Shown piece after piece: positions 1 to 64,000 of a DNA stretch of 64,000 nucleotides (within the stretch, counting starts at the first letter, position 1; every line of letters starts with the position of its first letter). The translations under genes and the position numbers were made by a program. The stretch lies in assembly GCF_019218885.1 (NCBI RefSeq), contig NZ_JAHUWT010000006.1, forward strand, positions 124,001 to 188,000, in the 5' to 3' direction. The DNA comes from Bordetella sp. BOR01 (GTDB taxonomy: Bacteria; Pseudomonadota; Gammaproteobacteria; Burkholderiales; Burkholderiaceae_B). Under the pieces are notes generated by a model. It worked only from the letters and a program-made list of their open reading frames with translations. It made no database searches and had not been told where the DNA came from.

Positions 1-182
1 TGCGCTCCCAGCGCCTGGACCTCGGCTGCCACGCTGCGCAGCGCATCCATGTCGCGGTGCCCGTTGAGCACCACATTGGCCCCCTGGCGCGCGAACCCCA
101 GCGCGATACCGCGGCCCAGATTGCGCCCCGATCCCGTCACGAGCACCGTGCGGCCTTGCAAAGATAGATGGGTCGTTGCCAT
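1..182 (-). CDS. SDR family oxidoreductase, N-terminal part (cut by window edge)
   Basis: The 60 visible codons start at an ATG (complement of 180-182) and begin a Rossmann fold with TGSGRNLGRG at about residues 17-26, the glycine-rich NAD(P)-binding motif of classical short-chain dehydrogenases, followed by the GANVVLNGHRD strand and acidic turn. The catalytic SYK region lies outside the window, so the substrate cannot be judged. The AT-rich region 183-345 upstream should hold its promoter. The next gene upstream on the same strand is an IclR regulator ending at 346. Confidence 0.85.
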   Translation of the reverse strand, partial: MATTHLSLQGRTVLVTGSGRNLGRGIALGFARQGANVVLNGHRDMDALRSVAAEVQALGA

Positions 183-247
183 GTTCCCTTCCTGAATATG
201 CCTTGAGCCGCCTGGATGCGCGGCGGCCTCTACCGCAGAGGCCTGAT

Positions 248-288
248 TAATTATATCTAATACAATATATTAGCAATAACTAATTATA
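248..288. promoter_or_regulatory. AT-rich promoter/operator with inverted and direct repeats
   Basis: This is an AT-rich island in GC-rich DNA, directly upstream of the SDR gene. CTAATA (257-262) and TATTAG (268-273) form an inverted repeat with a 5-base spacer, and TAATTATA occurs as a direct repeat at 248-255 and 281-288, 33 bases apart. The layout fits a regulator site overlapping a promoter. The protein that binds is not known; the adjacent IclR regulator is one candidate. Confidence 0.5.
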
Positions 289-345
289 AGCAAAATCAGG
301 TAGCCGCAGCCGTTTCGAAGAAGCCGCGCAGAGCCCGCCTGGCAA

Positions 346-1116
346 TCAGTAGCTGACCCCCGCCGCCCGCAGCTGCGAGGCGGTATGCCGCAGTTCCGGC
401 AGGAATTCGCGCACTGCCGTGGCCTGGTCAAAACTGCCCGCCGGCAGGCTGACGTTGATGGCCGCGATGACGGCCCCGTCTTTGTCGCGTACCGGCACGC
501 CCAGCCCGGCGATGGATTCGTCGAGCTCGCCGTCGATCCAGGCATAGCCCTGTTCGCGTACCAGTTCGATGGCGGCCTTCAGACGCGCGCGGTCCACCAC
601 CGTGGCACCGGTCAGTTTCTTCAGCGTGGCGTTGGCCAGGTAGGCATCCAGCGCCGTGTCGTCCAGCCCTGCCAGCAGCACCCGCCCCATCGACACCGCA
701 TGCGCCGGCAGCCGGCTGCCCAGCGACGGGCTCATGGGCAAGATGCGCCGCGTGTGCAAGCGCTGCACGTAGACGATGTCTTCCTCGTCCAGCACCGATA
801 CCGCGCATGACTGCCCGATGCGCGCGCACAGCTCTTCCAGCGCCAATTGCGCCTGCCGCCAGTACGGCAGCGAATACAGGTACGACAGCCCCAGCCGCAG
901 CACCTTGGGGGTCAGCCAGTAGTACTTGCCGTCGGTCTTCACAAACGACAGATCGATCAGCGTCAGCAAAAAGCGCCGCACCGCCGTGCGCGGCAAATCG
1001 ACCGCGTCGGCCACGTCGCCCAGGGTTTGCCGGGCGGCGCCCTGCCCCATGGCTTCAATGATTTTCAGCCCGCGCGCAAAGGTGCGAACAAAAGATTCGC
1101 TTTCTGGTGTTGCCAT
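346..1116 (-). CDS. IclR family transcriptional regulator (PcaR/PobR-like)
   Basis: 256 residues, the usual IclR length. An N-terminal winged helix-turn-helix (about 14-75, with DVADAVDLPRTAVRRFL as recognition region) is followed by the effector-binding domain (about 80-250, with the LRLGLSYLYSLPYWRQAQ linker typical of the PcaR/PcaU/PobR branch, known for aromatic-acid regulation). It is divergent from the MaoC/CoA-transferase operon at 1257, and a nested palindrome (1163-1204) lies between them, so control of that operon and of itself is likely. The effector is unknown. Confidence 0.9.
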   Translation of the reverse strand: MATPESESFVRTFARGLKIIEAMGQGAARQTLGDVADAVDLPRTAVRRFLLTLIDLSFVKTDGKYYWLTPKVLRLGLSYLYSLPYWRQAQLALEELCARIGQSCAVSVLDEEDIVYVQRLHTRRILPMSPSLGSRLPAHAVSMGRVLLAGLDDTALDAYLANATLKKLTGATVVDRARLKAAIELVREQGYAWIDGELDESIAGLGVPVRDKDGAVIAAINVSLPAGSFDQATAVREFLPELRHTASQLRAAGVSY

Positions 1117-1162
1117 GCCTTACTCCCGCCGTGTGCTTGACACGACATTGAACGGCCCGCAG

Positions 1163-1204
1163 AATGACCATAAAGCGGATGTTTATATCCGCTAAGCGGT
1201 CATT
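1163..1204. promoter_or_regulatory. Nested palindromic operator in the IclR/MaoC divergent promoter
   Basis: Two inverted repeats share one dyad axis at 1183.5. The inner pair is AGCGGAT (1174-1180) with ATCCGCT (1187-1193); the outer pair is AATGACC (1163-1169) with GGTCATT (1198-1204). Each arm is 7 bases and perfect. The site lies 47 bases upstream of the regulator start and 53 upstream of the first operon gene, a natural place for dual control by the IclR protein. Binding is inferred. Confidence 0.7.
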
Positions 1205-1256
1205 GTAGCACGATGCCCCGATTTATCAACCGCCCCGTCAACCCTAGCCCGCCACC

Positions 1257-1730
1257 ATGACAGAAACCACTTTCGAAACCGATTTCTGGAAAGACGACCC
1301 ATCGCGCAAGATCTGGGACGACATCATTCCCGGCCAGCCGCGCAAGACCATTCCCTACACCCTGACCCTGGACGCCATCCAGAAATACTGCCGGGTGGTG
1401 GGCGACATGCATCCGCTGTATTTCGACGAGGAATACGCGCGCAATTCGCCCTACAAGGGCCTGATCGCGCCGCCGGCCATCCACATCCTGCTGATGTTCT
1501 CGTGTACCCCCGCCGATGACTGGATGCGCAGCCCCGGCACCGTCAATGCCGGCCAGTCCTGGAGCTACAACATTCCCGCCCGCCCCGGCGACGTCATCCG
1601 CCTGCAAGCCCGCGCGCTGGACAAGTTCATCAAGAAAGACCGCCTGTTCGCCGTGCACGACAACGTGTTCTTCAACCAGCACGACGAGGTCATCTGCAGT
1701 GGCCGCGGCTGGACCATCCGCCCCGTATAA
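1257..1730 (+). CDS. MaoC-like dehydratase, N-terminal (FAS1-type) hot-dog half
   Basis: 157 residues forming a single hot-dog domain like the N-terminal half of two-domain acyl-CoA hydratases. At the position of the hydratase-2 motif it reads GDMHPLYFD (about 50-58), lacking the Asn and His of the usual DxNPxH, so this half is probably non-catalytic and pairs with the product of the next gene. The gene order MaoC half, MaoC half, Bug receptor, CoA-transferase suggests CoA-ester hydration after uptake and activation of an organic acid. The ATG at 1257 opens the frame just after the nested operator. Confidence 0.85.
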   Translation: MTETTFETDFWKDDPSRKIWDDIIPGQPRKTIPYTLTLDAIQKYCRVVGDMHPLYFDEEYARNSPYKGLIAPPAIHILLMFSCTPADDWMRSPGTVNAGQSWSYNIPARPGDVIRLQARALDKFIKKDRLFAVHDNVFFNQHDEVICSGRGWTIRPV

Positions 1731-1757
1731 CCGCAGCGCGCACCAGGAACCACATTC

Positions 1758-2192
1758 ATGAACCCCGCATTCGACACCTTGAAAACCGGCCAGCAGATCG
1801 ACGGCACGCCGTTTTCGCCCACCCGCGAATCCATACGCGAATTCTGCGCAGCCTCGCTGGACTTCAACCCCCTGCACCTGGACGACAACTACATGCAGGG
1901 CAACTTCGGCAAGACCAATTTCGGCGGCATCATCATGCACGGCATGAACAACTTCGGCGTCATTGCCAAGATGCTGACCGACTGGCTGTACCCGCAAGGC
2001 GGCGTGCAGCGCCGCCTGGAAACCCGCTGGAAGGCACCGGTGAAACCGGGCGACACCATCACCCCCCGCGCCACCATCACCGCCACCCGCAAGACCGAGA
2101 AAAGCCAGTGGGTCACGCTGGACGTGCACGTCACCAACCAGCGCGGCGAAACCGTGGCCGTGGGCGAAGCCATGGTCGAGTTTCCCGGCTGA
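1758..2192 (+). CDS. MaoC-like enoyl-CoA hydratase, catalytic hot-dog half
   Basis: 144 residues, MaoC/PaaZ-C family. The hydratase-2 signature is intact: SLDFNPLHLDDNY (about 34-46) supplies the catalytic Asp and His, followed by the FGGIIMHGM stretch. Together with the preceding degenerate half it probably makes a heteromeric double hot-dog (R)-specific or mesaconyl-CoA-type hydratase; the exact substrate is not readable. It lies 27 bases after the previous gene and 56 before the receptor gene, so it is part of the same operon. Confidence 0.87.
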   Translation: MNPAFDTLKTGQQIDGTPFSPTRESIREFCAASLDFNPLHLDDNYMQGNFGKTNFGGIIMHGMNNFGVIAKMLTDWLYPQGGVQRRLETRWKAPVKPGDTITPRATITATRKTEKSQWVTLDVHVTNQRGETVAVGEAMVEFPG

Positions 2193-2248
2193 TCGCACAA
2201 GCAGCAAAGACGTCCCACCCGCACAACAACACAAAACAGGAGACAACC

Positions 2249-3229
2249 ATGCAAGCATGGATACACGCGGCAGCCACCGCCACCCTGGCCCTGGCCGCGG
2301 CCGTCGCGGTCCCCGCGGCCCAGGCCCAGCAACCCTACCCTACCCGCAGCGTCACCCTGGTGGTGCCCTTCCCGCCCGGCGGCACCACCGACATCCTGGC
2401 CCGCCTGCTGGCCAACGAGCTCGGCCAGCAATGGAAGCAGACCGTCGTCGTGGAAAACAAGCCCGGCGCCAGCGGCACCATCTTTTCCGAACAGCTGGCC
2501 CGCACCGAACCCGACGGCTACACCCTGATGCTGACGGCCACGCATCATGTCATCAACCCCAGCCTGTACAAGAACCTGCGCTACGACACGCGCACAGACT
2601 TCACGCCTATCGCCGAAGTGGCGGCGGTGCCCAACGTGCTGGTGGTCAACCCGAAGTTCCCCGCCACCACCGCGCAGGAACTGATCGCCTATGCCCGCGC
2701 CAACCCCGGCAAGGTGAACTTCGGCTCGGCCGGCACCGGCGGCGCCAACCACTTGTCGGGCGAACTGTTCAAGTCCATGACCGGCATCGACATGGTCCAC
2801 ATCCCCTACAAGGGCGCCGCCCCGGCCTTGAACGATTTGCTGGGCGGCCAGATTCCGGTGATGTTCGATTCCGTGCCCGGTGTGCTGCAGCACATCCAGG
2901 CCGGCAAGCTGCGCGCGCTGGGCGTCACGTCGCCGAAGCGCTCGCCGGCGCTGCCCGACGTACCCACCCTTGACGAGGCCGGCGTCAAGGGTTTCGAAGC
3001 CATGGCCTGGTTCGGCCTGTACGCGCCCGGCAAAATGCAGCCCGCCCTGGCCAGGCAAATATCCACCGACGTGCTCACCGCCCTGCAAAGCGCGCAGATC
3101 AAGCAGCAATTCAGCAAGCAAGGCGCCGAGCCCGGCACCATGACCCAGCCCGAGTTTGCCCGGTACGTGAACGCCGAGATCGACAAATGGGCCAAGGTCA
3201 TCGCCGACGCCCACATCAGCATCCAATAA
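2249..3229 (+). CDS. Bug family (TctC) tripartite tricarboxylate transporter receptor
   Basis: 326 residues from an ATG with an AGGAG 6 bases upstream. A signal peptide (about 1-24, ending PAAQAQ) precedes the family landmarks YPTRSVTLVVPFPPGG, VVENKPGASG and PDGYTLM. Bug proteins bind carboxylic or related solutes in the periplasm for TctAB-type carriers or for sensing. No TctA/TctB genes lie nearby, so it must work with carriers encoded elsewhere or as a sensor. It sits inside the MaoC/CoA-transferase operon, so it likely binds that pathway's substrate. Confidence 0.93.
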   Translation: MQAWIHAAATATLALAAAVAVPAAQAQQPYPTRSVTLVVPFPPGGTTDILARLLANELGQQWKQTVVVENKPGASGTIFSEQLARTEPDGYTLMLTATHHVINPSLYKNLRYDTRTDFTPIAEVAAVPNVLVVNPKFPATTAQELIAYARANPGKVNFGSAGTGGANHLSGELFKSMTGIDMVHIPYKGAAPALNDLLGGQIPVMFDSVPGVLQHIQAGKLRALGVTSPKRSPALPDVPTLDEAGVKGFEAMAWFGLYAPGKMQPALARQISTDVLTALQSAQIKQQFSKQGAEPGTMTQPEFARYVNAEIDKWAKVIADAHISIQ

Positions 3230-3243
3230 GGGAAACCCGCAAC

Positions 3244-4494
3244 ATGCCGGACGCAGCAACCGCCCTCGCCACGCCCGGCGCCCTGTCGCACATCAGGGTG
3301 CTGGACTTGTCCCGCATCCTGGCCGGGCCCTGGTGCACCCAGAACCTGGCCGACCTGGGCGCCGAGGTCATCAAGGTCGAGCGCCCCGGCAGCGGCGACG
3401 ACACCCGCGCCTGGGGGCCGCCCTGGACCAAAGATGCGGCAGGCCATGACGCGGCCGACTCCACCTACTACGCCGCCGCCAACCGCGGCAAGAAGTCGGT
3501 CACCATCGACATCGCCAGCCCCGACGGCCAGCACCTGGTACGCGAACTGGCCGCCCGCAGCGATGTAGTGGTGGAAAACTACAAGATCGGCGACCTGAAA
3601 CGCTACGGCCTGGACTACGACAGCCTGCGTGAAATCAATCCGGGCCTGGTGTACTGCTCTATTACCGGCTACGGGCAAAGCGGCCCCAGCGCCCACAAGC
3701 CCGGCTACGACTTCGTCTTCCAGGCCATCGGCGGCCTGATGAGCATTACCGGCGAGAACGACAGCCTGCCTGGCGGGGGGCCCCAGAAAACCGGCATCGC
3801 CATCGCCGACGTCATCACCGGCATGTATGCCACCATCGCCATCCTGGCGGCGTTGAACCACCGCGGCGAATCCGGCCAGGGGCAATACATCGACATGGCC
3901 TTGCTGGACTGCATCGTGGCCCTGGGCGGCAACCAGGTCACCGGCTACTTCGCCAACGGCAAAATTCCGCATCGCTATGGCAACGCACATGCCAGCCTGG
4001 TGCCCTATCAAGTGTTCACCGTGGCCGACGGCGAAATCGTCGTGGCCGTGGGCAACGACGTGCAGTGGCAACGCTACTGCGAAGCCATCGAACGGCCCGA
4101 CATCGCGGCCGACCCACGCTGGACCAGAGTCAAGGGCCGCATTGTCGGCCGCAACGAACTGGTGCCCGAACTGGCCCGCGCCATGCTGACCCGCGGCGCC
4201 GATGACTGGATCATCCGCCTGGAAGCCGCGGACGTACCCTGCGGGCGCATCAACGACTACGAGCAAGTATTCCAGGATCCGCAGGTGCAATACCGCGGCC
4301 TGCGCGTGGACATGCCCAAGGCCGGCGGCGGTGTCGTATCCACTATTGCCAGCCCGCTGCGGCTGTGCGGCACGCCGGTGAAATACGAACTGCCCCCGCC
4401 CGAGGTCGGCGACAGTACCGATTATGTGCTGGGGCAACTGCTGGGATACGGCCAGCAAGACATCCAGGCCCTGAAACAGAAAAAAGTGGTTTAA
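3244..4494 (+). CDS. CaiB/BaiF (family III) CoA-transferase
   Basis: 416 residues, the normal family length. It begins with the HIRVLDLSRILAGPWCTQ motif and keeps GAEVIKVERPGSGDDTR. The catalytic aspartate that forms the acyl anhydride is at about residue 189 in GIAIADVITGMYA. It transfers CoA between carboxylic acids, activating the acid brought in via the adjacent receptor so that the MaoC pair can hydrate it. It starts 14 bases after the receptor gene and is the last gene of the IclR-controlled operon. Confidence 0.92.
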   Translation: MPDAATALATPGALSHIRVLDLSRILAGPWCTQNLADLGAEVIKVERPGSGDDTRAWGPPWTKDAAGHDAADSTYYAAANRGKKSVTIDIASPDGQHLVRELAARSDVVVENYKIGDLKRYGLDYDSLREINPGLVYCSITGYGQSGPSAHKPGYDFVFQAIGGLMSITGENDSLPGGGPQKTGIAIADVITGMYATIAILAALNHRGESGQGQYIDMALLDCIVALGGNQVTGYFANGKIPHRYGNAHASLVPYQVFTVADGEIVVAVGNDVQWQRYCEAIERPDIAADPRWTRVKGRIVGRNELVPELARAMLTRGADDWIIRLEAADVPCGRINDYEQVFQDPQVQYRGLRVDMPKAGGGVVSTIASPLRLCGTPVKYELPPPEVGDSTDYVLGQLLGYGQQDIQALKQKKVV

Positions 4495-4515
4495 GGGACG
4501 GCGATTTTCAGGGAT

Positions 4516-5418
4516 ATGATGTGCTGTCCTCACTCGACGCACATTCCCATGCCTTGCCTTCGCATCCACCTGGTCTCGCCCCTGATCTTGGGATGCGCCA
4601 CCCTGTTCCTGCCGCCCGGTGCCCAGGCCGCCCCCCAACTGCTGCACAGCGAACCCTCGCAGTTCGGCAAGGTCCTGGTCTTTGAAGAAAACGGCGAACG
4701 CTGCATGAACTTCAACACCATGGTCGACCTAGGCCGGCAGACCTGCCTGGATATCGCCAAACCCGACAACCTGGTCTTCAGCTACACCCGCATGATGATC
4801 AGCTCGCTGTATGTAAAGCCTGATCCCAAGACTGTGCTGATCGTCGGCCTGGGCGGCGCGACCTTGCAGAAGACCTTGGCGAAGCTGCTGCCGGATGCCG
4901 TGATCGATACGGTGGAGATCGACCCGGCCGTAGGCAAAGTGGCAGAAAAGTACTTTGGCTACCGACCGGGACCGCGGCAGCGATTGTTCGTCGAGGATGG
5001 GCGCGCGTACATCGAGCGGGCGCATCGCGAAGGCCGGCAGTACGACATGGTGATGCTGGATGCCTTTGATGTGGACTACATTCCCGAGCACCTGATGACG
5101 CTGGAATTCCTGCAGCATGTGAAGGCAATACTGGCGCCCGGCGGAATTGTGGTGGCGAATACGTTCACCAACAGCGAACTGTATGAGCGGGAATCGGCCA
5201 CTTATGCGGCGGTGTTCGGACAGTTCTTCAACCTGCGCGAGGGCAATCGGGTAATTGTGGCCGGACGGGGCACGCTACCCGACGAAAAAACGATTGCCGA
5301 CAACGCGAACAAACTGGCGCAGCGGCTTGAACGCCTGGGTATCGACCAGGATCGCGCCCTGCAACGATTCACCCGGACCGAAAACGCAACGACGGCCGCA
5401 AAAGTCCTTCAAGACTAG
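4516..5418 (+). CDS. Spermidine synthase-like methyltransferase-fold protein with export signal
   Basis: 300 residues from the ATG at 4516; an ATG at 4549 (MPCLRIHL) would give a more normal signal peptide. The hydrophobic segment (about 19-36) ends in PGAQA, a likely signal peptidase site. The remainder is the spermidine synthase/SAM-binding fold: VGLGGATLQ (110-118), VEIDP (133-137), DGRAY (161-165) and LDAFDVDYIPEH (181-192). Cytosolic SpeE enzymes have no signal, and an exported form would lack access to cytosolic decarboxylated SAM, so its role is unclear. It is an orphan with convergent downstream neighbours. Confidence 0.75.
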   Translation: MMCCPHSTHIPMPCLRIHLVSPLILGCATLFLPPGAQAAPQLLHSEPSQFGKVLVFEENGERCMNFNTMVDLGRQTCLDIAKPDNLVFSYTRMMISSLYVKPDPKTVLIVGLGGATLQKTLAKLLPDAVIDTVEIDPAVGKVAEKYFGYRPGPRQRLFVEDGRAYIERAHREGRQYDMVMLDAFDVDYIPEHLMTLEFLQHVKAILAPGGIVVANTFTNSELYERESATYAAVFGQFFNLREGNRVIVAGRGTLPDEKTIADNANKLAQRLERLGIDQDRALQRFTRTENATTAAKVLQD

Positions 5419-5453
5419 CCCCCTGGCAAGGAGCCGGCCCCCCACATTTCCTT

Positions 5454-6323
5454 CTACACCGGAAATGCCTGATCGGCCTGCACCCGGTTGCGCAGGATAC
5501 CCACGCCACTGACCTCGACTTCGACCGTATCGCCCACTGCCAGGTACCGTGGCGGCTTGCGCGCCATGCCGACGCCACCCGGCGTGCCGGTCACGATGAC
5601 ATCCCCTGGCGCCAGGGGCAGCATGGTCGAGCAGTACGCAATAAGCTCGCCAATACCAAAGATCATCAGGCTCGTATCCGAGTGCTGCATGACCTCGCCA
5701 TTCAGCCGGGTCGTCAACTGCAGCGGTTCGCGGCGCGGATCGAGTTCGTCGGCGGTGGTCATCCAGGGGCCAAAGCCGCCGGTGGCCAGGAAATTCTTGC
5801 CGGGCCCCCACTGCGACGTATGCATCTGCCAGTCGCGCACCGAACCGTCGTTGTAGCAGGCATAGCCGGCCACATGGGACCATGCCTCGGCCACGGCAAT
5901 GCGCCGGCCGGCCTTGCCGATGACCACCGCCACTTCGCACTCATAGTCGAGCTGAGCCGATTCACGCGGCATCAGCATGGCTTGATCATGGCCGACCTGG
6001 GACGCCGCGTAGCGCAGGAACACGGTTGGATGCGCGGCGCGCGCGATGCGGGTCTCTTCCAGATGGTCCGCATAGTTCACGCCGATGCAGAAGATTTTCT
6101 CGGCATCGGGGACCACCGGCAAATACGCGACTTCGGCCAGGCTCGCGTCGACGCGGCCGGCCTGGACATGCTCCCGGGCAATGGCCAGGCCATCGGGCTC
6201 GGCAAGCAGCTTGCGCAGCGTGGCATAGCGCGGGCCCAGGCGGGCGCCCAGGTCTATGACGGCATCGCCGCTTATCGCGCCATAGGTGTCGCGACCGGCG
6301 ATTCGGAATGATCCAAGTTTCAC
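5454..6323 (-). CDS. Fumarylacetoacetate hydrolase (FAH) family protein
   Basis: 289 residues from a GTG at 6323, preceded by AGGA at 7 bases; longer upstream starts lack a ribosome site. The C-terminal FAH domain (about 70-285) has FCIGVNYADHLEE, then the metal-binding acidic set in LDYECEVAVVIG and CYNDGSVRDWQ, and GDVIVTGTPGGVG near the end. Members hydrolyse or decarboxylate acyl-pyruvates and related ring-cleavage products. It is the last gene of a LysR-flanked operon and likely handles a late intermediate. Confidence 0.88.
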   Translation of the reverse strand: MKLGSFRIAGRDTYGAISGDAVIDLGARLGPRYATLRKLLAEPDGLAIAREHVQAGRVDASLAEVAYLPVVPDAEKIFCIGVNYADHLEETRIARAAHPTVFLRYAASQVGHDQAMLMPRESAQLDYECEVAVVIGKAGRRIAVAEAWSHVAGYACYNDGSVRDWQMHTSQWGPGKNFLATGGFGPWMTTADELDPRREPLQLTTRLNGEVMQHSDTSLMIFGIGELIAYCSTMLPLAPGDVIVTGTPGGVGMARKPPRYLAVGDTVEVEVSGVGILRNRVQADQAFPV

Positions 6324-6367
6324 AATGTGGTCCTTCGCGTTTGCAGCAGTGGCATGTGGACGACGCC

Positions 6368-7543
6368 TCAACGAGGCTTCAACCCCAGAGTGGCGGCAAT
6401 GGCATTACGCTGCATCTGAGAGCTGCCCGCGCCCACGGTGGTGCTGCAGGAATCGCGGAAATGGCGCTGCATCTCGAATTCCATGCTGTACCCATAGGCC
6501 CCCATGATCTGCATGCCCCGGCGCGCCACGGCGGCATAGGTTTCCGACCCGTAGAGCTTGGCCATCGAGACGTCCTTCGTGGCATCGGCCCCGCGCGTGA
6601 TGGTGGCGGTGGCACGGTCAACCAGCAAGCGGGCAGCGTCGACCTCGGTCTGCATGTCGGCCAGCATATGGGCAATGACCTGAAAATCCCCGATCGGGCG
6701 GCCGAACTGCTCGCGCTGCCTGGCGTAGTCCAGGGCCAGGTCCATCACCTTCTGCGCCGATCCCACATACCCGGCAGAAGTCAGCAGGCGTTCGGTCTGC
6801 AGGCAGGCAAGCAAGCCTGCCCATCCCGCGTCCAGCGGGCCCACCAGGTTTTCATCGGGCACGAACACATCGGTGAAAAAGACTTCGTAGGTGCCGGTGG
6901 CACGCCTGCCCAGCATGTCGAGCTTGCGGCATTCCACGCCCTGGGTATCGTTGGGCACCAGGAACATGGACATCCCCTTGCGCGGCGCGACATCGCCGTT
7001 GGTGCGCGCCAGTACCTGCAGCACATTGCCGCGCGACCCCGCCGCCGTGTTCCAGAGCTTCTGGCCGTTGAGCACCCACCCACCCTCGGCCCGGCGCGCG
7101 AAGGTCTTGATCGCGCTGACGTCGGAACCCGCCGACGGCTCGCTGATGCTGGTGGACAGGCGTAGCCGGCCGTCCATCAGCGCAGGCAGGAATTCCTGCT
7201 TCTGCGCCTCGGAGCCGATCTTCAACAGCGTCATCGCCGTATACAACGGCACGCTGTAGGCGGTGTAGACGTCATAGCTCCAGTAAGCCAGGTCTTGGGA
7301 AATCAGCACCAGGTCGCGCAGGCCGCCGCCCAGGCCGCCATATTCCTCGGGAAAGCCGATGCGGAACAGGCCAAGCTCGATCCAGGCGTCATAGATCTCG
7401 TAGGGGTACTGCGCATCGCGATCGATGCGTGCCAGGTATTCGGGCGTGGCCAGCTTGCTCATCACCCGGTGCAGGCTCTGGCGGTAGAGTCGTTGCTCTT
7501 CGGTTTGGTCTTCGGCGATCGTTGAATCCCAGTTCATGCTCAA
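6368..7543 (-). CDS. Acyl-CoA dehydrogenase
   Basis: 391 residues, standard for FAD-dependent acyl-CoA dehydrogenases: an alpha-helical N domain (to about 125), a beta domain with SISEPSAGSDVSAIKTFA (about 132-149), and a C-terminal helical domain with QREQFGRPIGDFQ and MQIMGAYGYSMEFEMQRHFRD. It introduces a double bond into a CoA thioester, passing electrons to ETF. Its start overlaps the stop of the HbpS-like gene by 4 bases (7540-7543), so the two are translationally coupled in the same operon. Confidence 0.93.
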   Translation of the reverse strand: MSMNWDSTIAEDQTEEQRLYRQSLHRVMSKLATPEYLARIDRDAQYPYEIYDAWIELGLFRIGFPEEYGGLGGGLRDLVLISQDLAYWSYDVYTAYSVPLYTAMTLLKIGSEAQKQEFLPALMDGRLRLSTSISEPSAGSDVSAIKTFARRAEGGWVLNGQKLWNTAAGSRGNVLQVLARTNGDVAPRKGMSMFLVPNDTQGVECRKLDMLGRRATGTYEVFFTDVFVPDENLVGPLDAGWAGLLACLQTERLLTSAGYVGSAQKVMDLALDYARQREQFGRPIGDFQVIAHMLADMQTEVDAARLLVDRATATITRGADATKDVSMAKLYGSETYAAVARRGMQIMGAYGYSMEFEMQRHFRDSCSTTVGAGSSQMQRNAIAATLGLKPR

Positions 7544-7986
7544 GCTCCCGCATCGGCTGCCAGGCCGGCCGCTTCGATGCCGGCAATTGCGCAGACCTCG
7601 TCGTTCTCGGCAGAATCGCCGCTGATTCCAACCGCGCCCAATAGCGCGCCCCGCGCATCCCGGACCAGGACACTGCCGCGCACCGGCACCATGCCCCCCT
7701 GCGACACGGTGCCCAGGCTCTGGAAAAACGCCGGGTTGGCTGCGGCGCGGCGAGCCAGGTCGCGCCCGCCCACGCCCATGCCCAACGCCCCGCGGGCCTT
7801 GGCGATGGCGATGTCGCCGCGCAGCATGCTGGTGCCGTCATCGGCACGGAACACCTTCAGGCAGGCACGGGCGTCCAGCACCGCCACAGCCAGCGGGGCA
7901 AAGCCATGCCGGCGAGCGGCCGCCAGCGCCTCGCTGGCGATCTTGTCGGCCTGCGGCAAACCGAGGTCGCTTGGATGGGTAGTCAA
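7540..7986 (-). CDS. GlcG/HbpS family protein (DUF336)
   Basis: 148 residues with the compact GlcG/HbpS fold: an N-terminal helix, a central sheet (LAVAVLDARACLKVFRADDG) and the C-terminal signature RGSVLVRDARGALLGAVGISG (split here as about 103-123). Family members bind haem or small ligands, or occur as accessory proteins in catabolic operons; the exact job is not established. It lies between the acyl-CoA synthetase and the acyl-CoA dehydrogenase and shares a 4-base overlap with the latter. Confidence 0.85.
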   Translation of the reverse strand: MTTHPSDLGLPQADKIASEALAAARRHGFAPLAVAVLDARACLKVFRADDGTSMLRGDIAIAKARGALGMGVGGRDLARRAAANPAFFQSLGTVSQGGMVPVRGSVLVRDARGALLGAVGISGDSAENDEVCAIAGIEAAGLAADAGA

Positions 7987-8008
7987 GATGGGTCTCCTGG
8001 GTAAGCAA

Positions 8009-9583
8009 TCAATTGACGGCGCGCTGCCGCTTGCCCCAAAAGGGCTTGCGCAAAGCGCCTTTGTCTATCTTCTGCACGTGCTGCAGGCGCGGCAGCGCGT
8101 CCAGGAACTGGATCGACCGTGGTTTCTTGTAGCTGGCAATCAGCGAACGGCAATGATCGATCAGCGCCTGCCCCGACACTGGCGCGGCGTCCGGACGCAG
8201 CACCACGCAGGCATGCACGGCCTCGCCCCACTGCGCATCGGGAATGCCGATGACCGCGGCCTCGAGCACCGCCGGATGGCGCTCCAGCGCTCGCTCGACT
8301 TCCGAGCTGTAGATGTTCTCGCCGCCGGACACGATCATGTCCTTCATGCGGTCCATGATGTAAAGGAAGTTCTCGGCGTCCAGGCGGCCGATGTCGCCCG
8401 TACGCAGCCAGCCGTCGACCAAGGCCTGGCCGGTCAGTGCCGGATTGTTCCAGTAACCGCTCATCAAGGCCGGCGAACGCAGCCATATCTCGCCTGCCTC
8501 ATCCTGGCTGCAGGCGCTGCCATCGGCGCGCCGTATCTCGATGTCGCATCCCAGATGGGCCTGGCCCGCCGAGCGCAGCCGCTCTTTGCCTATGCCGGCC
8601 TGGGCATCGGCATGGATGTACTTGTGCAATACCGACGCGATGCCGCAAGCCTCGGTAAGCGCGTAGTACTGCAGCAAACGGCCGCCGAAGGCGTCCATTG
8701 CCCGGCTCTGGGTGTCGTCGGGAATGGGCGAAGAGGCATACTTGGCCGATTCCACTGCACTGAAGTCCAAGTCTTGCCCTTCCATCGCGTCCAGGATGGA
8801 ACGCAACATGGTGGGCGCAAAATGAATGTCGGTAATCTTGCCCGATGCCAGCTCGCGCACTACCTGCGCGGCATCGAAGCGGCGGTGCAGCACCAGTTTT
8901 CCGCCATGCACCACGTACCCCATGCGCTGGGCGGTAGCACCGACATGGAACAAGGGCATGATCACGATCTGGGCACTGTCGGGCCGCACACCCGCGGGCG
9001 CGGCCAGCAGGCGCCCGGCCTCGACGAGCGCGCCGTGGCTCAGGACCACGCCCTTGGGCTTGCCGGTAGATCCGCTGGTGTAGATGATGTAGGCCGGGTC
9101 TTGCGCACCCGGCCCCACCGCGGGAACCTGTGCCGGGGCCTCTGCGACCGCCGCCTCGAATGCCTGCTCTCCGCGATTGGGCGCGGCGCCGATCAGCAGC
9201 AGCGCCGTCTCGCCGGCAGCCTGCCGGATGACGCGGGCCGACCTGGCAAATTCGCTGTCGGCAACGAGCACACGTGGCGCACAATCGGCGACGATACCGG
9301 CCAGTTCGGCATCGGCCAGCCTATGGTTCAGGGGCACGGCTATGAACCCGAACAGTTCGCAGGCGCACAGGGCCTGCAGCATCTCGATGGAGTTGCGCGC
9401 CAGCACCGCGACCCGCTCGCCGGGTGCGGCACCAAGCCGCGCCATGGCGTTGCCCGCCTGCGCAGCGGCGCGCAGCAATTCGGCATGCGATGCCGTGGCA
9501 CCGTCGCATTCCAGCGCCGTTCGATGCGCGTACAGAGCGGCATTGCGGCGCAGCAGCGCGCCAATATTCTTCGCGTTGTTCAC
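8009..9583 (-). CDS. Acyl-CoA synthetase (AMP-forming; feruloyl-CoA synthetase-like)
   Basis: 524 residues from a GTG that shares one base with the TAG stop of the preceding gene (TAGTG), so it is tightly coupled. ANL superfamily motifs in order: YIIYTSGSTGKPKG (P-loop, about 165-178), YYALTEACGI, GWLRTGDIGRLD, DRMKDMIVSGGENIYSSEVE, and the C-terminal KIDKGALRKPF with the catalytic lysine region. It forms acyl-CoA from a carboxylic acid, ATP and CoA. Next to HCHL-like crotonases, a phenylpropenoid-type acid is the best substrate guess. Confidence 0.9.
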   Translation of the reverse strand: MNNAKNIGALLRRNAALYAHRTALECDGATASHAELLRAAAQAGNAMARLGAAPGERVAVLARNSIEMLQALCACELFGFIAVPLNHRLADAELAGIVADCAPRVLVADSEFARSARVIRQAAGETALLLIGAAPNRGEQAFEAAVAEAPAQVPAVGPGAQDPAYIIYTSGSTGKPKGVVLSHGALVEAGRLLAAPAGVRPDSAQIVIMPLFHVGATAQRMGYVVHGGKLVLHRRFDAAQVVRELASGKITDIHFAPTMLRSILDAMEGQDLDFSAVESAKYASSPIPDDTQSRAMDAFGGRLLQYYALTEACGIASVLHKYIHADAQAGIGKERLRSAGQAHLGCDIEIRRADGSACSQDEAGEIWLRSPALMSGYWNNPALTGQALVDGWLRTGDIGRLDAENFLYIMDRMKDMIVSGGENIYSSEVERALERHPAVLEAAVIGIPDAQWGEAVHACVVLRPDAAPVSGQALIDHCRSLIASYKKPRSIQFLDALPRLQHVQKIDKGALRKPFWGKRQRAVN

Positions 9584-10269
9584 TACGGTTCGTCCCTGCA
9601 AGAAGATAAGGTATCGGCGTCGCGCGCAATGGCCGCGGCCAGGGCCAGCGCCTCGGCGACCACATCGCCATCCACCAACTGGCTGACCAGCCCCCAGCGC
9701 CAGGCTTGCCGCGCATCGAACGGCTTGCCCGTCAAGGCCGCATAGCTGGCCGCCCGTACCGGCAACGCGCCGCGCAGCGACTTGGCGATGGGCCCGCCAG
9801 GCACGAAACCGAAATTGATCTCGGGCATGCCGAAGACGGCATCGGGCGCGGCCAGCACGACGTCGGAACATTCCAGAATGGGCAGGGCCCCGCCCAGGCA
9901 ATAGCCCCGCACTGCCGAAATGACCGGGCAGGCCACCCGGCGCAATAGCCGCGCGCGCCATTCGTCAGTGGCTGCACGTGCCCGGCGCAGTTCATCCGCG
10001 CTTCGATCGGAGTGGTCGAAGAAATCCTTCATGTCCATACCGGCGCAGAAATGTTGTCCGACACCGTGGAACACAATGGCACGCAGTGCGTTATCGGCCA
10101 CCGCAGCGCGCAGCGTGGCGGCCAGCGCCAGCGTGGTTTCCACGCCGATGGCGTTGCGCTTGGCCGGCCTGTTCAGGCCTATGGCCAGGACACCGTCCAG
10201 CCATTGCAGGGCCAGCGCATCGCCGCCAACATAGCGTGCCGGCAAGGCCGCTGCCGCCTCACGCGTCAT
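9583..10269 (-). CDS. Crotonase (enoyl-CoA hydratase/isomerase), short HCHL-like paralogue
   Basis: 228 residues from an ATG at 10269 that overlaps the upstream gene by 11 bases. The crotonase core is clear: LNRPAKRNAIG, FCAGMDMKDFF (oxyanion-hole region), GYCLGGALPILECSD and MPEINFGFVPGGPIAKS. It is closely related to the neighbouring crotonase (CAGMDxKDFF, EINFG, GPxAKxxR shared) but lacks about 50 C-terminal residues that in HCHL enzymes wrap the adjacent subunit. It may therefore be an isomerase or a diverged partner rather than a full hydratase/lyase. Confidence 0.88.
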   Translation of the reverse strand: MTREAAAALPARYVGGDALALQWLDGVLAIGLNRPAKRNAIGVETTLALAATLRAAVADNALRAIVFHGVGQHFCAGMDMKDFFDHSDRSADELRRARAATDEWRARLLRRVACPVISAVRGYCLGGALPILECSDVVLAAPDAVFGMPEINFGFVPGGPIAKSLRGALPVRAASYAALTGKPFDARQAWRWGLVSQLVDGDVVAEALALAAAIARDADTLSSCRDEP

Positions 10270-11116
10270 CGCCGCCCCGGTGCGTGCCCAACCCGGGACG
10301 GGTCTTGCCTTGCAGGAAACTTGCCACCGATTCGGCACGCGAACCGGGCCCGTGCTGCAGCATCTTCAGCTCGGCGAACTTGGCCGCGTTGTAGTCCAGG
10401 GCGGCGTCCCACGTCATGCTCTCGACATGCCGCAGGCTTTCTTTGGTGAATCGCAGTGCCACGGGATCCTTGCCGGCCAGTTCGCGCGCCAGCTGGTTGG
10501 CCTCGTCGTGCAATCGTGCCGCGGGCACCGCGCAGGTAATGATGCCCGTGCGCTCGGCTTCGGGGCCGTCGAAGGTTCGGCCCGACAGCGCGTAGTAGCT
10601 GGCCGATCGCGCAGTCATGGTGCGCGAGATGGCCTTGGCAACCGGCCCCGCGGGAAAGTGGCCGAAGTTGATTTCGGACAGCGCGAACTTGGTGTCGTCG
10701 GCCGCCAGCACAATGTCGCACGCCTCGATAATGCCGAAGGCGCCGCCGAAGCAGAAGCCGTGCACCACCGCGATCGTGGGTTGCGGCAGATTGCGCAGCA
10801 GGCGCACTCGCCAATGATTGGCTGCCTCGCGCGCGGCGCGCAGTTCCGCTTCGCCACGCTGGCTGGCATCGAAGAAGTCCTTGATGTCCATGCCGGCGCA
10901 AAAGCCGTCACCCTCGCCTGATATAATCACGACCCTGACGCGGTCGTCTTCCGCCACCGCTTCAAGCAGCCGCACCATTTCCCAGGTCAGCTCTACGCTC
11001 ATGGCATTGCGCTTCTGCGGGCGATTCAGCGTGATGGCAAGAATGCCCTGGTCCAGCCGGGTCTTCAAATACTGAAAATCTTCCGGCAGTGTCGTTGCCT
11101 GGTCTGAATGGGGCAC
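10259..11116 (-). CDS. Enoyl-CoA hydratase similar to p-hydroxycinnamoyl-CoA hydratase/lyase
   Basis: 285 residues from a GTG at 11116, placed 5 bases after AAGGAGA (a TTG one codon earlier is an alternative). It shares with feruloyl/p-coumaroyl-CoA hydratase-lyases the stretches LNRPQKRNAMS, AGMDIKDFF, GFCFGGAFG, LSEINFGHFPAGPVAKA and the tail ending in KTRPGLGTHR. Those enzymes hydrate the side chain and release an aldehyde plus acetyl-CoA. No aromatic aldehyde dehydrogenase is in the operon, so true lyase activity is not certain. It is the first gene of the operon, divergent from a LysR gene. Confidence 0.87.
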   Translation of the reverse strand: MPHSDQATTLPEDFQYLKTRLDQGILAITLNRPQKRNAMSVELTWEMVRLLEAVAEDDRVRVVIISGEGDGFCAGMDIKDFFDASQRGEAELRAAREAANHWRVRLLRNLPQPTIAVVHGFCFGGAFGIIEACDIVLAADDTKFALSEINFGHFPAGPVAKAISRTMTARSASYYALSGRTFDGPEAERTGIITCAVPAARLHDEANQLARELAGKDPVALRFTKESLRHVESMTWDAALDYNAAKFAELKMLQHGPGSRAESVASFLQGKTRPGLGTHRGGDDA

Positions 11117-11221
11117 CAATGTCTCCTTCGAATTCCGAGCGGTCTTGCTGCGGTAACAAGATGATCGGGGTTTCGCGCGAAGCTGCCCATATCGGTACTT
11201 GAATTGCGAGGATGTGCTGTC

Positions 11222-12157
11222 ATGGATATTCCGCGGCTTGATGCCTGGTCGCTGCATTGCTTTGCCGTACTGGTACGCGAAAGCAATGTCACACGTGCCG
11301 GCGCGGCGCTCGACCTGTCCCAGCCCGCCGCCAGCGCCATCCTCGCGCGGCTGCGCGACACATTCCAGGACCCCATCCTGGTGAAGTCCTCGTCGGGCAT
11401 GGTGCCCACGCCCAAGGCGATCGAGATCGCCGCGCGCGCCGAACGTCTACTGGAAGAAATGCGCGAATTGCTGCGGCCGGCAGAGCCCGCGTTCGACCCT
11501 TCCCGCTTCAGCGGCGCGGTATCCTTCGCGGCCGCCGACGTCGTGCGGCTGCTGGTCCTGCCCCGGATCATGCAAGCGCTGCAGCGCGAAGCGCCCGGCT
11601 TGTCCATCGACACACACCACGCCGATCGAATCCGTATCCACGAGAAGCTGGAACGGGCCGACGTCGACCTTGGACTGGGCCCGCAAGTCGTGTCCACGGG
11701 CCGCCTGCACTATCGCGAGATCTGGTGCGACGAACCCGCAGTCCTTACCCGCGCCGGCACCGCAGCGGCACGCGCACAACTCGACCCCGCCGGCTTCGCC
11801 GCGTTGGGGCATATTCGGGTGGTGCCCAGCCGGCCGAGCTACTTCGACGAAGTACTGGACAAGGAACTGGCCGCCGCGGGGCTGCGCCGTCGGCTGGCGA
11901 TGTCGGAACGCAGCTTCCTGATGCTGCCCAGCCTGATCGAGGCGACCGAGCTGGTGGCCGTGGTGCCGCAGCGTTTCGCCCGCTACGCCTGCGAACGCCA
12001 CGGCCTGGAAATGTTCGCGCCGCCGCTGCCGATAGGCACCATCAGCCTGGGGCTGTACTGGCACGAGCGCACCCACCGCGAACCCCTGTTCCGCTGGTTG
12101 CGGTGGCGTATTGCAGAACTGGCCGGCGCCACCGGCACGGCGGCGCCGTCAGCGTAA
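11222..12157 (+). CDS. LysR family transcriptional regulator
   Basis: 311 residues. The N-terminal helix-turn-helix (about 6-66: NVTRAGAALDLSQPAASAILARLRD) is followed by a substrate-binding domain. It is divergent from the crotonase/CoA-ligase operon (105 bases between starts), the usual LysR arrangement, so it probably activates that operon in response to its acid or CoA ester. The start MDIPRLDAW at 11222 is chosen over an earlier ATG at 11204 because it matches the family N terminus. Binding sites in the intergenic region are not obvious by eye. Confidence 0.92.
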   Translation: MDIPRLDAWSLHCFAVLVRESNVTRAGAALDLSQPAASAILARLRDTFQDPILVKSSSGMVPTPKAIEIAARAERLLEEMRELLRPAEPAFDPSRFSGAVSFAAADVVRLLVLPRIMQALQREAPGLSIDTHHADRIRIHEKLERADVDLGLGPQVVSTGRLHYREIWCDEPAVLTRAGTAAARAQLDPAGFAALGHIRVVPSRPSYFDEVLDKELAAAGLRRRLAMSERSFLMLPSLIEATELVAVVPQRFARYACERHGLEMFAPPLPIGTISLGLYWHERTHREPLFRWLRWRIAELAGATGTAAPSA

Positions 12158-12201
12158 CGACGGCCGCAGCGAAACGCCGCCCCTCAAGCGTCTGCGCCGG
12201 C

Positions 12202-13200
12202 TCATGTCAGGCGGTCCTGCAGCGCATTCACGCGCGCTTTCCACAGTGCCATGTCGTCGGTCAGAAACCGGGGGAACGCGGACGGGTCGACCGACGGCAC
12301 CTCGTAGCCGCTCGGTTCGATCGCGCGCGACCGGTATTCCGGCGACTGGACGATGTCCCAGATATCCCGGCGCAGCTGCGCCTGAATGGCGTCCGACGTA
12401 CCCGCCTTCATGACCACGCCGAACCAGCCGCGCGCATCGAAATCGGGCATGTCCGCTTCGGCGAACGTGGGCACATCAGGCAGGTCGGGGCTGCGCGCGT
12501 CGCCGGAATACGCCAGCGCGCGCAGCCGGCCATCCTTGATATAGGGCAGCGGCGCCGACGGGGCCGAGATCATGGCTTGCACGTGGCCGGCAACCAGGTC
12601 GACCAAGGCCGGCGCAACGCCCTTGTAGGGAATATGCGTAGTCTGGATCCCGGCCTGCCGGCTAAGAATCTCCATCATCATGTGGGGCTGGCTGCCTACG
12701 CCGAACGACGCGTAGTTCACCTTGCCAGGGTTGGCCTTGGCATAGGCGATGAATTCGCGCAGGGTCTTCACGGGAAGGCTGGGCGCGACGCTGAGCACCG
12801 AGCCGTACTGGCCCAGCACCGAAATGGGCGTGAAATCCCGCCCCGCATCGTAAGGCATGGTCACCTTGGTAATAGGCGCGATGGCGGGGGCCAGCGACAG
12901 GCCCGCCTCGTTGGCAAGCAGCAGCGAATAGCCGTCGGCGGGCGCCCTGGCCACGTTCTCGGCACCTATCATCGTATTGGCGCCGGGCCGGTTCTCGACG
13001 ATGACCGGCTGCCCCAGCTTGGCCGACAATTGCTCGGCCAGCGGGCGGGCCAGGTTGTCGGCGGCTCCGCCGGCGGGAAAAGGCACCACCAGGCGCAGCG
13101 GCTTGTCTGGATAGGATGAACCGCCCTGCGCAAGCACTCGCCAGGCGGGCACCGCCAGCGCGCCCGCACCCACGAAGCGCAGTACATGTCTTCTATTCAT
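12202..13200 (-). CDS. Bug family (TctC) solute receptor
   Basis: 332 residues with an N-terminal export signal (about 1-25, ending VLAQGGSSYPD) and Bug landmarks: YPDKPLRLVVPFPAGG, VIVENRPGANT and PADGYSLLLAN. It is a periplasmic binding protein for a carboxylate-type ligand. It is convergent with the LysR gene and stands alone as a transcription unit, so its partner pathway is not fixed; the neighbouring CoA-ligase operon is the closest candidate. No TctA or TctB gene lies nearby. Confidence 0.93.
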   Translation of the reverse strand: MNRRHVLRFVGAGALAVPAWRVLAQGGSSYPDKPLRLVVPFPAGGAADNLARPLAEQLSAKLGQPVIVENRPGANTMIGAENVARAPADGYSLLLANEAGLSLAPAIAPITKVTMPYDAGRDFTPISVLGQYGSVLSVAPSLPVKTLREFIAYAKANPGKVNYASFGVGSQPHMMMEILSRQAGIQTTHIPYKGVAPALVDLVAGHVQAMISAPSAPLPYIKDGRLRALAYSGDARSPDLPDVPTFAEADMPDFDARGWFGVVMKAGTSDAIQAQLRRDIWDIVQSPEYRSRAIEPSGYEVPSVDPSAFPRFLTDDMALWKARVNALQDRLT

Positions 13201-13377
13201 TGATTGTCTCCTCTCGATTCACCTGGAACGGGCTTTCGATGTGTCAACATCGTGGCGCATGACCGGCAAGTTGACCATGTGGAGACTTCGATTGCCGCCA
13301 TGTGGGATGGCAAATACCGAAGCAACAGGGCGCGCAAGAGGCGAATTTGTCCCTCATCTACAATGCGTAGCCCTATT

Positions 13378-13395
13378 GGTTGCCCGACGGCAACC
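13378..13395. promoter_or_regulatory. Small inverted repeat upstream of the endonuclease gene
   Basis: GGTTGCC (13378-13384) and GGCAACC (13389-13395) form a perfect 7-base stem around CGAC, ending 21 bases before the endonuclease start. A second short dyad, CGATGT/ACATCG, lies at 13237-13252. Either may be an operator or a leader hairpin; no function can be assigned from sequence alone. Confidence 0.35.
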
Positions 13396-13416
13396 GGTTA
13401 GCAGCCCACAGGTAGC

Positions 13417-14328
13417 ATGACGCGCGCGAAGAAACCCGTTTCCAGGAAAAGAAAATCAACAGCCAGAGGCCGTACCCGATCGGCCAACGGCTTTACGCGA
13501 TTCTTGCGAGCATTCGTCGTTTCATCCCTGGCCAGTTTCGGCGCCGCCACCTACATGCTGAATCCGCAATGGCGGATTCCCGTGTCGGTAGAAGACGTCC
13601 TGGCGCGCCTGCCATGGCCGTCCCAGGAACATGCCGCCCCGGTAGCCGTGCCAACCGGGCCAACAATCCAGACGAAGTTCGCGGCATGCCCCCAGTTCTT
13701 TCCGGGCGGGCAGCCACCCGCCGTTCCCGCCGGACAGCAACGGCGGGAAATGTGCTTTTCCGCCTTCGCCGTTCTGCACGATGGCCAGACGAAGACACCC
13801 GTTTTCGTCGCCGAGCGCCTGAACCGCAAAATGCTGATCCAGGCCCAGGGGCTGCAACGAACAGACAAGTTCTACGCCGAGGCGCGCGTGCCTCGTGCCG
13901 AACGGGCCGAACTGGACGATTACCAGGGTTCGGGGTTTTCTCGCGGGCACATGGCCCCGGCGGCGGATATGTCGACCCGGGAAGCCATGGCGCAGAGCTT
14001 TTCCCTGGCGAATATGGTGCCGCAGGACCAGGCTCAAAACGCCGGGCCATGGAGCCGGATCGAGCAAGACACGCGGAAGTACGTGCTGCGGGCTGCAGGC
14101 GATGTGTATGTGCTTACCGGGCCTGTATACGGCAATCAGCCGCAGACCATTGGATTCGGGGTTGCGGTGCCGGACTATATCTACAAGGTCGTTTATGACG
14201 CGACGACCAGGCGGTCATGGGTGCATTGGCAGGCGAATAACGGTAGTGCAAGGGCTGGAGCACCCATCAGTTATGACGAGTTCGCCAAGCGGACCGGAAT
14301 ACGGATGTTGCCCGGCAATATCGATTGA
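13417..14328 (+). CDS. DNA/RNA non-specific endonuclease, membrane-anchored
   Basis: 303 residues. A very basic N terminus (KKPVSRKRKSTARGR) is followed by one hydrophobic segment (about 31-47), suggesting a signal anchor with the enzyme outside the cytoplasm. The NUC1/Serratia-nuclease domain follows: YQGSGFSRGHMAPAADM at about 169-185 (His178 as general base; Ser replaces the first residue of the usual DRGH) and QAQNAGPWSRIE (about 206-217) with the metal-binding Asn. It degrades DNA and RNA, for nutrient recovery or defence. It is a single-gene unit. Confidence 0.92.
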   Translation: MTRAKKPVSRKRKSTARGRTRSANGFTRFLRAFVVSSLASFGAATYMLNPQWRIPVSVEDVLARLPWPSQEHAAPVAVPTGPTIQTKFAACPQFFPGGQPPAVPAGQQRREMCFSAFAVLHDGQTKTPVFVAERLNRKMLIQAQGLQRTDKFYAEARVPRAERAELDDYQGSGFSRGHMAPAADMSTREAMAQSFSLANMVPQDQAQNAGPWSRIEQDTRKYVLRAAGDVYVLTGPVYGNQPQTIGFGVAVPDYIYKVVYDATTRRSWVHWQANNGSARAGAPISYDEFAKRTGIRMLPGNID

Positions 14329-14348
14329 GCAATTACCCGCTGGTTGAA

Positions 14349-14374
14349 TTCGCCGCGCCCGGCCGGGCGGCGAA
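14349..14374. terminator. Hairpin between convergent genes
   Basis: TTCGCCG...CCC (14349-14360) pairs with GGGCGGCGAA (14365-14374) apart from a 2-base bulge, giving a GC-rich hairpin between the convergent endonuclease and SnoaL-like genes. There is no T-run, so it may work as a Rho-assisted or pause structure. Assigned by position and structure only. Confidence 0.45.
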
Positions 14375-14384
14375 GAATGGCCGG

Positions 14385-14849
14385 TCATTGTGCAAGCTGG
14401 CCGCCCAGCGGCAGGCCGCCGCCGTCCTGGCGCTTGGGGTTACGGAAAATCCAGGTCACGCGGCGCGACAAGAAGCGCCACTGCCCATCTTTGTCGAGCA
14501 GGTACTCATCATCATAGTCGGCCACCAACAACGGCTCGGCCGGCAGCGGCGGTTCGCCGTTCTCGGCGAACAGGGTCAGAATGCATGAGCCGCGCACGCG
14601 GCGCTCGTCCATTGCCTCGAAGCGGAAGTTCGTATAAATGTGGCGACTGGTCCGTGGCCCCGCTGCTGCACGGCCGGCATAAGCCAGCCTTAATTCCGCC
14701 CGGCCGCGGCTGGCTTGGCCGGTCGAACGTTCGTACACGCCATCCTCGGTGAACAGCTCGGCGACCAGGCTTGAATCGCCCCGGTCGATCAGCCAGGCGA
14801 ACTCGGCATTCAGCGCTTCCAACTGGACACGGGTTGAGACATCGATCAT
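14385..14849 (-). CDS. SnoaL/NTF2-like protein (ring-hydroxylase beta-subunit fold)
   Basis: 154 residues of the NTF2-like cone fold: an N-terminal helix (QLEALNAEFAWLIDRGD), the VAELFTEDGVYERSTG motif, and C-terminal strands with DEYLLDKDGQWRFLSRRVTW. Members act as small isomerases/dehydratases or as non-catalytic beta subunits of ring-hydroxylating oxygenases; no alpha subunit is present here. It is the last gene of the amidohydrolase/Bug operon and its ATG overlaps the stop of the Bug gene by 4 bases (14846-14849). Confidence 0.85.
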   Translation of the reverse strand: MIDVSTRVQLEALNAEFAWLIDRGDSSLVAELFTEDGVYERSTGQASRGRAELRLAYAGRAAAGPRTSRHIYTNFRFEAMDERRVRGSCILTLFAENGEPPLPAEPLLVADYDDEYLLDKDGQWRFLSRRVTWIFRNPKRQDGGGLPLGGQLAQ

Positions 14850-15847
14850 GGTTTCCCTCCCAGCCCCAGTCGCTTCAGAAGCGCCGTGTAATACGCATCT
14901 TCGTCCTTCAGCTCGGCGGCATAAGCGTTGGAGTCCAGGTACCGGACGCCGTTATAGGCATTGCGCATGGTGGTTCGATAGCCAGCCGACTGCGCGGCCT
15001 CGCCGATTGCGCGAGAGAGCTTTTCCACGATCGCCGGGTCCGTGCCCGCGGGTGCGAAAAAACCGTACTTGGTGCCTGCATCGATGTCGATACCCGACTC
15101 TTGCAAGGCCGGGATATCGGGCGAGGCCTCGAAGCGCCGTGCGCCCGTGGTGGCGATCGGCACGATCTTGTCTCCGCGGATCTGCGGCATGATCACGCCG
15201 GGCGCCCCGACAACCATGTCGATGCCGCCACCGAGCAACAGCGTGACCGCGGGCGCCATGCCTTGAAACGGCACATGCAACAGGGGCGCTCCCATTGCAT
15301 CTGCCATGGCCTCGCCGGCAAGGTGCGTGGCGGTGCCAAGGCCCGCCGACCCGAAGGCCAACGGTGCGTTTGCGTGCTCGAGGGCGTACGCTTTCATTCC
15401 AGCGGCATCCTGAAATGGCAGCCCCTTGCGCGCCGCCACCAGAAACGGGATATCGATGACATTGCAAACCGGCACGAAGTCATCGATCTTGTAGGGCGCC
15501 GGGTTGAGCTTGGGCGCAATGGTCAGCACGGCAGTGGCCGTATACAGCAGCGTATAGCCATCCGGCGCGCTGCTCTTGACCATGTTGCTGCCTATGACGC
15601 CACCGGCGCCTCCGACGTTCTCGATAACCAGGGGCTGGCCCAGGGCCTTCTGCAAATCGGGCATCAAGGGCCGAATCTGCTGGTCGGCCCCGCCCGCCGC
15701 GTACGGGACGATGATCCGTATCGGGCGGTTTGGATAATCATGCGTGGCCGATGCCGATGCCAACGCCATGCCGGCGGGCAGCCCGCTCATCCCCAGGGCC
15801 ACCAAGACCAACCGCAGGTTGCGCATTCCGGTACGCGGGCTTTTCAT
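14846..15847 (-). CDS. Bug family (TctC) solute receptor
   Basis: 333 residues from the ATG at 15847, with AGGAGG 5 bases upstream and a 4-base ATGA overlap with the amidohydrolase stop. A signal peptide (about 10-33) leads into YPNRPIRIIVPYAAGG, VIENVGGAGG and APDGYTLLYT, the Bug hallmarks. As the middle gene of amidohydrolase / receptor / SnoaL-like it should bind the compound, perhaps an aromatic acid or lactone, that the amidohydrolase acts on downstream. Confidence 0.93.
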   Translation of the reverse strand: MKSPRTGMRNLRLVLVALGMSGLPAGMALASASATHDYPNRPIRIIVPYAAGGADQQIRPLMPDLQKALGQPLVIENVGGAGGVIGSNMVKSSAPDGYTLLYTATAVLTIAPKLNPAPYKIDDFVPVCNVIDIPFLVAARKGLPFQDAAGMKAYALEHANAPLAFGSAGLGTATHLAGEAMADAMGAPLLHVPFQGMAPAVTLLLGGGIDMVVGAPGVIMPQIRGDKIVPIATTGARRFEASPDIPALQESGIDIDAGTKYGFFAPAGTDPAIVEKLSRAIGEAAQSAGYRTTMRNAYNGVRYLDSNAYAAELKDEDAYYTALLKRLGLGGKP

Positions 15848-16722
15848 GGCGCCTCCTGGGTGGCAAGAGAATCGGCGAAGAAAAGCCTGGCGGGGTTGCC
15901 GCACAGCACAAGGTCGCGGTCTCTGCGATCTGGAAACCAGCGCCACATCAAGGCATACAAGGGGCCGTAATCCACCCGGCGGTCCATGCGGGTGAACGGC
16001 CAGTCCGACCCCCAGATGCAGTGGTCGATACCGAACGCCTCCACGAGCGCTTTCACATAGGGTTCAACGTCTTCGTGGGGCCACGGTTGCTGCGAAAATC
16101 GAAACACACCGGACAGTTTGATGTAGTGGCGACGCTGGCGCCCCAGTTCGAGCAAGGCGCTAAAGCCCTGGGCTTTCAAACCGTCAGGCACCGATGGCCG
16201 GCCGCAGTGATCGATGACCAGGGTCGCCCTTGATTCGCGCAGCAATGGCATCGCCGCCACGAGAAGATCCCCCGTATAGTGAATCAAGACCTTCCAGCCG
16301 GCGTCGTGCGCAAGCTGAAGTATGCGTTGACCATTGCCATCACCCAGGCTCGGACCCGACGGATGATGCAGGCTGAAGCGGATGCCTTGTATGCCTTGCG
16401 CATACAAGGCCCGGGCATCGGCCTCGGCAATATCGGTAGGCACCACGGCTATCCCCCGGAAACGGCCCTGGGAATGAGCAATGGCCTCCATCATGTAGCG
16501 GTTGTCCAGCCCATACCCTCCCAGCGGGTTGATCAGCACCGCGCGGCCAACTCCATTCGCATCCAGCACCGCCCGGTACTGCACCGCATCACCGATCTCG
16601 GCGGGGTGCAGATCGTACGTGCCACTGGCATGGAAGGGATAGCGCACGGGATCGAAAATGTGCGCGTGGCAGTCGATGGGGTCAACCGGACCCTCGGCGT
16701 CCGCGTTCGCCGGGCTTGGCAT
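15844..16722 (-). CDS. Amidohydrolase (PDC lactonase LigI-like)
   Basis: 292 residues, Amidohydrolase_2 family. Metal and catalytic residues are visible: IDCHAHIFDP (HxH, about 18-27), IHYTG, VIDHCGRP and WGSDWPFTR with the catalytic Asp (about 238-246). This layout matches 2-pyrone-4,6-dicarboxylate lactonase and related lactonases of lignin-aromatic breakdown, though the exact lactone is uncertain. It is the first gene of its operon, divergent from an MhpR-like IclR regulator at 16848. Confidence 0.88.
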   Translation of the reverse strand: MPSPANADAEGPVDPIDCHAHIFDPVRYPFHASGTYDLHPAEIGDAVQYRAVLDANGVGRAVLINPLGGYGLDNRYMMEAIAHSQGRFRGIAVVPTDIAEADARALYAQGIQGIRFSLHHPSGPSLGDGNGQRILQLAHDAGWKVLIHYTGDLLVAAMPLLRESRATLVIDHCGRPSVPDGLKAQGFSALLELGRQRRHYIKLSGVFRFSQQPWPHEDVEPYVKALVEAFGIDHCIWGSDWPFTRMDRRVDYGPLYALMWRWFPDRRDRDLVLCGNPARLFFADSLATQEAP

Positions 16723-16821
16723 GGGGTGTCTCCTTAATTGATGTTGCGGCCATTGTAAGTAGCCGCCTGCCCAGACACCCTGCCAATTCGGTTGTCGTTT
16801 CGTGTCGTGGAATGATAGGCT

Positions 16822-16842
16822 AGCTTTTCGAATAGAAAGGCT
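16822..16842. promoter_or_regulatory. Imperfect palindrome in front of the IclR gene
   Basis: AGCTTTTCG (16822-16830) and AGAAAGGCT (16834-16842) form an imperfect dyad (7 of 9 positions pair) in the intergenic region shared by the amidohydrolase operon and the IclR gene. It overlaps the likely ribosome-binding region of the IclR gene and could serve autoregulation. Assignment is by position only. Confidence 0.4.
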
Positions 16843-16847
16843 TTCTC

Positions 16848-17615
16848 ATGACCGCTTCCATGAACCTGGTCGTGCGCACGCTGGACGTGCTGCGAGCGCT
16901 GAACAAGCAGACGCATTGCTCTTTGCGCGATCTGCACCAAGCGACCGGCATCCCGAAGCCCACGGTGCACAGGCTATTGAACACCCTGAAGAACGAGGGC
17001 TATATACGATCGGACGTAGTCAAGGGCGTGTATTCGCTTACCGAGAAAGTGCGCCTGTTAAGCGATGGATATACCGAACACGATCTCGTGGTTGAACTCG
17101 GCGCGCCGGTATTGCTGCGCACCACGCGCCAGACCGGCCTGCCCTTCGCCATCGGCGTCGCTGATCGCAGCCGCATGGTGGTCCGTTACAGCAGCATGCC
17201 ATACAGCCCCATCGCGCCGGAGCACACGACTATCGGAAACTCCCACCACATGGCGCGTTCCGCCATGGGCCTGGCCTTCCTGGCGTTCTGCAGCGCTGCC
17301 GAGCAAGAACGCCTGCTGCACTGGCTATCGCTGGAATCGACCGAATCGGCCTGGAGGTCGGCTGAGCGAGTCCTGCGCGCAGATATCGCGCTGGTCCGCA
17401 AGCGGGGTTTTGCGCTGCGTCGCCCAGACCCCAAACATACCAGTGCGACGCTGGCGGTGCCCATCCGGCATCAGGGAAGAACCTTGGGCGTGCTCTCGCT
17501 GACCACATTTCCATCGCTGCTCAATGGTGCCGCGATCACCGACTTTACCGAATTGTTGATACGCACCAGCAAGGAAATCGGCGTCGCCGTCGATCAGCAC
17601 CAGCAAAACATCTAG
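16848..17615 (+). CDS. IclR family transcriptional regulator (MhpR-like)
   Basis: 255 residues. The winged helix-turn-helix (about 6-66: SLRDLHQATGIPKPTVHRLLNTLKNEGYIRSD) precedes the effector domain, whose SLTEKVRLLSDGYTEHDLV linker and GLAFLAFCSAAEQ segment resemble MhpR, a regulator of phenylpropionate degradation in enteric bacteria. It is divergent from the amidohydrolase operon and followed by an FAH-family gene on the same strand, so it may control both. Effector unknown. Confidence 0.9.
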   Translation: MTASMNLVVRTLDVLRALNKQTHCSLRDLHQATGIPKPTVHRLLNTLKNEGYIRSDVVKGVYSLTEKVRLLSDGYTEHDLVVELGAPVLLRTTRQTGLPFAIGVADRSRMVVRYSSMPYSPIAPEHTTIGNSHHMARSAMGLAFLAFCSAAEQERLLHWLSLESTESAWRSAERVLRADIALVRKRGFALRRPDPKHTSATLAVPIRHQGRTLGVLSLTTFPSLLNGAAITDFTELLIRTSKEIGVAVDQHQQNI

Positions 17616-17622
17616 CCGCTTT

Positions 17623-17639
17623 ATTCCGCAGCACGGAAT
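17623..17639. promoter_or_regulatory. Inverted repeat ATTCCG/CGGAAT after the IclR gene
   Basis: ATTCCG (17623-17628) and CGGAAT (17634-17639) flank a 5-base loop just after the IclR stop codon and about 100 bases before the FAH gene. It may be a weak terminator or an operator for the downstream gene; there is no T-run. Low certainty. Confidence 0.3.
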
Positions 17640-17739
17640 GTTTGGCCGCCATACTTTGCGCAGGCAGCAGCGCACGATATCTTGCACCGCATGGCCGGCG
17701 CGGGTTGCCGGACGAACCGTCGGAATCAAGGAGAGGTGA

Positions 17740-18723
17740 ATGAAGCTTGCAAGCTACGCGCGAGATGGCCGTGCACGGATCGGATTCATCGTTGGCGAAT
17801 ATCTTCTGGATGTCCACGATGTGCTATCGCGCACGAACACGAACGGCAACTCTCCGGTCGCGACCGACGCCGACATCCATGCCTGGATTGAAGGCGGCGA
17901 TGCCGCCTGGAAAGTCCTGCGCGCGGCGGCCGATTCCGTGGCCGATCTGGACGTGCCCCGGCATGCGCTACGGGATATGACCCTGCTGCCCGCCGTACAG
18001 CGACCGTCCAAAATCTGTTGCCTGGCCTTGAACAACAGCGCCAATGCCGACCGCATCATGAGCGGCCCCAAGCATCCCGCGATTTTCACCAAGCCGTCGT
18101 CGGCGCTGGTGGGGCACGGCGGCGCCATCCGGCTCAAGCCGCACTACGGCCGGGTACATCCGGAACCCGAACTGGCCCTCATCATCGGCCAGGGCGGTGC
18201 AGACATCCCGGCCGAACGCGCCTACGAACATGTTTTTGGCTACACCGCACACAATGACCTCACGTCGCCTACGATGCGCGGCGAAGACACTTTTCACTAC
18301 CGCGCCATTCATCCCGCCGAGGGCGCCGCCGAGGGCGTGCGCTATGTGGACTCGCATGTATCCTACCCAGGCCGCTACAAGGGCGCCGATACGTTTTCGG
18401 CGCTGGGCCCGTGGATTGTGACGCGCGACGAAATTCCCGACCCGCATGCGCTGGACATCGAATGCCACGTCGGCGAGGAACGCTATGCCAGCGACAACAC
18501 CGCCAATCTGTTCCACAAGACGCCAGAAGTCATAGCCTTTGTGTCGTCGTTCATGACGCTCTTCCCTGGCGACGTGATCTCGCTGGGCACCGCCCTGGCA
18601 GCCGGCGGGAAACCCGGCCGCGCCGTCCAGAATGCCGACCTGAACCAGATGCAAGGCCCCGTATCCGTGACCATCGAACGCATCGGCAAGCTGAGCAATC
18701 CCATCCAGCACTCAGGCCGGTAA
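17740..18723 (+). CDS. FAH family hydrolase
   Basis: 327 residues from an ATG with GGAGAGG 4 bases upstream. It has an N-terminal cap region (1-85) and a FAH catalytic domain with HPEPELALIIG (metal-binding Glu pair, about 147-157), YTAHNDLTSPTMRGEDTFHY, and FPGDVISLGTALAAGGKP. It fits acylpyruvate or 2-hydroxymuconate-type hydrolases, isomerases and decarboxylases; substrate not readable. It is co-oriented with the MhpR-like regulator and is a second member of the family in this window, only distantly similar to the protein at 5454-6323. Confidence 0.87.
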   Translation: MKLASYARDGRARIGFIVGEYLLDVHDVLSRTNTNGNSPVATDADIHAWIEGGDAAWKVLRAAADSVADLDVPRHALRDMTLLPAVQRPSKICCLALNNSANADRIMSGPKHPAIFTKPSSALVGHGGAIRLKPHYGRVHPEPELALIIGQGGADIPAERAYEHVFGYTAHNDLTSPTMRGEDTFHYRAIHPAEGAAEGVRYVDSHVSYPGRYKGADTFSALGPWIVTRDEIPDPHALDIECHVGEERYASDNTANLFHKTPEVIAFVSSFMTLFPGDVISLGTALAAGGKPGRAVQNADLNQMQGPVSVTIERIGKLSNPIQHSGR

Positions 18724-18734
18724 GCGCAACGGCG

Positions 18735-18761
18735 CAGGCGGATGCATCGCGCAGCCGCCTG
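18735..18761. terminator. Hairpin between convergent genes
   Basis: CAGGCGG (18735-18741) pairs perfectly with CCGCCTG (18755-18761), and flanking GGC/GCC can extend the stem with one bulge. It lies between the convergent FAH and alpha/beta hydrolase genes, 12 to 14 bases from each stop, suiting a shared terminator. No T-run is present. Confidence 0.45.
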
Positions 18762-18774
18762 GTGCCAACCCACC

Positions 18775-20496
18775 CTAACGCTGGCGGGCGGCCGCCACAG
18801 CGCGCTTGAGCGCCGCAAGCGACTCGGGTGTCCAGCCCGAGGGCGAGGTCAGGCTGGCCCAGGCATCCACGTAATGGTCGAACGCATAGACGTGCCCGTG
18901 CCCCTTGGGCGGCTCGACCGCCAGCGCCAGGTCGAAGGCCAACTGCAAGAACGTCACCACCGGAATCCAGCGTATATCAGGCGAGACATCGGGCCCCAGC
19001 GGCGGCACCATCCAGTCCGGCCGGCGCCACAAGGCCCGCGGATCGAAGAACGTCACGGCATCGCTGGCGTACTGCAGGAACACCACGCGGAAATCGCCCC
19101 AGGGCTGCGGCGCCCGGTCCAGCGCATTTTCCTGCGCCGTGAAGCGCACCACCGAACCATCGCCGAAGGTCGGCAACCAGGCCGGCGATCCGGCATTGCG
19201 ATCTGCCGTCACCGCCTGCCAGGTTGGCGTATTGAACGGCGGCCCCGACCACAAGGCGCCCTGGTAAGGCGCACCGATCACCTGATACAGGTCATGGCTG
19301 AGGTCGCCGTTCAGCGCACCCAGGCTAAGGCCCTGCAAATAGAGCCGTGGACGGTGCCGCGGATCCAGCCCACGCCAGTGACCGTACACCGTGGCAAACA
19401 CCGCCCGCGCCGTCTCTACCCCGTAGTCGGGCTCGGCCAGCAAGGCCAGCCAGCTCAGCAGATAGGAATACTGCACCGACACCGTCGCCACATCGCCATG
19501 CAGCACGTATTCCAGCGCCGACTGGCTTTCCGGATCTACCCAGCCCGTGCCCGTGGGGGTGGCGATGACCAGGTTCGCCCGGTCGAAGGCCCCTATCCGC
19601 AGCAGCTCGCGCAGCGCCAGGTCGGCGCGCTCACGCGGCGACGCCGCCGAATTCAGGCCCACATACACGCGCAAGGGTTCGCGTGCCGGTTGGCCTGCAA
19701 GGCGTTCGATGTCCGCGGCATCCGGCCCCGCCGCCACCATGCGCCGGCCCTGGCGGCCAACCCGCTGCCAGTCGATCAGCGAACCCGGGCCGCCAGTCTT
19801 GTCCGCTGCCACGGGTTGCGCGATATCGTCTTCGACCAGCGCATCCAGGCGGCTGTAGATCTGGTCCGCCCAGCGCATGGCACCATGCGCCAGCACGCCA
19901 TTGCCTATCGTCCAGAACAGCGCAGCCGTGATCACCACCGCCAGCAGCATCGCGGCCTGTCGCGACAGCACGCGCGACAGCCCCCGGGACACCCACCGTG
20001 CCAGCCAGCCGGCCAGCCGCCCAAGCCCCAGCAAGCAGGCAAACGTCAACAAGGCCAGGCCCGCGATGGTCCAAGGGCCCGCGCTGTCGATGTCCGGCAT
20101 CTGCATCAGCGCGCGCAGCCGGTTCTGCCAGCCCGTGGCCCACCACAGCGCCAGGATCGCCGTCACGACGCAGGCTGCCAGCACCAGCATCACGCCGATC
20201 TGGTGTGCCCGGAGCGGCAGCGTCGGCAAGGCCAGTGCGCGCCAGATCCGGCGCAACAGCACCCCCAGGCCGTAGCCCACCGCCAGGCAGAAACCGCCCA
20301 GCACGCCCTGCACCAGCGGCGACCGCGGCACCAGCGAGGGGGTCAGCGACGCCGCGAAAAACAAAGTGCCCAGCACCAGCCCGATGCCACAGAAAGAGGT
20401 ACCGCGCTCGGACGACAAAAACCCTGGAAAGGTCAAACGACGCATGGCGCGCATGCCTCCTGGCAGCCCTTTTGGAACGCCGATAATATCTGACAA
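18775..20496 (-). CDS. Membrane alpha/beta hydrolase (Abhydrolase_9 family)
   Basis: 573 residues. The N-terminal third has about five hydrophobic segments (about 27-45, 65-83, 98-116, 140-155, 178-198), as in the Abhydrolase_9 N-terminal domain. The C-terminal part is an alpha/beta hydrolase with nucleophile motif GLSLG at about residue 391 and a conserved WTGPPFNTP-like region (here LWSGPPFNTPTW). The function of this family is poorly known; esterase or lipase activity at the membrane is likely. Next to unrelated genes. Confidence 0.85.
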   Translation of the reverse strand: MSDIIGVPKGLPGGMRAMRRLTFPGFLSSERGTSFCGIGLVLGTLFFAASLTPSLVPRSPLVQGVLGGFCLAVGYGLGVLLRRIWRALALPTLPLRAHQIGVMLVLAACVVTAILALWWATGWQNRLRALMQMPDIDSAGPWTIAGLALLTFACLLGLGRLAGWLARWVSRGLSRVLSRQAAMLLAVVITAALFWTIGNGVLAHGAMRWADQIYSRLDALVEDDIAQPVAADKTGGPGSLIDWQRVGRQGRRMVAAGPDAADIERLAGQPAREPLRVYVGLNSAASPRERADLALRELLRIGAFDRANLVIATPTGTGWVDPESQSALEYVLHGDVATVSVQYSYLLSWLALLAEPDYGVETARAVFATVYGHWRGLDPRHRPRLYLQGLSLGALNGDLSHDLYQVIGAPYQGALWSGPPFNTPTWQAVTADRNAGSPAWLPTFGDGSVVRFTAQENALDRAPQPWGDFRVVFLQYASDAVTFFDPRALWRRPDWMVPPLGPDVSPDIRWIPVVTFLQLAFDLALAVEPPKGHGHVYAFDHYVDAWASLTSPSGWTPESLAALKRAVAAARQR

Positions 20497-20584
20497 AAGA
20501 GAAAAAACGGCGATTTCGTCGAGCCGGTGCGAATGGCCGGTTTATAGAAGCCTGCCATTCCTGAAAGGAATCAGGGCTGTCCGG

Positions 20585-21019
20585 TCAAGAACCCGGGCTG
20601 TTCCTTAGAACTGTTTCCCCCGTACGGGGATTCGTCAGCGTGACATTTTCCAGCGCCTTGATGCGCCATTGGCCAGCCTGCCGCGTCAGCACGGCCAGGA
20701 TCAGCGTATCGACAGCGTGCGGGCCTGCCGGATGCGCTGCGCCGACTGCCAGGCGGCTCCAGAAATGTATGACTGCCGCGTCGTCGCCTATCACGGCCAC
20801 GTCGATCAATTCGTTCTCGAGCGTTGAATCGCTGTAGATGGTGGCGTGGATGGGAGCATGCAACTTGACGATCTCATCGACGCCGCGCACGTAGTGTGCG
20901 AACCGGTTCACGAACGTTGCATCGTCATGGAACAACGTTCCGAGGGATTGCATGTCGTGATTGTTCCAGGCGGCCTGGAATGCGCCAGGGGTGTCTTCGG
21001 GTTGGTTCAGTTGAATCAT
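20585..21019 (-). CDS. SgcJ/EcaC family NTF2-like protein
   Basis: 144 residues from the ATG at 21019; upstream in-frame residues are atypical. NTF2-like fold: an N-terminal helix with AWNNHDMQSLGTLFHDDATFVNRFAHYVRG, then strands (DDAAVIHFWSRL, DTLILAVLTRQAGQWRIKALENVTL). Members of this group have no established general function; calcium/calmodulin-dependent association-like or isomerase roles are only suggested. It is a single gene with a 34-base gap to the divergent acetyltransferase remnant. Confidence 0.8.
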   Translation of the reverse strand: MIQLNQPEDTPGAFQAAWNNHDMQSLGTLFHDDATFVNRFAHYVRGVDEIVKLHAPIHATIYSDSTLENELIDVAVIGDDAAVIHFWSRLAVGAAHPAGPHAVDTLILAVLTRQAGQWRIKALENVTLTNPRTGETVLRNSPGS

Positions 21020-21053
21020 GGGGGCCTCATGAGCATCTGTATGAAGGATACGC

Positions 21054-21392
21054 ATGCAGATGGAAGATGCCAAGATGGACGAAATCGGAGTCTGCGAGTG
21101 ACGGGCCAGCGAATTAAGGGTGCGAACAGCGCAACAAGGCGAACGCACGGCGTCGATTGCGATATTCGACAGGCCCGGCGGCGTGGGGCTTCTGAATTTC
21201 GCGCTGGTGCTGCCGCACTACAGAGGCAGAGGCGCTGGGCGGGACATGATGCAGGCGGCCCTGGACCATGCGTTTGAACAGGAGTTCTGGACCTTGCATT
21301 TTTTGCCTGCAGCCACGAGGTCGAATTCGAGAGATGGGAAAGCTGGTTTCGATTACGACTATATCGTGATGCAAAGCGTGAAGATTCAATAG
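21054..21392 (+). pseudogene. Remnant of a GNAT acetyltransferase with an in-frame stop
   Basis: From the ATG at 21054 the frame reads 15 codons to a TGA at 21099-21101, then continues openly to the TAG at 21390-21392. The second part holds the acetyl-CoA binding motif LPHYRGRGAGRDMMQAAL and preceding strands (TASIAIFDRPGGVGLLNFALV) of a GNAT enzyme. A GTG at 21120 could make a 90-residue product, but it lacks the N-terminal third of the fold and the C terminus looks disturbed. Most likely a decaying gene. Confidence 0.5.
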
Positions 21393-21754
21393 GCTGTATG
21401 CATGATTCATCCGAACGGGCCCGTCGGAAATCCTGTATGCGGGCGATCAACCAAATAGCGCAGTTGCAGTAGAGCTATGCAATTTCACTATATCAATATC
21501 GAATAATCCGATAATTAAATATTCTTGTGACAAATAGCCAACATAGCTAAATTGAACAAGCGCTCAGGCCGCATCTCTCGAAGGTGAAGATGGGTTCGCA
21601 CTCCACTTTGCAGTGCTGCCCGCGTTTCCCGCCTTCTGCTCTGGCGCTGAAGTAGCGATCAGTCACGCCACCGCCTGCCAGGCAGGGCGCGCCATTTCCG
21701 TTGCCGACTGAGGCGCGGCATGCGCCCTTCAGAGCAAATTCAAGGAGAACTTAC
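21393..21754 (+). promoter_or_regulatory. Gene-free, partly AT-rich upstream region of the dehydrogenase operon
   Basis: 362 bases without a convincing gene. 21485-21550 is strongly AT-rich and carries TCACTATATCAATATCG (21485-21501), nearly identical to a motif upstream of the Bug gene at 24290. A short CCTGC/GCAGG dyad is at 21674-21686. An AAGGAG at 21742-21747 serves the GTG start at 21755. The long leader from the AT-rich part suggests the promoter is around 21485-21550. Confidence 0.5.
21485..21501. repeat. 17-base ACTATATC-type motif, copy 1
   Basis: TCACTATATCAATATCG, matching 16 of 17 bases with the copy at 24188-24204. Both copies precede transcription units of the same low-GC module, so they are likely sites for one shared regulator or promoter elements. 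Confidence 0.6.
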
Positions 21755-22672
21755 GTGGCCCTTCAAAAAATCGGTGTGATCGGCTTGGGATTGATGGGGG
21801 GGAACATATGCCGTCGTCTTCTGAACGCGGCCACCTTCGACGTGACCGTGACCGATGTCGACCCGGCCAAGGCCCAGGAACTCGCCGGTTGCGGCGCCCG
21901 TGCCGCGGCCTCGGTCGATGAGGTGGTTCAATCCTGCGACATTGTCGCCATCAGCTTGCCCAATCCCGCGATTGTGAAGGACGCGCTGCTCAAAGAAAGT
22001 ACCCGCATCGCGATGAAAAAGGGGTTGGTGATTCTCGATTTCAGCACACTCGATGCCACGACCAGCAAAGACGTCTCGGCTGCGTTGGCAGCCAACGATG
22101 TGCTTTATGTTGACACGCCCGTCAGCGGAGGCCCAGCCGAAGCCGTGAAAGGCGCGCTCACCATCATCATTGGTGCGCGTAAGGACGAGTTGCCGACGGC
22201 GATGCCTGTTCTGAATGCGCTGGGAACGTCGATTCATTTCGCCGACGCACGCGGCGCCGGCAGCACGATCAAGCTCGTCAACAACGTGATATCGCTCGGA
22301 AACGTACTAATCGCGGCCGAAGCCCTCGTGCTTGGCGCCAAAGCCGGTGTCGATGGAGGAACGATGTTCCGCATTCTGCAGCATTGCGGCGCGCGCTCCC
22401 TCAGTTTGGTCAAGCGGTTTCCCAAAGCGCTCAAAGGCAATTTCACGCCAGGTTTCATGGTTGATTTAGCCGAAAAAGACTTGGCGCTGGCGCTCGACAT
22501 GGCGCACAAGATGAAGGTGCCGATGATGATGGCAAGCCTCAGCCATGACATCTATCTCACGGCCAGCAAGAGCGGCCGCGGCACGCTCGATACGAGTGCC
22601 GTCTTGCAGTATTTGGAAGAGATGAATGGCATCGAGGTGCGTGGCGAGACGGAAGTTGTTGTCAATGCCTGA
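21755..22672 (+). CDS. 3-hydroxyisobutyrate dehydrogenase-family NAD(P)-dependent oxidoreductase
   Basis: 305 residues from a GTG with AAGGAG 7 bases upstream. The N-terminal Rossmann motif GVIGLGLMGGN (about 6-16), the substrate-binding DTPVSGGPAEA (about 122-132) and the catalytic lysine in GAGSTIKLVNN (about 168-178) define the beta-hydroxyacid dehydrogenase family (3-hydroxyisobutyrate, tartronate semialdehyde, or similar substrates). With the aldehyde dehydrogenase gene that follows, it suggests oxidation of a hydroxy acid to a semialdehyde and then to an acid or dicarboxylate. The gene is visibly less GC-rich than most neighbours. Confidence 0.9.
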   Translation: MALQKIGVIGLGLMGGNICRRLLNAATFDVTVTDVDPAKAQELAGCGARAAASVDEVVQSCDIVAISLPNPAIVKDALLKESTRIAMKKGLVILDFSTLDATTSKDVSAALAANDVLYVDTPVSGGPAEAVKGALTIIIGARKDELPTAMPVLNALGTSIHFADARGAGSTIKLVNNVISLGNVLIAAEALVLGAKAGVDGGTMFRILQHCGARSLSLVKRFPKALKGNFTPGFMVDLAEKDLALALDMAHKMKVPMMMASLSHDIYLTASKSGRGTLDTSAVLQYLEEMNGIEVRGETEVVVNA

Positions 22673-22714
22673 TTCGCCAGCAGGCACAAGAAGATAACTA
22701 AAGGAGTGGCCAGC

Positions 22715-24142
22715 ATGGCGGAATACCCCAAGATCCAACTTTATATCGGCGGGGCCTGGAAGAGCGCGGACGGAGGGGCGGTGATCAACCCGTCCGATGG
22801 ACGCGTGATCGGCACTGTGCCCTATGCCAGCCGAACTGATCTCGATGACGCACTCACCGCAGCCGCTGAAGGGTTCAAGGCCTGGTCGCGTATGAGCCCC
22901 TTGGAGCGGGCCGAGATCTTATGCAAGGCAACGGCTCTGATGCACGAGCGCATCGACGACATCGCCTATGCCATGACGCTCGAGCAGGGTAAACCGCTGC
23001 AACAGTCACGCCTGGAGGTCGTGCGCGGCAGCGGGATCATCCAATGGGACGCAGAGGAAGGGCGCCGCAGTTATGGCCGAATCATTCCCTATGACGCCGG
23101 AATGAGGGTTTCGACCATGCGTCAGCCGATCGGTGTCGTGGCGGGATTTTCACCGTGGAACTTCCCTGTGACCTCGCCCGCCCGCAAGATCGGCGGCGCA
23201 CTGGCCGCCGGATGCTCGATGGTGCTGAAAGCATCCGAAGAGACGCCTGGCGGCGCGGTGCAGTTGGTGAAAGCTTTCGAGGATGCAGGATTGCCCAAGG
23301 GTGTGCTGAACCTGGTGTTTGGCGTGCCGTCGGAGATATCCGAGACACTGATTCCTGATCCGCGCGTGCGTTTGGTGACGTTCACGGGCTCGGTGCCCGT
23401 GGGGAAAAAATTGGCGGCGCTGGCAGCTGAGCATATGAAGCCCTCGCTGATGGAACTGGGTGGCCATGGACCGGTCATCGTGTGCGACGACGTCGATCCG
23501 GCGAACGTCGCAAAGGCTGCCGCGATTGGAAAGTCGCGCAATTCCGGCCAAGTTTGCACGGCGCCAACGCGCTTCTTCGTCGAAGAGGCCATCTACAGCC
23601 GCTTCATTACAGCCTTCGCGCAAGCAGCAGCCGCCGTCAAGGAAGGCGACGGCCTGGATGCATCCGTGCAGATGGGCCCGGTCGCCAATGAGAGACGTCT
23701 GGCCGCGATGGAAACAATGGTCGCCGACGCGCGCGCCAAGGGTGGGAAAGTCATGTGTGGTGGCGATCGCATCGGCACTCGCGGCTATCACTATCCACTT
23801 ACCGTGATTGCCGATTGCACCGATGAGATGCGGGCCATGACAGAGGAGCCATTCGGGCCTTTGGCGCTGGTAGCGCCGGTCAAGAACCTGGATGAGGCGA
23901 TCGCGAAAGCCAATGCATTGCCTTATGGCCTGACGGGCTATGCCTTCACTCACTCAGCGCGCAAGGTTGACCAGATATCGGACCAGATCGAGGTCGGCAA
24001 CCTGTCTATCAATCACTTCGCTGGTTCGATTGCCGAGGCACCATTTGGCGGCGTGAAGGACAGCGGCTTTGGCCGGGAAGGCGGTGTAGAGGGCCTGTAC
24101 AACTATACGGTGGTCAAGAGCATCGTGCACCTGACCACTTGA
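22715..24142 (+). CDS. NAD(P)-dependent aldehyde (succinate-semialdehyde-type) dehydrogenase
   Basis: 475 residues from the ATG at 22715 with AAGGAG upstream. ALDH family landmarks: the PWNFPVTSPARKIGGALAAG coenzyme region (about 149-168), the general-base glutamate in LMELGGHGP, the catalytic cysteine in NSGQVCTAPTRFFV, and FGGVKDSGFGREGG near the C terminus, like succinate-semialdehyde dehydrogenases. It should oxidise the semialdehyde made by the previous enzyme. 42 bases separate the two genes, so they are probably one operon with low-GC codon use. Confidence 0.92.
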   Translation: MAEYPKIQLYIGGAWKSADGGAVINPSDGRVIGTVPYASRTDLDDALTAAAEGFKAWSRMSPLERAEILCKATALMHERIDDIAYAMTLEQGKPLQQSRLEVVRGSGIIQWDAEEGRRSYGRIIPYDAGMRVSTMRQPIGVVAGFSPWNFPVTSPARKIGGALAAGCSMVLKASEETPGGAVQLVKAFEDAGLPKGVLNLVFGVPSEISETLIPDPRVRLVTFTGSVPVGKKLAALAAEHMKPSLMELGGHGPVIVCDDVDPANVAKAAAIGKSRNSGQVCTAPTRFFVEEAIYSRFITAFAQAAAAVKEGDGLDASVQMGPVANERRLAAMETMVADARAKGGKVMCGGDRIGTRGYHYPLTVIADCTDEMRAMTEEPFGPLALVAPVKNLDEAIAKANALPYGLTGYAFTHSARKVDQISDQIEVGNLSINHFAGSIAEAPFGGVKDSGFGREGGVEGLYNYTVVKSIVHLTT

Positions 24143-24187
24143 GATTCGATGGGGGACTTGGCCATTGGCTGGCCCAGCCCCGTGAAC

Positions 24188-24204
24188 TCACTATATCTAT
24201 ATCG
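24188..24204. repeat. 17-base ACTATATC-type motif, copy 2
   Basis: TCACTATATCTATATCG, one mismatch from the copy at 21485-21501. A shorter ACTATATC recurs at 24271-24278, just before the receptor start at 24290. The repeats sit in AT-rich promoter-like DNA and likely serve common control of the module. Confidence 0.6.
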
Positions 24205-24289
24205 CATTGCTTTATAGATTTGAATTCCTGCAATCGATAAGTAATACGGTCAAGGCAAATGTAGAAATCAACTATATCAGGAGACGAAG

Positions 24290-25270
24290 ATGAAATTTTT
24301 CCCCGCTCTGCACGCAGTGGCGCTGTTCATGACCGCCGCCTTTTGCGCTGGCTCGGCTTTCGCGCAAACCGCCGAATTTCCCAATCGGCCGATTCACTTG
24401 GTTTCCGGCTTCGCCCCAGGCGGCGCAACCGACCTCGTGGCGCGCATTGTGGCCCAGGGCGCGGGAGAAGTGCTCGGCCAGACAGTCGTGGTAGAGAACA
24501 AGCCCGGTGCGTCCGGCAACATCGCTGCCGGAATGGTTGCGCACTCGCCAGCGGATGGCTATTCGCTTTACTTGTGCAACGCTACCATTGCGATGCCCGC
24601 GATGTTCTCGAAATTGCCCTTCGATGCGCTCAAAGACTTCGTGCCTGTGACCATGATCGGCTATGGCCCTCAGGTACTGGCGGTTAACCCCAGGTTTCCG
24701 GTGCGTTCGGTACGCGAATTGATTGACTACGCGGCGAAGAACCCCGGCAAAGTGGACTACTCCTCCGCCGGAGTCGGGAACATCACGCACATAGCCATGG
24801 AACTATTGATTTCCATGACTGGCATGAAGCTCACTCACGTACCCTACAAAGGTGGCGCGCCGGCCACACTTGCCGCGATAAGCGGCGAGGTGCCGATGGT
24901 GATGACGACGATCAACGACGTGGTCGCCCATGCCAAGCAGGGCACGCTGGTGCCGCTGGCGATTTCCAGCAAGGAGCGAAGCAAAATACTGCCGAATGTG
25001 CCAACGATGGAGGAAGCCGGCGTGCCAGGCTACGAAGCGAGTTCCTGGTACGGCATTCTAGCTCCAGCGGGCACACCCAAACCGGTGGTGGACAAGCTCT
25101 ACAAGGCGATCGTCAACGGCACGACTAAATCCGGCCTGAGCGAGAAACTGGTGGCGTCGGGTATGGACGTCGTATTCATGGGTCCGGAAGCCTTCGCTAA
25201 ATTCCTGGATCAGGAAACGAACAAGTGGAACGGGATTATTGCTGACGCCAATATCTCCGTTGATGAGTGA
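24290..25270 (+). CDS. Bug family (TctC) solute receptor
   Basis: 326 residues. A signal peptide (about 1-26, ending GSAFAQTAEF) precedes FPNRPIHLVSGFAPGG, VVENKPGASGN and SPADGYSLYLCN, the Bug landmarks. GGAG lies 6-9 bases before the ATG. It has its own upstream region with ACTATATC motifs shared with the dehydrogenase pair, so it likely binds the hydroxy acid or aldehyde precursor those enzymes oxidise. No TctA/TctB partner is encoded nearby. Confidence 0.93.
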   Translation: MKFFPALHAVALFMTAAFCAGSAFAQTAEFPNRPIHLVSGFAPGGATDLVARIVAQGAGEVLGQTVVVENKPGASGNIAAGMVAHSPADGYSLYLCNATIAMPAMFSKLPFDALKDFVPVTMIGYGPQVLAVNPRFPVRSVRELIDYAAKNPGKVDYSSAGVGNITHIAMELLISMTGMKLTHVPYKGGAPATLAAISGEVPMVMTTINDVVAHAKQGTLVPLAISSKERSKILPNVPTMEEAGVPGYEASSWYGILAPAGTPKPVVDKLYKAIVNGTTKSGLSEKLVASGMDVVFMGPEAFAKFLDQETNKWNGIIADANISVDE

Positions 25271-25360
25271 GGATCGCTGCCGCGCGTATTCATCTCGTGG
25301 GTCACAGAATACCGAATTTCATGATCTCCCATACATGAGCACATACACCCAAGCTTCCGC

Positions 25361-25726
25361 TCATCTCCGCAGATAACTCTTCCCGCCGCTGTCAGTTACG
25401 CAATACCGCCCACCTCGAGGCCCCACGCAATACAGCCCCTCTCTACACTGGCACGTCCTGCCACTCCCTGAAAAAGGTACAGACGGCGTCAATCGTTGGC
25501 CCGTCCCACCCAACGACTGACCTTGGCACGACTTCTTGGACGCGCTAACTGACCCGTCATTGCAGACGAATGTGTCTCCTTGGCAATGCGACACTCCTTC
25601 TTTGCGGCCACTACACGGGTAGTTGGCGGCGTCCGATGGCGTCGACGTCATCGCGCCGATTGCAACCGACGCCATCGCAATCAGACGGAGAATAAACACA
25701 CGCCACGGAAGCAAAGCGTCCAGCAT
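25361..25726 (-). CDS. Cys-rich secreted protein of unknown function
   Basis: 121 residues. A hydrophobic signal (about 8-30, ending PSDAA) is followed by two small Cys-rich units: YPCSGRKEGVSHCQGDTFVC...SC (four Cys) and CQCREGLYC...RYC (four Cys). Eight cysteines in about 90 exported residues suggest four disulfides. I do not recognise a characterised family. It is an orphan in an AT-richer, possibly acquired stretch, and no catalytic motif is visible. Confidence 0.7.
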   Translation of the reverse strand: MLDALLPWRVFILRLIAMASVAIGAMTSTPSDAANYPCSGRKEGVSHCQGDTFVCNDGSVSASKKSCQGQSLGGTGQRLTPSVPFSGSGRTCQCREGLYCVGPRGGRYCVTDSGGKSYLRR

Positions 25727-25893
25727 CGCCTGTTCCTTTCCATAATAATTTTATGTCTGATAGTAACTATATAAAACTGAACATCAACCCTTGAAAACCC
25801 GTACGCATTGGTTTTCTCAGGCCTGTGCAAACAGGAATATCATTCCGCTAAGCGTTGCCGATAGCCCTCCGTCGCCGGACTCGCGAGGCCCCC

Positions 25894-26553
25894 ATGCGCC
25901 CCACCCCCGCCATCGCCGTCACCACCCTGCTGGGCACCCTCTTCTACCTGGCCCTGGCCGTCATCGCCTACGGCGGCCTGACCCCGTTCTTCTCTCACCC
26001 CGCCCGCGGTGCGCTCACCGTCGTCCTCTTCGCCCTGTCGACCGTCGCGCTCTTCAGCGGCGGCAACTTGAATCGCGGCGAATACGAAGACCGCGACAAC
26101 CGTTGGGTGCTGACGGCCTTCGCCGTCATCGGCCTGCTCAGCGGCTATGTGCCGGCCTATACCGACCGCATCGATGTCTGGACGATCGACGGCGACACTG
26201 TGCGCTGGGTTGGCGTGCTGCTGTTCGCTGCAGGCGGCGCGCTGCGCTTATGGCCGGTATTTGTATTGGGCCGCCGCTTCAGCGGGCTGGTGGCCATTCA
26301 ACCCGGCCACGAACTCGTCACTACCGGCATCTATGCGAAGATCCGCAACCCCAGCTACCTGGGGCTGTTGATCAGCATGCTGGGCTGGGCGTTGGCGTTC
26401 CGATCCATCATCGGGGTGGTGCTGGTGGTGTGCATGGTGCCGCCGCTGATGGCGCGCATGCGCAGCGAAGAACGGCTGCTGCGGGCGCATTTTGGGGTGG
26501 AGTACGAGGCTTACCGCAGGCGGACGTGGCGGCTGGTTCCTTGGGTGTATTGA
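25894..26553 (+). CDS. Isoprenylcysteine carboxyl methyltransferase (ICMT)-family membrane protein
   Basis: 219 residues from the ATG at 25894 (GAGG a few bases upstream); an earlier ATG at 25855 reads an unlikely basic leader. Hydrophobic segments lie at about 5-25, 35-50, 70-88, 105-120 and 150-180. The C-terminal catalytic signature is present: TTGIYAKIRNPSYLGLL, then RMRSEERLLRAHFGVEYEAYRRRTWRLVPW. Bacterial members are SAM-dependent methyltransferases of mostly unknown substrate. It is a single gene followed by a strong hairpin. Confidence 0.88.
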   Translation: MRPTPAIAVTTLLGTLFYLALAVIAYGGLTPFFSHPARGALTVVLFALSTVALFSGGNLNRGEYEDRDNRWVLTAFAVIGLLSGYVPAYTDRIDVWTIDGDTVRWVGVLLFAAGGALRLWPVFVLGRRFSGLVAIQPGHELVTTGIYAKIRNPSYLGLLISMLGWALAFRSIIGVVLVVCMVPPLMARMRSEERLLRAHFGVEYEAYRRRTWRLVPWVY

Positions 26554-26564
26554 AAAAACGCCGC

Positions 26565-26595
26565 GGTGTCAGGCACCCCGCGGAAGCCTGACACC
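26565..26595. terminator. Hairpin terminator carrying the GGYGTCAGRCACC-type repeat
   Basis: GGTGTCAGGC (26565-26574) and GCCTGACACC (26586-26595) form a perfect 10-base stem between the convergent ICMT and cytochrome c genes. The left arm plus loop reads GGTGTCAGGCACC, which recurs with two changes at 38247-38259. It probably acts as a bidirectional terminator and may belong to a dispersed intergenic repeat. Confidence 0.65.
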
Positions 26596-26641
26596 TGATG
26601 TATCCCCCAGCTGCGTCAATCCAGCGCGGCCGGTCGGCCGC

Positions 26642-27511
26642 CTACCTGGCGTCGTCCAGCGTGTACAGAAAGGCAGCCATATCGCGCGCGTCCTGCTCGC
26701 TGACGTCCAGGTCGGGCATGGCGGACATGGGATCGACGGCAAGCGGGTCGCGCAACCAGCGCACCATATTCGCCGGCGTGTTGGGCAGCACGCCGGCGAT
26801 GTATTGCTGCCTGGCTATGCCCTGCAAGGGCGGGCCGACATGGCGGTTCGCGCCCACCACGCCAGGTATGGCGTGACAGGTCACGCACAGGTACTGGTGC
26901 ATGGCCTTGCGGCCGGCCTCGGCATCGCCAAGCCGCAACTCGGCGGCGGGCGTGGCGGGCGGCACTGGCGGGGGGGCTGCGCGGGCATGGCGGATATCCC
27001 AGGCCCGATACTCGGCCGGCGACAGCGTGGGCAGGACTTTCATGAAAGCCACCACGTCCCAGATGTCGTCGTCGCTGATGCGGTACTGCCACGCAGGCAT
27101 GCCCGTCATCTTGATGCCGTACCGTACCACCCAATACACCTCGGCGGCCGGCCAATGCCGGGCCGTGTCCACCAGCGCAGCCGGGGCCGGCATCAGGCCG
27201 CGTGCAAAGGGCTCGGCGGCGATACCGGGCGCGCCGTGGCACTGCACGCAGTGCGCGCGGAACAGCTTGAAGCCGTTGATGGCCCGCTGCGGATCATCCA
27301 GCGGCGGCACGCTGATGTCGGCGGCCCGCACGGTGATCGAGCGCTGCAGCGCGATATCCATCACATGGTTCACGGGCGGGGTATGCGGGCTGGTGGCGCT
27401 GCTGTCGTACCAGCCGCTATAGACCAGGCCCAGCGCGCCCACCGCACCGGCGGTGGCGGCGGCCCCCAGGGTAATGCCGACGATGCGCGTGGTGGTTTTC
27501 ATGGGCGTCAT
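26642..27511 (-). CDS. Di-haem cytochrome c
   Basis: 289 residues with an N-terminal membrane anchor or signal (about 9-31) and two c-type haem sites: CVQCHG (about 89-94) and CVTCHA (about 202-207). The C-terminal domain is clearly homologous to the cytochrome of the gene upstream (shared CHAIPGV, VGP, NTPxNxVRWLRDP and AMP motifs). It probably carries electrons to the divergent caa3-type oxidase. It starts 4 bases after the upstream cytochrome gene. Confidence 0.9.
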   Translation of the reverse strand: MTPMKTTTRIVGITLGAAATAGAVGALGLVYSGWYDSSATSPHTPPVNHVMDIALQRSITVRAADISVPPLDDPQRAINGFKLFRAHCVQCHGAPGIAAEPFARGLMPAPAALVDTARHWPAAEVYWVVRYGIKMTGMPAWQYRISDDDIWDVVAFMKVLPTLSPAEYRAWDIRHARAAPPPVPPATPAAELRLGDAEAGRKAMHQYLCVTCHAIPGVVGANRHVGPPLQGIARQQYIAGVLPNTPANMVRWLRDPLAVDPMSAMPDLDVSEQDARDMAAFLYTLDDAR

Positions 27512-27515
27512 CCTT

Positions 27516-28004
27516 TCAGCGCAGGGTGAGCAGGTAGGCGGCGATGTCGCGGGCGTCGGCCTCGCTCAGCCCCATGTTGGGCATGGCGGTATGGGGCGCG
27601 ATGGCCGGTGGGTCGCGCAGCCAGCGCACCAGGTTGCCGGGCGTATTGGCCATCACGCCACCCAGATAGGCCCGGCTGGCCAGATGCTGCAATGACGGCC
27701 CGACCCGCGCGGACGGACCCCTGACGCCGGGGATGGCATGGCAGCTGACACAGCCATGATCCGTAATGCGCTTGCGGCCGCGCTCGATGTCGGCGCCCGG
27801 CAGCGCGCTGGCCTGGGCGGGGGGTGCCAGCGGCGGCGGCGGGTCGCCACAGCCGGCCAGCACGGCCAGCAGGCAGGCGCCCAGCCGCACAGGCAGCCGC
27901 CAAGCCCGGCCGCGCGGCGCACCGGGGCGCGGCCACGCCTTGCCACAGGCTTGCGCCAAACGGGCATACAGGGGGGGCAACCCGGCGGGGGTCGAGCGAT
28001 GCAT
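27516..28004 (-). CDS. Cytochrome c lipoprotein
   Basis: 162 residues from the ATG at 28004 (a start at 28022 or an internal GTG are alternatives, since the N region before the signal is long). A lipobox is visible in LLAVLAGCGD (Cys about 52), followed by a Pro-rich linker and one haem site CVSCHA with the distal AMPNMG methionine. It is a membrane-tethered monohaem cytochrome, likely the immediate electron donor to the oxidase; its domain is duplicated in the next gene. Divergent from coxB. Confidence 0.82.
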   Translation of the reverse strand: MHRSTPAGLPPLYARLAQACGKAWPRPGAPRGRAWRLPVRLGACLLAVLAGCGDPPPPLAPPAQASALPGADIERGRKRITDHGCVSCHAIPGVRGPSARVGPSLQHLASRAYLGGVMANTPGNLVRWLRDPPAIAPHTAMPNMGLSEADARDIAAYLLTLR

Positions 28005-28172
28005 GGAGATCCCTTTTTCCATCACCCAAGCAAGTTCTTTGCCCGCACCGCCCTCGCCAGGGAACGCCCCCTTGGGCATGGAATTTGCAGCAAAAAAGCC
28101 CGCGGTGTGTAAATTTTCCCGTCGCCAGGGCGACTGTCGGGCCGCGCGGGGTGTGCACGCCGCTGGCACGGC

Positions 28173-29240
28173 ATGTGCTTTGCACGCTGCCGATTCCTCT
28201 TCAGCTCCTTGCTTGCGCCCGGCGCTCGCGCATCGACTGACCGGCCCTGCCTTTATATGCCCGATTTCAGCGTCTACGCTTTACTTGCCGTACCGCTCGC
28301 CACCACATGGGCCGGACGGCAGTCGGCCCTGCATCCCAAGGCAGACCAGGCCAGCCTTGGCGCGGACATCGGCTGGGTGATGTTCGCGGGCGGCTCGGGG
28401 ATCTTCCTGCTGGTAATGGTCATCCTGGTGCTGGCGCTGGTCGGGCCGCAGCGCTGGCGCCGCCATTTGTCCGGCCGCGCGTGGCTGATCGGGGCCGGCG
28501 TGGCGTTTCCGGTGGTGGTGCTGTCTGCGCTGTTGGTCTATAGCCTGGGGCTTGCGGCCTCGATGGTGCGTACCGATGCACCCGCGGCGGTGCGCATCGA
28601 GGTCATGGGCGAGATGTGGTGGTGGCGCGTGCGCTACCTGGATGAACAGGGCCAGGTGTTGTTCGAGACGGCCAACGATATCCGCATCCCGGTCGGCCAG
28701 CCGGTCGATTTGATGCTTACCTCGCGCAACGTCGTCCACAGTTTCTGGGTACCCAACCTGGCGGGCAAGCTGGACATGGTGCCGGGCCATGTGAACCGCC
28801 TGCGCATCCAGGCACGCGAAGCGGGGTCTTTTCGCGGGCAATGCGCGGAATTCTGTGGCGCCCAGCATGCCCAGATGATGTTCGACGTGCAGGTGCTGGC
28901 CCCGGCGGATTTCCAGGCCTGGCTGCAAGCGCAGCAACAGCCCGCACAGGCGCCGGCCGATGCGCAATTGCGGCAGGGCCGGCAGCTATTCACGCAAGCC
29001 TGTGCGCAGTGCCATACCGTGCGCGGCACGCAGGCTGCCGGCACGCTGGGCCCCGACCTGACGCACGTGGGCAGCCGCCTGTCGCTGGCGGCCGGGGTAT
29101 TGCCGAACAACGTCGGTTCCCTGGCCGGCTGGATCGCGGGCAGCCAGCACATCAAGCCCGGCAATGCCATGCCGTCGTTCAACCAGCTGTCTGGCGAGCA
29201 ACTGCGCGCCGTGGCCCATTACATGGAAAGCCTGCAATGA
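28173..29240 (+). CDS. coxB: Cytochrome c oxidase subunit II with fused cytochrome c domain
   Basis: 355 residues; the true start may be later, at MPDFSVYA (28257). Two transmembrane helices (about 75-97, 108-127) lead to the periplasmic CuA domain with HSFWVPNLAGKLDMVPGH and the CuA ligands CAEFCGAQHAQM (about 225-236). After a linker comes a cytochrome c domain with CAQCHT (about 279-284) and Met at GNAMPSF. This subunit II plus haem c is the mark of caa3-type oxidases. Its stop overlaps the next start (ATGA, 29237-29240). Confidence 0.92.
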   Translation: MCFARCRFLFSSLLAPGARASTDRPCLYMPDFSVYALLAVPLATTWAGRQSALHPKADQASLGADIGWVMFAGGSGIFLLVMVILVLALVGPQRWRRHLSGRAWLIGAGVAFPVVVLSALLVYSLGLAASMVRTDAPAAVRIEVMGEMWWWRVRYLDEQGQVLFETANDIRIPVGQPVDLMLTSRNVVHSFWVPNLAGKLDMVPGHVNRLRIQAREAGSFRGQCAEFCGAQHAQMMFDVQVLAPADFQAWLQAQQQPAQAPADAQLRQGRQLFTQACAQCHTVRGTQAAGTLGPDLTHVGSRLSLAAGVLPNNVGSLAGWIAGSQHIKPGNAMPSFNQLSGEQLRAVAHYMESLQ

Positions 29241-31765
29241 GGCCGGACACGACGCTGCCCAACCCATTGCCGCGCCCCGCTGGCGAACGGGAACACCTGG
29301 AACGCATCTGGCAGCGTCCGCAAGGCTGGCGTGCCATCACGGTGGTCAACAACAACTATATCGGGCTGCTGTACATCGGCACGGCGTTGCTGTTTTTCTT
29401 GCTGGCGGGTGTGCTGGCGCTGATGATGCGCACACAGTTGGCGGTGCCCGACAATACGCTGATCGGCCACGAACTCTACAACCAGTTGTTCACCATGCAT
29501 GGCACGGTGATGATGTTCTTGTTTGCCGTGCCGGCGGTGGAAGCGATGGCGGTGCTGCTGCTGCCCAATATGCTGGGCGCGCGCGACCTGCCGTTTCCCC
29601 GCTTGTCGTCTTATGCGTACTGGGCCTACGCCATCGGCGGCCTGGTGTTCTTCTGCAGCATTTTCGTGGGCCTGGCGCCCGACGGCGGCTGGTTCATGTA
29701 CCCGCCGCTGACCAGTTCGGCCTATTCGCCCGCCGTCAACGCCGACCTGTGGCTGCTGGGCATAGGCTTCATCGAGATATCGGCCATTGCCGGCGCCATC
29801 GAGCTGGCCACCGGCATTCTGCGCACGCGCGCACCGGGCATGACGCTGGACAAGATGCCGATATTTGCGTGGATCATGCTGGCGTTCTCGGGCATGGTCA
29901 TCATCGCGTTTCCGGCCATTATCGTGGCAACCGCGTTACTGGAACTGGAACGTGCCTTCGGGCTGCCGTTCTTCATTGCGGAAAAAGGCGGCGACCCGCT
30001 GCTGTGGCAGCACTTGTTCTGGCTGTTCGGCCACCCCGAGGTCTACATCATTTTCTTGCCCGCGGCCGGCATGGTGTCGATGATTATTCCGGCCATGGTC
30101 GGCCGGCCGCTGGTGGGCTACCGGGCGGTGGTGATGGCCATCGTGGCCACCAGCTTTCTCAGCTTTGGGCTGTGGGTGCACCATATGTTCGCCACCGGCA
30201 TTCCGCAACTGTCGCTCAGCTTCGCCTCGGCGGCCAGCATGGCGGTGTCTATCCCGACCGGCATCCAGATCTTCGCCTGGATCGCCACCATCGCGGCCGC
30301 GCCGCGGCTGCGGCCGCTGAAGACGCCCATGCTGTTCATCCTGGGCTTCTTCTTCATTTTCGTGCTGGGTGGCCTGACGGGCGTGATGGTGGCGGTGATT
30401 CCGTTCGACTGGCAGGCCCACGACACTTATTTCGTGGTGGCCCATCTGCATTACGTGCTGGTGGGCGGCATGGTGTTTCCGCTGTTCGCCGCGTTTTATT
30501 ACTGGATGCCGTTTGTCAGCAGCCGCGCCCTGTCCGAACGCCTGGGCCGCTGGGCCTTCTGGCTGATGTTCGTCGGCTTCAACGTCAGTTTCTTTCCCAT
30601 GCACCTGACCGGGCTGGCAGGCATGCCGCGCCGGGTGTACACGTACGCCGACAGCTACGGCTGGGGCCTGTTGAATATGGTGTCCACGGTAGGCGCATAC
30701 ATGATTGCCGCGGGCGTGCTGGTGTTCTTGATCGACCTGGCGCGCAATTTCCGGCCATCGGTTGCGCGCAATGCCGGCAATGTGTGGCAGGCCGGCACGC
30801 TGGAATGGCTGCCCGCCGGCGTGGCGGGCCCGCGCAGCGTACCCTGGATCACCAGCCGCGAACCGCTGTGGGACCAGCCCAACCTGGCCGCCGATGTCGA
30901 TGCCGGTCGCTACTACCTGCCCGGCGCGCCCACCGGCGGACGCTCTACGCTGGTGACCAGCGCCATCGACGCGCGCCCGCAGTACGTGCTGCGCTTGCCC
31001 GGCCCGGGCTGGGCGCCGGTGCTGGCCGCGCTGGGCACCGCCGGCTTCTTCCTGCTGCTGACCGTGAAGCTGATGGTACCGGCCGTGCTGTTCGGCATAT
31101 TGGCCGTGGCGATGATCCTGCGCTGGCTCTGGGATGCCGACCCCGCCCCCGATCATCCGCCGGTAGACATAGGCGGCGGGCTGCGGCTGCCGGTGTACTG
31201 TGCCGGCAGCGCCTCGCATTCGTGGTGGGCGATGGTGATGCTGATCATGGTGTGCGCCAGCATATTCAGCGCGCTGCTGTTCTCTTATCTGTTCCTGTGG
31301 ACCACCTCGCCCGAGACCTGGCCGGCTTCGGCTCCGCTGGCGGCGCTGCGTTGGCCCCTGGCAGGTGGCGCACTGCTGGTGGGCAGCAGTGCGCTGGTGT
31401 GGATCGCCGGCCGGCGCTTGCAGCACGGCCACCATCATGGCTGGCTGCGGGCCGGCCTGCCGCTGGCCACCCTGATGCTGGCCGCGGCGGCGGGCCTCGA
31501 GGCCGATACGCAATGGCGCACCGGTCTGCGCCCGCAAGATAGCGCCTATGCCGCTGCCGTCTATGCCATTGCCGGCCTGCAAGGCGTGCTGGTGATCGCG
31601 GTGGGCTTCATGAGCCTGTTCACCTCGGCGCGCTCATGGGCCGGCAAGTTGGCGGCCAACCGGCGCGCCTGTTTCGACAACACGGCCTTGCTGTGGCATT
31701 ACACGGTGGTGCAGGGCCTGGTGGGCGCGCTGGTGGTGCACGGTTTTCCGCGCTGGGTAGGCTAA
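29237..31765 (+). CDS. Cytochrome c oxidase subunit I/III fusion (caa3 type)
   Basis: 842 residues. The N-terminal part (to about 560) is subunit I, with haem a and CuB ligands visible: TMHGTVM, WLFGHPEVYIIF (His-Tyr crosslink), LWVHHMFATG and VAHLHYVLVGG. The C-terminal part is subunit III (SHSWWAMVMLIMVCASIFSALLFSYLF and further helices). Such I/III fusions are known in some caa3 oxidases, for example of Thermus. It is coupled by ATGA to the subunit II gene and 3 bases ahead of a small membrane protein gene. Confidence 0.93.
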   Translation: MRPDTTLPNPLPRPAGEREHLERIWQRPQGWRAITVVNNNYIGLLYIGTALLFFLLAGVLALMMRTQLAVPDNTLIGHELYNQLFTMHGTVMMFLFAVPAVEAMAVLLLPNMLGARDLPFPRLSSYAYWAYAIGGLVFFCSIFVGLAPDGGWFMYPPLTSSAYSPAVNADLWLLGIGFIEISAIAGAIELATGILRTRAPGMTLDKMPIFAWIMLAFSGMVIIAFPAIIVATALLELERAFGLPFFIAEKGGDPLLWQHLFWLFGHPEVYIIFLPAAGMVSMIIPAMVGRPLVGYRAVVMAIVATSFLSFGLWVHHMFATGIPQLSLSFASAASMAVSIPTGIQIFAWIATIAAAPRLRPLKTPMLFILGFFFIFVLGGLTGVMVAVIPFDWQAHDTYFVVAHLHYVLVGGMVFPLFAAFYYWMPFVSSRALSERLGRWAFWLMFVGFNVSFFPMHLTGLAGMPRRVYTYADSYGWGLLNMVSTVGAYMIAAGVLVFLIDLARNFRPSVARNAGNVWQAGTLEWLPAGVAGPRSVPWITSREPLWDQPNLAADVDAGRYYLPGAPTGGRSTLVTSAIDARPQYVLRLPGPGWAPVLAALGTAGFFLLLTVKLMVPAVLFGILAVAMILRWLWDADPAPDHPPVDIGGGLRLPVYCAGSASHSWWAMVMLIMVCASIFSALLFSYLFLWTTSPETWPASAPLAALRWPLAGGALLVGSSALVWIAGRRLQHGHHHGWLRAGLPLATLMLAAAAGLEADTQWRTGLRPQDSAYAAAVYAIAGLQGVLVIAVGFMSLFTSARSWAGKLAANRRACFDNTALLWHYTVVQGLVGALVVHGFPRWVG

Positions 31766-31768
31766 GCC

Positions 31769-32116
31769 ATGCATACGCCGCGCATATCGTTGTTCGTGCC
31801 CCTGCTTGCCGGCCCGCTGGTGTGGGCCGTGCATTTCGTGTTCATCTACGCGGCCAACGGCGTCTTCTGCGCGCGCCCGGCGCTGTATGGCTTGTGGGTG
31901 GACGCCGCATTGTCAGTGTGGGCAATGGGCGCCGCCGCAGTGCTGGCGATTGCCGCCATCGCGCTGATCTACTGGCGTCAACAGGCCCGCTGGCCGCAAA
32001 CCGATGAGCCGGGATTCTTCCGTTGGGTGGCCGGTGCGCTCAGCCTGCTGGCCGTGATTGCGATCATCTGGCAAACCTTGCCGGTGCTGCTCGTGCCGGC
32101 CTGCCCGGCCGGCTGA
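31769..32116 (+). CDS. Small membrane protein of the caa3 oxidase operon
   Basis: 115 residues with about three transmembrane helices (10-30, 47-67, 85-107) and short loops. It begins 3 bases after the oxidase fusion gene, so it is almost certainly in the same operon, where it may be an assembly or accessory subunit. I do not recognise its family; the HFVFIYAANGVFCAR stretch in the first loop is the only distinctive motif. Confidence 0.75.
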   Translation: MHTPRISLFVPLLAGPLVWAVHFVFIYAANGVFCARPALYGLWVDAALSVWAMGAAAVLAIAAIALIYWRQQARWPQTDEPGFFRWVAGALSLLAVIAIIWQTLPVLLVPACPAG

Positions 32117-32194
32117 GCGTGCCGCAGGGGAAGACAGCACCCCGTTTCCTGTGCCATACTGCGCGACAGCACACGCATCGGCAGATCTATCCGT

Positions 32195-33433
32195 ATGGCC
32201 AGCTCCCTGCTTCGTTTTGCGCTATCGCTATTGCTGTGGGCGGCCTTGTATGCCGCCGGCGCCTATGTGTCGCTACAGCTCAACGACCCCGATACCCGCG
32301 TAGCCTTCATCTGGCTGCCTGCCGGCGTGGCAGTGTCGGCCTTTCTGCTTACCCCCCTGCATCGCTGGCCGGCCATGTTCGTCGCCTTCATGGTGGCCCG
32401 GCTGTCGATGGACGCCTGGCAACACCATGACTTCCTGCGTTCGATCAGTATCGGCTGCATCTCGGTGGCGGCCGATGCCAGCATTGCCTGGCTGGTGCGC
32501 CGCTACGCACGGCGCGGCGACGACCTGTACGGCGTGCAGGTGCTGATCGGCGCCACGCTGCTGGTCAGCGCGGCAGCGGCGGTGCTGGGCGTGGGCTGGC
32601 TGGCGTATCTAAGCGGCCTGTCTTTCCTGGACACGGTATGGATCTGGTGGGCGGCCAACGTCACTGGCGTACTGCTGCCTACTATCGCGATTCTCAGCTG
32701 GACGGATGTGGCCGGCAAGGCGCGGCGCCCCGGCGCGGTGGCCCTGCTGTGCGGCGCGGCGGCCTGGGTGCTGCTGTGCGCAAGCGCCTGGTATGTGTTC
32801 GCCGAGATCTCGCCCAGCGCGCATCGCGCGGCATTGGTGCTGCCGCTGGCCTGCGCACCCATCCTGCTGGCGGCAGTGATGTCGATGGCCTGGGGCAGCC
32901 GCGGCGGTGCGCTGGGCCTGATCAGCCTGGGCGCCATCGCCTTGTACTACGCCGCCGACGAGCGCGGCCCGTTCTTTCCGCATGGCTTGCAGCCCGGTGA
33001 ATCGCTGCTGCTGGCGCAGTGCTATCTATCGATCACGGCGCTGTTGCTGGCTTTCTTGTGGGTCTATACCAACGGGCGGCGTCCGGGTGGCGCAATGGCC
33101 AGCGCGGACGCCGGCATCATGTACCAGTACGACCCGGCCAGCGGACGGCTGGCCTGGGATGGCGACCCGCAGGCGGTGCTGGGATTGGATACCGCCCCCT
33201 TGCGCAGCCTGGATGAACTGCTGGGACGCGTGCATCCGGATGATCGCGATGCGCTGAAGAAGCGCTGGGCGGCCGCGGCGGCCGGCCCGGTCGATGCGGC
33301 GCTGGGGCTGCGCGTGGCCGCGGGCACGGGATGGGTGCAAGTGGTGGATCGCAACCCCACGGCCATCGGCAGCGACCACGGCGTGGCGGTGGTGGGAACA
33401 TGGCAGGCGCAGCAGCGGTGGGCGTGGCGATGA
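32195..33433 (+). CDS. MASE1 membrane sensor with C-terminal PAS domain, no output domain
   Basis: 412 residues. The first about 290 form eight or so hydrophobic segments typical of MASE1 (AFIWLPAGVAVSAFLL, TVWIWWAANVTGVLLP). The remainder is a PAS-fold (YQYDPASGRLAWDGDPQAVLGL, DELLGRVHPDDRDALKK). No histidine kinase, GGDEF or EAL part follows, although MASE1 normally precedes those. It could be a truncated receptor or a partner supplying a sensing module in trans. It lies 78 bases after the oxidase operon, on the same strand. Confidence 0.8.
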   Translation: MASSLLRFALSLLLWAALYAAGAYVSLQLNDPDTRVAFIWLPAGVAVSAFLLTPLHRWPAMFVAFMVARLSMDAWQHHDFLRSISIGCISVAADASIAWLVRRYARRGDDLYGVQVLIGATLLVSAAAAVLGVGWLAYLSGLSFLDTVWIWWAANVTGVLLPTIAILSWTDVAGKARRPGAVALLCGAAAWVLLCASAWYVFAEISPSAHRAALVLPLACAPILLAAVMSMAWGSRGGALGLISLGAIALYYAADERGPFFPHGLQPGESLLLAQCYLSITALLLAFLWVYTNGRRPGGAMASADAGIMYQYDPASGRLAWDGDPQAVLGLDTAPLRSLDELLGRVHPDDRDALKKRWAAAAAGPVDAALGLRVAAGTGWVQVVDRNPTAIGSDHGVAVVGTWQAQQRWAWR

Positions 33434-33473
33434 GGGCCGCGCATGGACTGGACACGGCAAGCAGGAGACCGCA

Positions 33474-34829
33474 ATGATACAGATCGCGCTGCTGTTGTTC
33501 GGCGCTGATTTCGTACGGCGCCAGGCGGGAATACTGGCCTGGCTGGGCGCGGGGTGGGCGATTCTGGGCGTATTCATCGTGATCGATGGCCTGGACGGCG
33601 TGCGGTATTTCCCGGTGCATGTATTTGGCGCGTTCCTGCTGCTGGAAAGCCTGGTCACCCTTAGTGTTGCATCCGGTGGCGTTGGGGCGCAGAAGGCGGT
33701 GCTGTATTTCAAGGGCGGGCTGTTCCTGTTCATTGCGGTGCTGATCCTGTCGGGGCGCAATACCAGCAACCTGTTGCTGGCCATTGTGTTCGGGCTGGCG
33801 TATTTCGTGATGGGCACCCTGCAGATGGCGTCGTCGTGGGTGGTGCGGTTTCCGCACTGGAAGCAGGCCTTTCTGGGCGGGCTGGCGCAGATGGCGTTCG
33901 CCATCTTCCTGTTCCAGCCCTACCCCACGCACTACCACGGCACGCTGTCCGAATTCGTGGGCGTGACGCTGCTGGTGGGGGGCATCGGTACCTGGCGCAT
34001 CGCGCGGCGCGCCCGCCGGTTGCGCGACGGCCGCTCGGTGTTCGACCTGCTGGCTCCCGGCGACCTGATTCCGCTCCGCTATCGCAAGCATCCGCCCACC
34101 GCGGCTGCCGCGCCCGTACCCGCGCCCACGCCGGACCCGGGCGACCCCGTGCAATCGCCCCTGGTGGTGCATGTATGGACGCCAGAAGGTTCGTCCAAGC
34201 ACGCGCCGGTGCCGCGCCCGGTCATCAACCGGTACATCGCCGCGGTGGATACCAAGGGGGTGATATCCACCGGGCACGCGGCGCTGGAAATGCCGCCCGG
34301 CACCTACATCAGCCTGTATCCCGCCGTGGAAATCGACCGGTCGCCGTCAGAGTTTTTTCGCCTGCTGAAGGCAACCCGCGACAACGACGTGCCCGGCGAA
34401 TTCCAGCCCGACTACCCCACCGAGTCGGCGGCCTGGTGCCCATCGACGCGGCAGATCCTGTTCCATCACTACAACCAGGAAGGCCTGCAGCGCTTCTGGC
34501 AGGCCTACCGGCAGCGCGAGATCTACAACCTGACGTACCGCAACTGCTCCAGCACGGTGTCGTTCGCGCTAGAGGCGGCCCTGGATGGTGCGTTGCAGCA
34601 CGAGTCCAGTGCGTGGACGCGCGTGCTGCGCACGCTGCTGATGCCGGAACTGTGGATTGCCGCCCAGGTGCGCAAGCGCGCCACCACCATGGCATGGACG
34701 CCCGGGCTGGTGCTGGATTACGCGCGGGCACTGCGCGCCATCGTGCATCCGGCGCAAGCGTCGTGGCTGAGCAGCCTGCGCTGGGCGGCACGGCAATCGC
34801 GCGCATCGTCGTCCGATTTGGTAGATTGA
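33474..34829 (+). CDS. DUF308/HdeD-type membrane domain fused to permuted papain-like domain
   Basis: 451 residues from the ATG at 33474 (AGGAG upstream). Residues about 1-185 contain six hydrophobic segments resembling HdeD/DUF308 acid-resistance membrane proteins. After a Pro-rich linker (about 205-225), the C-terminal domain shows His then Cys in permuted order: STGHAALEMPPGTYISLYP (about 263-281) and YNLTYRNCSSTVSFALE (about 343-359). This is the arrangement of permuted NlpC/LRAT/PPPDE-like cysteine enzymes. The substrate is unknown; it may be an amide or thioester at the cell surface. Confidence 0.75.
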   Translation: MIQIALLLFGADFVRRQAGILAWLGAGWAILGVFIVIDGLDGVRYFPVHVFGAFLLLESLVTLSVASGGVGAQKAVLYFKGGLFLFIAVLILSGRNTSNLLLAIVFGLAYFVMGTLQMASSWVVRFPHWKQAFLGGLAQMAFAIFLFQPYPTHYHGTLSEFVGVTLLVGGIGTWRIARRARRLRDGRSVFDLLAPGDLIPLRYRKHPPTAAAAPVPAPTPDPGDPVQSPLVVHVWTPEGSSKHAPVPRPVINRYIAAVDTKGVISTGHAALEMPPGTYISLYPAVEIDRSPSEFFRLLKATRDNDVPGEFQPDYPTESAAWCPSTRQILFHHYNQEGLQRFWQAYRQREIYNLTYRNCSSTVSFALEAALDGALQHESSAWTRVLRTLLMPELWIAAQVRKRATTMAWTPGLVLDYARALRAIVHPAQASWLSSLRWAARQSRASSSDLVD

Positions 34830-34890
34830 CGCCATTGGCGCCAGGCGCCCAGCATCACGACCGCGTTCAACTTCCAGAAAGGACTTACCC

Positions 34891-36393
34891 ATGCGTAGCC
34901 TCTGCCTCGCCCTGGCCGCGGCCGGCCTGCTTGCCAGCGCCGCCGCCACCGCGCAATCCACCATGCGTATCGGCCTGCAAGACGACCCCGACGTGCTCGA
35001 CCCGGCGCGCGCCCGCACCTTCGTGGGCCGCATCGTGTTCGCCTCGCTGTGCGACAAGCTGGTCGATATTTCGCCCGACCTGAAGTTCGTGCCACAGCTG
35101 GCCGAATCCTGGAAAACCAGCGACGACGGCATGACGCTGACGTTCACCTTGCGCGAAGGCGCCTTCTACCACGACGGCACGCCCATCGACGCGGCCTCGG
35201 TCAAGGCCAACCTGGACCGCGCCATGACGCTGCCCGACAGCAACCGCAAAAGCGAACTGGTCTCGGTGGCAAGCGTGGATGCGCCCGACGCGCGCACCGT
35301 GGTGCTGCACCTGAAAGAACCCGACGCCTCGCTGCTGTCGCAGTTGTCCGACCGCGCCGGCATGATGCTGTCGCCGGCCACCTTCGACAAAGACCCAGGC
35401 CGCACGCCGGTATGCTCCGGCCCGTACAAGTTCAAAGAACGCGTGCAGAACGACCGCATCGTACTGGAACGCTTCGACAAGTATTGGGACAAGGCCGACT
35501 ACCATTTCGACCAGGTCGTCTTCACGCCCATGCCCGACACCACGGTGCGGCTGAACAACCTGCGTTCGGGCGGGCTGGACATCATCGAGCGCGTGGCGCC
35601 CAGCGACGTCAAGACGGTGAAAGAAGATCCCAACCTGACGCTGGCGCCCGTCACCGGCCTGGGCTACCAGGCCATCTCGGTCAACATCGCCAACGGCGCG
35701 CGCGCCGACAACCCGCTGGCCAAAGACAAGCGGGTACGCCAGGCGCTGGACCTGGCCATCGACCGCGACGTGATCAACCAGGTGGTGGGCGAAGGCATGT
35801 TCCAGCCGGCCCACCAGCCCTTCCCGCCAGCCAGCTTTGCGTATGACAAGCGCTTCGAGCGCGCCGGCCGCGACCCGAAGAAGGCACGGGAACTGCTGAA
35901 GCAGGCGGGCCACGACCGCGTGAAGTTCGAGCTGACCTTCGGCAATAACACCACCATGCAGCAAGTATTCGAGCTGGTGCAGGCCATGGGCGCGGAGGCC
36001 GGATTCGATATCTCGCTGCGGCCCCTGGAATTCGCCTCGCTGCAATCGGCGCTGCCGCGCGGCGACTTCCAGGTCGGGCAGACGGGCTGGTCGGGCCGCG
36101 TGGACCCCAGCGGCAATATCTTCCAGTACATCACCTGCCAAGGCAGCCTGAATGACGGCAAGTATTGCGATGCCGGCATGGACAAGCTGCTGAACGAAGC
36201 GCGCAGCGTGGCCGACGAGGCCAAGCGCCGCGACCTGTACTCGCAGGCCATGCAGAAAATGCAGGAAGACGATCCGCGCATCTACTTGTTCTACCTGCCC
36301 TGGATCTTCGGCACCCAGGCCAAGGTGCAAGGCTTCGTGCCCTACCCCGACGGCCTGATCCGCCTGAAGGGCGTGACGGTGGCCAAGCAATGA
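34891..36393 (+). CDS. Solute-binding protein of an ABC transporter (SBP_bac_5, peptide/glutathione-like)
   Basis: 500 residues. A signal peptide (about 1-22, ending ATAQ) is followed by a family 5 extracellular solute-binding fold: DDPDVLDPARARTFVG, LKFVPQLAESWKTSDDGMTLTFTLREGAFYHDGTPIDA and RVRQALDLAIDRDVINQ. It typically binds peptides, opines or glutathione. No permease or ATPase genes adjoin; instead its stop overlaps the start of a gamma-glutamyltransferase (ATGA at 36390), hinting that the ligand is a gamma-glutamyl compound. Confidence 0.93.
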   Translation: MRSLCLALAAAGLLASAAATAQSTMRIGLQDDPDVLDPARARTFVGRIVFASLCDKLVDISPDLKFVPQLAESWKTSDDGMTLTFTLREGAFYHDGTPIDAASVKANLDRAMTLPDSNRKSELVSVASVDAPDARTVVLHLKEPDASLLSQLSDRAGMMLSPATFDKDPGRTPVCSGPYKFKERVQNDRIVLERFDKYWDKADYHFDQVVFTPMPDTTVRLNNLRSGGLDIIERVAPSDVKTVKEDPNLTLAPVTGLGYQAISVNIANGARADNPLAKDKRVRQALDLAIDRDVINQVVGEGMFQPAHQPFPPASFAYDKRFERAGRDPKKARELLKQAGHDRVKFELTFGNNTTMQQVFELVQAMGAEAGFDISLRPLEFASLQSALPRGDFQVGQTGWSGRVDPSGNIFQYITCQGSLNDGKYCDAGMDKLLNEARSVADEAKRRDLYSQAMQKMQEDDPRIYLFYLPWIFGTQAKVQGFVPYPDGLIRLKGVTVAKQ

Positions 36394-38213
36394 GCATCGA
36401 TTCCGGATACCGCATGTTCACCACCCGGCCCGAGATCCTGGGCACTTTCGGGGTGGTGACCTCGACGCACTGGCTGGCCAGCAGCGCCGGCATGTCGCTG
36501 CTGGAACGCGGCGGCAACGCCTTCGACGCCGCCGTGGCGGCGGGCTTCGTGCTGCAAGTGGTAGAGCCGCACCTGGTGGGTCCGGCCGGCGAAGTGCCGG
36601 TGGTGTTCCACTCGGTGCGCACCGGCCGCACCGAAGTCTTGTGCGGACAAGGCCCCACGCCGGCCGGCGCCACGCTGGAACACTACCGGTCGCTGGGCCT
36701 TGCCCTGATTCCGGGCAACGGCCTGCTGCCGGCGGTGATCCCCGGCGCCTTCGATGCCTGGATGCTGCTGCTGCGCGACCACGGCACCCTGCGCGTGCGC
36801 GACGTGCTGGAACCGGCCATTTATTATGCCGACCATGGCCACGCGCTGATGCCGCGCATCGCCAACACCATCGCCGGCCTGCAAGACTTCTTCAGCACGC
36901 ACTGGCCCACCACGGCGCAGGTGTACCTGCCGGGTGGCGCGCCGCCGCAAGCCCGCAAGCTGTTTCGCAACCCGGCGCTGGCCGAGACCTGGCGCCGCGT
37001 GCTGCGCGAGGCCGAGGCCGTGGGCGGCGACCGCGAACGCCAGATCGACGCCGCGCGCGATGCCTTCTACCGGGGCTTCGTGGCGCAAGCCATCGACCAG
37101 TACGCGCGCAACACCGAAGTCATGGACGAAAGCGGCACGCCGCACCGCGGCGTGCTCACCGCGCAAGACATGGCGGGCTGGTCGGCCACCTACGACACGC
37201 CGGCCACCTACGATTACCACGGCTATACCGTGGCCAAGGCGGGCGCCTGGAGTCAGGGGCCCGTGTTCCTGCAAACCCTGGCGCTGCTCAAGGGCCTGGA
37301 CTTGCAACAGCCCGGGCCGAACGGCGCCGAGTTCGTGCACCGCATCACCGAGGCCATGAAACTGGCCTTCGCCGACCGCGAGGCCTATTACGGCGACCCG
37401 TCGTTTGTGCGCGTGCCGCTGGAACACCTGCTGTCGGATGCCTACAACGACGAACGCCGCGCCCTGATCGACCAGCTGGCCTCGCACGAACTGCGGCCCG
37501 GCCGCGTACCGGGCTTCGACGCGCAAGTCGACCGGGTCATGGATGTGCTGGCACGCCTGTCCAAGGTGACGCCGGTGGGCTCGCCCAGCAGCGAACCCAC
37601 GCTGGCCGACATGCGCGCCTCGGCCAAGCGCGGCGACACCACGCACGTGGACGTGATCGACCGCTGGGGCAATATGGTGTCGGCCACGCCCTCGGGAGGC
37701 TGGCTGCAGTCTTCGCCGGTAATACCCGGACTGGGCTTCCCGCTGAACACGCGCGCGCAGATGTTCTGGCTGGAACCCGGCCTGCCCTGCACCCTGGCAC
37801 CGGGCAAGCGCCCCCGCACCACGCTGACGCCGTCGCTGGCGCTGCGCGACGGACAGCCCTACATGGTGTTCGGTACGCCTGGCGGCGACCAGCAGGAACA
37901 GTGGCAGTTGTTGCTGTTCCTGCGCCACGTGCACCACGGGCTGAACCTGCAGGAAGCCATCGACCAGCCCATGTCGCACACCATGCACTTCCCGTCGTCG
38001 TTCTACCCGCGCGACCGCAAGCCGGGGCACTTGGCGGTGGAAACCTCGTTCGGCCCCGAAGTCATCGCCGACCTGCGCGCGCGCGGCCACGTGATCGAGG
38101 AAGAACCGGAATGGTCCACCGGCCGTCTGACCGCCGCCTCGCGCGATGCCGACGGACTGCTGCACGCGGCAGCCACGCCCAGGCTGATGCAGGCGTATGC
38201 GGTGGGAAGGTAG
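36390..38213 (+). CDS. Gamma-glutamyltransferase family protein
   Basis: 607 residues from ATG overlapping the previous stop by 4 bases. The proenzyme layout is present: N-terminal VTSTHWLASSAGMSLLERGGNAFDAAVAAGFVL, and the autoprocessing threonine in RGDTTHVDVIDRWGNMVSATPSGG at about residue 416 (split here as two motifs, RGDTTHVDV and WGNMVSATPSGG). No signal peptide is evident, unlike periplasmic GGT, so it is likely cytosolic and acts on the imported ligand of the coupled binding protein. It could be a gamma-glutamyl hydrolase or a cephalosporin-acylase-like enzyme. Confidence 0.92.
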   Translation: MSIDSGYRMFTTRPEILGTFGVVTSTHWLASSAGMSLLERGGNAFDAAVAAGFVLQVVEPHLVGPAGEVPVVFHSVRTGRTEVLCGQGPTPAGATLEHYRSLGLALIPGNGLLPAVIPGAFDAWMLLLRDHGTLRVRDVLEPAIYYADHGHALMPRIANTIAGLQDFFSTHWPTTAQVYLPGGAPPQARKLFRNPALAETWRRVLREAEAVGGDRERQIDAARDAFYRGFVAQAIDQYARNTEVMDESGTPHRGVLTAQDMAGWSATYDTPATYDYHGYTVAKAGAWSQGPVFLQTLALLKGLDLQQPGPNGAEFVHRITEAMKLAFADREAYYGDPSFVRVPLEHLLSDAYNDERRALIDQLASHELRPGRVPGFDAQVDRVMDVLARLSKVTPVGSPSSEPTLADMRASAKRGDTTHVDVIDRWGNMVSATPSGGWLQSSPVIPGLGFPLNTRAQMFWLEPGLPCTLAPGKRPRTTLTPSLALRDGQPYMVFGTPGGDQQEQWQLLLFLRHVHHGLNLQEAIDQPMSHTMHFPSSFYPRDRKPGHLAVETSFGPEVIADLRARGHVIEEEPEWSTGRLTAASRDADGLLHAAATPRLMQAYAVGR

Positions 38214-38246
38214 GTTTTGGACTCCAGGTGCGCTTGTGCCCAGTAC

Positions 38247-38259
38247 GGCGTCAGACACC
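38247..38259. repeat. GGYGTCAGRCACC-type repeat, second copy
   Basis: GGCGTCAGACACC, differing from 26565-26577 (GGTGTCAGGCACC) at two purine/pyrimidine transitions. It sits inside a GTACGG/CCGTAC dyad (38243-38263) after the gamma-glutamyltransferase gene. The recurrence at two gene ends suggests a dispersed intergenic element tied to transcription termination. Confidence 0.5.
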
Positions 38260-38273
38260 GTACGCTTGAGACA

Positions 38274-38291
38274 GCCGCTGCACACAGCGGC
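38274..38291. terminator. Hairpin after the gamma-glutamyltransferase gene
   Basis: GCCGCTG (38274-38280) and CAGCGGC (38285-38291) form a perfect 7-base stem with a CACA loop, about 60 bases after the gene end. There is no T-run. With the dyad at 38243-38263 it makes a two-hairpin region fitting transcription end. Confidence 0.45.
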
Positions 38292-38373
38292 CACGCCGCC
38301 GGCCTGATCAGATGCATATCCACATGAATATCAGATACGTGCGCGCATTCCCGCCCCCCGAGGAGAACCATCC

Positions 38374-38844
38374 ATGTTCCCTGCTACCCGAGAATCGGCC
38401 GTCGATATCGTCCGCGTGGTGCACGCCGATGATGCGCTGGTGGAGGCCTACGCACGCCTGCTGCCCCAACTGTCGCGCACGGCGTCTGCCTTGACGCTGG
38501 CTGATCTGCAGGCCATCGTCGATGCTCCCGGCACCGATGTATTCATTGCGATTGCCAAGGCACGCCAACGCATCGTGGGCACGCTGACACTGGTGCACTT
38601 TCGCATCCCCACCGGCATACGCGCCTGGATCGAGGATGTCGTCGTCGACCGCGCCGCCCGCGGCCTGGGCGCAGGCGCGGCCCTGACTCGCGCGGCCATC
38701 GCGCACAGCCGCGAACTGGGCGCCAAGACGCTGGACCTGACGTCCAACCCCAGCCGCCAGGCGGCACACCGCCTGTACGAGTCGTGCGGATTCGCGTTGC
38801 GCGACACACGCGTCTACCGCCACCAAGCCCAAGCCCCCCAATAA
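38374..38844 (+). CDS. GNAT family N-acetyltransferase
   Basis: 156 residues from an ATG with GAGGAG about 10 bases upstream. GNAT fold: VDIVRVVHADDALVEAYARLLPQLS, strand IVGTLTLVHF, acetyl-CoA motif VVDRAARGLGAGAALTRAAI (about 88-107), and C-terminal SNPSRQAAHRLYESCGFALRDTRVYR. The acceptor is unknown. It is a single gene followed by a strong terminator. Confidence 0.9.
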   Translation: MFPATRESAVDIVRVVHADDALVEAYARLLPQLSRTASALTLADLQAIVDAPGTDVFIAIAKARQRIVGTLTLVHFRIPTGIRAWIEDVVVDRAARGLGAGAALTRAAIAHSRELGAKTLDLTSNPSRQAAHRLYESCGFALRDTRVYRHQAQAPQ

Positions 38845-38867
38845 CCCATCGCATGCCCTCCCCGAAT

Positions 38868-38902
38868 GGCCCTCGACGCCGCGCAGGGCGGCGTCGAGGG
38901 CC
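38868..38902. terminator. Strong intrinsic terminator between convergent genes
   Basis: A perfect 15-base inverted repeat (GGCCCTCGACGCCGC at 38868-38882 with its complement at 38888-38902) has a GCAGG loop and is followed within 15 bases by a T-rich stretch (38914-38926). It ends the acetyltransferase transcript; the GntR gene arrives from the other side. The gene-free stretch from 38903 to 39051 shows nothing else. Confidence 0.85.
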
Positions 38903-39051
38903 GGCCCGGCACGATTTTCTTCTTCTCAAGCGCTGCGGCCCAAAACGCAAGAACCCAACCGTTCGCAACGACGCAGCGAGCCCAATTCAATGCAAGTCTG
39001 CGCGGGATGGCGTGAACGCCAGAAGAACAGACCCCGGACACGAGCCTCAAC

Positions 39052-39756
39052 CTACCCCCGCCGCACATAATCCGGATACCGCTCGCAGATCTCATCGACC
39101 TGGCTCAAGGTTCCCGACAAGTGCTCCCGCAGCGCCTCTTGCGCCCCCGCGGCATCCTGCCGTGCAATCGCATCCACAATGCGCTGGTGATCGCGCAGGA
39201 TCCGATCCGCCTTGCCGGCTTCCGGCAAATGCAGCCGCCGCAACCGGTCCACATGCCCGCTGTACCGCTGCTCCAGTTCCCACAGCCCCGCGACCCCGGC
39301 GGCCTGGTGCATTTCGCGATGAAACGCCCGGTCGGCATCCAGGAAGCCCTGGTAGCGGTCGGCGCCGCGATTGGCGCGCTGCATGTCGATATGCGCGCGC
39401 AGGCGCTCGACCAGGGCCGGGTCGTCGCGCTCGGCCAGCACGCGCACGATTTCCAGTTCCAGCGAACGGCGCAGGAAATGCGCCTGGCGCGCCGCGGCAA
39501 TATCGATGCGGCTGACCGCGGTGGTGTGCTGGGGGTAGATATCCACCAGGCCCTCGTCGCGCAACTGGCTCAATGCATCGCGGATCGGGGTCTGGCTCAG
39601 CCCGAAGGCCTCGGCCAGTTCGCCGCGCGCCAGGGGCGCACCGGGCTGCAATTCCAGCGACACGATCAGTTCGCGCAATTTTTCGAAGACCTGCGGCGCG
39701 GCATGGCGCGAGCGGTCCAGGCGCAGGTCGGCAGGCAGGGCTGGCAGCGATGACAT
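39052..39756 (-). CDS. GntR family transcriptional regulator (FadR/FCD type)
   Basis: 234 residues from the ATG at 39756. The N-terminal winged helix (QVFEKLRELIVSLELQPGAPLARGELAEAFGLSQ, split as two stretches at about 21-54) contains the SQTPIRDALSQLRDEGLV recognition region. The C-terminal FCD domain has metal or ligand-type residues in DRAFHREMHQAAG and DHQRIVDAIARQD. It is divergent from the dehydratase operon at 39862, with a perfect palindrome between them. It probably represses that operon until a sugar acid or related ligand binds. Confidence 0.92.
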   Translation of the reverse strand: MSSLPALPADLRLDRSRHAAPQVFEKLRELIVSLELQPGAPLARGELAEAFGLSQTPIRDALSQLRDEGLVDIYPQHTTAVSRIDIAAARQAHFLRRSLELEIVRVLAERDDPALVERLRAHIDMQRANRGADRYQGFLDADRAFHREMHQAAGVAGLWELEQRYSGHVDRLRRLHLPEAGKADRILRDHQRIVDAIARQDAAGAQEALREHLSGTLSQVDEICERYPDYVRRG

Positions 39757-39813
39757 AGGCGGTTTGGCAACAGGGATGAAGGCGATTGTACCGGCCGGCC
39801 TGGTCATTGACGT

Positions 39814-39827
39814 ACTAATATATTAGT
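39814..39827. promoter_or_regulatory. Perfect 14-base palindrome, likely GntR operator
   Basis: ACTAATATATTAGT is an exact dyad between the divergent GntR gene and the dehydratase gene, 34 bases before the latter's start. It overlaps AT-rich promoter-like DNA. FadR-type regulators bind short palindromes in such positions. Its core CTAATA/TATTAG also occurs, with a 5-base spacer, at 257-273. Confidence 0.75.
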
Positions 39828-39861
39828 GTTTTAATTTTGCAACCCTTATTCGGATAGCCTG

Positions 39862-41595
39862 ATGCCCCGCTCTTACGACGACCTGCGCAGCGCCCGCTGG
39901 ATGGCGCACGACGACCTGCGTTCCTTCGGCCACCGCTCGCGCATGATGCAAATGGGCTATGGCCCGCAAGACTGGGCCGGCCGCCCGGTCATTGCCATCA
40001 TCAATACCTGGTCCGACCTGAACCCTTGCCACAGCCACTTCAAGCAACGGGTGGACGACGTCAAGCGGGGCGTGCTGCAGGCCGGCGGCTTTCCGGTGGA
40101 ACTGCCCGCCATCTCGGTGTCGGAATCCTTCGTCAAGCCCACCACCATGCTCTATCGCAACTTCCTGGCTATGGAAACCGAAGAGCTGCTGCGCAGCCAT
40201 CCGGTAGATGGCGCAGTGCTCATGGGCGGCTGCGACAAGACCACGCCGGGCCTGATCATGGGCGCCATCAGCGCCAACCTGCCCTGTATCTACCTGCCCG
40301 CCGGCCCCATGCTGCGCGGCAACTGGAAAGGCAAGGTGCTGGGCTCGGGCTCCGACGCCTGGAAGCTGTGGGACGAGCGCCGTGCCGGCAACATCACCAA
40401 GCAGGACTGGGCCGAAGTCGAAGGCGGCATCGCCCGCAGCTACGGCACCTGCATGACCATGGGCACGGCCAGCACCATGACTGCCATCGCCGAATCCATC
40501 GGCCTGACGCTGCCCGGCGCATCGTCGATTCCGGCAGCCGACGTCAACCACATGCGCATGTCGGCCGAATGCGGGCGCCGCGCGGTCGAGATGGTGTGGG
40601 AAGACCAGACGCCGCAAAAGATACTGACGCAGGCCTCGTTCATGAACGCCATCAATGTGGCCATGGCCATGGGCTGTTCCACCAATGCCATCGTGCACCT
40701 GGTAGCCATGTCGCGCCGCGCCGGGTGCGCCGTGGGGCTGGAAGACTTCGACGCGGCCAGCCGCAAGGTGCCGGTCATTGCCAATATCCGGCCCAGCGGC
40801 GACACCTACCTGATGGAAGACTTCTATTACGCCGGCGGCCTGCCCGGCCTGATGTCGCGCCTGGCCGATGCCCACCTGGACCTGTCGGCGCACACGGTCA
40901 CGGGCCGCAGCCTGGGCGAGAACATCGCGGGCGCCGAGGTCTACAACGACGACGTGATCCGCCCGCTGGACCAGGCTATCTACCAGGAAGGCGCGCTGGC
41001 CGTACTGAAAGGCAACCTGGCGCCCGATGGCTGCGTGATCAAGCCCAGCGCCTGCGCGCCGCGCTATCTGCAGCACACCGGCCCGGCGCTGGTATTCGAC
41101 GACTACCCCAGCATGAAAGCGGCGGTCGAAGACGAAAACCTGGATGTCAGCGCCGACCACATACTGATCCTGCGCAATGCCGGCCCGCAAGGCGGCCCGG
41201 GCATGCCCGAATGGGGCATGCTGCCCATTCCGGTCAAGCTGGTGAAAGCAGGCGTGCGCGACATGCTGCGCCTGTCCGATGCCCGCATGAGCGGCACCAG
41301 CTACGGCGCCTGCATCCTGCACGCGGCACCCGAGGCCTATGTGGGCGGCCCGCTGGCGCTGGTGCGCACGGGCGATCTCATCACCGTGGACGTGCCCGGC
41401 CGCGGCATCCACCTGAACATCAGCGACGCGGAGCTGGCCGCGCGCCGCGCCGCCTGGACCCCACCGCCCAGGCGCTACGAACGCGGCTACGGCTGGATGT
41501 ACGCCCAGCACATTCTGCAGGCCAACGACGGCTGCGACTTCGACTTCCTGGAAACCGGCTTCGGCGCGCCCGTGGCCGAGCCCGACATTTTCTGA
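39862..41595 (+). CDS. IlvD/Edd family dehydratase (sugar-acid dehydratase-like)
   Basis: 577 residues, full family length. Iron-sulfur cysteines and motifs are visible: NTWSDLNPCHSHF (about 53-65), MGGCDKTTPG (about 123-132) and SYGTCMTMGTASTM (about 193-206), plus the C-terminal LSDARMSG-type motif. Members dehydrate dihydroxy acids or sugar acids to 2-keto-3-deoxy acids. With the downstream RraA-like aldolase and Bug receptor, a sugar-acid or aldonate route fits better than branched-chain amino acid synthesis. First gene of a GntR-controlled operon. Confidence 0.92.
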   Translation: MPRSYDDLRSARWMAHDDLRSFGHRSRMMQMGYGPQDWAGRPVIAIINTWSDLNPCHSHFKQRVDDVKRGVLQAGGFPVELPAISVSESFVKPTTMLYRNFLAMETEELLRSHPVDGAVLMGGCDKTTPGLIMGAISANLPCIYLPAGPMLRGNWKGKVLGSGSDAWKLWDERRAGNITKQDWAEVEGGIARSYGTCMTMGTASTMTAIAESIGLTLPGASSIPAADVNHMRMSAECGRRAVEMVWEDQTPQKILTQASFMNAINVAMAMGCSTNAIVHLVAMSRRAGCAVGLEDFDAASRKVPVIANIRPSGDTYLMEDFYYAGGLPGLMSRLADAHLDLSAHTVTGRSLGENIAGAEVYNDDVIRPLDQAIYQEGALAVLKGNLAPDGCVIKPSACAPRYLQHTGPALVFDDYPSMKAAVEDENLDVSADHILILRNAGPQGGPGMPEWGMLPIPVKLVKAGVRDMLRLSDARMSGTSYGACILHAAPEAYVGGPLALVRTGDLITVDVPGRGIHLNISDAELAARRAAWTPPPRRYERGYGWMYAQHILQANDGCDFDFLETGFGAPVAEPDIF

Positions 41596-41642
41596 CTGCG
41601 GCCCCTGCCCCGCCTCTACCCGGATTTGATCCCGAGATCGCC

Positions 41643-42362
41643 ATGACCACCCTTTCCGACACCACCCGCGCCCGCCTGGCCGCGGTCAGCACCGCCACGC
41701 TTTGCACCGCGCTGTTCAAGCGCGGCCTGCGCAACCAATTCATCCAGGACGTGCGCCCGCTGAACCCCAGCCTGCCCAACATGGTGGGCCCGGCCTACAC
41801 GCTGCGCTACATACCCGCGCGCGAAGACCTGAACACCATCCAGGTATTCGAAGACCCGAAGCACCCGCAACGCGTGGCCATCGAGTCCTGCCCCGAAGGC
41901 GCCGTGCTGGTCATGGACAGCCGCAAGGACGCGCGCGCCGCCTCGGCCGGCTCCATCCTGGTGACACGCCTGATGAAGCGCGGCGTAGCCGGCGTGGTCA
42001 CCGACGGCGGCTTCCGAGATTCGCCCGAGATCGCCCGCCTGGGCATCCCCGCCTATCACCAGCGGCCCTCGGCGCCCACCAACCTGACGCTGCACCAGGC
42101 CCTGGACCTGAACGTGCCTATCGGCTGCGGCGACGTGGCGGTGTTTCCGGGCGACATCATGGTGGGCGATGGCGAAGGCGTGGTGGTGATCCCCGCCCAG
42201 ATCGCCGACGAACTGGCGCGCGAGGCCGAGGAAATGACCGCGTTCGAGGACTTCGTCACCAGCGAAGTCCTGGCTGGCCGCAGCATCGCCGGCCTGTATC
42301 CGCCCACCGACCCCGCCACGCGCGAACGCTATGCCGCGTGGCGCACGCAGCACGGGCGCTGA
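41643..42362 (+). CDS. RraA-like family protein (HMG/CHA-type class II aldolase)
   Basis: 239 residues from the ATG at 41643. The RraA/4-hydroxy-4-methyl-2-oxoglutarate aldolase fold is marked by VGPAYTLRYIPAREDL, VVTDGGFRDSPEIARLGIP (catalytic Arg-Asp, about 120-138) and FPGDIMVGDGEGVVVIP. Retention of the TDGxxRD residues suggests a true pyruvate aldolase or oxaloacetate decarboxylase rather than the RNase E inhibitor RraA. It would split the keto acid formed by the dehydratase. 47 bases downstream of the dehydratase gene. Confidence 0.88.
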   Translation: MTTLSDTTRARLAAVSTATLCTALFKRGLRNQFIQDVRPLNPSLPNMVGPAYTLRYIPAREDLNTIQVFEDPKHPQRVAIESCPEGAVLVMDSRKDARAASAGSILVTRLMKRGVAGVVTDGGFRDSPEIARLGIPAYHQRPSAPTNLTLHQALDLNVPIGCGDVAVFPGDIMVGDGEGVVVIPAQIADELAREAEEMTAFEDFVTSEVLAGRSIAGLYPPTDPATRERYAAWRTQHGR

Positions 42363-42409
42363 AGGCCAGGCCGCCAGCTCCCCCACAACAACCCACAAAG
42401 GAGACAACC

Positions 42410-43399
42410 ATGAACCCGATCCGACGGCGCCACCTGGCGCTGACCTTCGCCGCGGCCACGCTGGCCGCCTGCGGCCTGCCCGCCCAGGCAGCCGGCTGGC
42501 CCACCGACAAGCCCATTTCCTACGTGGTGCCCTTTACCGTGGGCGGATCCACCGATGTGGTGGGCCGCCTGCTGGCGCAGAAGCTGGGCGAACGGCTGAA
42601 ACAGAGCGTCGTAGTGGAAAACAAGCCTGGCGCGGCCGGCGCCATCGGCGCCACCTATGTGGCCAAGGCGCCCGCCGACGGCTACACGCTGTTTGGCGGC
42701 ACTATCAGCACGCATGCCATCAATGCCAGCCTGTACAAGAACCTGCGCTACGACCCGGTCAAGGATTTTGAACCCGTGTCGCTGGTAGCCACGCTGCCCA
42801 ATGTGCTGCTGGTCGATCCCAACCTGGGCGTGAACTCGGTGGCCGACCTGATCGCCCTGCTCAAGCGAGATCCGGCCAAGCGCACGTTCGCATCGTCCGG
42901 GCCGGGCACGTCCACGCACCTGGCGGGCGAGCTGTTCGCCGACACCATCGACGTACCGCTGACGCACGTGCCGTACAAGGGCACGCCGCCCGCCATGGTG
43001 GATGTGTCCTCGGGCGCGGTAACCTTCATGTTCGACCAGATGACAGCCGCCCTGCCGCTGCTGCAAAACGGCAAGCTGAAGCTGCTGGCCGTGACCACGC
43101 CCAAGCGCATCGCGCTGTCGCCCGATACCCCCACCATGGAAGAAGCCGGCGTGCCGGGCTTCCAGATGGCATCCTGGCAGGCCGTGTACGCCCCCAAGGG
43201 CACGCCCAAGCCCATCGTCGATCGCCTGTCCCAGGAAATCGCCGCAATCCTGAAAGAGCCCGATGTGCAGGAAAAGCTCGGCAAGACCATGGGGATGGAG
43301 CTGGTGGGCAGCAGCCCCGAGGCCCTGCGAGACCTGATGGCCGCGGAAATTCCGCGTTGGGCGGAAGTGGTGCAGAAATCGGGCGCCAGCGTCGATTGA
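42410..43399 (+). CDS. Bug family (TctC) solute receptor
   Basis: 329 residues from an ATG with AAAGGAGA 5 bases upstream. A signal peptide (about 1-27; a Cys at about 22 in TLAACGLPAQA might be a lipid site) precedes WPTDKPISYVVPFTVGGSTD, VVENKPGAAGA and PADGYTLFGG. It closes the dehydratase/aldolase operon and likely binds that pathway's sugar-acid substrate in the periplasm. No membrane carrier genes lie nearby. Confidence 0.93.
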   Translation: MNPIRRRHLALTFAAATLAACGLPAQAAGWPTDKPISYVVPFTVGGSTDVVGRLLAQKLGERLKQSVVVENKPGAAGAIGATYVAKAPADGYTLFGGTISTHAINASLYKNLRYDPVKDFEPVSLVATLPNVLLVDPNLGVNSVADLIALLKRDPAKRTFASSGPGTSTHLAGELFADTIDVPLTHVPYKGTPPAMVDVSSGAVTFMFDQMTAALPLLQNGKLKLLAVTTPKRIALSPDTPTMEEAGVPGFQMASWQAVYAPKGTPKPIVDRLSQEIAAILKEPDVQEKLGKTMGMELVGSSPEALRDLMAAEIPRWAEVVQKSGASVD

Positions 43400-43426
43400 G
43401 CAGCTTGCCCGACCCGCACCACTTCC

Positions 43427-44251
43427 TTATATCTGCGGCTTGGGCATCGTCGGGAACGGCTCGACAACCGAATGCGCCGCGCGCCAGGCTTGCGCCAGGT
43501 CGCCTGCCCGGTAAAACGCCACGCCTGGCCGCTGCGCCAGGTCGCGCAGGAAATCTGCCACCATGCGCACGCGCGGCAAGCGGCTGCTGCCGACATCGCC
43601 GCGCGTATGCAGCGTCAGGTTCACATACCCGCCCGCGCAGTACTGCGCATCGGCCTCTTCCGCCCAGGCCCTGGCCACGCGGACATCGGTATGACGATGG
43701 GTATAGAACTTGGCGTCGGTCAGGTAATCGAACACCGGCAGCTCGACCAGCACGGCGCCGCCGCTGCCCATCACATAGGGGGCGTCGTCGTCCTGCGCAC
43801 TGCTGTCGTAGGCATAGCCCAACGCAGCCAGCGCCGGCAGCGTAGCCTGCGTTACCAGCCCGTTGGCGGCACGCCAGCCGCGCGGTGCGTTGCCGGTCAG
43901 GCGTTGCAGGGTTTCGCGGTCGCGGCCCAGCTGGTCCAGGGTCTCGGGCTCGCCGGCCCGCGCCCGCACATAGCCGCGCACCGCCACCTCGTGGCCCCCG
44001 TCCAGCATGGCCTGCAGCACATGCGGATGCTTGCCGATCTCGGATGGCATGACAAAGAACGTGGCCTTTGCCTCGTTCTCGGCCAGCGCATCCAGCAGGC
44101 GCCAGATACCTACGCGCGCGCCATAGCGGCCATAGGAATAACGGCCGAACAGCCCGGCGCTGCCAGCTTCCTGCACATCGATGGCGGCCACATCCACGTT
44201 GATACCCACCACCACTGGACACGCGGCCAATTGATTGTCGGTCTTGCTCAT
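43427..44251 (-). CDS. NodB-type polysaccharide deacetylase homologue with lost metal site
   Basis: 274 residues, homologous to its upstream neighbour (shared KATFFVMPSEIG, GYAYDSSAQDDD and so on). The zinc-binding HxxxH motif is replaced: HEVAVRGYVRARAG has Arg92 and Arg96 where the partner has His111 and His115, and the RSPSG motif reads RAANG. The first Asp (about 20) and His87 remain. It is probably non-catalytic or uses other chemistry, and may form a complex with the active paralogue, whose stop overlaps its start (44248-44251). Confidence 0.82.
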   Translation of the reverse strand: MSKTDNQLAACPVVVGINVDVAAIDVQEAGSAGLFGRYSYGRYGARVGIWRLLDALAENEAKATFFVMPSEIGKHPHVLQAMLDGGHEVAVRGYVRARAGEPETLDQLGRDRETLQRLTGNAPRGWRAANGLVTQATLPALAALGYAYDSSAQDDDAPYVMGSGGAVLVELPVFDYLTDAKFYTHRHTDVRVARAWAEEADAQYCAGGYVNLTLHTRGDVGSSRLPRVRMVADFLRDLAQRPGVAFYRAGDLAQAWRAAHSVVEPFPTMPKPQI

Positions 44252-45126
44252 ACGCGTACCTCTTCGTAGCTTTGCGGATCAGCAGCCACCCACTGCTGGA
44301 TTTCCGACAGCGTGGCAAAGTGCACGCCCTGGTGGCGCTGGATATGGCGCAGCGTGTCCTCTACCGCGCGCACCCGGCTGGGCGTGCCCGATCCCCACCC
44401 CGCGCGCGGATGCACGGTCAGCATGAAAAAGCCGCCCAGCGCGTAGCGCTCGTCGAATTCCCGCTTCCATTGGTCCACCACTTCGGACACCGGCGTCATC
44501 GAGAAATTGAAGAACGGGAAGTCGTCCAGGCTGTAGGTGTTGTTGGGAATTTCCACCATCGACTGCCCGCTGCCCAAATCCAGCATATAGGGCGTGTCGG
44601 CATCCTTGTCGCTGCTGTCGTAGCGGTACCCCAGTTCATGCAGTACCGGCAGCGTCACGCCGGTCTTCTGGCCCGATGGCGAACGCCAACCGCACGGCGC
44701 CTGGCCCAGCAGGTCGCCCAGGATCGAATGGGTCAGCTTCAGCCGGCGCGTTTCTTCGGCAGCTTCGAACAGCGTGCCTTCATGCACGTAGCCGTGCGCG
44801 CCGATCTCGTGGCCGGCGCGCTGGATGGCGCGCACGGCCTCGGGCGAGCACTCGGCATCGTAGCCGGGCACGAAGAACGTGGCTGGAATGCCCAGGCGCT
44901 CCAGCATATCCAGATGGCGCGGCACACCGCGCCGGGCCGAGTAGCGGCCGGCCGAATGCATGCCGAAGGGCTCCAGGCCCTTGCCGACTTCGTTGCCGGT
45001 GCCGTCGAAATCGACCGTATAGGCCACCAGGCAGCGCGCCTGCCTGGGCCAGGCCGGCATGGCCGTACTCGGGGCCTGGCCCGGCAGGCGCACGCCGCGG
45101 GTCAGGGTAGGTTCAGGCATGGACAT
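44248..45126 (-). CDS. Polysaccharide deacetylase (NodB/PuuE-type), intact
   Basis: 292 residues from the ATG at 45126 with AAGGAAA upstream. NodB fold: an Asp-containing first motif VAYTVDFDGTGNE (about 34-46), ATFFVPGYDAE, and the zinc motif HEIGAHGYVHEG (His106, His111, His115), then PCGWRSPSGQ. It resembles HpPgdA/allantoinase-like deacetylases that act on amides rather than only on polymers. It lies between the C45 hydrolase and the degenerate paralogue in one operon, so a shared amide substrate is likely. Confidence 0.9.
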   Translation of the reverse strand: MSMPEPTLTRGVRLPGQAPSTAMPAWPRQARCLVAYTVDFDGTGNEVGKGLEPFGMHSAGRYSARRGVPRHLDMLERLGIPATFFVPGYDAECSPEAVRAIQRAGHEIGAHGYVHEGTLFEAAEETRRLKLTHSILGDLLGQAPCGWRSPSGQKTGVTLPVLHELGYRYDSSDKDADTPYMLDLGSGQSMVEIPNNTYSLDDFPFFNFSMTPVSEVVDQWKREFDERYALGGFFMLTVHPRAGWGSGTPSRVRAVEDTLRHIQRHQGVHFATLSEIQQWVAADPQSYEEVRV

Positions 45127-45137
45127 GGCGTTTCCTT

Positions 45138-46250
45138 TCAGTCTGCGAACCCGTAGGTCGTGAAGGTGGAATCGACGGCCGGCAGCGCGGCCACTTCCAT
45201 TTCGGCATCGGCCGGACGCATCACCACCGTGGCCACGGTGGCGCTCAGGTTGCTGGCCAGGTTCATGCGCGGCGGCCGGCACACCGACCACGGCGAGGCA
45301 TAGTCATCCAGCAGGGCTGCCTTGATCTCGGCCACGCCGATCCCGCCCAGGTGCGGACGCAGCAACTGCTTGACGCGCATGTCGCGATACAGCGTGTCGG
45401 GCGTGGACGCGATGCCGGTGTCTTTCAGCTTGCCCAGCGCCACCGGGCTCAGCCAGTGGTTGGCGTGCACCAGCAGGCCATCTTCCGCATGCAGCAGGAA
45501 GGTCTCGTCGGGTGCACACTCGAAGTTCAGCGCCACCCCGCCACGGTGGCTGATGATCATGTTGTTCGAGCCCGACTTCAACGTGACGTAGGCGGCCCGC
45601 ATGGCCAGCGCCATGTGCTCTTGTTCCAGGATCTTGCGGCGGATCAGCGGCAGCGGCACGCCCACGCGCCGGTAATCCAGGCTGGACTCCAGGAAGTTGG
45701 CCGTCAGGGAAATGCCGGCCGCATTCATGCCCGAGCGGGCCAGGCCGCCTGCCTCGGTAAAAGTCAGGATGTCGGGGCCGTCGTCGCGGCGAATGCGCAG
45801 CACCACCGCGGTCTCGGCGCATTCGTATTTCCAGTCCCAGTTCTGCGCGTGCACCAGCGAGCCATCCGCCGCGGCCTCGGGCAGCACGACCACACCGGTG
45901 CAGCCGTCCAGGTCGCCCGCGCCGATCAGCCGCTCGCGCAGCGCCGGGCTGGCTGCCAGCTTCAGGATCTCGGTACGGGCATTCAGCAACACCACATCGT
46001 CAAACGGTACATCGGCGCCCTGCGCGATGCCGCGCATCTCGGCCACATGGGCCGGATCGAACTTTTCCATCACCGGCAGGTAATCGCGCACCACCGCGGC
46101 CAGCGCGGCGCGGTCCAGTTCCAGCGTCTGCAATTGCGAGGTGTAATGGCCAATGCCCTTGTGGATGCGCTCGGCGGCCTGGCGGCCATATTGCTTGCCA
46201 CGGGCCTCGGGCGCCCCCGAGACTTCGATAAGGGGAAACGCTGCAGTCAT
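45138..46250 (-). CDS. C45 family Ntn hydrolase (acyl-CoA:6-APA acyltransferase-like)
   Basis: 370 residues. The self-processing cysteine sits at about 117 in AGDLDGCTGVVVLPE, preceded by a domain with LIEVSGAPEARGKQYG and followed by VHAQNWDWKYECAE, GLARSGMNAAGISLTANF and NHWLSP, typical of the C45 penicillin acyltransferase family. Members cleave or form amide bonds of peptides and acyl amino acids. With two deacetylase homologues and two Bug receptors, it fits a route for uptake and hydrolysis of an N-acyl or peptide-like compound. Confidence 0.9.
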   Translation of the reverse strand: MTAAFPLIEVSGAPEARGKQYGRQAAERIHKGIGHYTSQLQTLELDRAALAAVVRDYLPVMEKFDPAHVAEMRGIAQGADVPFDDVVLLNARTEILKLAASPALRERLIGAGDLDGCTGVVVLPEAAADGSLVHAQNWDWKYECAETAVVLRIRRDDGPDILTFTEAGGLARSGMNAAGISLTANFLESSLDYRRVGVPLPLIRRKILEQEHMALAMRAAYVTLKSGSNNMIISHRGGVALNFECAPDETFLLHAEDGLLVHANHWLSPVALGKLKDTGIASTPDTLYRDMRVKQLLRPHLGGIGVAEIKAALLDDYASPWSVCRPPRMNLASNLSATVATVVMRPADAEMEVAALPAVDSTFTTYGFAD

Positions 46251-46304
46251 GTTGCTCCTTGGTTAGTCCATTGCCCCGCGCCCACGGCAGGCCCGGGGTG
46301 CGAT

Positions 46305-47288
46305 TCAGATCAGCCTGGCACGGCGCAGCAAGTCGCCGGATTCATCATAGGTACGCCGCGCATAGGCGGCGAACTCCTCCGGGTTGCGGTACCACTGCGG
46401 CTGGTTCAGGGTGGCCAGCACGCGCTCGATGGCGGGCTCGCCCATGGCGCGATGAAACGCATGGTGCAGTTTCTGCACCACGTCGGGCGCGATGCCCTGC
46501 GGACCCAGCAGTCCCATCGGGGCCGACAACACCAGATCGTAGCCCTGCTCGGTGGCAGTCGGAACCTTTGGCCAGGCCGGCAAGCGCGAGGCGCCCAACG
46601 CCCCCAGCAGGCGCAGCTTGCCGCTCTGGATATACGGCACATAAGTACCCACCGAATCCATCACGACATCCACATAACCGCCCATCAGCGAGGTAGCCAT
46701 GTCGGCGCCGCTCTTGAAGGGAATGTGCTGGAAGCGCACCCCGTACTTTTCCTGGAACGGCACCATGGTCACCGGCACCAGCGTAGTGGGATCGCCGGCC
46801 GCATACTGGATCTCGCCGGGACGCGTCTTGCCGGCCTGCATGAAATCGGCGAACGATTTCAGCGGCGAGTCGGCGCGCACCACCGCGCAGAATTCCAGGC
46901 TGGTCATGCCGATGACGTAGGTAAAGTCTTTCAGCGGTGAAAAGCCGATTTTCGGTTCCAGCCACGGCGCGCGGAACGTCGAGCCGGTGGACATCGCCAG
47001 CGTGTAGCCGTCGGGCCGCGCCCGCGCTGCCAGGCTGGCCGACAAGTTGCCGCCGGCGCCAGGCTTGTTCTCGATGATGACAGCCTGGCCCAGGTACGGT
47101 GCGGCGGTCACGCTCAGCACGCGCATGTACTGGTCGACCGAGCCGCCGGCCCCGAAGGGACACAGCAGCGTCACCGGCCGCGCAGGAAAATCCTGCGCCC
47201 ATGCGGCGCGCCCTGCCAGGCCCAGCGCGGTGCCCGCGCCCAGCGCGTGCAGCGCACGGCGGCGCCCGGGTGAATCCAGTCTTTGCAT
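46305..47288 (-). CDS. Bug family (TctC) solute receptor
   Basis: 327 residues from the ATG at 47288. A Tat-like or Sec signal (RRRALHALGAGTALGLAGRAAWA, about 9-31) precedes FPARPVTLLCPFGAGGSVDQ, VIIENKPGAGGN and ARPDGYTLAMST. It is the second of two receptor genes in tandem and lies 54 bases before the C45 gene. It should bind the amide compound processed by the operon or a related ligand. Confidence 0.92.
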   Translation of the reverse strand: MQRLDSPGRRRALHALGAGTALGLAGRAAWAQDFPARPVTLLCPFGAGGSVDQYMRVLSVTAAPYLGQAVIIENKPGAGGNLSASLAARARPDGYTLAMSTGSTFRAPWLEPKIGFSPLKDFTYVIGMTSLEFCAVVRADSPLKSFADFMQAGKTRPGEIQYAAGDPTTLVPVTMVPFQEKYGVRFQHIPFKSGADMATSLMGGYVDVVMDSVGTYVPYIQSGKLRLLGALGASRLPAWPKVPTATEQGYDLVLSAPMGLLGPQGIAPDVVQKLHHAFHRAMGEPAIERVLATLNQPQWYRNPEEFAAYARRTYDESGDLLRRARLI

Positions 47289-47380
47289 AGCGAGTCTTCC
47301 TGTCCTGGAGAATGCCGGCCGCGGCCGGCAACGGCGAGCCGCCCCAGGCGGCCCGGCTACGTGCCCGCGCAGAAGCGCGC

Positions 47381-48415
47381 CTACGACGGCTTGATGTTGC
47401 CGGCCTTGACCAGCTTGCCCCACTTGGCCGACTCTTCCCTGATGAACGTGGCCATTTCTTCAGGCGTCGTGTACTGGGTTTCCAGGCCGCCATTCTTCAG
47501 GTTGTCGAAGGCAGGCGATGCCAGGGTCTTTTGCACCGCCTGGTTCAGGGCCTGTGTCGCCGCTTTCGGGGTGCCGGCCGGCACCATGATGCCGCCCCAG
47601 CCGATCGCCACGATGCCGGGAAAACCGCTTTCGGCAATGGTAGGCACGTCGGGCAGCACCGGCGAGCGCTCGGCGCCCGTGGTGGCCAGCGCAATGGCCT
47701 TGCCCGAGCGGATGTACGGCAACTGGTTGATGACTGTATCCATGAAAATCGGGAACTGCCCGCCCAGGAAGTCGCTGACCGCCGCCGCGGCGCTGCGGTA
47801 TGGCACGCCAGGCATCTCCAGCTTGGCCTCGCTTTTCAGCAGCTCGGTGGCCAGGTGGCTGGAACTGCCGTTGGCCGTGATGCCATAAAAATATTTGCCC
47901 GGGCTGGCACGCACCAGCGCCACCAGGTCCTTGAAATTCCGGGCTTCGAAATCTGGGCGCACCACCAGCACGTTGTTGTACTTGCACACCAGCGATACCG
48001 GGTCGAAATCCTTTTGGGGGTTGTACGGCAGGTCCGGGTACAGGAACTGGTTGACCGTGTGCGTGCCGGTGATGGCAAACAGCAGCGTGTGGCCATCGGG
48101 CTGGGCGCGGCTGACGGCCTGGGCGCCGATGATGCCGGCCGCGCCAGGCATGTTCTTGACCACGACGTTGTGCGGCAGGTGTTCGGCCAGGCCTTGCGCG
48201 GCCACGCGCGCCACCACGTCGGTGCCGGCACCGGGGCCGCCGGGCACTACCAATTCGATTGGCGCCGAACCGGGGTATTGCGCCGCCGCCAGCGCGCGGC
48301 CGGCACCCAGGCCCTGCAGCAGGATCGCGGGGCCGGCTGCCGCGCCGCCGGCCAATATGCGTCGGCGCAAAGACGAAAAACCGGCGTGCGAATGCGTATT
48401 CGACTTCATCGACAT
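47381..48415 (-). CDS. Bug family (TctC) solute receptor
   Basis: 344 residues. A twin-arginine-like signal (SSLRRRILAGGAAAGPAILLQG) is followed by YPGSAPIELVVPGGPGAGTD, VVVKNMPGAAGI and AQPDGHTLLFA, with a more divergent first motif than most Bug proteins here. It is the first gene of the five-gene operon divergent from LysR. Two receptors in one operon may bind two related solutes or the same solute with different affinity. Confidence 0.92.
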   Translation of the reverse strand: MSMKSNTHSHAGFSSLRRRILAGGAAAGPAILLQGLGAGRALAAAQYPGSAPIELVVPGGPGAGTDVVARVAAQGLAEHLPHNVVVKNMPGAAGIIGAQAVSRAQPDGHTLLFAITGTHTVNQFLYPDLPYNPQKDFDPVSLVCKYNNVLVVRPDFEARNFKDLVALVRASPGKYFYGITANGSSSHLATELLKSEAKLEMPGVPYRSAAAAVSDFLGGQFPIFMDTVINQLPYIRSGKAIALATTGAERSPVLPDVPTIAESGFPGIVAIGWGGIMVPAGTPKAATQALNQAVQKTLASPAFDNLKNGGLETQYTTPEEMATFIREESAKWGKLVKAGNIKPS

Positions 48416-48509
48416 CGTTTCCCCCTGGGCCGCGACTGCTGCGGCGTGGATTTATGGTGCGGAAACTTTGCAGCACTTCATTAGGAAAGTAAATCTAGAA
48501 TAAATTTGT

Positions 48510-48536
48510 GATGTATAAAGAAAATCTTTCGTCATC
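48510..48536. promoter_or_regulatory. Nested interrupted dyad, likely LysR operator
   Basis: AAAGA (48517-48521) pairs with TCTTT (48525-48529), and GATG (48510-48513) with CATC (48533-48536); both share the centre at 48523. The site lies 22 to 48 bases upstream of the LysR start, in AT-rich DNA, as expected for an autoregulatory site that also faces the divergent operon. Binding is inferred. Confidence 0.55.
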
Positions 48537-48557
48537 CATCACCGGGCAGAAACCGCC

Positions 48558-49484
48558 ATGAGCAGCATCCGGGTCTTGCGCAGTTTCATCGAGGTGGCGC
48601 GCTGCGGTTCGTTCGCAGCGGCCTCGGAACACGTCTCGCTGACGCCCGCCGCGGTGGGCCTGCAGATCCACAGCCTGGAAAGCGACCTGGGCTACCCCTT
48701 GTTCGACCGCATCGGCAAGAGCATCACGCTGAACCAGCGCGGCCATCGGCTGGTGCCGCGCATCCAGCAGTTGCTGATGCAGTACGACGCGCTGCGCCTG
48801 GAAGAGGCCGACCCGAAAGACCTGGCGGGTTCCATCAAGGTGGCGTCCATCGCGACCTCGATGAGCATGGTGGTCAAGGCGGTACTGCGCATTCGCCGCC
48901 AGTACCCGCGCCTGTCGGTCGAGCCGGGCATCAGTTATTCGGGCGACCTGGTATCGCGCGTGAAGGAAGGCGAGCTCGATGCCGCCGTTTCGGTCAAGAA
49001 CGCCCATAAAGTGCCGGCCGGCGTGCTATGGACCCACTTGTATCGCGAACCGCTGGTATTCATCGCCAGCAAGCACGCCGCACGCCAGGGCGATATCGGG
49101 CAATTGCTGGCGCAGCGCCTGTTCCTGCGGGTGTCGCGCAGTTCCAACACCGGCACGCTGATCGACGAATTCATGCGCCGCCGCCACCTGAAGGCGGCCG
49201 AGTTCCTGGAAATGAACGCCATGCGCACCATCGTGGACATGGTCAAGGAAGACATGGGCGTGACCATCCTGCCGCTGCCGCGCGGCACCGGTTGGGACCA
49301 CGATCCCGAACTGCACGTGCAAGGCTTCGACGACCCGACCGCACACCGCAGCATCGGACTGTTCGAAAACGAAAGCCGCTGCTTTCTCAGCAGCGTGCTG
49401 CGCGAATACCTGGTGGAAGAACTGGGGCGCGAATCGCCTGCAGGCCCCCCTGCAGGTACCGCCCGCGATACCCCACCGGCGTGA
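48558..49484 (+). CDS. LysR family transcriptional regulator
   Basis: 308 residues. The N-terminal helix-turn-helix (VARCGSFAAASEHVSLTPAAVGLQIHSLE, in parts about 12-40) is followed by a co-inducer domain. It is divergent from the Bug/Bug/C45/deacetylase operon with 142 bases between starts, so it probably activates it in response to the amide or acid substrate. Downstream is an unrelated DUF1428 gene 63 bases away. Confidence 0.92.
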   Translation: MSSIRVLRSFIEVARCGSFAAASEHVSLTPAAVGLQIHSLESDLGYPLFDRIGKSITLNQRGHRLVPRIQQLLMQYDALRLEEADPKDLAGSIKVASIATSMSMVVKAVLRIRRQYPRLSVEPGISYSGDLVSRVKEGELDAAVSVKNAHKVPAGVLWTHLYREPLVFIASKHAARQGDIGQLLAQRLFLRVSRSSNTGTLIDEFMRRRHLKAAEFLEMNAMRTIVDMVKEDMGVTILPLPRGTGWDHDPELHVQGFDDPTAHRSIGLFENESRCFLSSVLREYLVEELGRESPAGPPAGTARDTPPA

Positions 49485-49547
49485 TTTCCCGATAAAGTGG
49501 AACCCCGGCCTCGCGGGCCAACAACGCAGACACCAAGGAGCATCACC

Positions 49548-49907
49548 ATGGAACAGTACGTAGACGGCTTCCTGCTTGCCGTACCGAAAGACAAGCTGGG
49601 CACTTACCAAGGCATGGCCACCACGGCCTGCATGGTATGGAAAGACCACGGCGCGCTGGACTACCGCGAATGCGTGGGCGATGACCTGAACATGGACCCG
49701 AACTGCGCCCGGTTCACCGACGCCGCCCACGCCGGCGACGACGAAGTCGTGGTGTTCGCATGGATTCTCTACCCCAGCAAGGCCGACCGCGACCGCATCA
49801 ACGCCGCCGTCATGGCCGACCCCCGCTTGCACTGCGAAGAGGCCGAGGGGGTGTTCGACATGAAGCGCATGGCCTGGAGCGGCTTCCGCACCCTGGTTGC
49901 CATGTAA
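49548..49907 (+). CDS. DUF1428 family protein (YbaA-like)
   Basis: 119 residues with an AAGGAG 8 bases before ATG. It matches the DUF1428 family: MEQYVDGFLLAVPKDKL, VWKDHGALDYRECVGDD (about 33-49) and VVFAWILYPSKADRDRIN, a ferredoxin-like dimeric alpha-beta barrel. Function unknown; some members are linked to acid or antibiotic stress. It sits upstream of a VOC protein gene on the same strand. Confidence 0.9.
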   Translation: MEQYVDGFLLAVPKDKLGTYQGMATTACMVWKDHGALDYRECVGDDLNMDPNCARFTDAAHAGDDEVVVFAWILYPSKADRDRINAAVMADPRLHCEEAEGVFDMKRMAWSGFRTLVAM

Positions 49908-50014
49908 CAACACGGTTGCAAAAAAGCCGGCCGGCGCTGTCGATCCGGCGTCACGCCGGCCGTCGTATCGATAGCGGCGTGCCAATCCGGCACCCACCCA
50001 ACCAGGAGCCCACC

Positions 50015-50500
50015 ATGGCCACCGTGAAACCCATTCCCGACGACATGCATTCCGTCACCCCGCACCTGATGTGCGAGGGCGCAGCCGAAGCCATCGATTT
50101 CTACGTCAAGGCATTCAAGGCGGTCGAGCTGGCGCGCATGCCCGGCCCCGGCGGCAAGATCATGCACGCCATGGTGCGCATCGGCGATTCCACCGTGATG
50201 CTGGCCGACGTGTTCCCCGAAGCGGAATGCGGTACGGCGGGCCCCAAGGCGCTGCAAGGCTCACCCGTCTACCTGCATCTGTATGTGGAAGACGTGGACG
50301 CCATCATGGCGCAGGCCGAAGCGGCCGGCGCCACCATCACCATGCCGGCGGCCGATATGTTCTGGGGCGACCGCTACGGCCAGTTGATCGATCCGGTGGG
50401 CCATCGCTGGTCGGTGGCCACCCACAAAGAAGACCTGACGCCCGAGCAAATGCAGAAGAACATGGAATCGGCCTTCGGCTGCGGGGACGGCAAGGCATAG
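50015..50500 (+). CDS. VOC superfamily protein (glyoxalase/bleomycin resistance-like)
   Basis: 161 residues from the ATG at 50015 (AGGAG upstream). PhnB-like VOC fold: VTPHLMCEGAAEAIDFYVKAF, MPGPGGKIMHAMVRIGDSTVMLAD, VYLHLYVEDVDAIMAQAEAAGA, MFWGDRYGQLIDPVGHRWSVATH, then EEDLTPEQM-like tail (KEDLTPEQMQKNM). It is close to the 3-demethylubiquinone-methyltransferase-like VOC group of unknown substrate. It is followed by a convergent DUF1993 gene only 5 bases away. Confidence 0.9.
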   Translation: MATVKPIPDDMHSVTPHLMCEGAAEAIDFYVKAFKAVELARMPGPGGKIMHAMVRIGDSTVMLADVFPEAECGTAGPKALQGSPVYLHLYVEDVDAIMAQAEAAGATITMPAADMFWGDRYGQLIDPVGHRWSVATHKEDLTPEQMQKNMESAFGCGDGKA

Positions 50501-50505
50501 CGCTG

Positions 50506-51015
50506 CTAGCGGTAGGGCCCCAGGTAATCGCGCTTGCCCAGCGGCACGCCCTCGTGGCGCAGGATGTCGTAGGCGGTAGTGATGTGGAAGAAGAAATTGG
50601 GCAGCGCGAAGCTCAGCAGGTAGGCATCGCCGCGAAACGACTGCTCGAAATCCTTGAAGCGGATCACCACCTCGCGCGCTTGCGCCTCGGCCAGCTGGTC
50701 TTCGGTAACACTGTTCACGTAGGCCAGCGTGTCGGCAATGCGCCGCTGCAGTTGCGCGCAGGTGCTTTCATCGTCGGCAAAGCGCGGCGCCTCGATACCG
50801 GTCAGGCGCTGCAGCGCCAGCTTGGATGAATCGCTGGCGCGCTGTACCTGCCCCGCCAGGGTCAGCATGTCGGGGGCCAGCCGCGCCCGTACCAGCGCGT
50901 CGGGGTCCTGACCCTGGCTACGGGCATGTTCCGCGCCTTTGTCCAGCAAACCGGACAGCACTTGCAGCGCGCGTGCAAACACCGGCACGGACGCCTGGTA
51001 CATCGATATCGCCAT
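50506..51015 (-). CDS. DUF1993 family protein
   Basis: 169 residues from the ATG at 51015. It has the DUF1993 pattern: an N-terminal MAISMYQASVPVFARALQVLSGLLDKG, a central LTLAGQVQRASDSSKLALQRLTG, and a C-terminal LLSFALPNFFFHITTAYDILRHEGVPLGKRDYLG. This is a DinB-like four-helix bundle of unknown function. It is convergent with the VOC gene and stands as a single unit. Confidence 0.9.
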   Translation of the reverse strand: MAISMYQASVPVFARALQVLSGLLDKGAEHARSQGQDPDALVRARLAPDMLTLAGQVQRASDSSKLALQRLTGIEAPRFADDESTCAQLQRRIADTLAYVNSVTEDQLAEAQAREVVIRFKDFEQSFRGDAYLLSFALPNFFFHITTAYDILRHEGVPLGKRDYLGPYR

Positions 51016-51113
51016 TGGGGGTCTCCGTTGGGATCGGCGGGCCGGCAAGCCCAGACTACGACTGCCCATTCTACGCCGCCCGTTTCGTGCGCCCGGCCAG
51101 CCCGGCTGCCGTG

Positions 51114-51575
51114 CTAGAACACCTTGCGGTACACGATGAAGCCGGACAAGTCGGCCACCTGGTCGTACAGGCGGCGCGCGGTGGTATTGCCTTCTTGTGT
51201 TTGCCAGTACACCCGTGCGCAGCGGTCGGCCTGCGCCCGCTCGTATACCGACTGGATCAGTGCCCGGGCCACGCCGCGGCCGCGCGCGGCCGGTGCGGTG
51301 TACAGGTCTTGCAAGTAGCAGTTGGGGCCCAGCGCCGTCGTGCTGCGGTGATACAGGTAGTGCACCAGCCCCAGCAGCGCGCCACCGGATTCGGCCACCA
51401 GGGCGTGCATGGGCTCGTAGCCGTCGAAAAAGCGCGTCCAGGTGGTGCGCGTGATCTCTTCGGGCAGCGCGGTGGCGCCCACGCGTCCGTAGAAAGCGTT
51501 ATAGCCGTCCCACAATGGCTGCCAGGCGACGAAGTCATCCGGGCGCACGGGGCGGATCTGTACGTCGGCGGGCAT
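51114..51575 (-). CDS. GNAT family N-acetyltransferase
   Basis: 153 residues. GNAT features: VQIRPVRPDDFVAWQPLWDGYNAFY at the start, LLGLVHYLYHRS, acetyl-CoA motif LYTAPAARGRGVARALIQSV (about 91-110), and QTQEGNTTARRLYDQVADLSGFIVYRK. It is most like amino-acid or diamine acetyltransferases; substrate unknown. It precedes no partner gene and is divergent from the TrhA gene. Confidence 0.9.
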   Translation of the reverse strand: MPADVQIRPVRPDDFVAWQPLWDGYNAFYGRVGATALPEEITRTTWTRFFDGYEPMHALVAESGGALLGLVHYLYHRSTTALGPNCYLQDLYTAPAARGRGVARALIQSVYERAQADRCARVYWQTQEGNTTARRLYDQVADLSGFIVYRKVF

Positions 51576-51738
51576 CAGGATCTCCGGCAGAGAAGGAAGC
51601 AGCCTTGAATTCTACAGGCCCGCCTCGCCTGCGGCGGCACTTGTGCGCGATCAAGCTCCAGTCGATGCAACGCCTTGAAATGCCAGGCACAAACGCCTAA
51701 GGTGTGCTATCGCATCACGCCACGCCCCGCTATTCACC

Positions 51739-52395
51739 ATGCCCAGCCTCGATCGCCCCCAGACCCACGGCGAAGAAATCGCCAATACCGTCAGCCATGG
51801 GTTGGGTGCATTGGGCGCGCTGGCGGCCGCGCCGCTGCTGATCGTCGGCGCCACGCGGCAGGGTGACGCGGCGCTGGTGGCCGGGGCCGCCATCTTCGCG
51901 GCCAGCATGTGCCTGCTGTACCTGGCCTCCACGCTGTACCACGCCCTGCCGGCCGGCCGCGCCAAGCGGCTGTTCAACGTACTGGACCACTCCGCCATCT
52001 ACCTGCTCATCGCCGGCACCTATACGCCGTTCACGCTGGGGCCGCTGCGCGGCCCATGGGGCTGGACCCTGCTGGTACTGATCTGGAGCCTGGCCGGCCT
52101 GGGCGTGGCGCTCAAGGCCAGCAAGCGGCTCGACCGCCCGCTCTGGTCCACCGGGCTGTACCTGGCCATGGGCTGGCTGGTGGCCATTGCGGTCAACCCG
52201 GTCCTCGAACGCGTGCCCTCCGGCGGGCTATGGCTGCTGTTGGCCGGTGGCCTGGCCTACACCGCCGGGGTGGTGTTCTTCGCCTTCGACTCGCGCTGGC
52301 GCTATGCGCATTTCGTGTGGCACCTGTTCGTGCTGGCAGGCACGGCCTGCCATTTCTTCGCGGCCCTGTGGTACGCCACGCCGGTCGCGGCCTGA
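51739..52395 (+). CDS. trhA: TrhA/hemolysin III family membrane protein
   Basis: 218 residues with seven predicted hydrophobic segments. The family motifs are intact: GEEIANTVSHGLGALG (N terminus), TLYHALPAG, LDHSAIYLLIAGTYTPF (about 87-103) and RYAHFVWHLFVLAGTACHFF (about 190-209), with metal-coordinating His and Asp residues as in PAQR/adiponectin-receptor-like proteins. The bacterial members affect membrane lipid homeostasis; the hemolysin name is historical. Convergent with the amidotransferase gene. Confidence 0.92.
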   Translation: MPSLDRPQTHGEEIANTVSHGLGALGALAAAPLLIVGATRQGDAALVAGAAIFAASMCLLYLASTLYHALPAGRAKRLFNVLDHSAIYLLIAGTYTPFTLGPLRGPWGWTLLVLIWSLAGLGVALKASKRLDRPLWSTGLYLAMGWLVAIAVNPVLERVPSGGLWLLLAGGLAYTAGVVFFAFDSRWRYAHFVWHLFVLAGTACHFFAALWYATPVAA

Positions 52396-52462
52396 TCCGT
52401 ACCCCGGCCCGGCGCATGGCCAGAACCATGGCCGCAATCAGGGCATGCTGCGGCGCGCCCGA

Positions 52463-53299
52463 TCAGCTTCGGTCCGGCACGAACGAGCAAGCGCGCACCT
52501 GCCCGCCGCCGGCCACGATGGCCGTGCCCTCGGCCACTTCTTCCCACGCGCCGGGCAATTCAACCAGCGGCTCCGACAACAGCATGTAGGCATCGTCGTC
52601 CAGCGCGGCAATGCGCGGCTCGTCGGGATACAACTGCTTCAGGTGGCGCACGTCGGTGCTGTGGAACAGCGACCTTGAGTTCGCTTCGCTGGAATACCGC
52701 ACGGCGATCAAATGCTGGCCATCCAGCACGCACACGGTCATGTTCAAGGGGTGCTCCACGCCATGCCGGTGCCCCACGTCTTCCACCAGCGCAGCCATGC
52801 GCTGCAGGGCCGGCACGGGCTCGGATTCCAGTCCCAGGCTCAGGGCCAGCAAGAACATGACCTCGGAATCCGTGGAACCTTCCAGCGACGTGAAATAGCG
52901 CGGGGCGATCTGCATCACCAGGTCGCGCCGCAGCAGCGGATAGTCGCGGATCAGCCCGTTGTGCACGAACAGCCAGCGCTCGTGGCGAAACGGATGGCAA
53001 TTGGTTTCCTGCGCAGGCGTATCGGTAGCCGCGCGGATGTGCGCCACGAACAGCGGCGCCCGGATGGCGCGGGCCGCTTCGCGCAGGTTGCGATCGTTCC
53101 AGGCAGGATGAATGCTGCGGTAGCGGTACGGTAACTCGGCCGGATCGCGCCCGTACCAGCCCACGCCGAAGCCGTCGCCGTTGGTGGTGCTGGCGCCCAG
53201 GCGCGAATGCAGGCTTTGGTCGATAAGCGAATGCCGCGCCTTGAAAATCACAGTCTCCAGTTGCAAGGGACTACCGGTATAAGCCATCCAGCGACACAT
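52463..53299 (-). CDS. Class II glutamine amidotransferase (YafJ/EgtC-like)
   Basis: 278 residues. The nucleophile is Cys2 after Met removal (MCRWMAYTGSP), followed by HSLIDQSLHS and TTNGDGFGVGWYG, HIRAATDTP and CHPFRHERWLFVHNGLIRDY, the class II glutaminase set. Members resemble EgtC and YafJ, gamma-glutamyl hydrolases of ergothioneine-like routes, but no ergothioneine genes are nearby. Transcribed divergently from the SorA gene across a 207-base AT-richer intergenic region. Confidence 0.9.
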   Translation of the reverse strand: MCRWMAYTGSPLQLETVIFKARHSLIDQSLHSRLGASTTNGDGFGVGWYGRDPAELPYRYRSIHPAWNDRNLREAARAIRAPLFVAHIRAATDTPAQETNCHPFRHERWLFVHNGLIRDYPLLRRDLVMQIAPRYFTSLEGSTDSEVMFLLALSLGLESEPVPALQRMAALVEDVGHRHGVEHPLNMTVCVLDGQHLIAVRYSSEANSRSLFHSTDVRHLKQLYPDEPRIAALDDDAYMLLSEPLVELPGAWEEVAEGTAIVAGGGQVRACSFVPDRS

Positions 53300-53506
53300 G
53301 GCGATGCTCCTGCTCGGGGTTCACAAAAGGGTTATATATTCTTTTTGACTAAAAATGCCATTCATTACAACCGGTTGACATATAAGCACGCATTGCCGAT
53401 CATGGCGGGCAACCGTCGACACGGCGGCAAGGCGCCGCCAGGCGCCGCAACATAATCACAATACCGCGCCTGCCCCGGCAGTGCGCGGCAATCGGAGAGG
53501 CATGCC
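53300..53506. promoter_or_regulatory. Divergent promoter region between amidotransferase and SorA genes
   Basis: 207 bases, AT-rich at 53329-53392. A perfect palindrome CAACCGGTTG lies at 53368-53377, overlapping TTGACA (53375-53380) readable as a -35 element toward SorA. TATATA runs at 53333-53338 may serve the amidotransferase gene. No strong regulator site can be named. Confidence 0.4.
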
Positions 53507-54748
53507 ATGCAGACTACACCCCGCAATCCCGCGCGTCGCCGCCTGTTGGCCGGCAGCGCCGGCGCACTGGCCGCGGCCGGCCTGGGCGCCACCGGCGTCG
53601 TGCGCGCCAGCGAACAGGCGGCCGGCAAGGCCGCCGGACCCGCCGCATCGGCAGCGGCCAAGCCACTGCCGCCCTATGCCGCCTGGAAGGATGCCGACAG
53701 TGTCATCGTGCACAGCGCCAACACCATCGAGACCCGGCGCGGCGCGTTCGGCGACGGCGTCATCACGCCGGCGCGCGAGCTGTACGTGCGCAACAACCTG
53801 CCGCCGCCCGACGCGTCCATTCTTGACGACCGCGATGCCTGGACGATCGAGATCCAGGGCGTGAAGAATCCGCGCACGCTGACCCTGGGCGATCTCAAGA
53901 CGCTGGGCGTGGACACCATCGCCACGGTGCTGCAATGCTCCGGCAACGGCCGCGGATTCTTCCCGCACAAACCCAGCGGCACGCAATGGCAGGTGGGCGC
54001 GGCCGGCTGCGTCATGTGGACCGGCGTTCCGGTGCGCACGCTGGTCGAGTACCTGGGCGGCATCGAGGGCGACCCCACCTACATGACCGGCACCGGCGGC
54101 GAGAAAATACCCGAAGGCCTGGACCCCAACACCCTGACCGTAGAACGCTCGGTACCGCGCGATACCCTGCAAGACGCCATGCTGGCCTGGGAAATGAACA
54201 ACGAACCCCTGTCGCTGGCGCACGGCGGGCCGCTGCGGCTGATCGTGCCGGGCTATACAGGCGTCAACAACGTCAAGTACATCAAGCGCCTGGCCTTCAC
54301 GGCCGAGCAAAGCCCGGCCAAGATCCAGCAGACCAGCTATCGCCTGGCGCCCATGGATGCCAAGCCCGGCCCCGACCAGCCGTCGGCCTGGGCCATGGAG
54401 CCCAAGTCATGGATCACCGCGCCCGGTGCCGAGGGCGCGCCCGTCAAGGCCGGCCGCGCGCTGGTGCGCGGCGTGGCGTTCGGCGGCATTCATGCGGTCA
54501 AGCGCGTGGACGTGTCCATCGACGGGGGCAAGACCTGGAAGCAGGCCGCGCTGGTGGGTCCCGACCTGGGCAAGTACGCCTGGCGCCAGTTTGCCCTGGC
54601 CGTCGACCTGCCCGCCGGCCCACACACCCTGGCCAGCCGCGTCGAAGACACCGAAGGCAATGTCCAGGTCGAGAACCGCGTCGAGAATGTGCGCGGCTAC
54701 CTGAACTCCAGTTGGCGCGATCATGCGCTGACGATCAACGTGTCATGA
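53507..54748 (+). CDS. sorA: Sulfite dehydrogenase, molybdopterin subunit (SorA-like)
   Basis: 413 residues. A Tat signal (ARRRLLAGSAGALAAAGLG, about 9-27) fits export of a folded molybdoenzyme. The sulfite-oxidase domain has the Mo-ligand cysteine in TVLQCSGNGRGFF (Cys about 144) and GGPLRLIVPGYTGVNNVKYIKRL; the C-terminal dimerisation domain has VDVSIDGGKTWKQAAL. It oxidises sulfite to sulfate in the periplasm, giving electrons to the cytochrome encoded next. Its stop overlaps the SorB start by 4 bases (54745-54748). Confidence 0.92.
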   Translation: MQTTPRNPARRRLLAGSAGALAAAGLGATGVVRASEQAAGKAAGPAASAAAKPLPPYAAWKDADSVIVHSANTIETRRGAFGDGVITPARELYVRNNLPPPDASILDDRDAWTIEIQGVKNPRTLTLGDLKTLGVDTIATVLQCSGNGRGFFPHKPSGTQWQVGAAGCVMWTGVPVRTLVEYLGGIEGDPTYMTGTGGEKIPEGLDPNTLTVERSVPRDTLQDAMLAWEMNNEPLSLAHGGPLRLIVPGYTGVNNVKYIKRLAFTAEQSPAKIQQTSYRLAPMDAKPGPDQPSAWAMEPKSWITAPGAEGAPVKAGRALVRGVAFGGIHAVKRVDVSIDGGKTWKQAALVGPDLGKYAWRQFALAVDLPAGPHTLASRVEDTEGNVQVENRVENVRGYLNSSWRDHALTINVS

Positions 54749-55140
54749 GCATGGCGGCATCGATGCAGCATCCCATTGCGCAATACCCTCGCGCCCGTCG
54801 CGTTCGCGGCTGGCGGTTTTTTCTGCCCGCACTGGCGGCTGGCCTGGCCGGCCTGTATGCCGCCTGTGCCGGCGCGGCCGAGCCCGCCGACGCCGAAGCC
54901 GGCCGTGCGCTCTTTACCAAAGACACCACGCCCGCCTGTGCCGTTTGCCATACTCTGGCCGACGCCGGTGCGGTCGGGGCCATCGGCCCCAACCTCGATG
55001 AGCTGAAACCCGATGCCAACCGCGTCGCCCAGGCGGTGCGCAACGGCATCGGCGTGATGCCCGCCTTCGAATCGCTCAGCGATGCGGATGTACAGGTGCT
55101 GGCGCAGTACGTATCCAGCGCCACGGGCGCAGCCCAATAG
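54745..55140 (+). CDS. sorB: Cytochrome c subunit of sulfite dehydrogenase (SorB-like)
   Basis: 131 residues. A signal segment (about 23-45, ending GAAEPA) precedes a single-haem cytochrome with CAVCHT (Cys65-His69) and the distal methionine in GVMPAFESL (Met105). It receives electrons from the coupled SorA-like subunit (ATGA overlap) and passes them to the respiratory chain. It is convergent with a VOC gene. Confidence 0.9.
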   Translation: MSMAASMQHPIAQYPRARRVRGWRFFLPALAAGLAGLYAACAGAAEPADAEAGRALFTKDTTPACAVCHTLADAGAVGAIGPNLDELKPDANRVAQAVRNGIGVMPAFESLSDADVQVLAQYVSSATGAAQ

Positions 55141-55164
55141 GCTGCAGGCTGGCGCCGGGCGGTT

Positions 55165-55587
55165 TCAATCCTGGGGCAGCATCTGCGGGTTCCAGGCCAC
55201 TTCCCATAGGTGCCCGTCGGGATCCTGGAAGTAGCCCGCATAGCCGCCCCAGAAGGTGTCGCCCGCGGGTTTGGCCACGGTGGCGCCGGCGGCGCGCACC
55301 TGCTGCATGACGCGGTCGACTTCGGCCTTGTCGGCCACGTTGTGCGCCAGCGAGAATTCCGTGGCGCTACGCGGCCCCAGGGCCAGGCCGCTGTCGTGGG
55401 CAAGGCTGGCGCGTGGCCACAGCGCCAGCTTCAGGCCCGGCTGCAAGTCGAAGAAGGCCACGGCGCCGTGTTCGAATTCATTGCCGATGATGCCCTGCGT
55501 GGGCAGGCCCAGGCCGTCGCGGTAGAACTGCACGGCACGGTCCAGGTCGTCCACGCCCAGGGTAATCAAGGTAATGCGAGGTTTCAT
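55165..55587 (-). CDS. VOC superfamily protein (glyoxalase-like)
   Basis: 140 residues. VOC fold with repeated beta-alpha-beta units: TLGVDDLDRAVQFYRDGLGLP at the start, DLQPGLKLALWPRASLA and DTFWGGYAGYFQDPDGHLWEVAWNP at the end. It is unlike the protein at 50015 in its second half. It may be a dioxygenase-like or lactoylglutathione lyase-like enzyme; substrate unknown. It lies 9 bases after the end of the kinase-like gene, so they may be cotranscribed. Confidence 0.9.
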   Translation of the reverse strand: MKPRITLITLGVDDLDRAVQFYRDGLGLPTQGIIGNEFEHGAVAFFDLQPGLKLALWPRASLAHDSGLALGPRSATEFSLAHNVADKAEVDRVMQQVRAAGATVAKPAGDTFWGGYAGYFQDPDGHLWEVAWNPQMLPQD

Positions 55588-55596
55588 GCGGGTCTC

Positions 55597-56412
55597 CTAT
55601 TGATGGGACGCGGATGCGGCCAGTGCGGCCGCTGCGCGCTCGGCCACTTGCAGGGTGCCGGCAGCATCGGCGCCATCTTGCTGCCGCCATATCGCCGACA
55701 AGCCTGCCCAGGCCAGTATCCATTGCAACAGACGATGGCGCTCCAGCCCAGCCTCGCCGGCCACGATGTCCAGGCGCCGTTCGAATCGCCCTTGCGCTAA
55801 CGCGGCGCCAGGGCTCGGATTGCAAAACAGGTTAGCGTAATCGAACCCGCGCTCGCCATGCAGGCGCTTGGGATCGATGGCCAGCCAGCCGCGTGCGCCG
55901 AAATCCAGCACATTGCCATGATGGATATCGCCGTGCAGCACGCCGACCTGCCGCGGCATGGCCAGCAGGCCACGGGCCGTGCGGGCGCACCGGCCCAGCA
56001 GGCCGCCCTGCCCCGCGGCGGCCGGCCACAGGTCGTGAAACCAGTCCTCCAGCGCGATCAGGTCCGGCAAGGCCCAGGGCCGCGGCGCATGCAGGCGCGC
56101 CACCGTAGCGCACAAGATGCGCGTGGCCCGCGCGTCGTCGCCCTGGCGGACCATCTGCGCCAGCGACAGCGGCCCCGATGCGCGTTCGAGCAGCAATGCA
56201 TCGCGGTCGTACGCCAGCACACGTGCCGCGCCGTCGCCATTCCACCACATCATCAGGTGGCCGCCGTAGCGCTCTTCATCGTGGCGGGCCACTTTCAGCA
56301 TCGCTGCCACGCCGGCCTGGCGCACCGGCAGCAAATCGCTGCCGGCCGTGACGACAGGCTTGCCGTCCGGCACCAGTTGCCAATCGCGCAGATACGGGTC
56401 GAATACGCTCAC
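55597..56412 (-). CDS. Streptomycin 6-kinase-like (APH(6)) phosphotransferase
   Basis: 271 residues from a GTG at 56412. The kinase signature is intact: VGVLHGDIHHGNVLDFG (about 172-188, HGDxxxxN) followed by GWLAIDPKRLHGERGFDYANLF. It matches the aminoglycoside/hydroxyurea phosphotransferase family that includes streptomycin 6-kinases, but such genes are common in environmental genomes and often do not give resistance. Upstream of the VOC gene on the same strand. Confidence 0.85.
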   Translation of the reverse strand: MSVFDPYLRDWQLVPDGKPVVTAGSDLLPVRQAGVAAMLKVARHDEERYGGHLMMWWNGDGAARVLAYDRDALLLERASGPLSLAQMVRQGDDARATRILCATVARLHAPRPWALPDLIALEDWFHDLWPAAAGQGGLLGRCARTARGLLAMPRQVGVLHGDIHHGNVLDFGARGWLAIDPKRLHGERGFDYANLFCNPSPGAALAQGRFERRLDIVAGEAGLERHRLLQWILAWAGLSAIWRQQDGADAAGTLQVAERAAAALAASASHQ

Positions 56413-56503
56413 TGCGGCCCCCCGGGAAAGACAAGTCGGAATGCCACTCTGTCGACACGGTAGTAACATCGGGCGGCATCCCTTCCCACCCGGAGTCCTA
56501 CCC

Positions 56504-57550
56504 TTGAAATACCGCAAACTTGGCCGTACCGACACGGAAGTCAGCCTGATCGGCCTGGGCACCATGACCTGGGGCGAGCAGAATACCGAAGCCGACGCCC
56601 ACCAGCAACTCGATTACGCGCTGTCGCGCGGCATCAATCTGGTCGACACCGCGGAAATGTACCCGGTGCCGCCCAAGCCCGACACGCAAGGCCGCACCGA
56701 GACCTGCATCGGCACCTGGCTGGCCAAGACCAAGCGGCGCCACGACATCGTGCTGGCCAGCAAGGCGGCCGGCCCGGTACGCGACCCCAAGCGCCCTGGC
56801 CACATCCGCGACGGCAAGACCTTTCTCGACCGCAAGAACCTGACTGCCGCCCTGGATGCCAGCCTGAAGCGTCTGCAAACCGACTACCTGGACCTGTACC
56901 AGCTGCATTGGCCCGACCGCACCACAGCAACGTTCGGCCGCGCCTATCCATGGAAAGACGACGAATACACCGTGCCCGTGCAGGAAACCCTGGAAGTACT
57001 GCAAGATTTCGTGCGCGCAGGCAAGGTGCGCCACATCGGCGTGTCCAATGAAACGCCCTGGGGCGTGGCGCAATTCATCAAGCATGCCGAAACCCAGGGC
57101 CTGCCGCGCATCGCCTCTATCCAGAACCCCTACAACCTGCTCAATCGTACCTACGACAACGGCCTGTCCGAATTCAGCCACCTGGAGCAAATCGGCTTGC
57201 TGGCCTATTCGCCCCTGGCCATGGGGGTGCTGGCCGGCAAGTACCTGGACGGCGCCCGGCCCGAAGGCGCGCGCCTGACCTTGTTCACGCGCTTTACGCG
57301 CTACAGCAACGAACGGGCCGAAGCCGCCACGCGGCAGTACGTGCAACTGGCTCGCGACCACGGCTTGTCGCCCACCCACCTGGCGCTGGCCTGGATCAAC
57401 CAGCAACCCTCGGTAGCCAGCAACCTGATCGGCGCCACCACCCTCGAACAGCTCAAGGAAAATATCGACAGTGTCGACGTGACCCTGCCGCCGGCCTTGC
57501 TGGAAGAGATCGACAGCATCCACGACCAGAACCCCAATCCGGCGCCCTAA
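56504..57550 (+). CDS. tas: Aldo/keto reductase, Tas-like
   Basis: 348 residues from a TTG at 56504, whose context LKYRKLGRTDTEVSLIGLGTM matches the family N terminus with the next residues (read from the second position). Close to E. coli Tas over the whole length: WGEQNTEADAHQQLDYAL, VDTAEMYPVPPKPDTQG, DRKNLTAALDASLKRLQTDY, YQLHWPD (active-site His), IGVSNET and NPYNLLNRTYDN. NADPH-dependent; Tas can support prototrophy for tyrosine in mutants. Its stop is 8 bases from a convergent gene. Confidence 0.88.
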   Translation: MKYRKLGRTDTEVSLIGLGTMTWGEQNTEADAHQQLDYALSRGINLVDTAEMYPVPPKPDTQGRTETCIGTWLAKTKRRHDIVLASKAAGPVRDPKRPGHIRDGKTFLDRKNLTAALDASLKRLQTDYLDLYQLHWPDRTTATFGRAYPWKDDEYTVPVQETLEVLQDFVRAGKVRHIGVSNETPWGVAQFIKHAETQGLPRIASIQNPYNLLNRTYDNGLSEFSHLEQIGLLAYSPLAMGVLAGKYLDGARPEGARLTLFTRFTRYSNERAEAATRQYVQLARDHGLSPTHLALAWINQQPSVASNLIGATTLEQLKENIDSVDVTLPPALLEEIDSIHDQNPNPAP

Positions 57551-57558
57551 CGCCCTAG

Positions 57559-58146
57559 CTAGGCGCCAGGCTCCACCCATTCGCAATGGGGATGCTTGGC
57601 GCAGCTTGCCAACTGCCTCAGCCTGGCCACCGAAGTCTGGCCGCAACCGGGAATCGACAACAGTTCGATGCTGTCGGCCCGCAACAGTTGGTAGGGGGTC
57701 GTGATGCTTCGGCTCTGCAGCGCCAATGCCACGGACCGCGGCAACCGGGGCACCGACAAAACGAACGGCCGGTAAAGGTAACTGATCAGGGTCTGCGAGT
57801 TGAACCCCAGGTTGCCGTGCTCGAGCATGGCCGACACGGTGCGGTCTTGCATCAGGGCGCTCAGCATGCTCACCTTGACCGGAAGCGCCAGGTCATCTTC
57901 GACAATGGCACGCACCCAGATAAGCAGCTCGATGATCGGCTGGCGCGCCACCGGACCGCTGATGGGACACACAAGCGGGCCACTGGCAATACGGACCGGC
58001 TCGGCCACCCACCGGCCGCATTCCGGCACGCCAGGCCGCACAGATCGCGGCAAGCTGACGGTCTGCCCTTCTTTCAGCAGGCACGCCAGCGGCGTAGTGG
58101 GACGTAGATCCGCTCTGAACACATATTGAACAAGGCTGGCCACCAT
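57559..58146 (-). CDS. Hypothetical protein with RpoA alpha-CTD/HhH-like C terminus
   Basis: 195 residues from the ATG at 58146 (GGGAG upstream), or up to 213 with an earlier start. No known domain in the first about 130 residues (contains CGRWVAEPVRIASG and PIIELLIWVRAIVEDDLAL). Residues about 150-188, SVALALQSRSITTPYQLLRADSIELLSIPGCGQTSVARL (given in pieces), resemble the helix-hairpin-helix of the RNA polymerase alpha C-terminal domain. It could bind DNA or a transcription partner. Upstream 58147-58303 is AT-rich, with promoter-like TATATATCC at 58259. Confidence 0.6.
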   Translation of the reverse strand: MVASLVQYVFRADLRPTTPLACLLKEGQTVSLPRSVRPGVPECGRWVAEPVRIASGPLVCPISGPVARQPIIELLIWVRAIVEDDLALPVKVSMLSALMQDRTVSAMLEHGNLGFNSQTLISYLYRPFVLSVPRLPRSVALALQSRSITTPYQLLRADSIELLSIPGCGQTSVARLRQLASCAKHPHCEWVEPGA

Positions 58147-58303
58147 GCATGGCTCCCGGACATTGACGGCTCGCGGATCATCGTAGGAAGGGGCATGCAC
58201 CTGCTGCTGGCAAGGCGTGCCCCGCCTTTCGAATGTATCGTAATTGCAGGAACGTCGATATATATCCGGGTGAATTATTTACATCAAGTGACACAATCCG
58301 GGC

Positions 58304-59032
58304 TTAAGCCTGGGCCAGCAACTGGTCGGCCAGGGCGCCGAAGTCATTGGCCACCGCATCCCAGTCTTGCTCGGCGCGCAGGTTGGTGGTTTGATTCGGC
58401 CCATGCTCGCCGGGCCGGCGAACGAAGGCGGTTTTCAGCCCGCATTGCCGCGCGGCCGCCAGGTCGCCGTTGTGCGCCGCCACCATGCACACCTGCGACG
58501 GGTCCAGGCCCAGCACCTCGGCGGTGCGCAGGTAGGCCTCGGGCATGGGCTTGTAGGCCTGCACTACCTCGGCACCCAAGATCGCGTCCCATGGCAGGCC
58601 GGCGCGCTTGGCCATGTCCAGCATCAGCCGGATATTGCCGTTGGACAGCGGGGCAATGATGTAGCGGGTTTTCAGGCGGGCCAGGCCGGCCACCGAATCG
58701 GGCCAGGGATCCAGGCGATGCCAGGCCAGGTTCAGCGCATCCAGCTCGTCGGCCGGTATGCCAGCCGGGTCGATACCCACGTCGCGCAAGGCCGCATCAA
58801 GGTTTTCGCGGTGCAATACATCCAGCCGCACGAACGGGCGCTGCCCGCTGCGTACCGCCTGCATCGACGGCCCGTAGTGCCTGCGCCAGGCATCGGCGAA
58901 AGCTGCCGGGTCCAGCTCGCCGTGGCCATGTCGCGCCAGCAACGGCGCCGCTTCGCGCGCAACGCCGCTGCGCCAGTCGACCACGGTGCCGAATACATCG
59001 AAAACCAATGCCTGCACTTTGTCCCATGCCAT
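58304..59032 (-). CDS. HAD superfamily hydrolase, haloacid dehalogenase type II-like
   Basis: 242 residues. HAD motifs: ALVFDVFGTVVDWRSG (nucleophile Asp about 11), IAPLSNGNIRLML (motif 2), AYKPMPEAYLRT (motif 3 Lys) and VAAHNGDLAAARQCGLKTAFV (motif 4). This matches L-2-haloacid dehalogenase-type enzymes, though many such proteins are phosphatases. It lies between the alpha-CTD-like gene and the ABC exporter, all on the minus strand, with 24 bases to the exporter. Confidence 0.9.
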   Translation of the reverse strand: MAWDKVQALVFDVFGTVVDWRSGVAREAAPLLARHGHGELDPAAFADAWRRHYGPSMQAVRSGQRPFVRLDVLHRENLDAALRDVGIDPAGIPADELDALNLAWHRLDPWPDSVAGLARLKTRYIIAPLSNGNIRLMLDMAKRAGLPWDAILGAEVVQAYKPMPEAYLRTAEVLGLDPSQVCMVAAHNGDLAAARQCGLKTAFVRRPGEHGPNQTTNLRAEQDWDAVANDFGALADQLLAQA

Positions 59033-59056
59033 GATGTCTGCCTCGGTGTGGGCCGG

Positions 59057-59818
59057 CTAGGTCTTGAGCCGATAGCCCGTTTTGAATATCCAGTGCACGC
59101 CCGCCAGGCACGCCACCAGGAACGCCAGGGTCATGCCCAGGCTGATGCCCAGGCTGACGTCCGAGATGCCGAAGAAGCTCCAGCGAAAGCCACTGACCAG
59201 GTAGACCACCGGATTGAACAGGGTCACGCCCTGCCAGAACGGTGGCAGCATACTGATGGAATAAAACGTGCCGCCCAGGAAAGTAAGCGGCGTGATGATC
59301 ATCAGCGGAATAATCTGCAGCTTTTCGAAGCCATCGGCCCAGATGCCGATAATGAAGCCGAACAGGCTGAAGGTCAGCGAGGTCAGCAACAGGAAGCCTA
59401 TCATCCAGAACGGATGCTGGATCTGGAAATCGACGAACAGCCGCGCCGTTACCAGCGTGATCAACCCCAGGATAATGGACTTGCTGGCCGCCGCCCCCAC
59501 ATAGCCGGTGACGATTTCAAGATAAGAAATCGGCGCCGAATGGATTTCATAGATGGTGCCGGAAAAGCGCGGCATGTAGATGCCGAACGACGCATTGGCC
59601 ACGCTTTGCGTCAGCAGCGACAGCATGATCATGCCCGGCACGATGAAGGCGCCATAGCTGACGCCTTCGATCTCGACCATGTGCGACCCGATCGCCGAGC
59701 CGAACACCACGAAATACAGCGCCGTGGAAACCACCGGCGAGGCCACGCTTTGCATCAGCGTGCGCCAGGCGCGGGCCATTTCGAACAGGTAGATGGCGCG
59801 GATGGCATAGAAGTTCAT
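59057..59818 (-). CDS. yadH: ABC-2 type exporter permease (YadH-like)
   Basis: 253 residues with about six transmembrane helices. ABC-2 membrane domain with [62 protein letters not shown] and [20 protein letters not shown], strongly like E. coli YadH over the whole length. It forms an export complex with the ATPase encoded upstream, whose stop overlaps its start by 4 bases (59815-59818). The substrate is unknown. Confidence 0.92.
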
Positions 59819-60741
59819 GATTGGGCACTCACCAGGCTGACGAAGATTTCCTCGAGCGAGCTTTCGGACGAACTGAGGTCGGTGAACTCGATGCCGCTTT
59901 CGTCCAGCTGGCGCAAGAGGCGCGCGATTTCACCGCCGCCCCGCTCGTTATCGTACGAATAGACCAGCCGGTGGCCTTCATCGGTGAGCTCCAGGCCGTA
60001 GCCGGCCAGCACCGCCGGCACGGTGCCCAGCGGCGATTTCAAGGTCAGGGCCAACTGGCGCTTGCCCAGCTTCTTCATCAGTGCGTGTTTTTCCTCGACC
60101 AGGATGATCTCGCCCTTGCGGATCACGCCGATGCGATCGGCCATTTCCTGGGCTTCCTCGATGTAGTGGGTGGTCAGGATGATGGTGACGCCGCTTTCGC
60201 GCAGGCGCCTCACCATGTCCCACATGCCGCGGCGCAGTTCGACGTCGACGCCCGCGGTCGGTTCGTCCAGGAACAGGATCTGCGGCTCGTGCGCCAGCGC
60301 CTTGGCGATCATCACGCGGCGCTTCATGCCGCCCGACAAGGCCATGATGCGCGAGTCTTTCTTGTCCCACAGCGAGAGCTCGCGCAGCACTTTCTCGACA
60401 TAAGCCGGATTGGCCGGCTTGCCGAACAGGCCACGGCTGAACTTCACGGTATTCCACACGCTTTCAAAAGCGTCGGTGGATATTTCCTGTGGCACCAGGC
60501 CAATACGCGCGCGCGCCGCCCGGAACTCGGTCACGATATCGTGGCCGTCGGCAAGCACCTTGCCCTGCCCAGGGTTGACGATGCCGCAGATGATGCTGAT
60601 CAGGGTGGTCTTGCCGGCCCCATTGGGGCCCAGCAGGGCGAAGATCTCGCCGCGGTGTATATCCAGGTTGATGTTCTTCAAGGCCTGGTGTCCCGACGCA
60701 TATGTCTTGGACAAGCCTTGTACGGAAATGACGGGCTGCAC
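59815..60741 (-). CDS. yadG: ABC exporter ATP-binding protein (YadG-like)
   Basis: 308 residues. Walker [10 protein letters not shown] (about 38-46), Q-loop LVPQE, signature [16 protein letters not shown] (about 138-153), Walker [13 protein letters not shown] and switch His in [10 protein letters not shown]. The C-terminal region ([19 protein letters not shown]) is typical of YadG-like exporters. Together with the permease it exports an unknown compound. Starts 114 bases from the cco-side membrane gene. Confidence 0.93.
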
Positions 60742-60855
60742 GCGGACCTCGGTATGGCGGTGAAGGAACCGATTTTACTTGGTCGGCCCATAAGCATCGT
60801 TCCGCTGGCACCACAACAGTATTTCGCTGCCGGACGCGCCCGGCCCGCCATGTAT
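60742..60855. other. Intergenic between cco operon end and ABC exporter
   Basis: 114 bases. It contains the end of cco transcription and the promoter of the exporter. I see no strong terminator; the sequence TTTTACTTGGTCGGCCCATAAG lies at 60773, with nothing distinctive beyond that. Confidence 0.3.
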
Positions 60856-61113
60856 CTAGAACGACGGGCCTTCGGTGTCCGGAGCGGCGCGCGGCGCCAT
60901 CCAGGCGGTCAGCGCGCTGGACAAGGCCGCGATCAGCCACAGCACGAAGAACGACACCGTGTAGAAACCGATACGGCCAGGCTGCCAGCGGCCCAGCAAC
61001 GGTACGTCCAGCGGGTCGACCAGGGCGAAGATCAGCCCGCAGCCCGCCGCGGCCGCCAGGAACGCGGGCCACAGGATCACCATCAGCAGGCGCCAGCGCA
61101 TCGAGGGTTCCAT
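60856..61113 (-). CDS. Small membrane protein at end of cco operon
   Basis: 85 residues from the ATG at 61113, one base after the FixH-like stop. Two hydrophobic segments (about 6-30 and 48-70) are separated by a short loop (LVDPLDVPLLGRWQPGRIG). I do not recognise a characterised family; its place after fixH suggests a role in cbb3 oxidase maturation or an adjacent function, where ccoI/ccoS might be expected instead. Confidence 0.72.
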   Translation of the reverse strand: MEPSMRWRLLMVILWPAFLAAAAGCGLIFALVDPLDVPLLGRWQPGRIGFYTVSFFVLWLIAALSSALTAWMAPRAAPDTEGPSF

Positions 61114-61114
61114 G

Positions 61115-61378
61115 TCAGGGCTGCGCTGGCACCGCCGGGCTCGCGGCAGCGGTGTCCGGCGCCGCGACCGGCGCGCCGCCGGCGGGTGGCGCCTGCGGCG
61201 CACGCTCGACCACCAGCCCCCGCTTGATGGCCCCTTCGACGATGGGCTGGTCGGCAAAACGCGTCACGGCAAGGTAAATGGTGATGATGCAGCCCAGGAT
61301 GGCCAGCAGCGGCCCGGTCATCAGGAACCAGGGCCAGGGTTCGCGATACCAGGCGTTGGGTGCTTTGGAAGTCGTCAT
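61115..61378 (-). CDS. fixH: FixH-like (CcoH) cbb3 oxidase assembly protein, short form
   Basis: 87 residues from the ATG at 61378. The N terminus NAWYREPWPWFLMTGPLLAILGCIITIYLAV matches FixH/CcoH (listed here as short pieces: WYREPWPWF, then a single transmembrane helix about 15-36) and FADQPIVEGAIKRGLVVER follows. Full FixH proteins have a further periplasmic domain; here the C terminus is a short Pro/Ala-rich tail (APDTAAASPAVPAQP), so it appears truncated. CcoH aids cbb3 assembly. It lies 24 bases after ccoG. Confidence 0.85.
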   Translation of the reverse strand: MTTSKAPNAWYREPWPWFLMTGPLLAILGCIITIYLAVTRFADQPIVEGAIKRGLVVERAPQAPPAGGAPVAAPDTAAASPAVPAQP

Positions 61379-61402
61379 GCGTAGGCTCCTGCGGGTCAAG
61401 GG

Positions 61403-62923
61403 TCAGTCAGGCATGTAAAAGCTGGAGGCCTCGTCGCGTGCCAGCACGCGGCCGTCGGCACCATGGGCGCGGGCCTGCACCACGATGGGATGCGAACCCG
61501 GCCCGGCAGCCTCGGCCGGCACCCGGATCACCACGGGCACCAGCTTGTTGGCATAAGGCTCCAGCGCGATTTCCTGGTCGTGCTGGCGCTCGACATGCAC
61601 GTCCAGGCCAGGCAGGCCGGTGGCCTGCAATTGCAGCACCATGGCGGATCCGGAGGTATTGATGAGCTGCAGCCGGTAGACGTTTTCGATCAAGCCGCCC
61701 GAGGCTTCGCGCGCCAGGATGCCGCGGTCGCGGATCACATCGACCCGCAGCGGATTGCGCAAGGCCAGTGTCGCCACGAAGGCCGTCGCCAATGCCAGGA
61801 TGACGCCGCCATAGACCAGCACGCGTGGGCGCAGCAGCCGCGCCCGCGCCTGGCGCGCCGGCCAGCCCTGCTCTACCGCGTGCTGCGACGCATAGCGGAT
61901 CAGGCCGGCCGGATACTGCATCTTGCCCATGACCTGGTCGCAGGCATCGATGCAGGCGCCGCAGCCTATGCACATGTACTGCAGCCCGTCACGGATGTCG
62001 ATGCCCGTGGGGCATACCTGCACGCACAGGCTGCAATCGACGCAATCGCCCAGCCCGGCGGCCTTGTAGTCGGCCTTGCGCGAGCGGCCGCCACGCGGCT
62101 CGCCGCGCCCCTTGTCGTAGGTGACCACGAAGGTGTCCGGATCGACCATGACGCTTTGGAAGCGCGCGTACGGGCACATGTACTTGCACACCGATTCGCG
62201 CATGAAGCCGGCATTGCCCCAGGTGGCGAAGCCGTAGAACAGCATCCAGAACCACTGCCACGGGCCCAGTTGCAGGGCCAGCAGGTCCAGGCCCAGGCCG
62301 CGGATGGGCGCGAAGTAGCCGATGAAGCTGTAGCCCGTCCACCAGGCAACGAGGATCCACAGCGCGTGCTTGGCCAGCTTCAGGCGCAATTTGCGCGGCG
62401 TCCAGGACGCCTCGTCCAGGCGGATCCGCGCCAGGCGATCGCCTTCGACCTTGCGCTCGATCCACATGAAGATCTCGGTATATACCGTTTGCGGACAGGC
62501 GTAGCCGCAGAACAGGCGCCCGGCCACCGCCGTGAACAGGAACAGCGCCAAGGCCGAGATCACCAGCAACACGGCCAGGTAGACCACGTCTTGCGGCCAC
62601 AGCACCAGGCCGAACAAGTAGAACTTGCGCGCTCCCAGGTCGAACAGCACGGCCTGCCGGCCGTTCCACTGTAGCCATGGCAGGCCGTAGAACACCAGTT
62701 GCGTCAGGAATACGAGCACGATGCGCCAGCGGGCGAACACGCCGCTGACCGAGCGCGGGTAGATCTTGCCGCGTACCTCGGCCAAGGTCTGTTCCAGCAT
62801 TTCCACGGCCGCGCCGGGCCGGGCCGCAGGCTGCTGCGGGCGCCACGCGGGCGTCCCGCCGTCTGCATCGCCCGATCCGGAGGCCTTGGGCTTGGACCGT
62901 CCAGAGGGTTCAGGCTGTTGCAT
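61403..62923 (-). CDS. ccoG: Cytochrome c oxidase accessory protein CcoG (FixG/RdxA)
   Basis: 506 residues. An N-terminal region precedes about four membrane segments (about 75-95, 110-135, 185-210, 225-245), with polyferredoxin cysteines CGYACPQTVYTE and CKYMCPYARFQ, then the double 4Fe-4S motif CVDCSLCVQVCPTG and CIGCGACIDACDQ (about 292-330), a fifth membrane helix (about 370-392) and a C-terminal Ig-like domain. It reduces copper for delivery to the cbb3 oxidase. It follows ccoP on the same strand with 13 bases between. Confidence 0.95.
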   Translation of the reverse strand: MQQPEPSGRSKPKASGSGDADGGTPAWRPQQPAARPGAAVEMLEQTLAEVRGKIYPRSVSGVFARWRIVLVFLTQLVFYGLPWLQWNGRQAVLFDLGARKFYLFGLVLWPQDVVYLAVLLVISALALFLFTAVAGRLFCGYACPQTVYTEIFMWIERKVEGDRLARIRLDEASWTPRKLRLKLAKHALWILVAWWTGYSFIGYFAPIRGLGLDLLALQLGPWQWFWMLFYGFATWGNAGFMRESVCKYMCPYARFQSVMVDPDTFVVTYDKGRGEPRGGRSRKADYKAAGLGDCVDCSLCVQVCPTGIDIRDGLQYMCIGCGACIDACDQVMGKMQYPAGLIRYASQHAVEQGWPARQARARLLRPRVLVYGGVILALATAFVATLALRNPLRVDVIRDRGILAREASGGLIENVYRLQLINTSGSAMVLQLQATGLPGLDVHVERQHDQEIALEPYANKLVPVVIRVPAEAAGPGSHPIVVQARAHGADGRVLARDEASSFYMPD

Positions 62924-62936
62924 TACTGCTTTACCC

Positions 62937-63875
62937 CTAATGCGGCGCGTTGGCGTTTGCCGCTGGCGTCGGGTTCGACAGCCCCCATACCCAGGCCGTC
63001 AGGATCTTGATCTGCTCGGGTGTCAGCACCGCATCGTGCGCGGGCATGCGGTTGTCGCGCCCTTCGAGAATGGTTTGCACAATGGTGGCTTCGGAACTGC
63101 CGTACAGCCAGGTGCCATCGGTAAGGTTGGGCGCGCCCAGGGCCTGGTTGCCCTTGCCATCAACGCCATGGCAGGCCACACAGTAGGTTTCGTAGGTACG
63201 CTGGCCTCGGAACACCTTGAGCGGATCGGCCGCCAGGTTCGACAGCGAACGCACATAGTGCGCCGCATCGCTGGCAGCGGCGGGCTCGATGGAGCCTTTC
63301 CAGGGCGGCATGATGCCGTGGCGCCCCTGCGTGATGGTTTGCTCGATGGTCTCGGGCGCGCCGCCGTACATCCAGTCGCCGTCGGTAAGGTTGGGAAAGC
63401 TGCGCGCGCCCCGGGCATCGGAACCATGGCACTGGGCGCACGTATTCAGGAACAGGCGTTCGCCGATCTGGCGCGCAGCCGGATCGGCCGCGATCTCGGG
63501 CGCCGTCATGCCGGCGTAGCGGGCATAGACCGGCTTGACCTGCTCGGCCAGTTGCGCCTGGTGGCGACGCACTTCGTCTGCCGTGGTGTAGCCCAGCACG
63601 CCCTGGAACATGCCCAGGCCGGGCATCAGTACCAGATATCCCAGCGCGAACAGGCACAGCAACAGGTACATCCAGGTCCACCAGCGGGGCACGGGATTGT
63701 TCAGTTCGGTAAGGTCTTCGTCCCAGACATGGCCGGTGTCGTCGACCGGCGCGCCCGACGGCCGGATACCCAGCCAGCGCCGCTGCGCGAACAGCAGCCA
63801 CAAGCACCAGGCAATGCCGCCCAGCGCGATGAAGGCAATGAAATAGCCGAAGAAAGCGTGGCTGAAATCGTTCAT
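62937..63875 (-). CDS. ccoP: cbb3-type cytochrome c oxidase subunit III, CcoP
   Basis: 312 residues. Two N-terminal membrane helices (about 9-30 and 65-85) flank a VWDEDLTELNNPVPRWW motif typical of CcoP. Two cytochrome c domains follow with CAQCHG (Cys146-His150) and CVACHG (Cys232-His236). It carries electrons from soluble cytochromes to the CcoNO core. Its start overlaps the ccoQ stop by 4 bases (63872-63875). The operon core ccoNO is outside the window. Confidence 0.96.
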   Translation of the reverse strand: MNDFSHAFFGYFIAFIALGGIAWCLWLLFAQRRWLGIRPSGAPVDDTGHVWDEDLTELNNPVPRWWTWMYLLLCLFALGYLVLMPGLGMFQGVLGYTTADEVRRHQAQLAEQVKPVYARYAGMTAPEIAADPAARQIGERLFLNTCAQCHGSDARGARSFPNLTDGDWMYGGAPETIEQTITQGRHGIMPPWKGSIEPAAASDAAHYVRSLSNLAADPLKVFRGQRTYETYCVACHGVDGKGNQALGAPNLTDGTWLYGSSEATIVQTILEGRDNRMPAHDAVLTPEQIKILTAWVWGLSNPTPAANANAPH

Positions 63876-64000
63876 GGCCGCGTTGCTCCTTGTGCGGGTC
63901 CGTTTTCATCGGGCAGCGCGAACGGCAGCATGGCCGATTCGTGGTTGGCGCGCTGCCGGCCGCGCGAACAGGCCCACCAGACGATGCCCAGGAAGGTGGC
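63872..64000 (-). CDS. ccoQ: CcoQ (FixQ) subunit, C-terminal part (cut by window edge)
   Basis: The last 42 codons are visible, reading TFLGIVWWACSRGRQRANHES, then AMLPFALPDE and a short polar tail. This is the end of the transmembrane helix plus the basic cytoplasmic stretch of the small CcoQ subunit that stabilises the cbb3 complex. The TGA overlaps the ccoP ATG. The N terminus lies beyond the window. Confidence 0.85.
   Translation of the reverse strand, partial: ATFLGIVWWACSRGRQRANHESAMLPFALPDENGPAQGATRP

Follow-up and report, generated by a model that had tools for sequence, protein, structure and literature searches.

Two adjacent homologous genes, designated A and B, form a conserved pair in which the metal site is intact in A and broken in B. 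They were identified in a 64,000-nucleotide stretch of the genome of Bordetella sp. BOR01 (the window). The conservation of A-B, mostly near a C45 family hydrolase gene and genes for uptake, points to a hydrolase of two parts, so far undescribed, that would act on a nutrient. We consider it moderately probable that A and B constitute an obligate heteromeric amidohydrolase, in which A would be the catalytic subunit and B a metal-less subunit, like metformin hydrolase in a different fold.

The operon and the fold of A and B

The minus strand of the window carries the gene order Bug1-Bug2-C45-A-B (Table 1). A sequence-only reading of this DNA had proposed a five-gene operon, and all five genes were found on that strand where it had put them. 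Its finer details also held. The stop codon of A overlaps the start codon of B in the 4-base ATGA; the C45 nucleophile, placed at about Cys117, is the cysteine of DGCTG at residue 117; and the contrast of HGYVH with RGYVR was confirmed, with HGYVHE beginning at residue 111 of A and RGYVRA at residue 92 of B. The divergent LysR-type gene is probably the regulator of the operon, and a LysR homologue (61-90% identity) is present at the equivalent place in loci L074 to L079.

Table 1. Features of the operon and its surroundings, by position in the window
Feature	Positions	Strand	Basis
Bug1, periplasmic receptor of TctC type, leading the operon	47381..48415	-	Pfam TctC, 228.3 bits; near relatives keep Bug1
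Bug2, second TctC-type receptor	46305..47288	-	Pfam TctC, 218 bits; present in six near relatives (L038-L043)
C45 family Ntn hydrolase, predicted nucleophile Cys117 (DGCTG)	45138..46250	-	NCBIfam C45_proenzyme, 285.7 bits
A, PuuE/HpPgdA-like hydrolase, metal triad intact	44248..45126	-	Pfam Polysacc_deac_1, 61 bits; residues; model
B, homologue of A without the metal triad	43427..44251	-	Pfam Polysacc_deac_1, 57.1 bits; residues; model
ATGA, stop of A overlapping start of B by 4 bases	44248..44251	-	Sequence
Codons His111 to His115 of A (HGYVH)	44782..44796	-	Computed from sequence
Codons Arg92 to Arg96 of B (RGYVR), in the alignment columns of HGYVH of A	43964..43978	-	Computed from sequence; alignment
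Divergent LysR-type gene, probably regulating the operon	48558..49484	+	Pfam LysR_substrate and HTH_1

The designation of A and B as NodB-type deacetylases was too specific. Both exceed the cut-off of 23.1 for Pfam PF01522 (Polysacc_deac_1), but their scores with the NodB model TIGR04243 (28.1 for A and 22.8 for B) are below its cut-off of 240. Scores with the PuuE allantoinase model TIGR03212 (80.4 for A and 55.3 for B) are likewise below the cut-off of 424.6. In monomer models (pLDDT of 89.1 for A and 90.8 for B) the nearest PDB fold of each protein was 3rxz, and the nearest folds in Foldseek were 3rxz, HpPgdA, and PuuE, not NodB itself. The ureohydrolase fold of metformin hydrolase proper was not found; by Pfam and Foldseek, A and B have the NodB fold.

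Conservation of the A-B pair and its neighbors

A scan of public genomes, with a pattern built from 16 B sequences only, yielded 61 loci with 62 pairs. At least 9 of these loci are those of the seeds themselves, and 58 genome records stand behind the 61 loci, with three genomes present twice; B proteins unlike the 16 seeds, such as that of R. etli, escape the scan. Simple gene calls in the unannotated loci served for the arrangement only. The sequence-only reading had staked its proposal on the pair being conserved together elsewhere, and the scan bore this out. A was directly upstream of B in all 61 loci, and the 4-base overlap was called in 56 of the 62 pairs. The Asp/His/His triad was present in A in 62/62 pairs (60 by script and 2 by eye), whereas none of the 62 B proteins had it complete. 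The split between A and B is beyond chance because the same split recurred in every locus even though the scan pattern was built from B alone. Two further comparisons were made: among 268 genomes of the family, all 39 A genes with at least 44% identity (36 genomes, counted by eye) adjoin B, and among 399 genomes of the order, all 10 B genes with E values below 1e-100 adjoin A. No fused A-B gene was found in the genomes compared.

Trees placed A and B each on one side of a branch, with support of 100 for A and 79 for B, or of 99 for each when four remote outgroup rows were left out. Distances within A and within B run parallel (r of 0.94 over 59 pairs, with shared ancestry left in). On this phylogenetic evidence, A and B have one ancient origin each, with parallel subgroups. 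Across 14 comparisons dN/dS was 0.07 to 0.35 for B and 0.04 to 0.24 for A, with dS near 1 in some, and the value for B was above that for A in 12. As judged by these ratios, B is under purifying selection and is not decaying.

The C45 protein scores above the cut-off of 85 of the C45_proenzyme model (NF040521) and has the nucleophile cysteine; a relative in the PDB is 2x1d, a fungal acyltransferase (E of 8.8e-17). A C45 gene accompanied the pair in 50 of the 61 loci, the other 11 lacking one in the DNA examined, and the nucleophile cysteine was conserved in 48/48 where that region was covered. Six C45 proteins that fell outside the first cysteine pattern have ECTT instead of xGCT. The possibility that C45 is nearby by chance as a common gene was ruled out, since the 6.18-Mb genome has two C45 genes, of which the second gave no tblastn match to the C45 of the window at 1e-10. 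The place and strand of C45 shift between loci; the A-B order with its 4-base overlap is much stricter.

Uptake genes around the pair loci are of the Bug or the oligopeptide ABC type. Both receptors of the operon are of the TctC family, as had been claimed, but they are not a defining part of the system, an oligopeptide ABC transporter replacing them in many relatives. With at least 150 TctC genes and 6 TctA genes in this genome, Bug receptors were rejected as a mark of the system. An AptA-type transaminase is part of the module in relatives. Thus, of the earlier proposal of an enzyme and pseudoenzyme pair acting with C45, what stands is that intact and degenerate homologues always occur together, with C45 near most of them and uptake genes around; the NodB-type label, the R..R replacement, and the Bug receptors as a defining part do not.

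Metal-site loss in B and the possible roles of the pair

The metal triad of A is Asp41, His111, and His115, and Asp39, Arg148, and His239 are further residues of the site. At the triad positions B has Asp20, Arg92, and Arg96 rather than Asp-His-His. B also lacks the first Asp of motif 1 (INVDVA, with Asn18, versus TVDFDG in A), a difference that had been overlooked, and it retains the motif-3 Arg (Arg127) and the His of the last motif (His215). Across 45 aligned sequences of each protein, A never varies in the triad columns and B does. Among the 45 B sequences 28 columns are invariant, and Arg127 is present in 45, Asn18 in 43, and His215 in 41.

The replacements at the former ligand positions are diverse. 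At least 6, 9, and 13 changes were counted at the three positions in a tree of 41 B sequences. Even near relatives differ (R/R, R/Q, and R/K), and R..L, Q..F, H..M, and H..F are found elsewhere. As to whether HxxxH and RxxxR segregate, the division lies between intact and broken triads and not between these two motifs. R..R occurs in just 4 of the 62 pairs besides the window, all among the nearest relatives, and was rejected as a new motif. Arg occupies the second ligand position in 22 of 24 B proteins with Asp at the first and in 0 of 38 without it; coevolution was rejected as an explanation because the tree gives one independent contrast, and the pairing was counted as one event. The R. etli B reads HGYAHE and was rejected as an intact enzyme, having Asn and Gln in motif 1. 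The B of locus L108, with His-His-His at the three ligand positions, might from its sequence still bind metal. The A proteins of one clade (21 of the 60 scripted pairs) have His and Cys in place of the base Asp and the Arg, and may work in a noncanonical manner.

The heteromer that we favor would function as follows. A and B would be two subunits of one cytoplasmic complex of the PuuE/HpPgdA branch. A would bear the sole metal site, with Asp39 and His239 as putative acid/base groups, and would cleave a C-N bond in a small molecule that has been imported. B would be a duplicated subunit, now without the metal site and the base Asp, that has been retained for its role in completing the oligomer and in shaping or gating the active site of A, the part played by neighboring subunits in HpPgdA. 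Through the overlap of stop and start codons, A and B would be made in matched amounts, and the C45 hydrolase would cut another amide of the imported compound or of its product. In favor of the heteromer are the constant adjacency of A and B, the opposite fate of the metal site in the two, the single origin of each, the selection on B, the parallel distances, the frequent C45 neighbor, the subunit arm of HpPgdA, and the precedent of metformin hydrolase. Several observations count against the heteromer. The structural models are of monomers, and an operon alone can yield co-inheritance without contact. The Arg127 and His215 conservation indicates that the pocket of B was not simply abandoned. 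The loss of the base Asp and Arg in one A clade, the His-His-His of L108, the 11 loci without C45, and the absence of an A-B fusion were also weighed on this side.

The conserved pocket could instead be a second, metal-free active site as in PuuE allantoinase, making the pair a two-site enzyme for successive or alternative hydrolyses. We regard this as unlikely. The retention of Asn18, Arg127, and His215 in B speaks for it, and PuuE, which is non-metal-dependent according to the portion of PMC10967932 available, aligns His and Trp with His111 and His115 of A, and Asn and Glu with Asp39 and Asp41, the latter in an aligned stretch that scored 1.2 bits. However, the former ligand positions change often, near relatives included, unlike a catalytic site; the Arg retained in B is absent from PuuE in the alignment; and the PuuE score of B is far from the cut-off. 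A more specific proposal is an unrecognized two-subunit class of PuuE/NodB-fold amidohydrolases, in which the metal site and a metal-free Asn/Arg/His site of B would act in sequence, with C45, on a peptide-like conjugate of a beta- or omega-amino acid, Asp-Arg occupying the former metal place in one large B branch; we hold this to be quite improbable.

It is similarly doubtful that A and B act apart, as two enzymes or as an enzyme and a ligand-binding helper of one pathway that are coupled in translation and do not bind each other. C45 is likewise co-inherited without a reason to expect contact, and the pocket of B is conserved. Yet no A without B was found among the 39 A genes, the A-B order and overlap are far stricter than the position of C45, and relatives of the fold are tetramers (PMC3084791, in the part available). 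That B is a relic left by tandem duplication or a pseudogene of recent date, as its lost metal ligands and faster divergence than A (12 of 14 dN/dS comparisons) might suggest, is hardly credible given its dN/dS of 0.07 to 0.35, open frames in the pairs read, and one ancient origin with subgroups parallel to those of A.

If the heteromer reading is correct, the pair has had time to reach both Beta- and Alphaproteobacteria, with several subgroups, and points to a conserved module for catabolism that consists of C45, A, B, uptake genes, and, in relatives, the AptA-type transaminase and whose substrate is open to a direct search. It would also advise caution against reading such "polysaccharide deacetylases" as cell wall enzymes or testing single genes. 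The 62 pairs, with their graded loss of the metal site, provide material on how subunits cease to be catalytic.

Comparison with known systems

No description of the A-B pair, or of the gene set with C45, was found among the matches listed from the open-licence literature. Partial precedents exist. In trypanosomatid deoxyhypusine synthase, an unrelated enzyme in unrelated organisms, an impaired paralogue and a dead one assemble into a heterotetramer that is active (PMC3663545, available in part). Pseudoenzymes of the CE4 superfamily, such as BA3943, share the superfamily of A and B and have lost catalytic or metal residues; in the PDB titles and the accessible text of PMC10967932 they are not described as a fixed partner of an intact homologue, and they are 13-18% identical to A and B. 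PuuE allantoinase shares the fold branch, is active without metal, and hydrolyzes a small cyclic amide-type substrate, but it is homomeric, has other site residues, and its model scores A and B far under the cut-off. The nearest characterized metal-binding relative in fold is HpPgdA (HP0310) of Helicobacter pylori. As far as the available part of PMC3084791 describes it, its Asp14, His86, and His90 match the triad of A, its site is small and closed, it has no signal peptide, and it forms a homotetramer, the active site being covered by an arm from the neighboring subunit. Unlike A-B, it is encoded by a single gene and has no degenerate partner.

A parallel in organization is metformin hydrolase (MetCaCb or MefH), a catabolic enzyme encoded by tandem homologous genes that form two well-separated clades of common origin, with ligands kept in one clade and several lost in the other; A and B have this same signature. 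According to the portions available of PMC11271267 and PMC11399263, metformin hydrolase is active only with both subunits, and the metal resides solely in alpha. It differs in its ureohydrolase fold and two nickel ions, and its heteromer and activity are proven, whereas those of A-B are inferred. If the inference is correct, A-B would join metformin hydrolase as a second, independent example of how a metal hydrolase of catabolism has turned into an obligate pair of a working and a metal-less subunit.

Operon and family of the paired homologues

The operon encodes two TctC-type receptors (Bug1 and Bug2), a C45 Ntn hydrolase, a polysaccharide-deacetylase homologue with an intact Asp/His/His metal triad (A), and a coupled homologue without the triad (B). 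Gaps of 92, 54, and 11 bases separate Bug1 from Bug2, Bug2 from C45, and C45 from A, and A and B overlap by four bases (ATGA). The motif letters of the sequence-only reading, such as HGYVH in A and RGYVR in B, were all confirmed when the sequence was reread, and its family placement of the operon proteins was matched in outline by Pfam and NCBIfam.

Genes of the operon and its immediate neighbors (window positions)
Feature	Positions	Strand	Remark
Bug1	47381-48415	minus	
Bug2	46305-47288	minus	
C45 hydrolase	45138-46250	minus	
A	44248-45126	minus	
B	43427-44251	minus	
LysR gene	48558-49484		divergent, upstream of operon
Bug gene of separate cluster	42410-43399	plus	ends 27 bases from end of B

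The separate cluster (39052-43399) comprises a minus-strand GntR/FCD regulator followed on the plus strand by an IlvD/Edd-type dehydratase, a putative RraA-like protein, and the Bug receptor. Beyond B in Bordetella genomosp. 2 there is likewise a Bug match and an RraA-like match. A gene for an SBP_bac_5 peptide-type binding protein, with a gamma-glutamyltranspeptidase gene immediately after it, occupies 34891-38213. Fourteen places in the window genome resemble B.

Both A and B matched Polysacc_deac_1, but the earlier label of NodB-type was too specific (A, 28.1 bits; B, 22.8 bits; cut-off, 240), and neither passed the PuuE profile (80.4 and 55.3; cut-off, 424.6). The nearest solved structure by sequence was 3rxz (E values of 5e-40 for A and 5e-20 for B), with HpPgdA and PuuE types next. 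Good-quality AlphaFold models (pLDDT of 89.1 for A and 90.8 for B; pTM of 0.90 for each) gave the same order in Foldseek, with chitin and peptidoglycan deacetylases more distant. HpPgdA is a homotetramer with metal ligands Asp14, His86, and His90, a water kept in place by Asp12 and His247, and an active site covered by an arm from the adjoining subunit (PMC3084791). By motif order in the alignment, we assign Asp41, His111, His115, Asp39, and His239 of A as the putative equivalents of Asp14, His86, His90, Asp12, and His247.

Conservation and history of the pair

The A-B pair is real and widely conserved. Among 268 genomes of the family, close B genes (63 to 83% identity) were found in six others, each adjoined by A and C45, and remoter pairs were present in other groups. 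With A as the query, 36 of the family genomes yielded 39 A genes at 44% identity or higher, and a B match adjoined all 39 in a tally made by eye from the rows of the B-query and A-query searches. Rows at 42% identity or less formed a separate group; the one inspected (L056) lay beside a Bug gene without an adjoining B. In the order (399 genomes searched), 24 genomes had a match at 1e-40, and all 10 of those with a match below 1e-100 had an adjoining A-like match.

Sixteen B sequences, taken from one alignment and scanned against 84,980 species genomes, identified 61 loci, at least nine of which were the loci of the seed sequences themselves. A was directly upstream of B in all 61 (62 pairs), in answer to the question raised by the sequence-only reading of whether the pair stays together in other genomes, and the four-base overlap was called in 56 of the 62 pairs. 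The triad was present in every A, 60 by script and two by eye (L134, for which the script chose the wrong frame, and L128, frame-shifted in the record), and complete in no B (0/62). The proposed split between HxxxH and RxxxR holds as intact triad against broken triad but not for the replacements, which went well beyond paired Arg: the three ligand positions of B read Asp-Arg-Arg, Asp-Arg-Leu, Gln-Gln-Phe, Gln-His-Met, His-His-Phe, and others, including His-His-His in L108 and Asp-Arg-His in L097. The position of the base Asp was Asn in 59/62 B; in Rhizobium etli B, it and the ligand positions read Asn, Gln, His, and His.

One A clade (21 of the 60 scripted pairs) has His for the base Asp together with Cys for the motif-3 Arg (HDHHCH), an exchange of the base-Arg couple with retention of the metal triad. 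It comprises the second pair of L092 and L112-L134 except L133, with L128 and L134 read by eye. The Mesorhizobium tianshanense A gene in this clade (L128:9173-9968) is spread over two reading frames; either the assembly is at fault or the gene is truly disrupted. Some record titles seem doubtful: pairs labelled Mycobacterium sp. KBS0706 (L116) cluster with Stella, Microvirga, and Achromobacter pairs, and two metagenome-assembly loci (L086 and L096) are labelled Bordetella parapertussis.

A tree built from 41 A, 41 B, and 9 outgroup rows placed all A on one side of a branch (support, 100) and likewise all B (support, 79); without the four remotest outgroup rows, both values were 99 (quick method). 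Subgroups of A and of B largely corresponded. Pairwise distances of A and B were correlated (r = 0.94 for 59 pairs, with none of 2,000 permutations as high), which shared ancestry alone could yield. The triad was invariant in 45 A, whereas the equivalent positions in 45 B held 3, 5, and 9 residue kinds; in the same B sequences Arg127 (motif 3) was invariant, Asn18 (base position) was conserved in 43, and His215 (last motif) in 41. For a tree of 41 B, the three ligand positions needed at least 6, 9, and 13 changes, Asn18 at least 3, His215 at least 5, and Arg127 none. In 14 comparisons, dN/dS was 0.04 to 0.24 for A and 0.07 to 0.35 for B, and was higher for B in 12. Together, these results indicate a single, early loss of the metal in B, followed by drift at the former ligand positions with the rest under selection.

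The C45 neighbor and a candidate substrate

A C45 homologue (34 to 92% identity to two reference sequences) was found in 50 of the 61 loci; three of the other 11 (L085, L089, and L098) have sequence ending within 4 kb on one side. The nucleophile, predicted to be Cys117 in the window, was Cys in all 48 sequences covering that part (xGCT in 42, ECTT in 6). Because the window genome has two C45 genes compared with at least 150 TctC and six TctA permease genes, the C45 neighbor is informative and the Bug neighbors are not. The position of C45 varies: before A (window type), after B (Achromobacter type), before a Bug gene (another group), or past an ABC transporter (Bradyrhizobium).

Six loci (L081, L083, L084, L086, L087, and L091) carry a distinct C45 subgroup (34 to 38% identity) with ECTT for xGCT; the three of these six that were scanned all scored above the C45 cut-off. 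On annotated plasmids, related C45 genes lie beside oligopeptide ABC transporters, GntR regulators, an alpha/beta hydrolase, or an aminotransferase, often without A and B; three other plasmid records had no annotation that could be used. Ten plasmid records (L061-L069 and L073) have C45 relatives with such transporters and GntR but no A-B in the annotated stretch; one (L068) is a conjugative Klebsiella pneumoniae plasmid.

The R. etli gene order is C45, a 108-residue protein, a transaminase, A, B, and a succinate-semialdehyde-type dehydrogenase. The R. etli and Microvirga transaminases passed the AptA profile (620.5 and 635.5; cut-off, 500), and a homologue occurred in 11/61 loci. AptA substrates are short beta-amino acids, and Tan is a relative of C45. 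Tan hydrolyzes beta-alanyl-histamine, releasing beta-alanine (PMC4694695). Given the AptA-type transaminase and the activity of Tan, the substrate may be a conjugate of a beta- or omega-amino acid, which is a fair guess and nothing firmer.

Proposed arrangement and known systems

We consider it probable, by analogy, that A and B form a heteromer in which A provides the sole metal site; the pattern of conservation in B would be expected of a structural or regulatory subunit. The Arg and His that B has kept would still allow it to bind a ligand or to run a reaction that needs no metal. That B holds a second, metal-free site is unlikely. Somewhat less likely still is that A and B are two proteins acting apart.

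No description of the A-B pair was found in the open-licence literature searched. The precedent for the favored heteromer is metformin hydrolase, encoded by tandem homologues. Its alpha subunit keeps all metal ligands and beta lacks several; each is inactive alone, and together they form a hexamer with metal in alpha only (PMC11271267; PMC11399263). The A-B pair has the same genetic and phylogenetic signature but a different fold.
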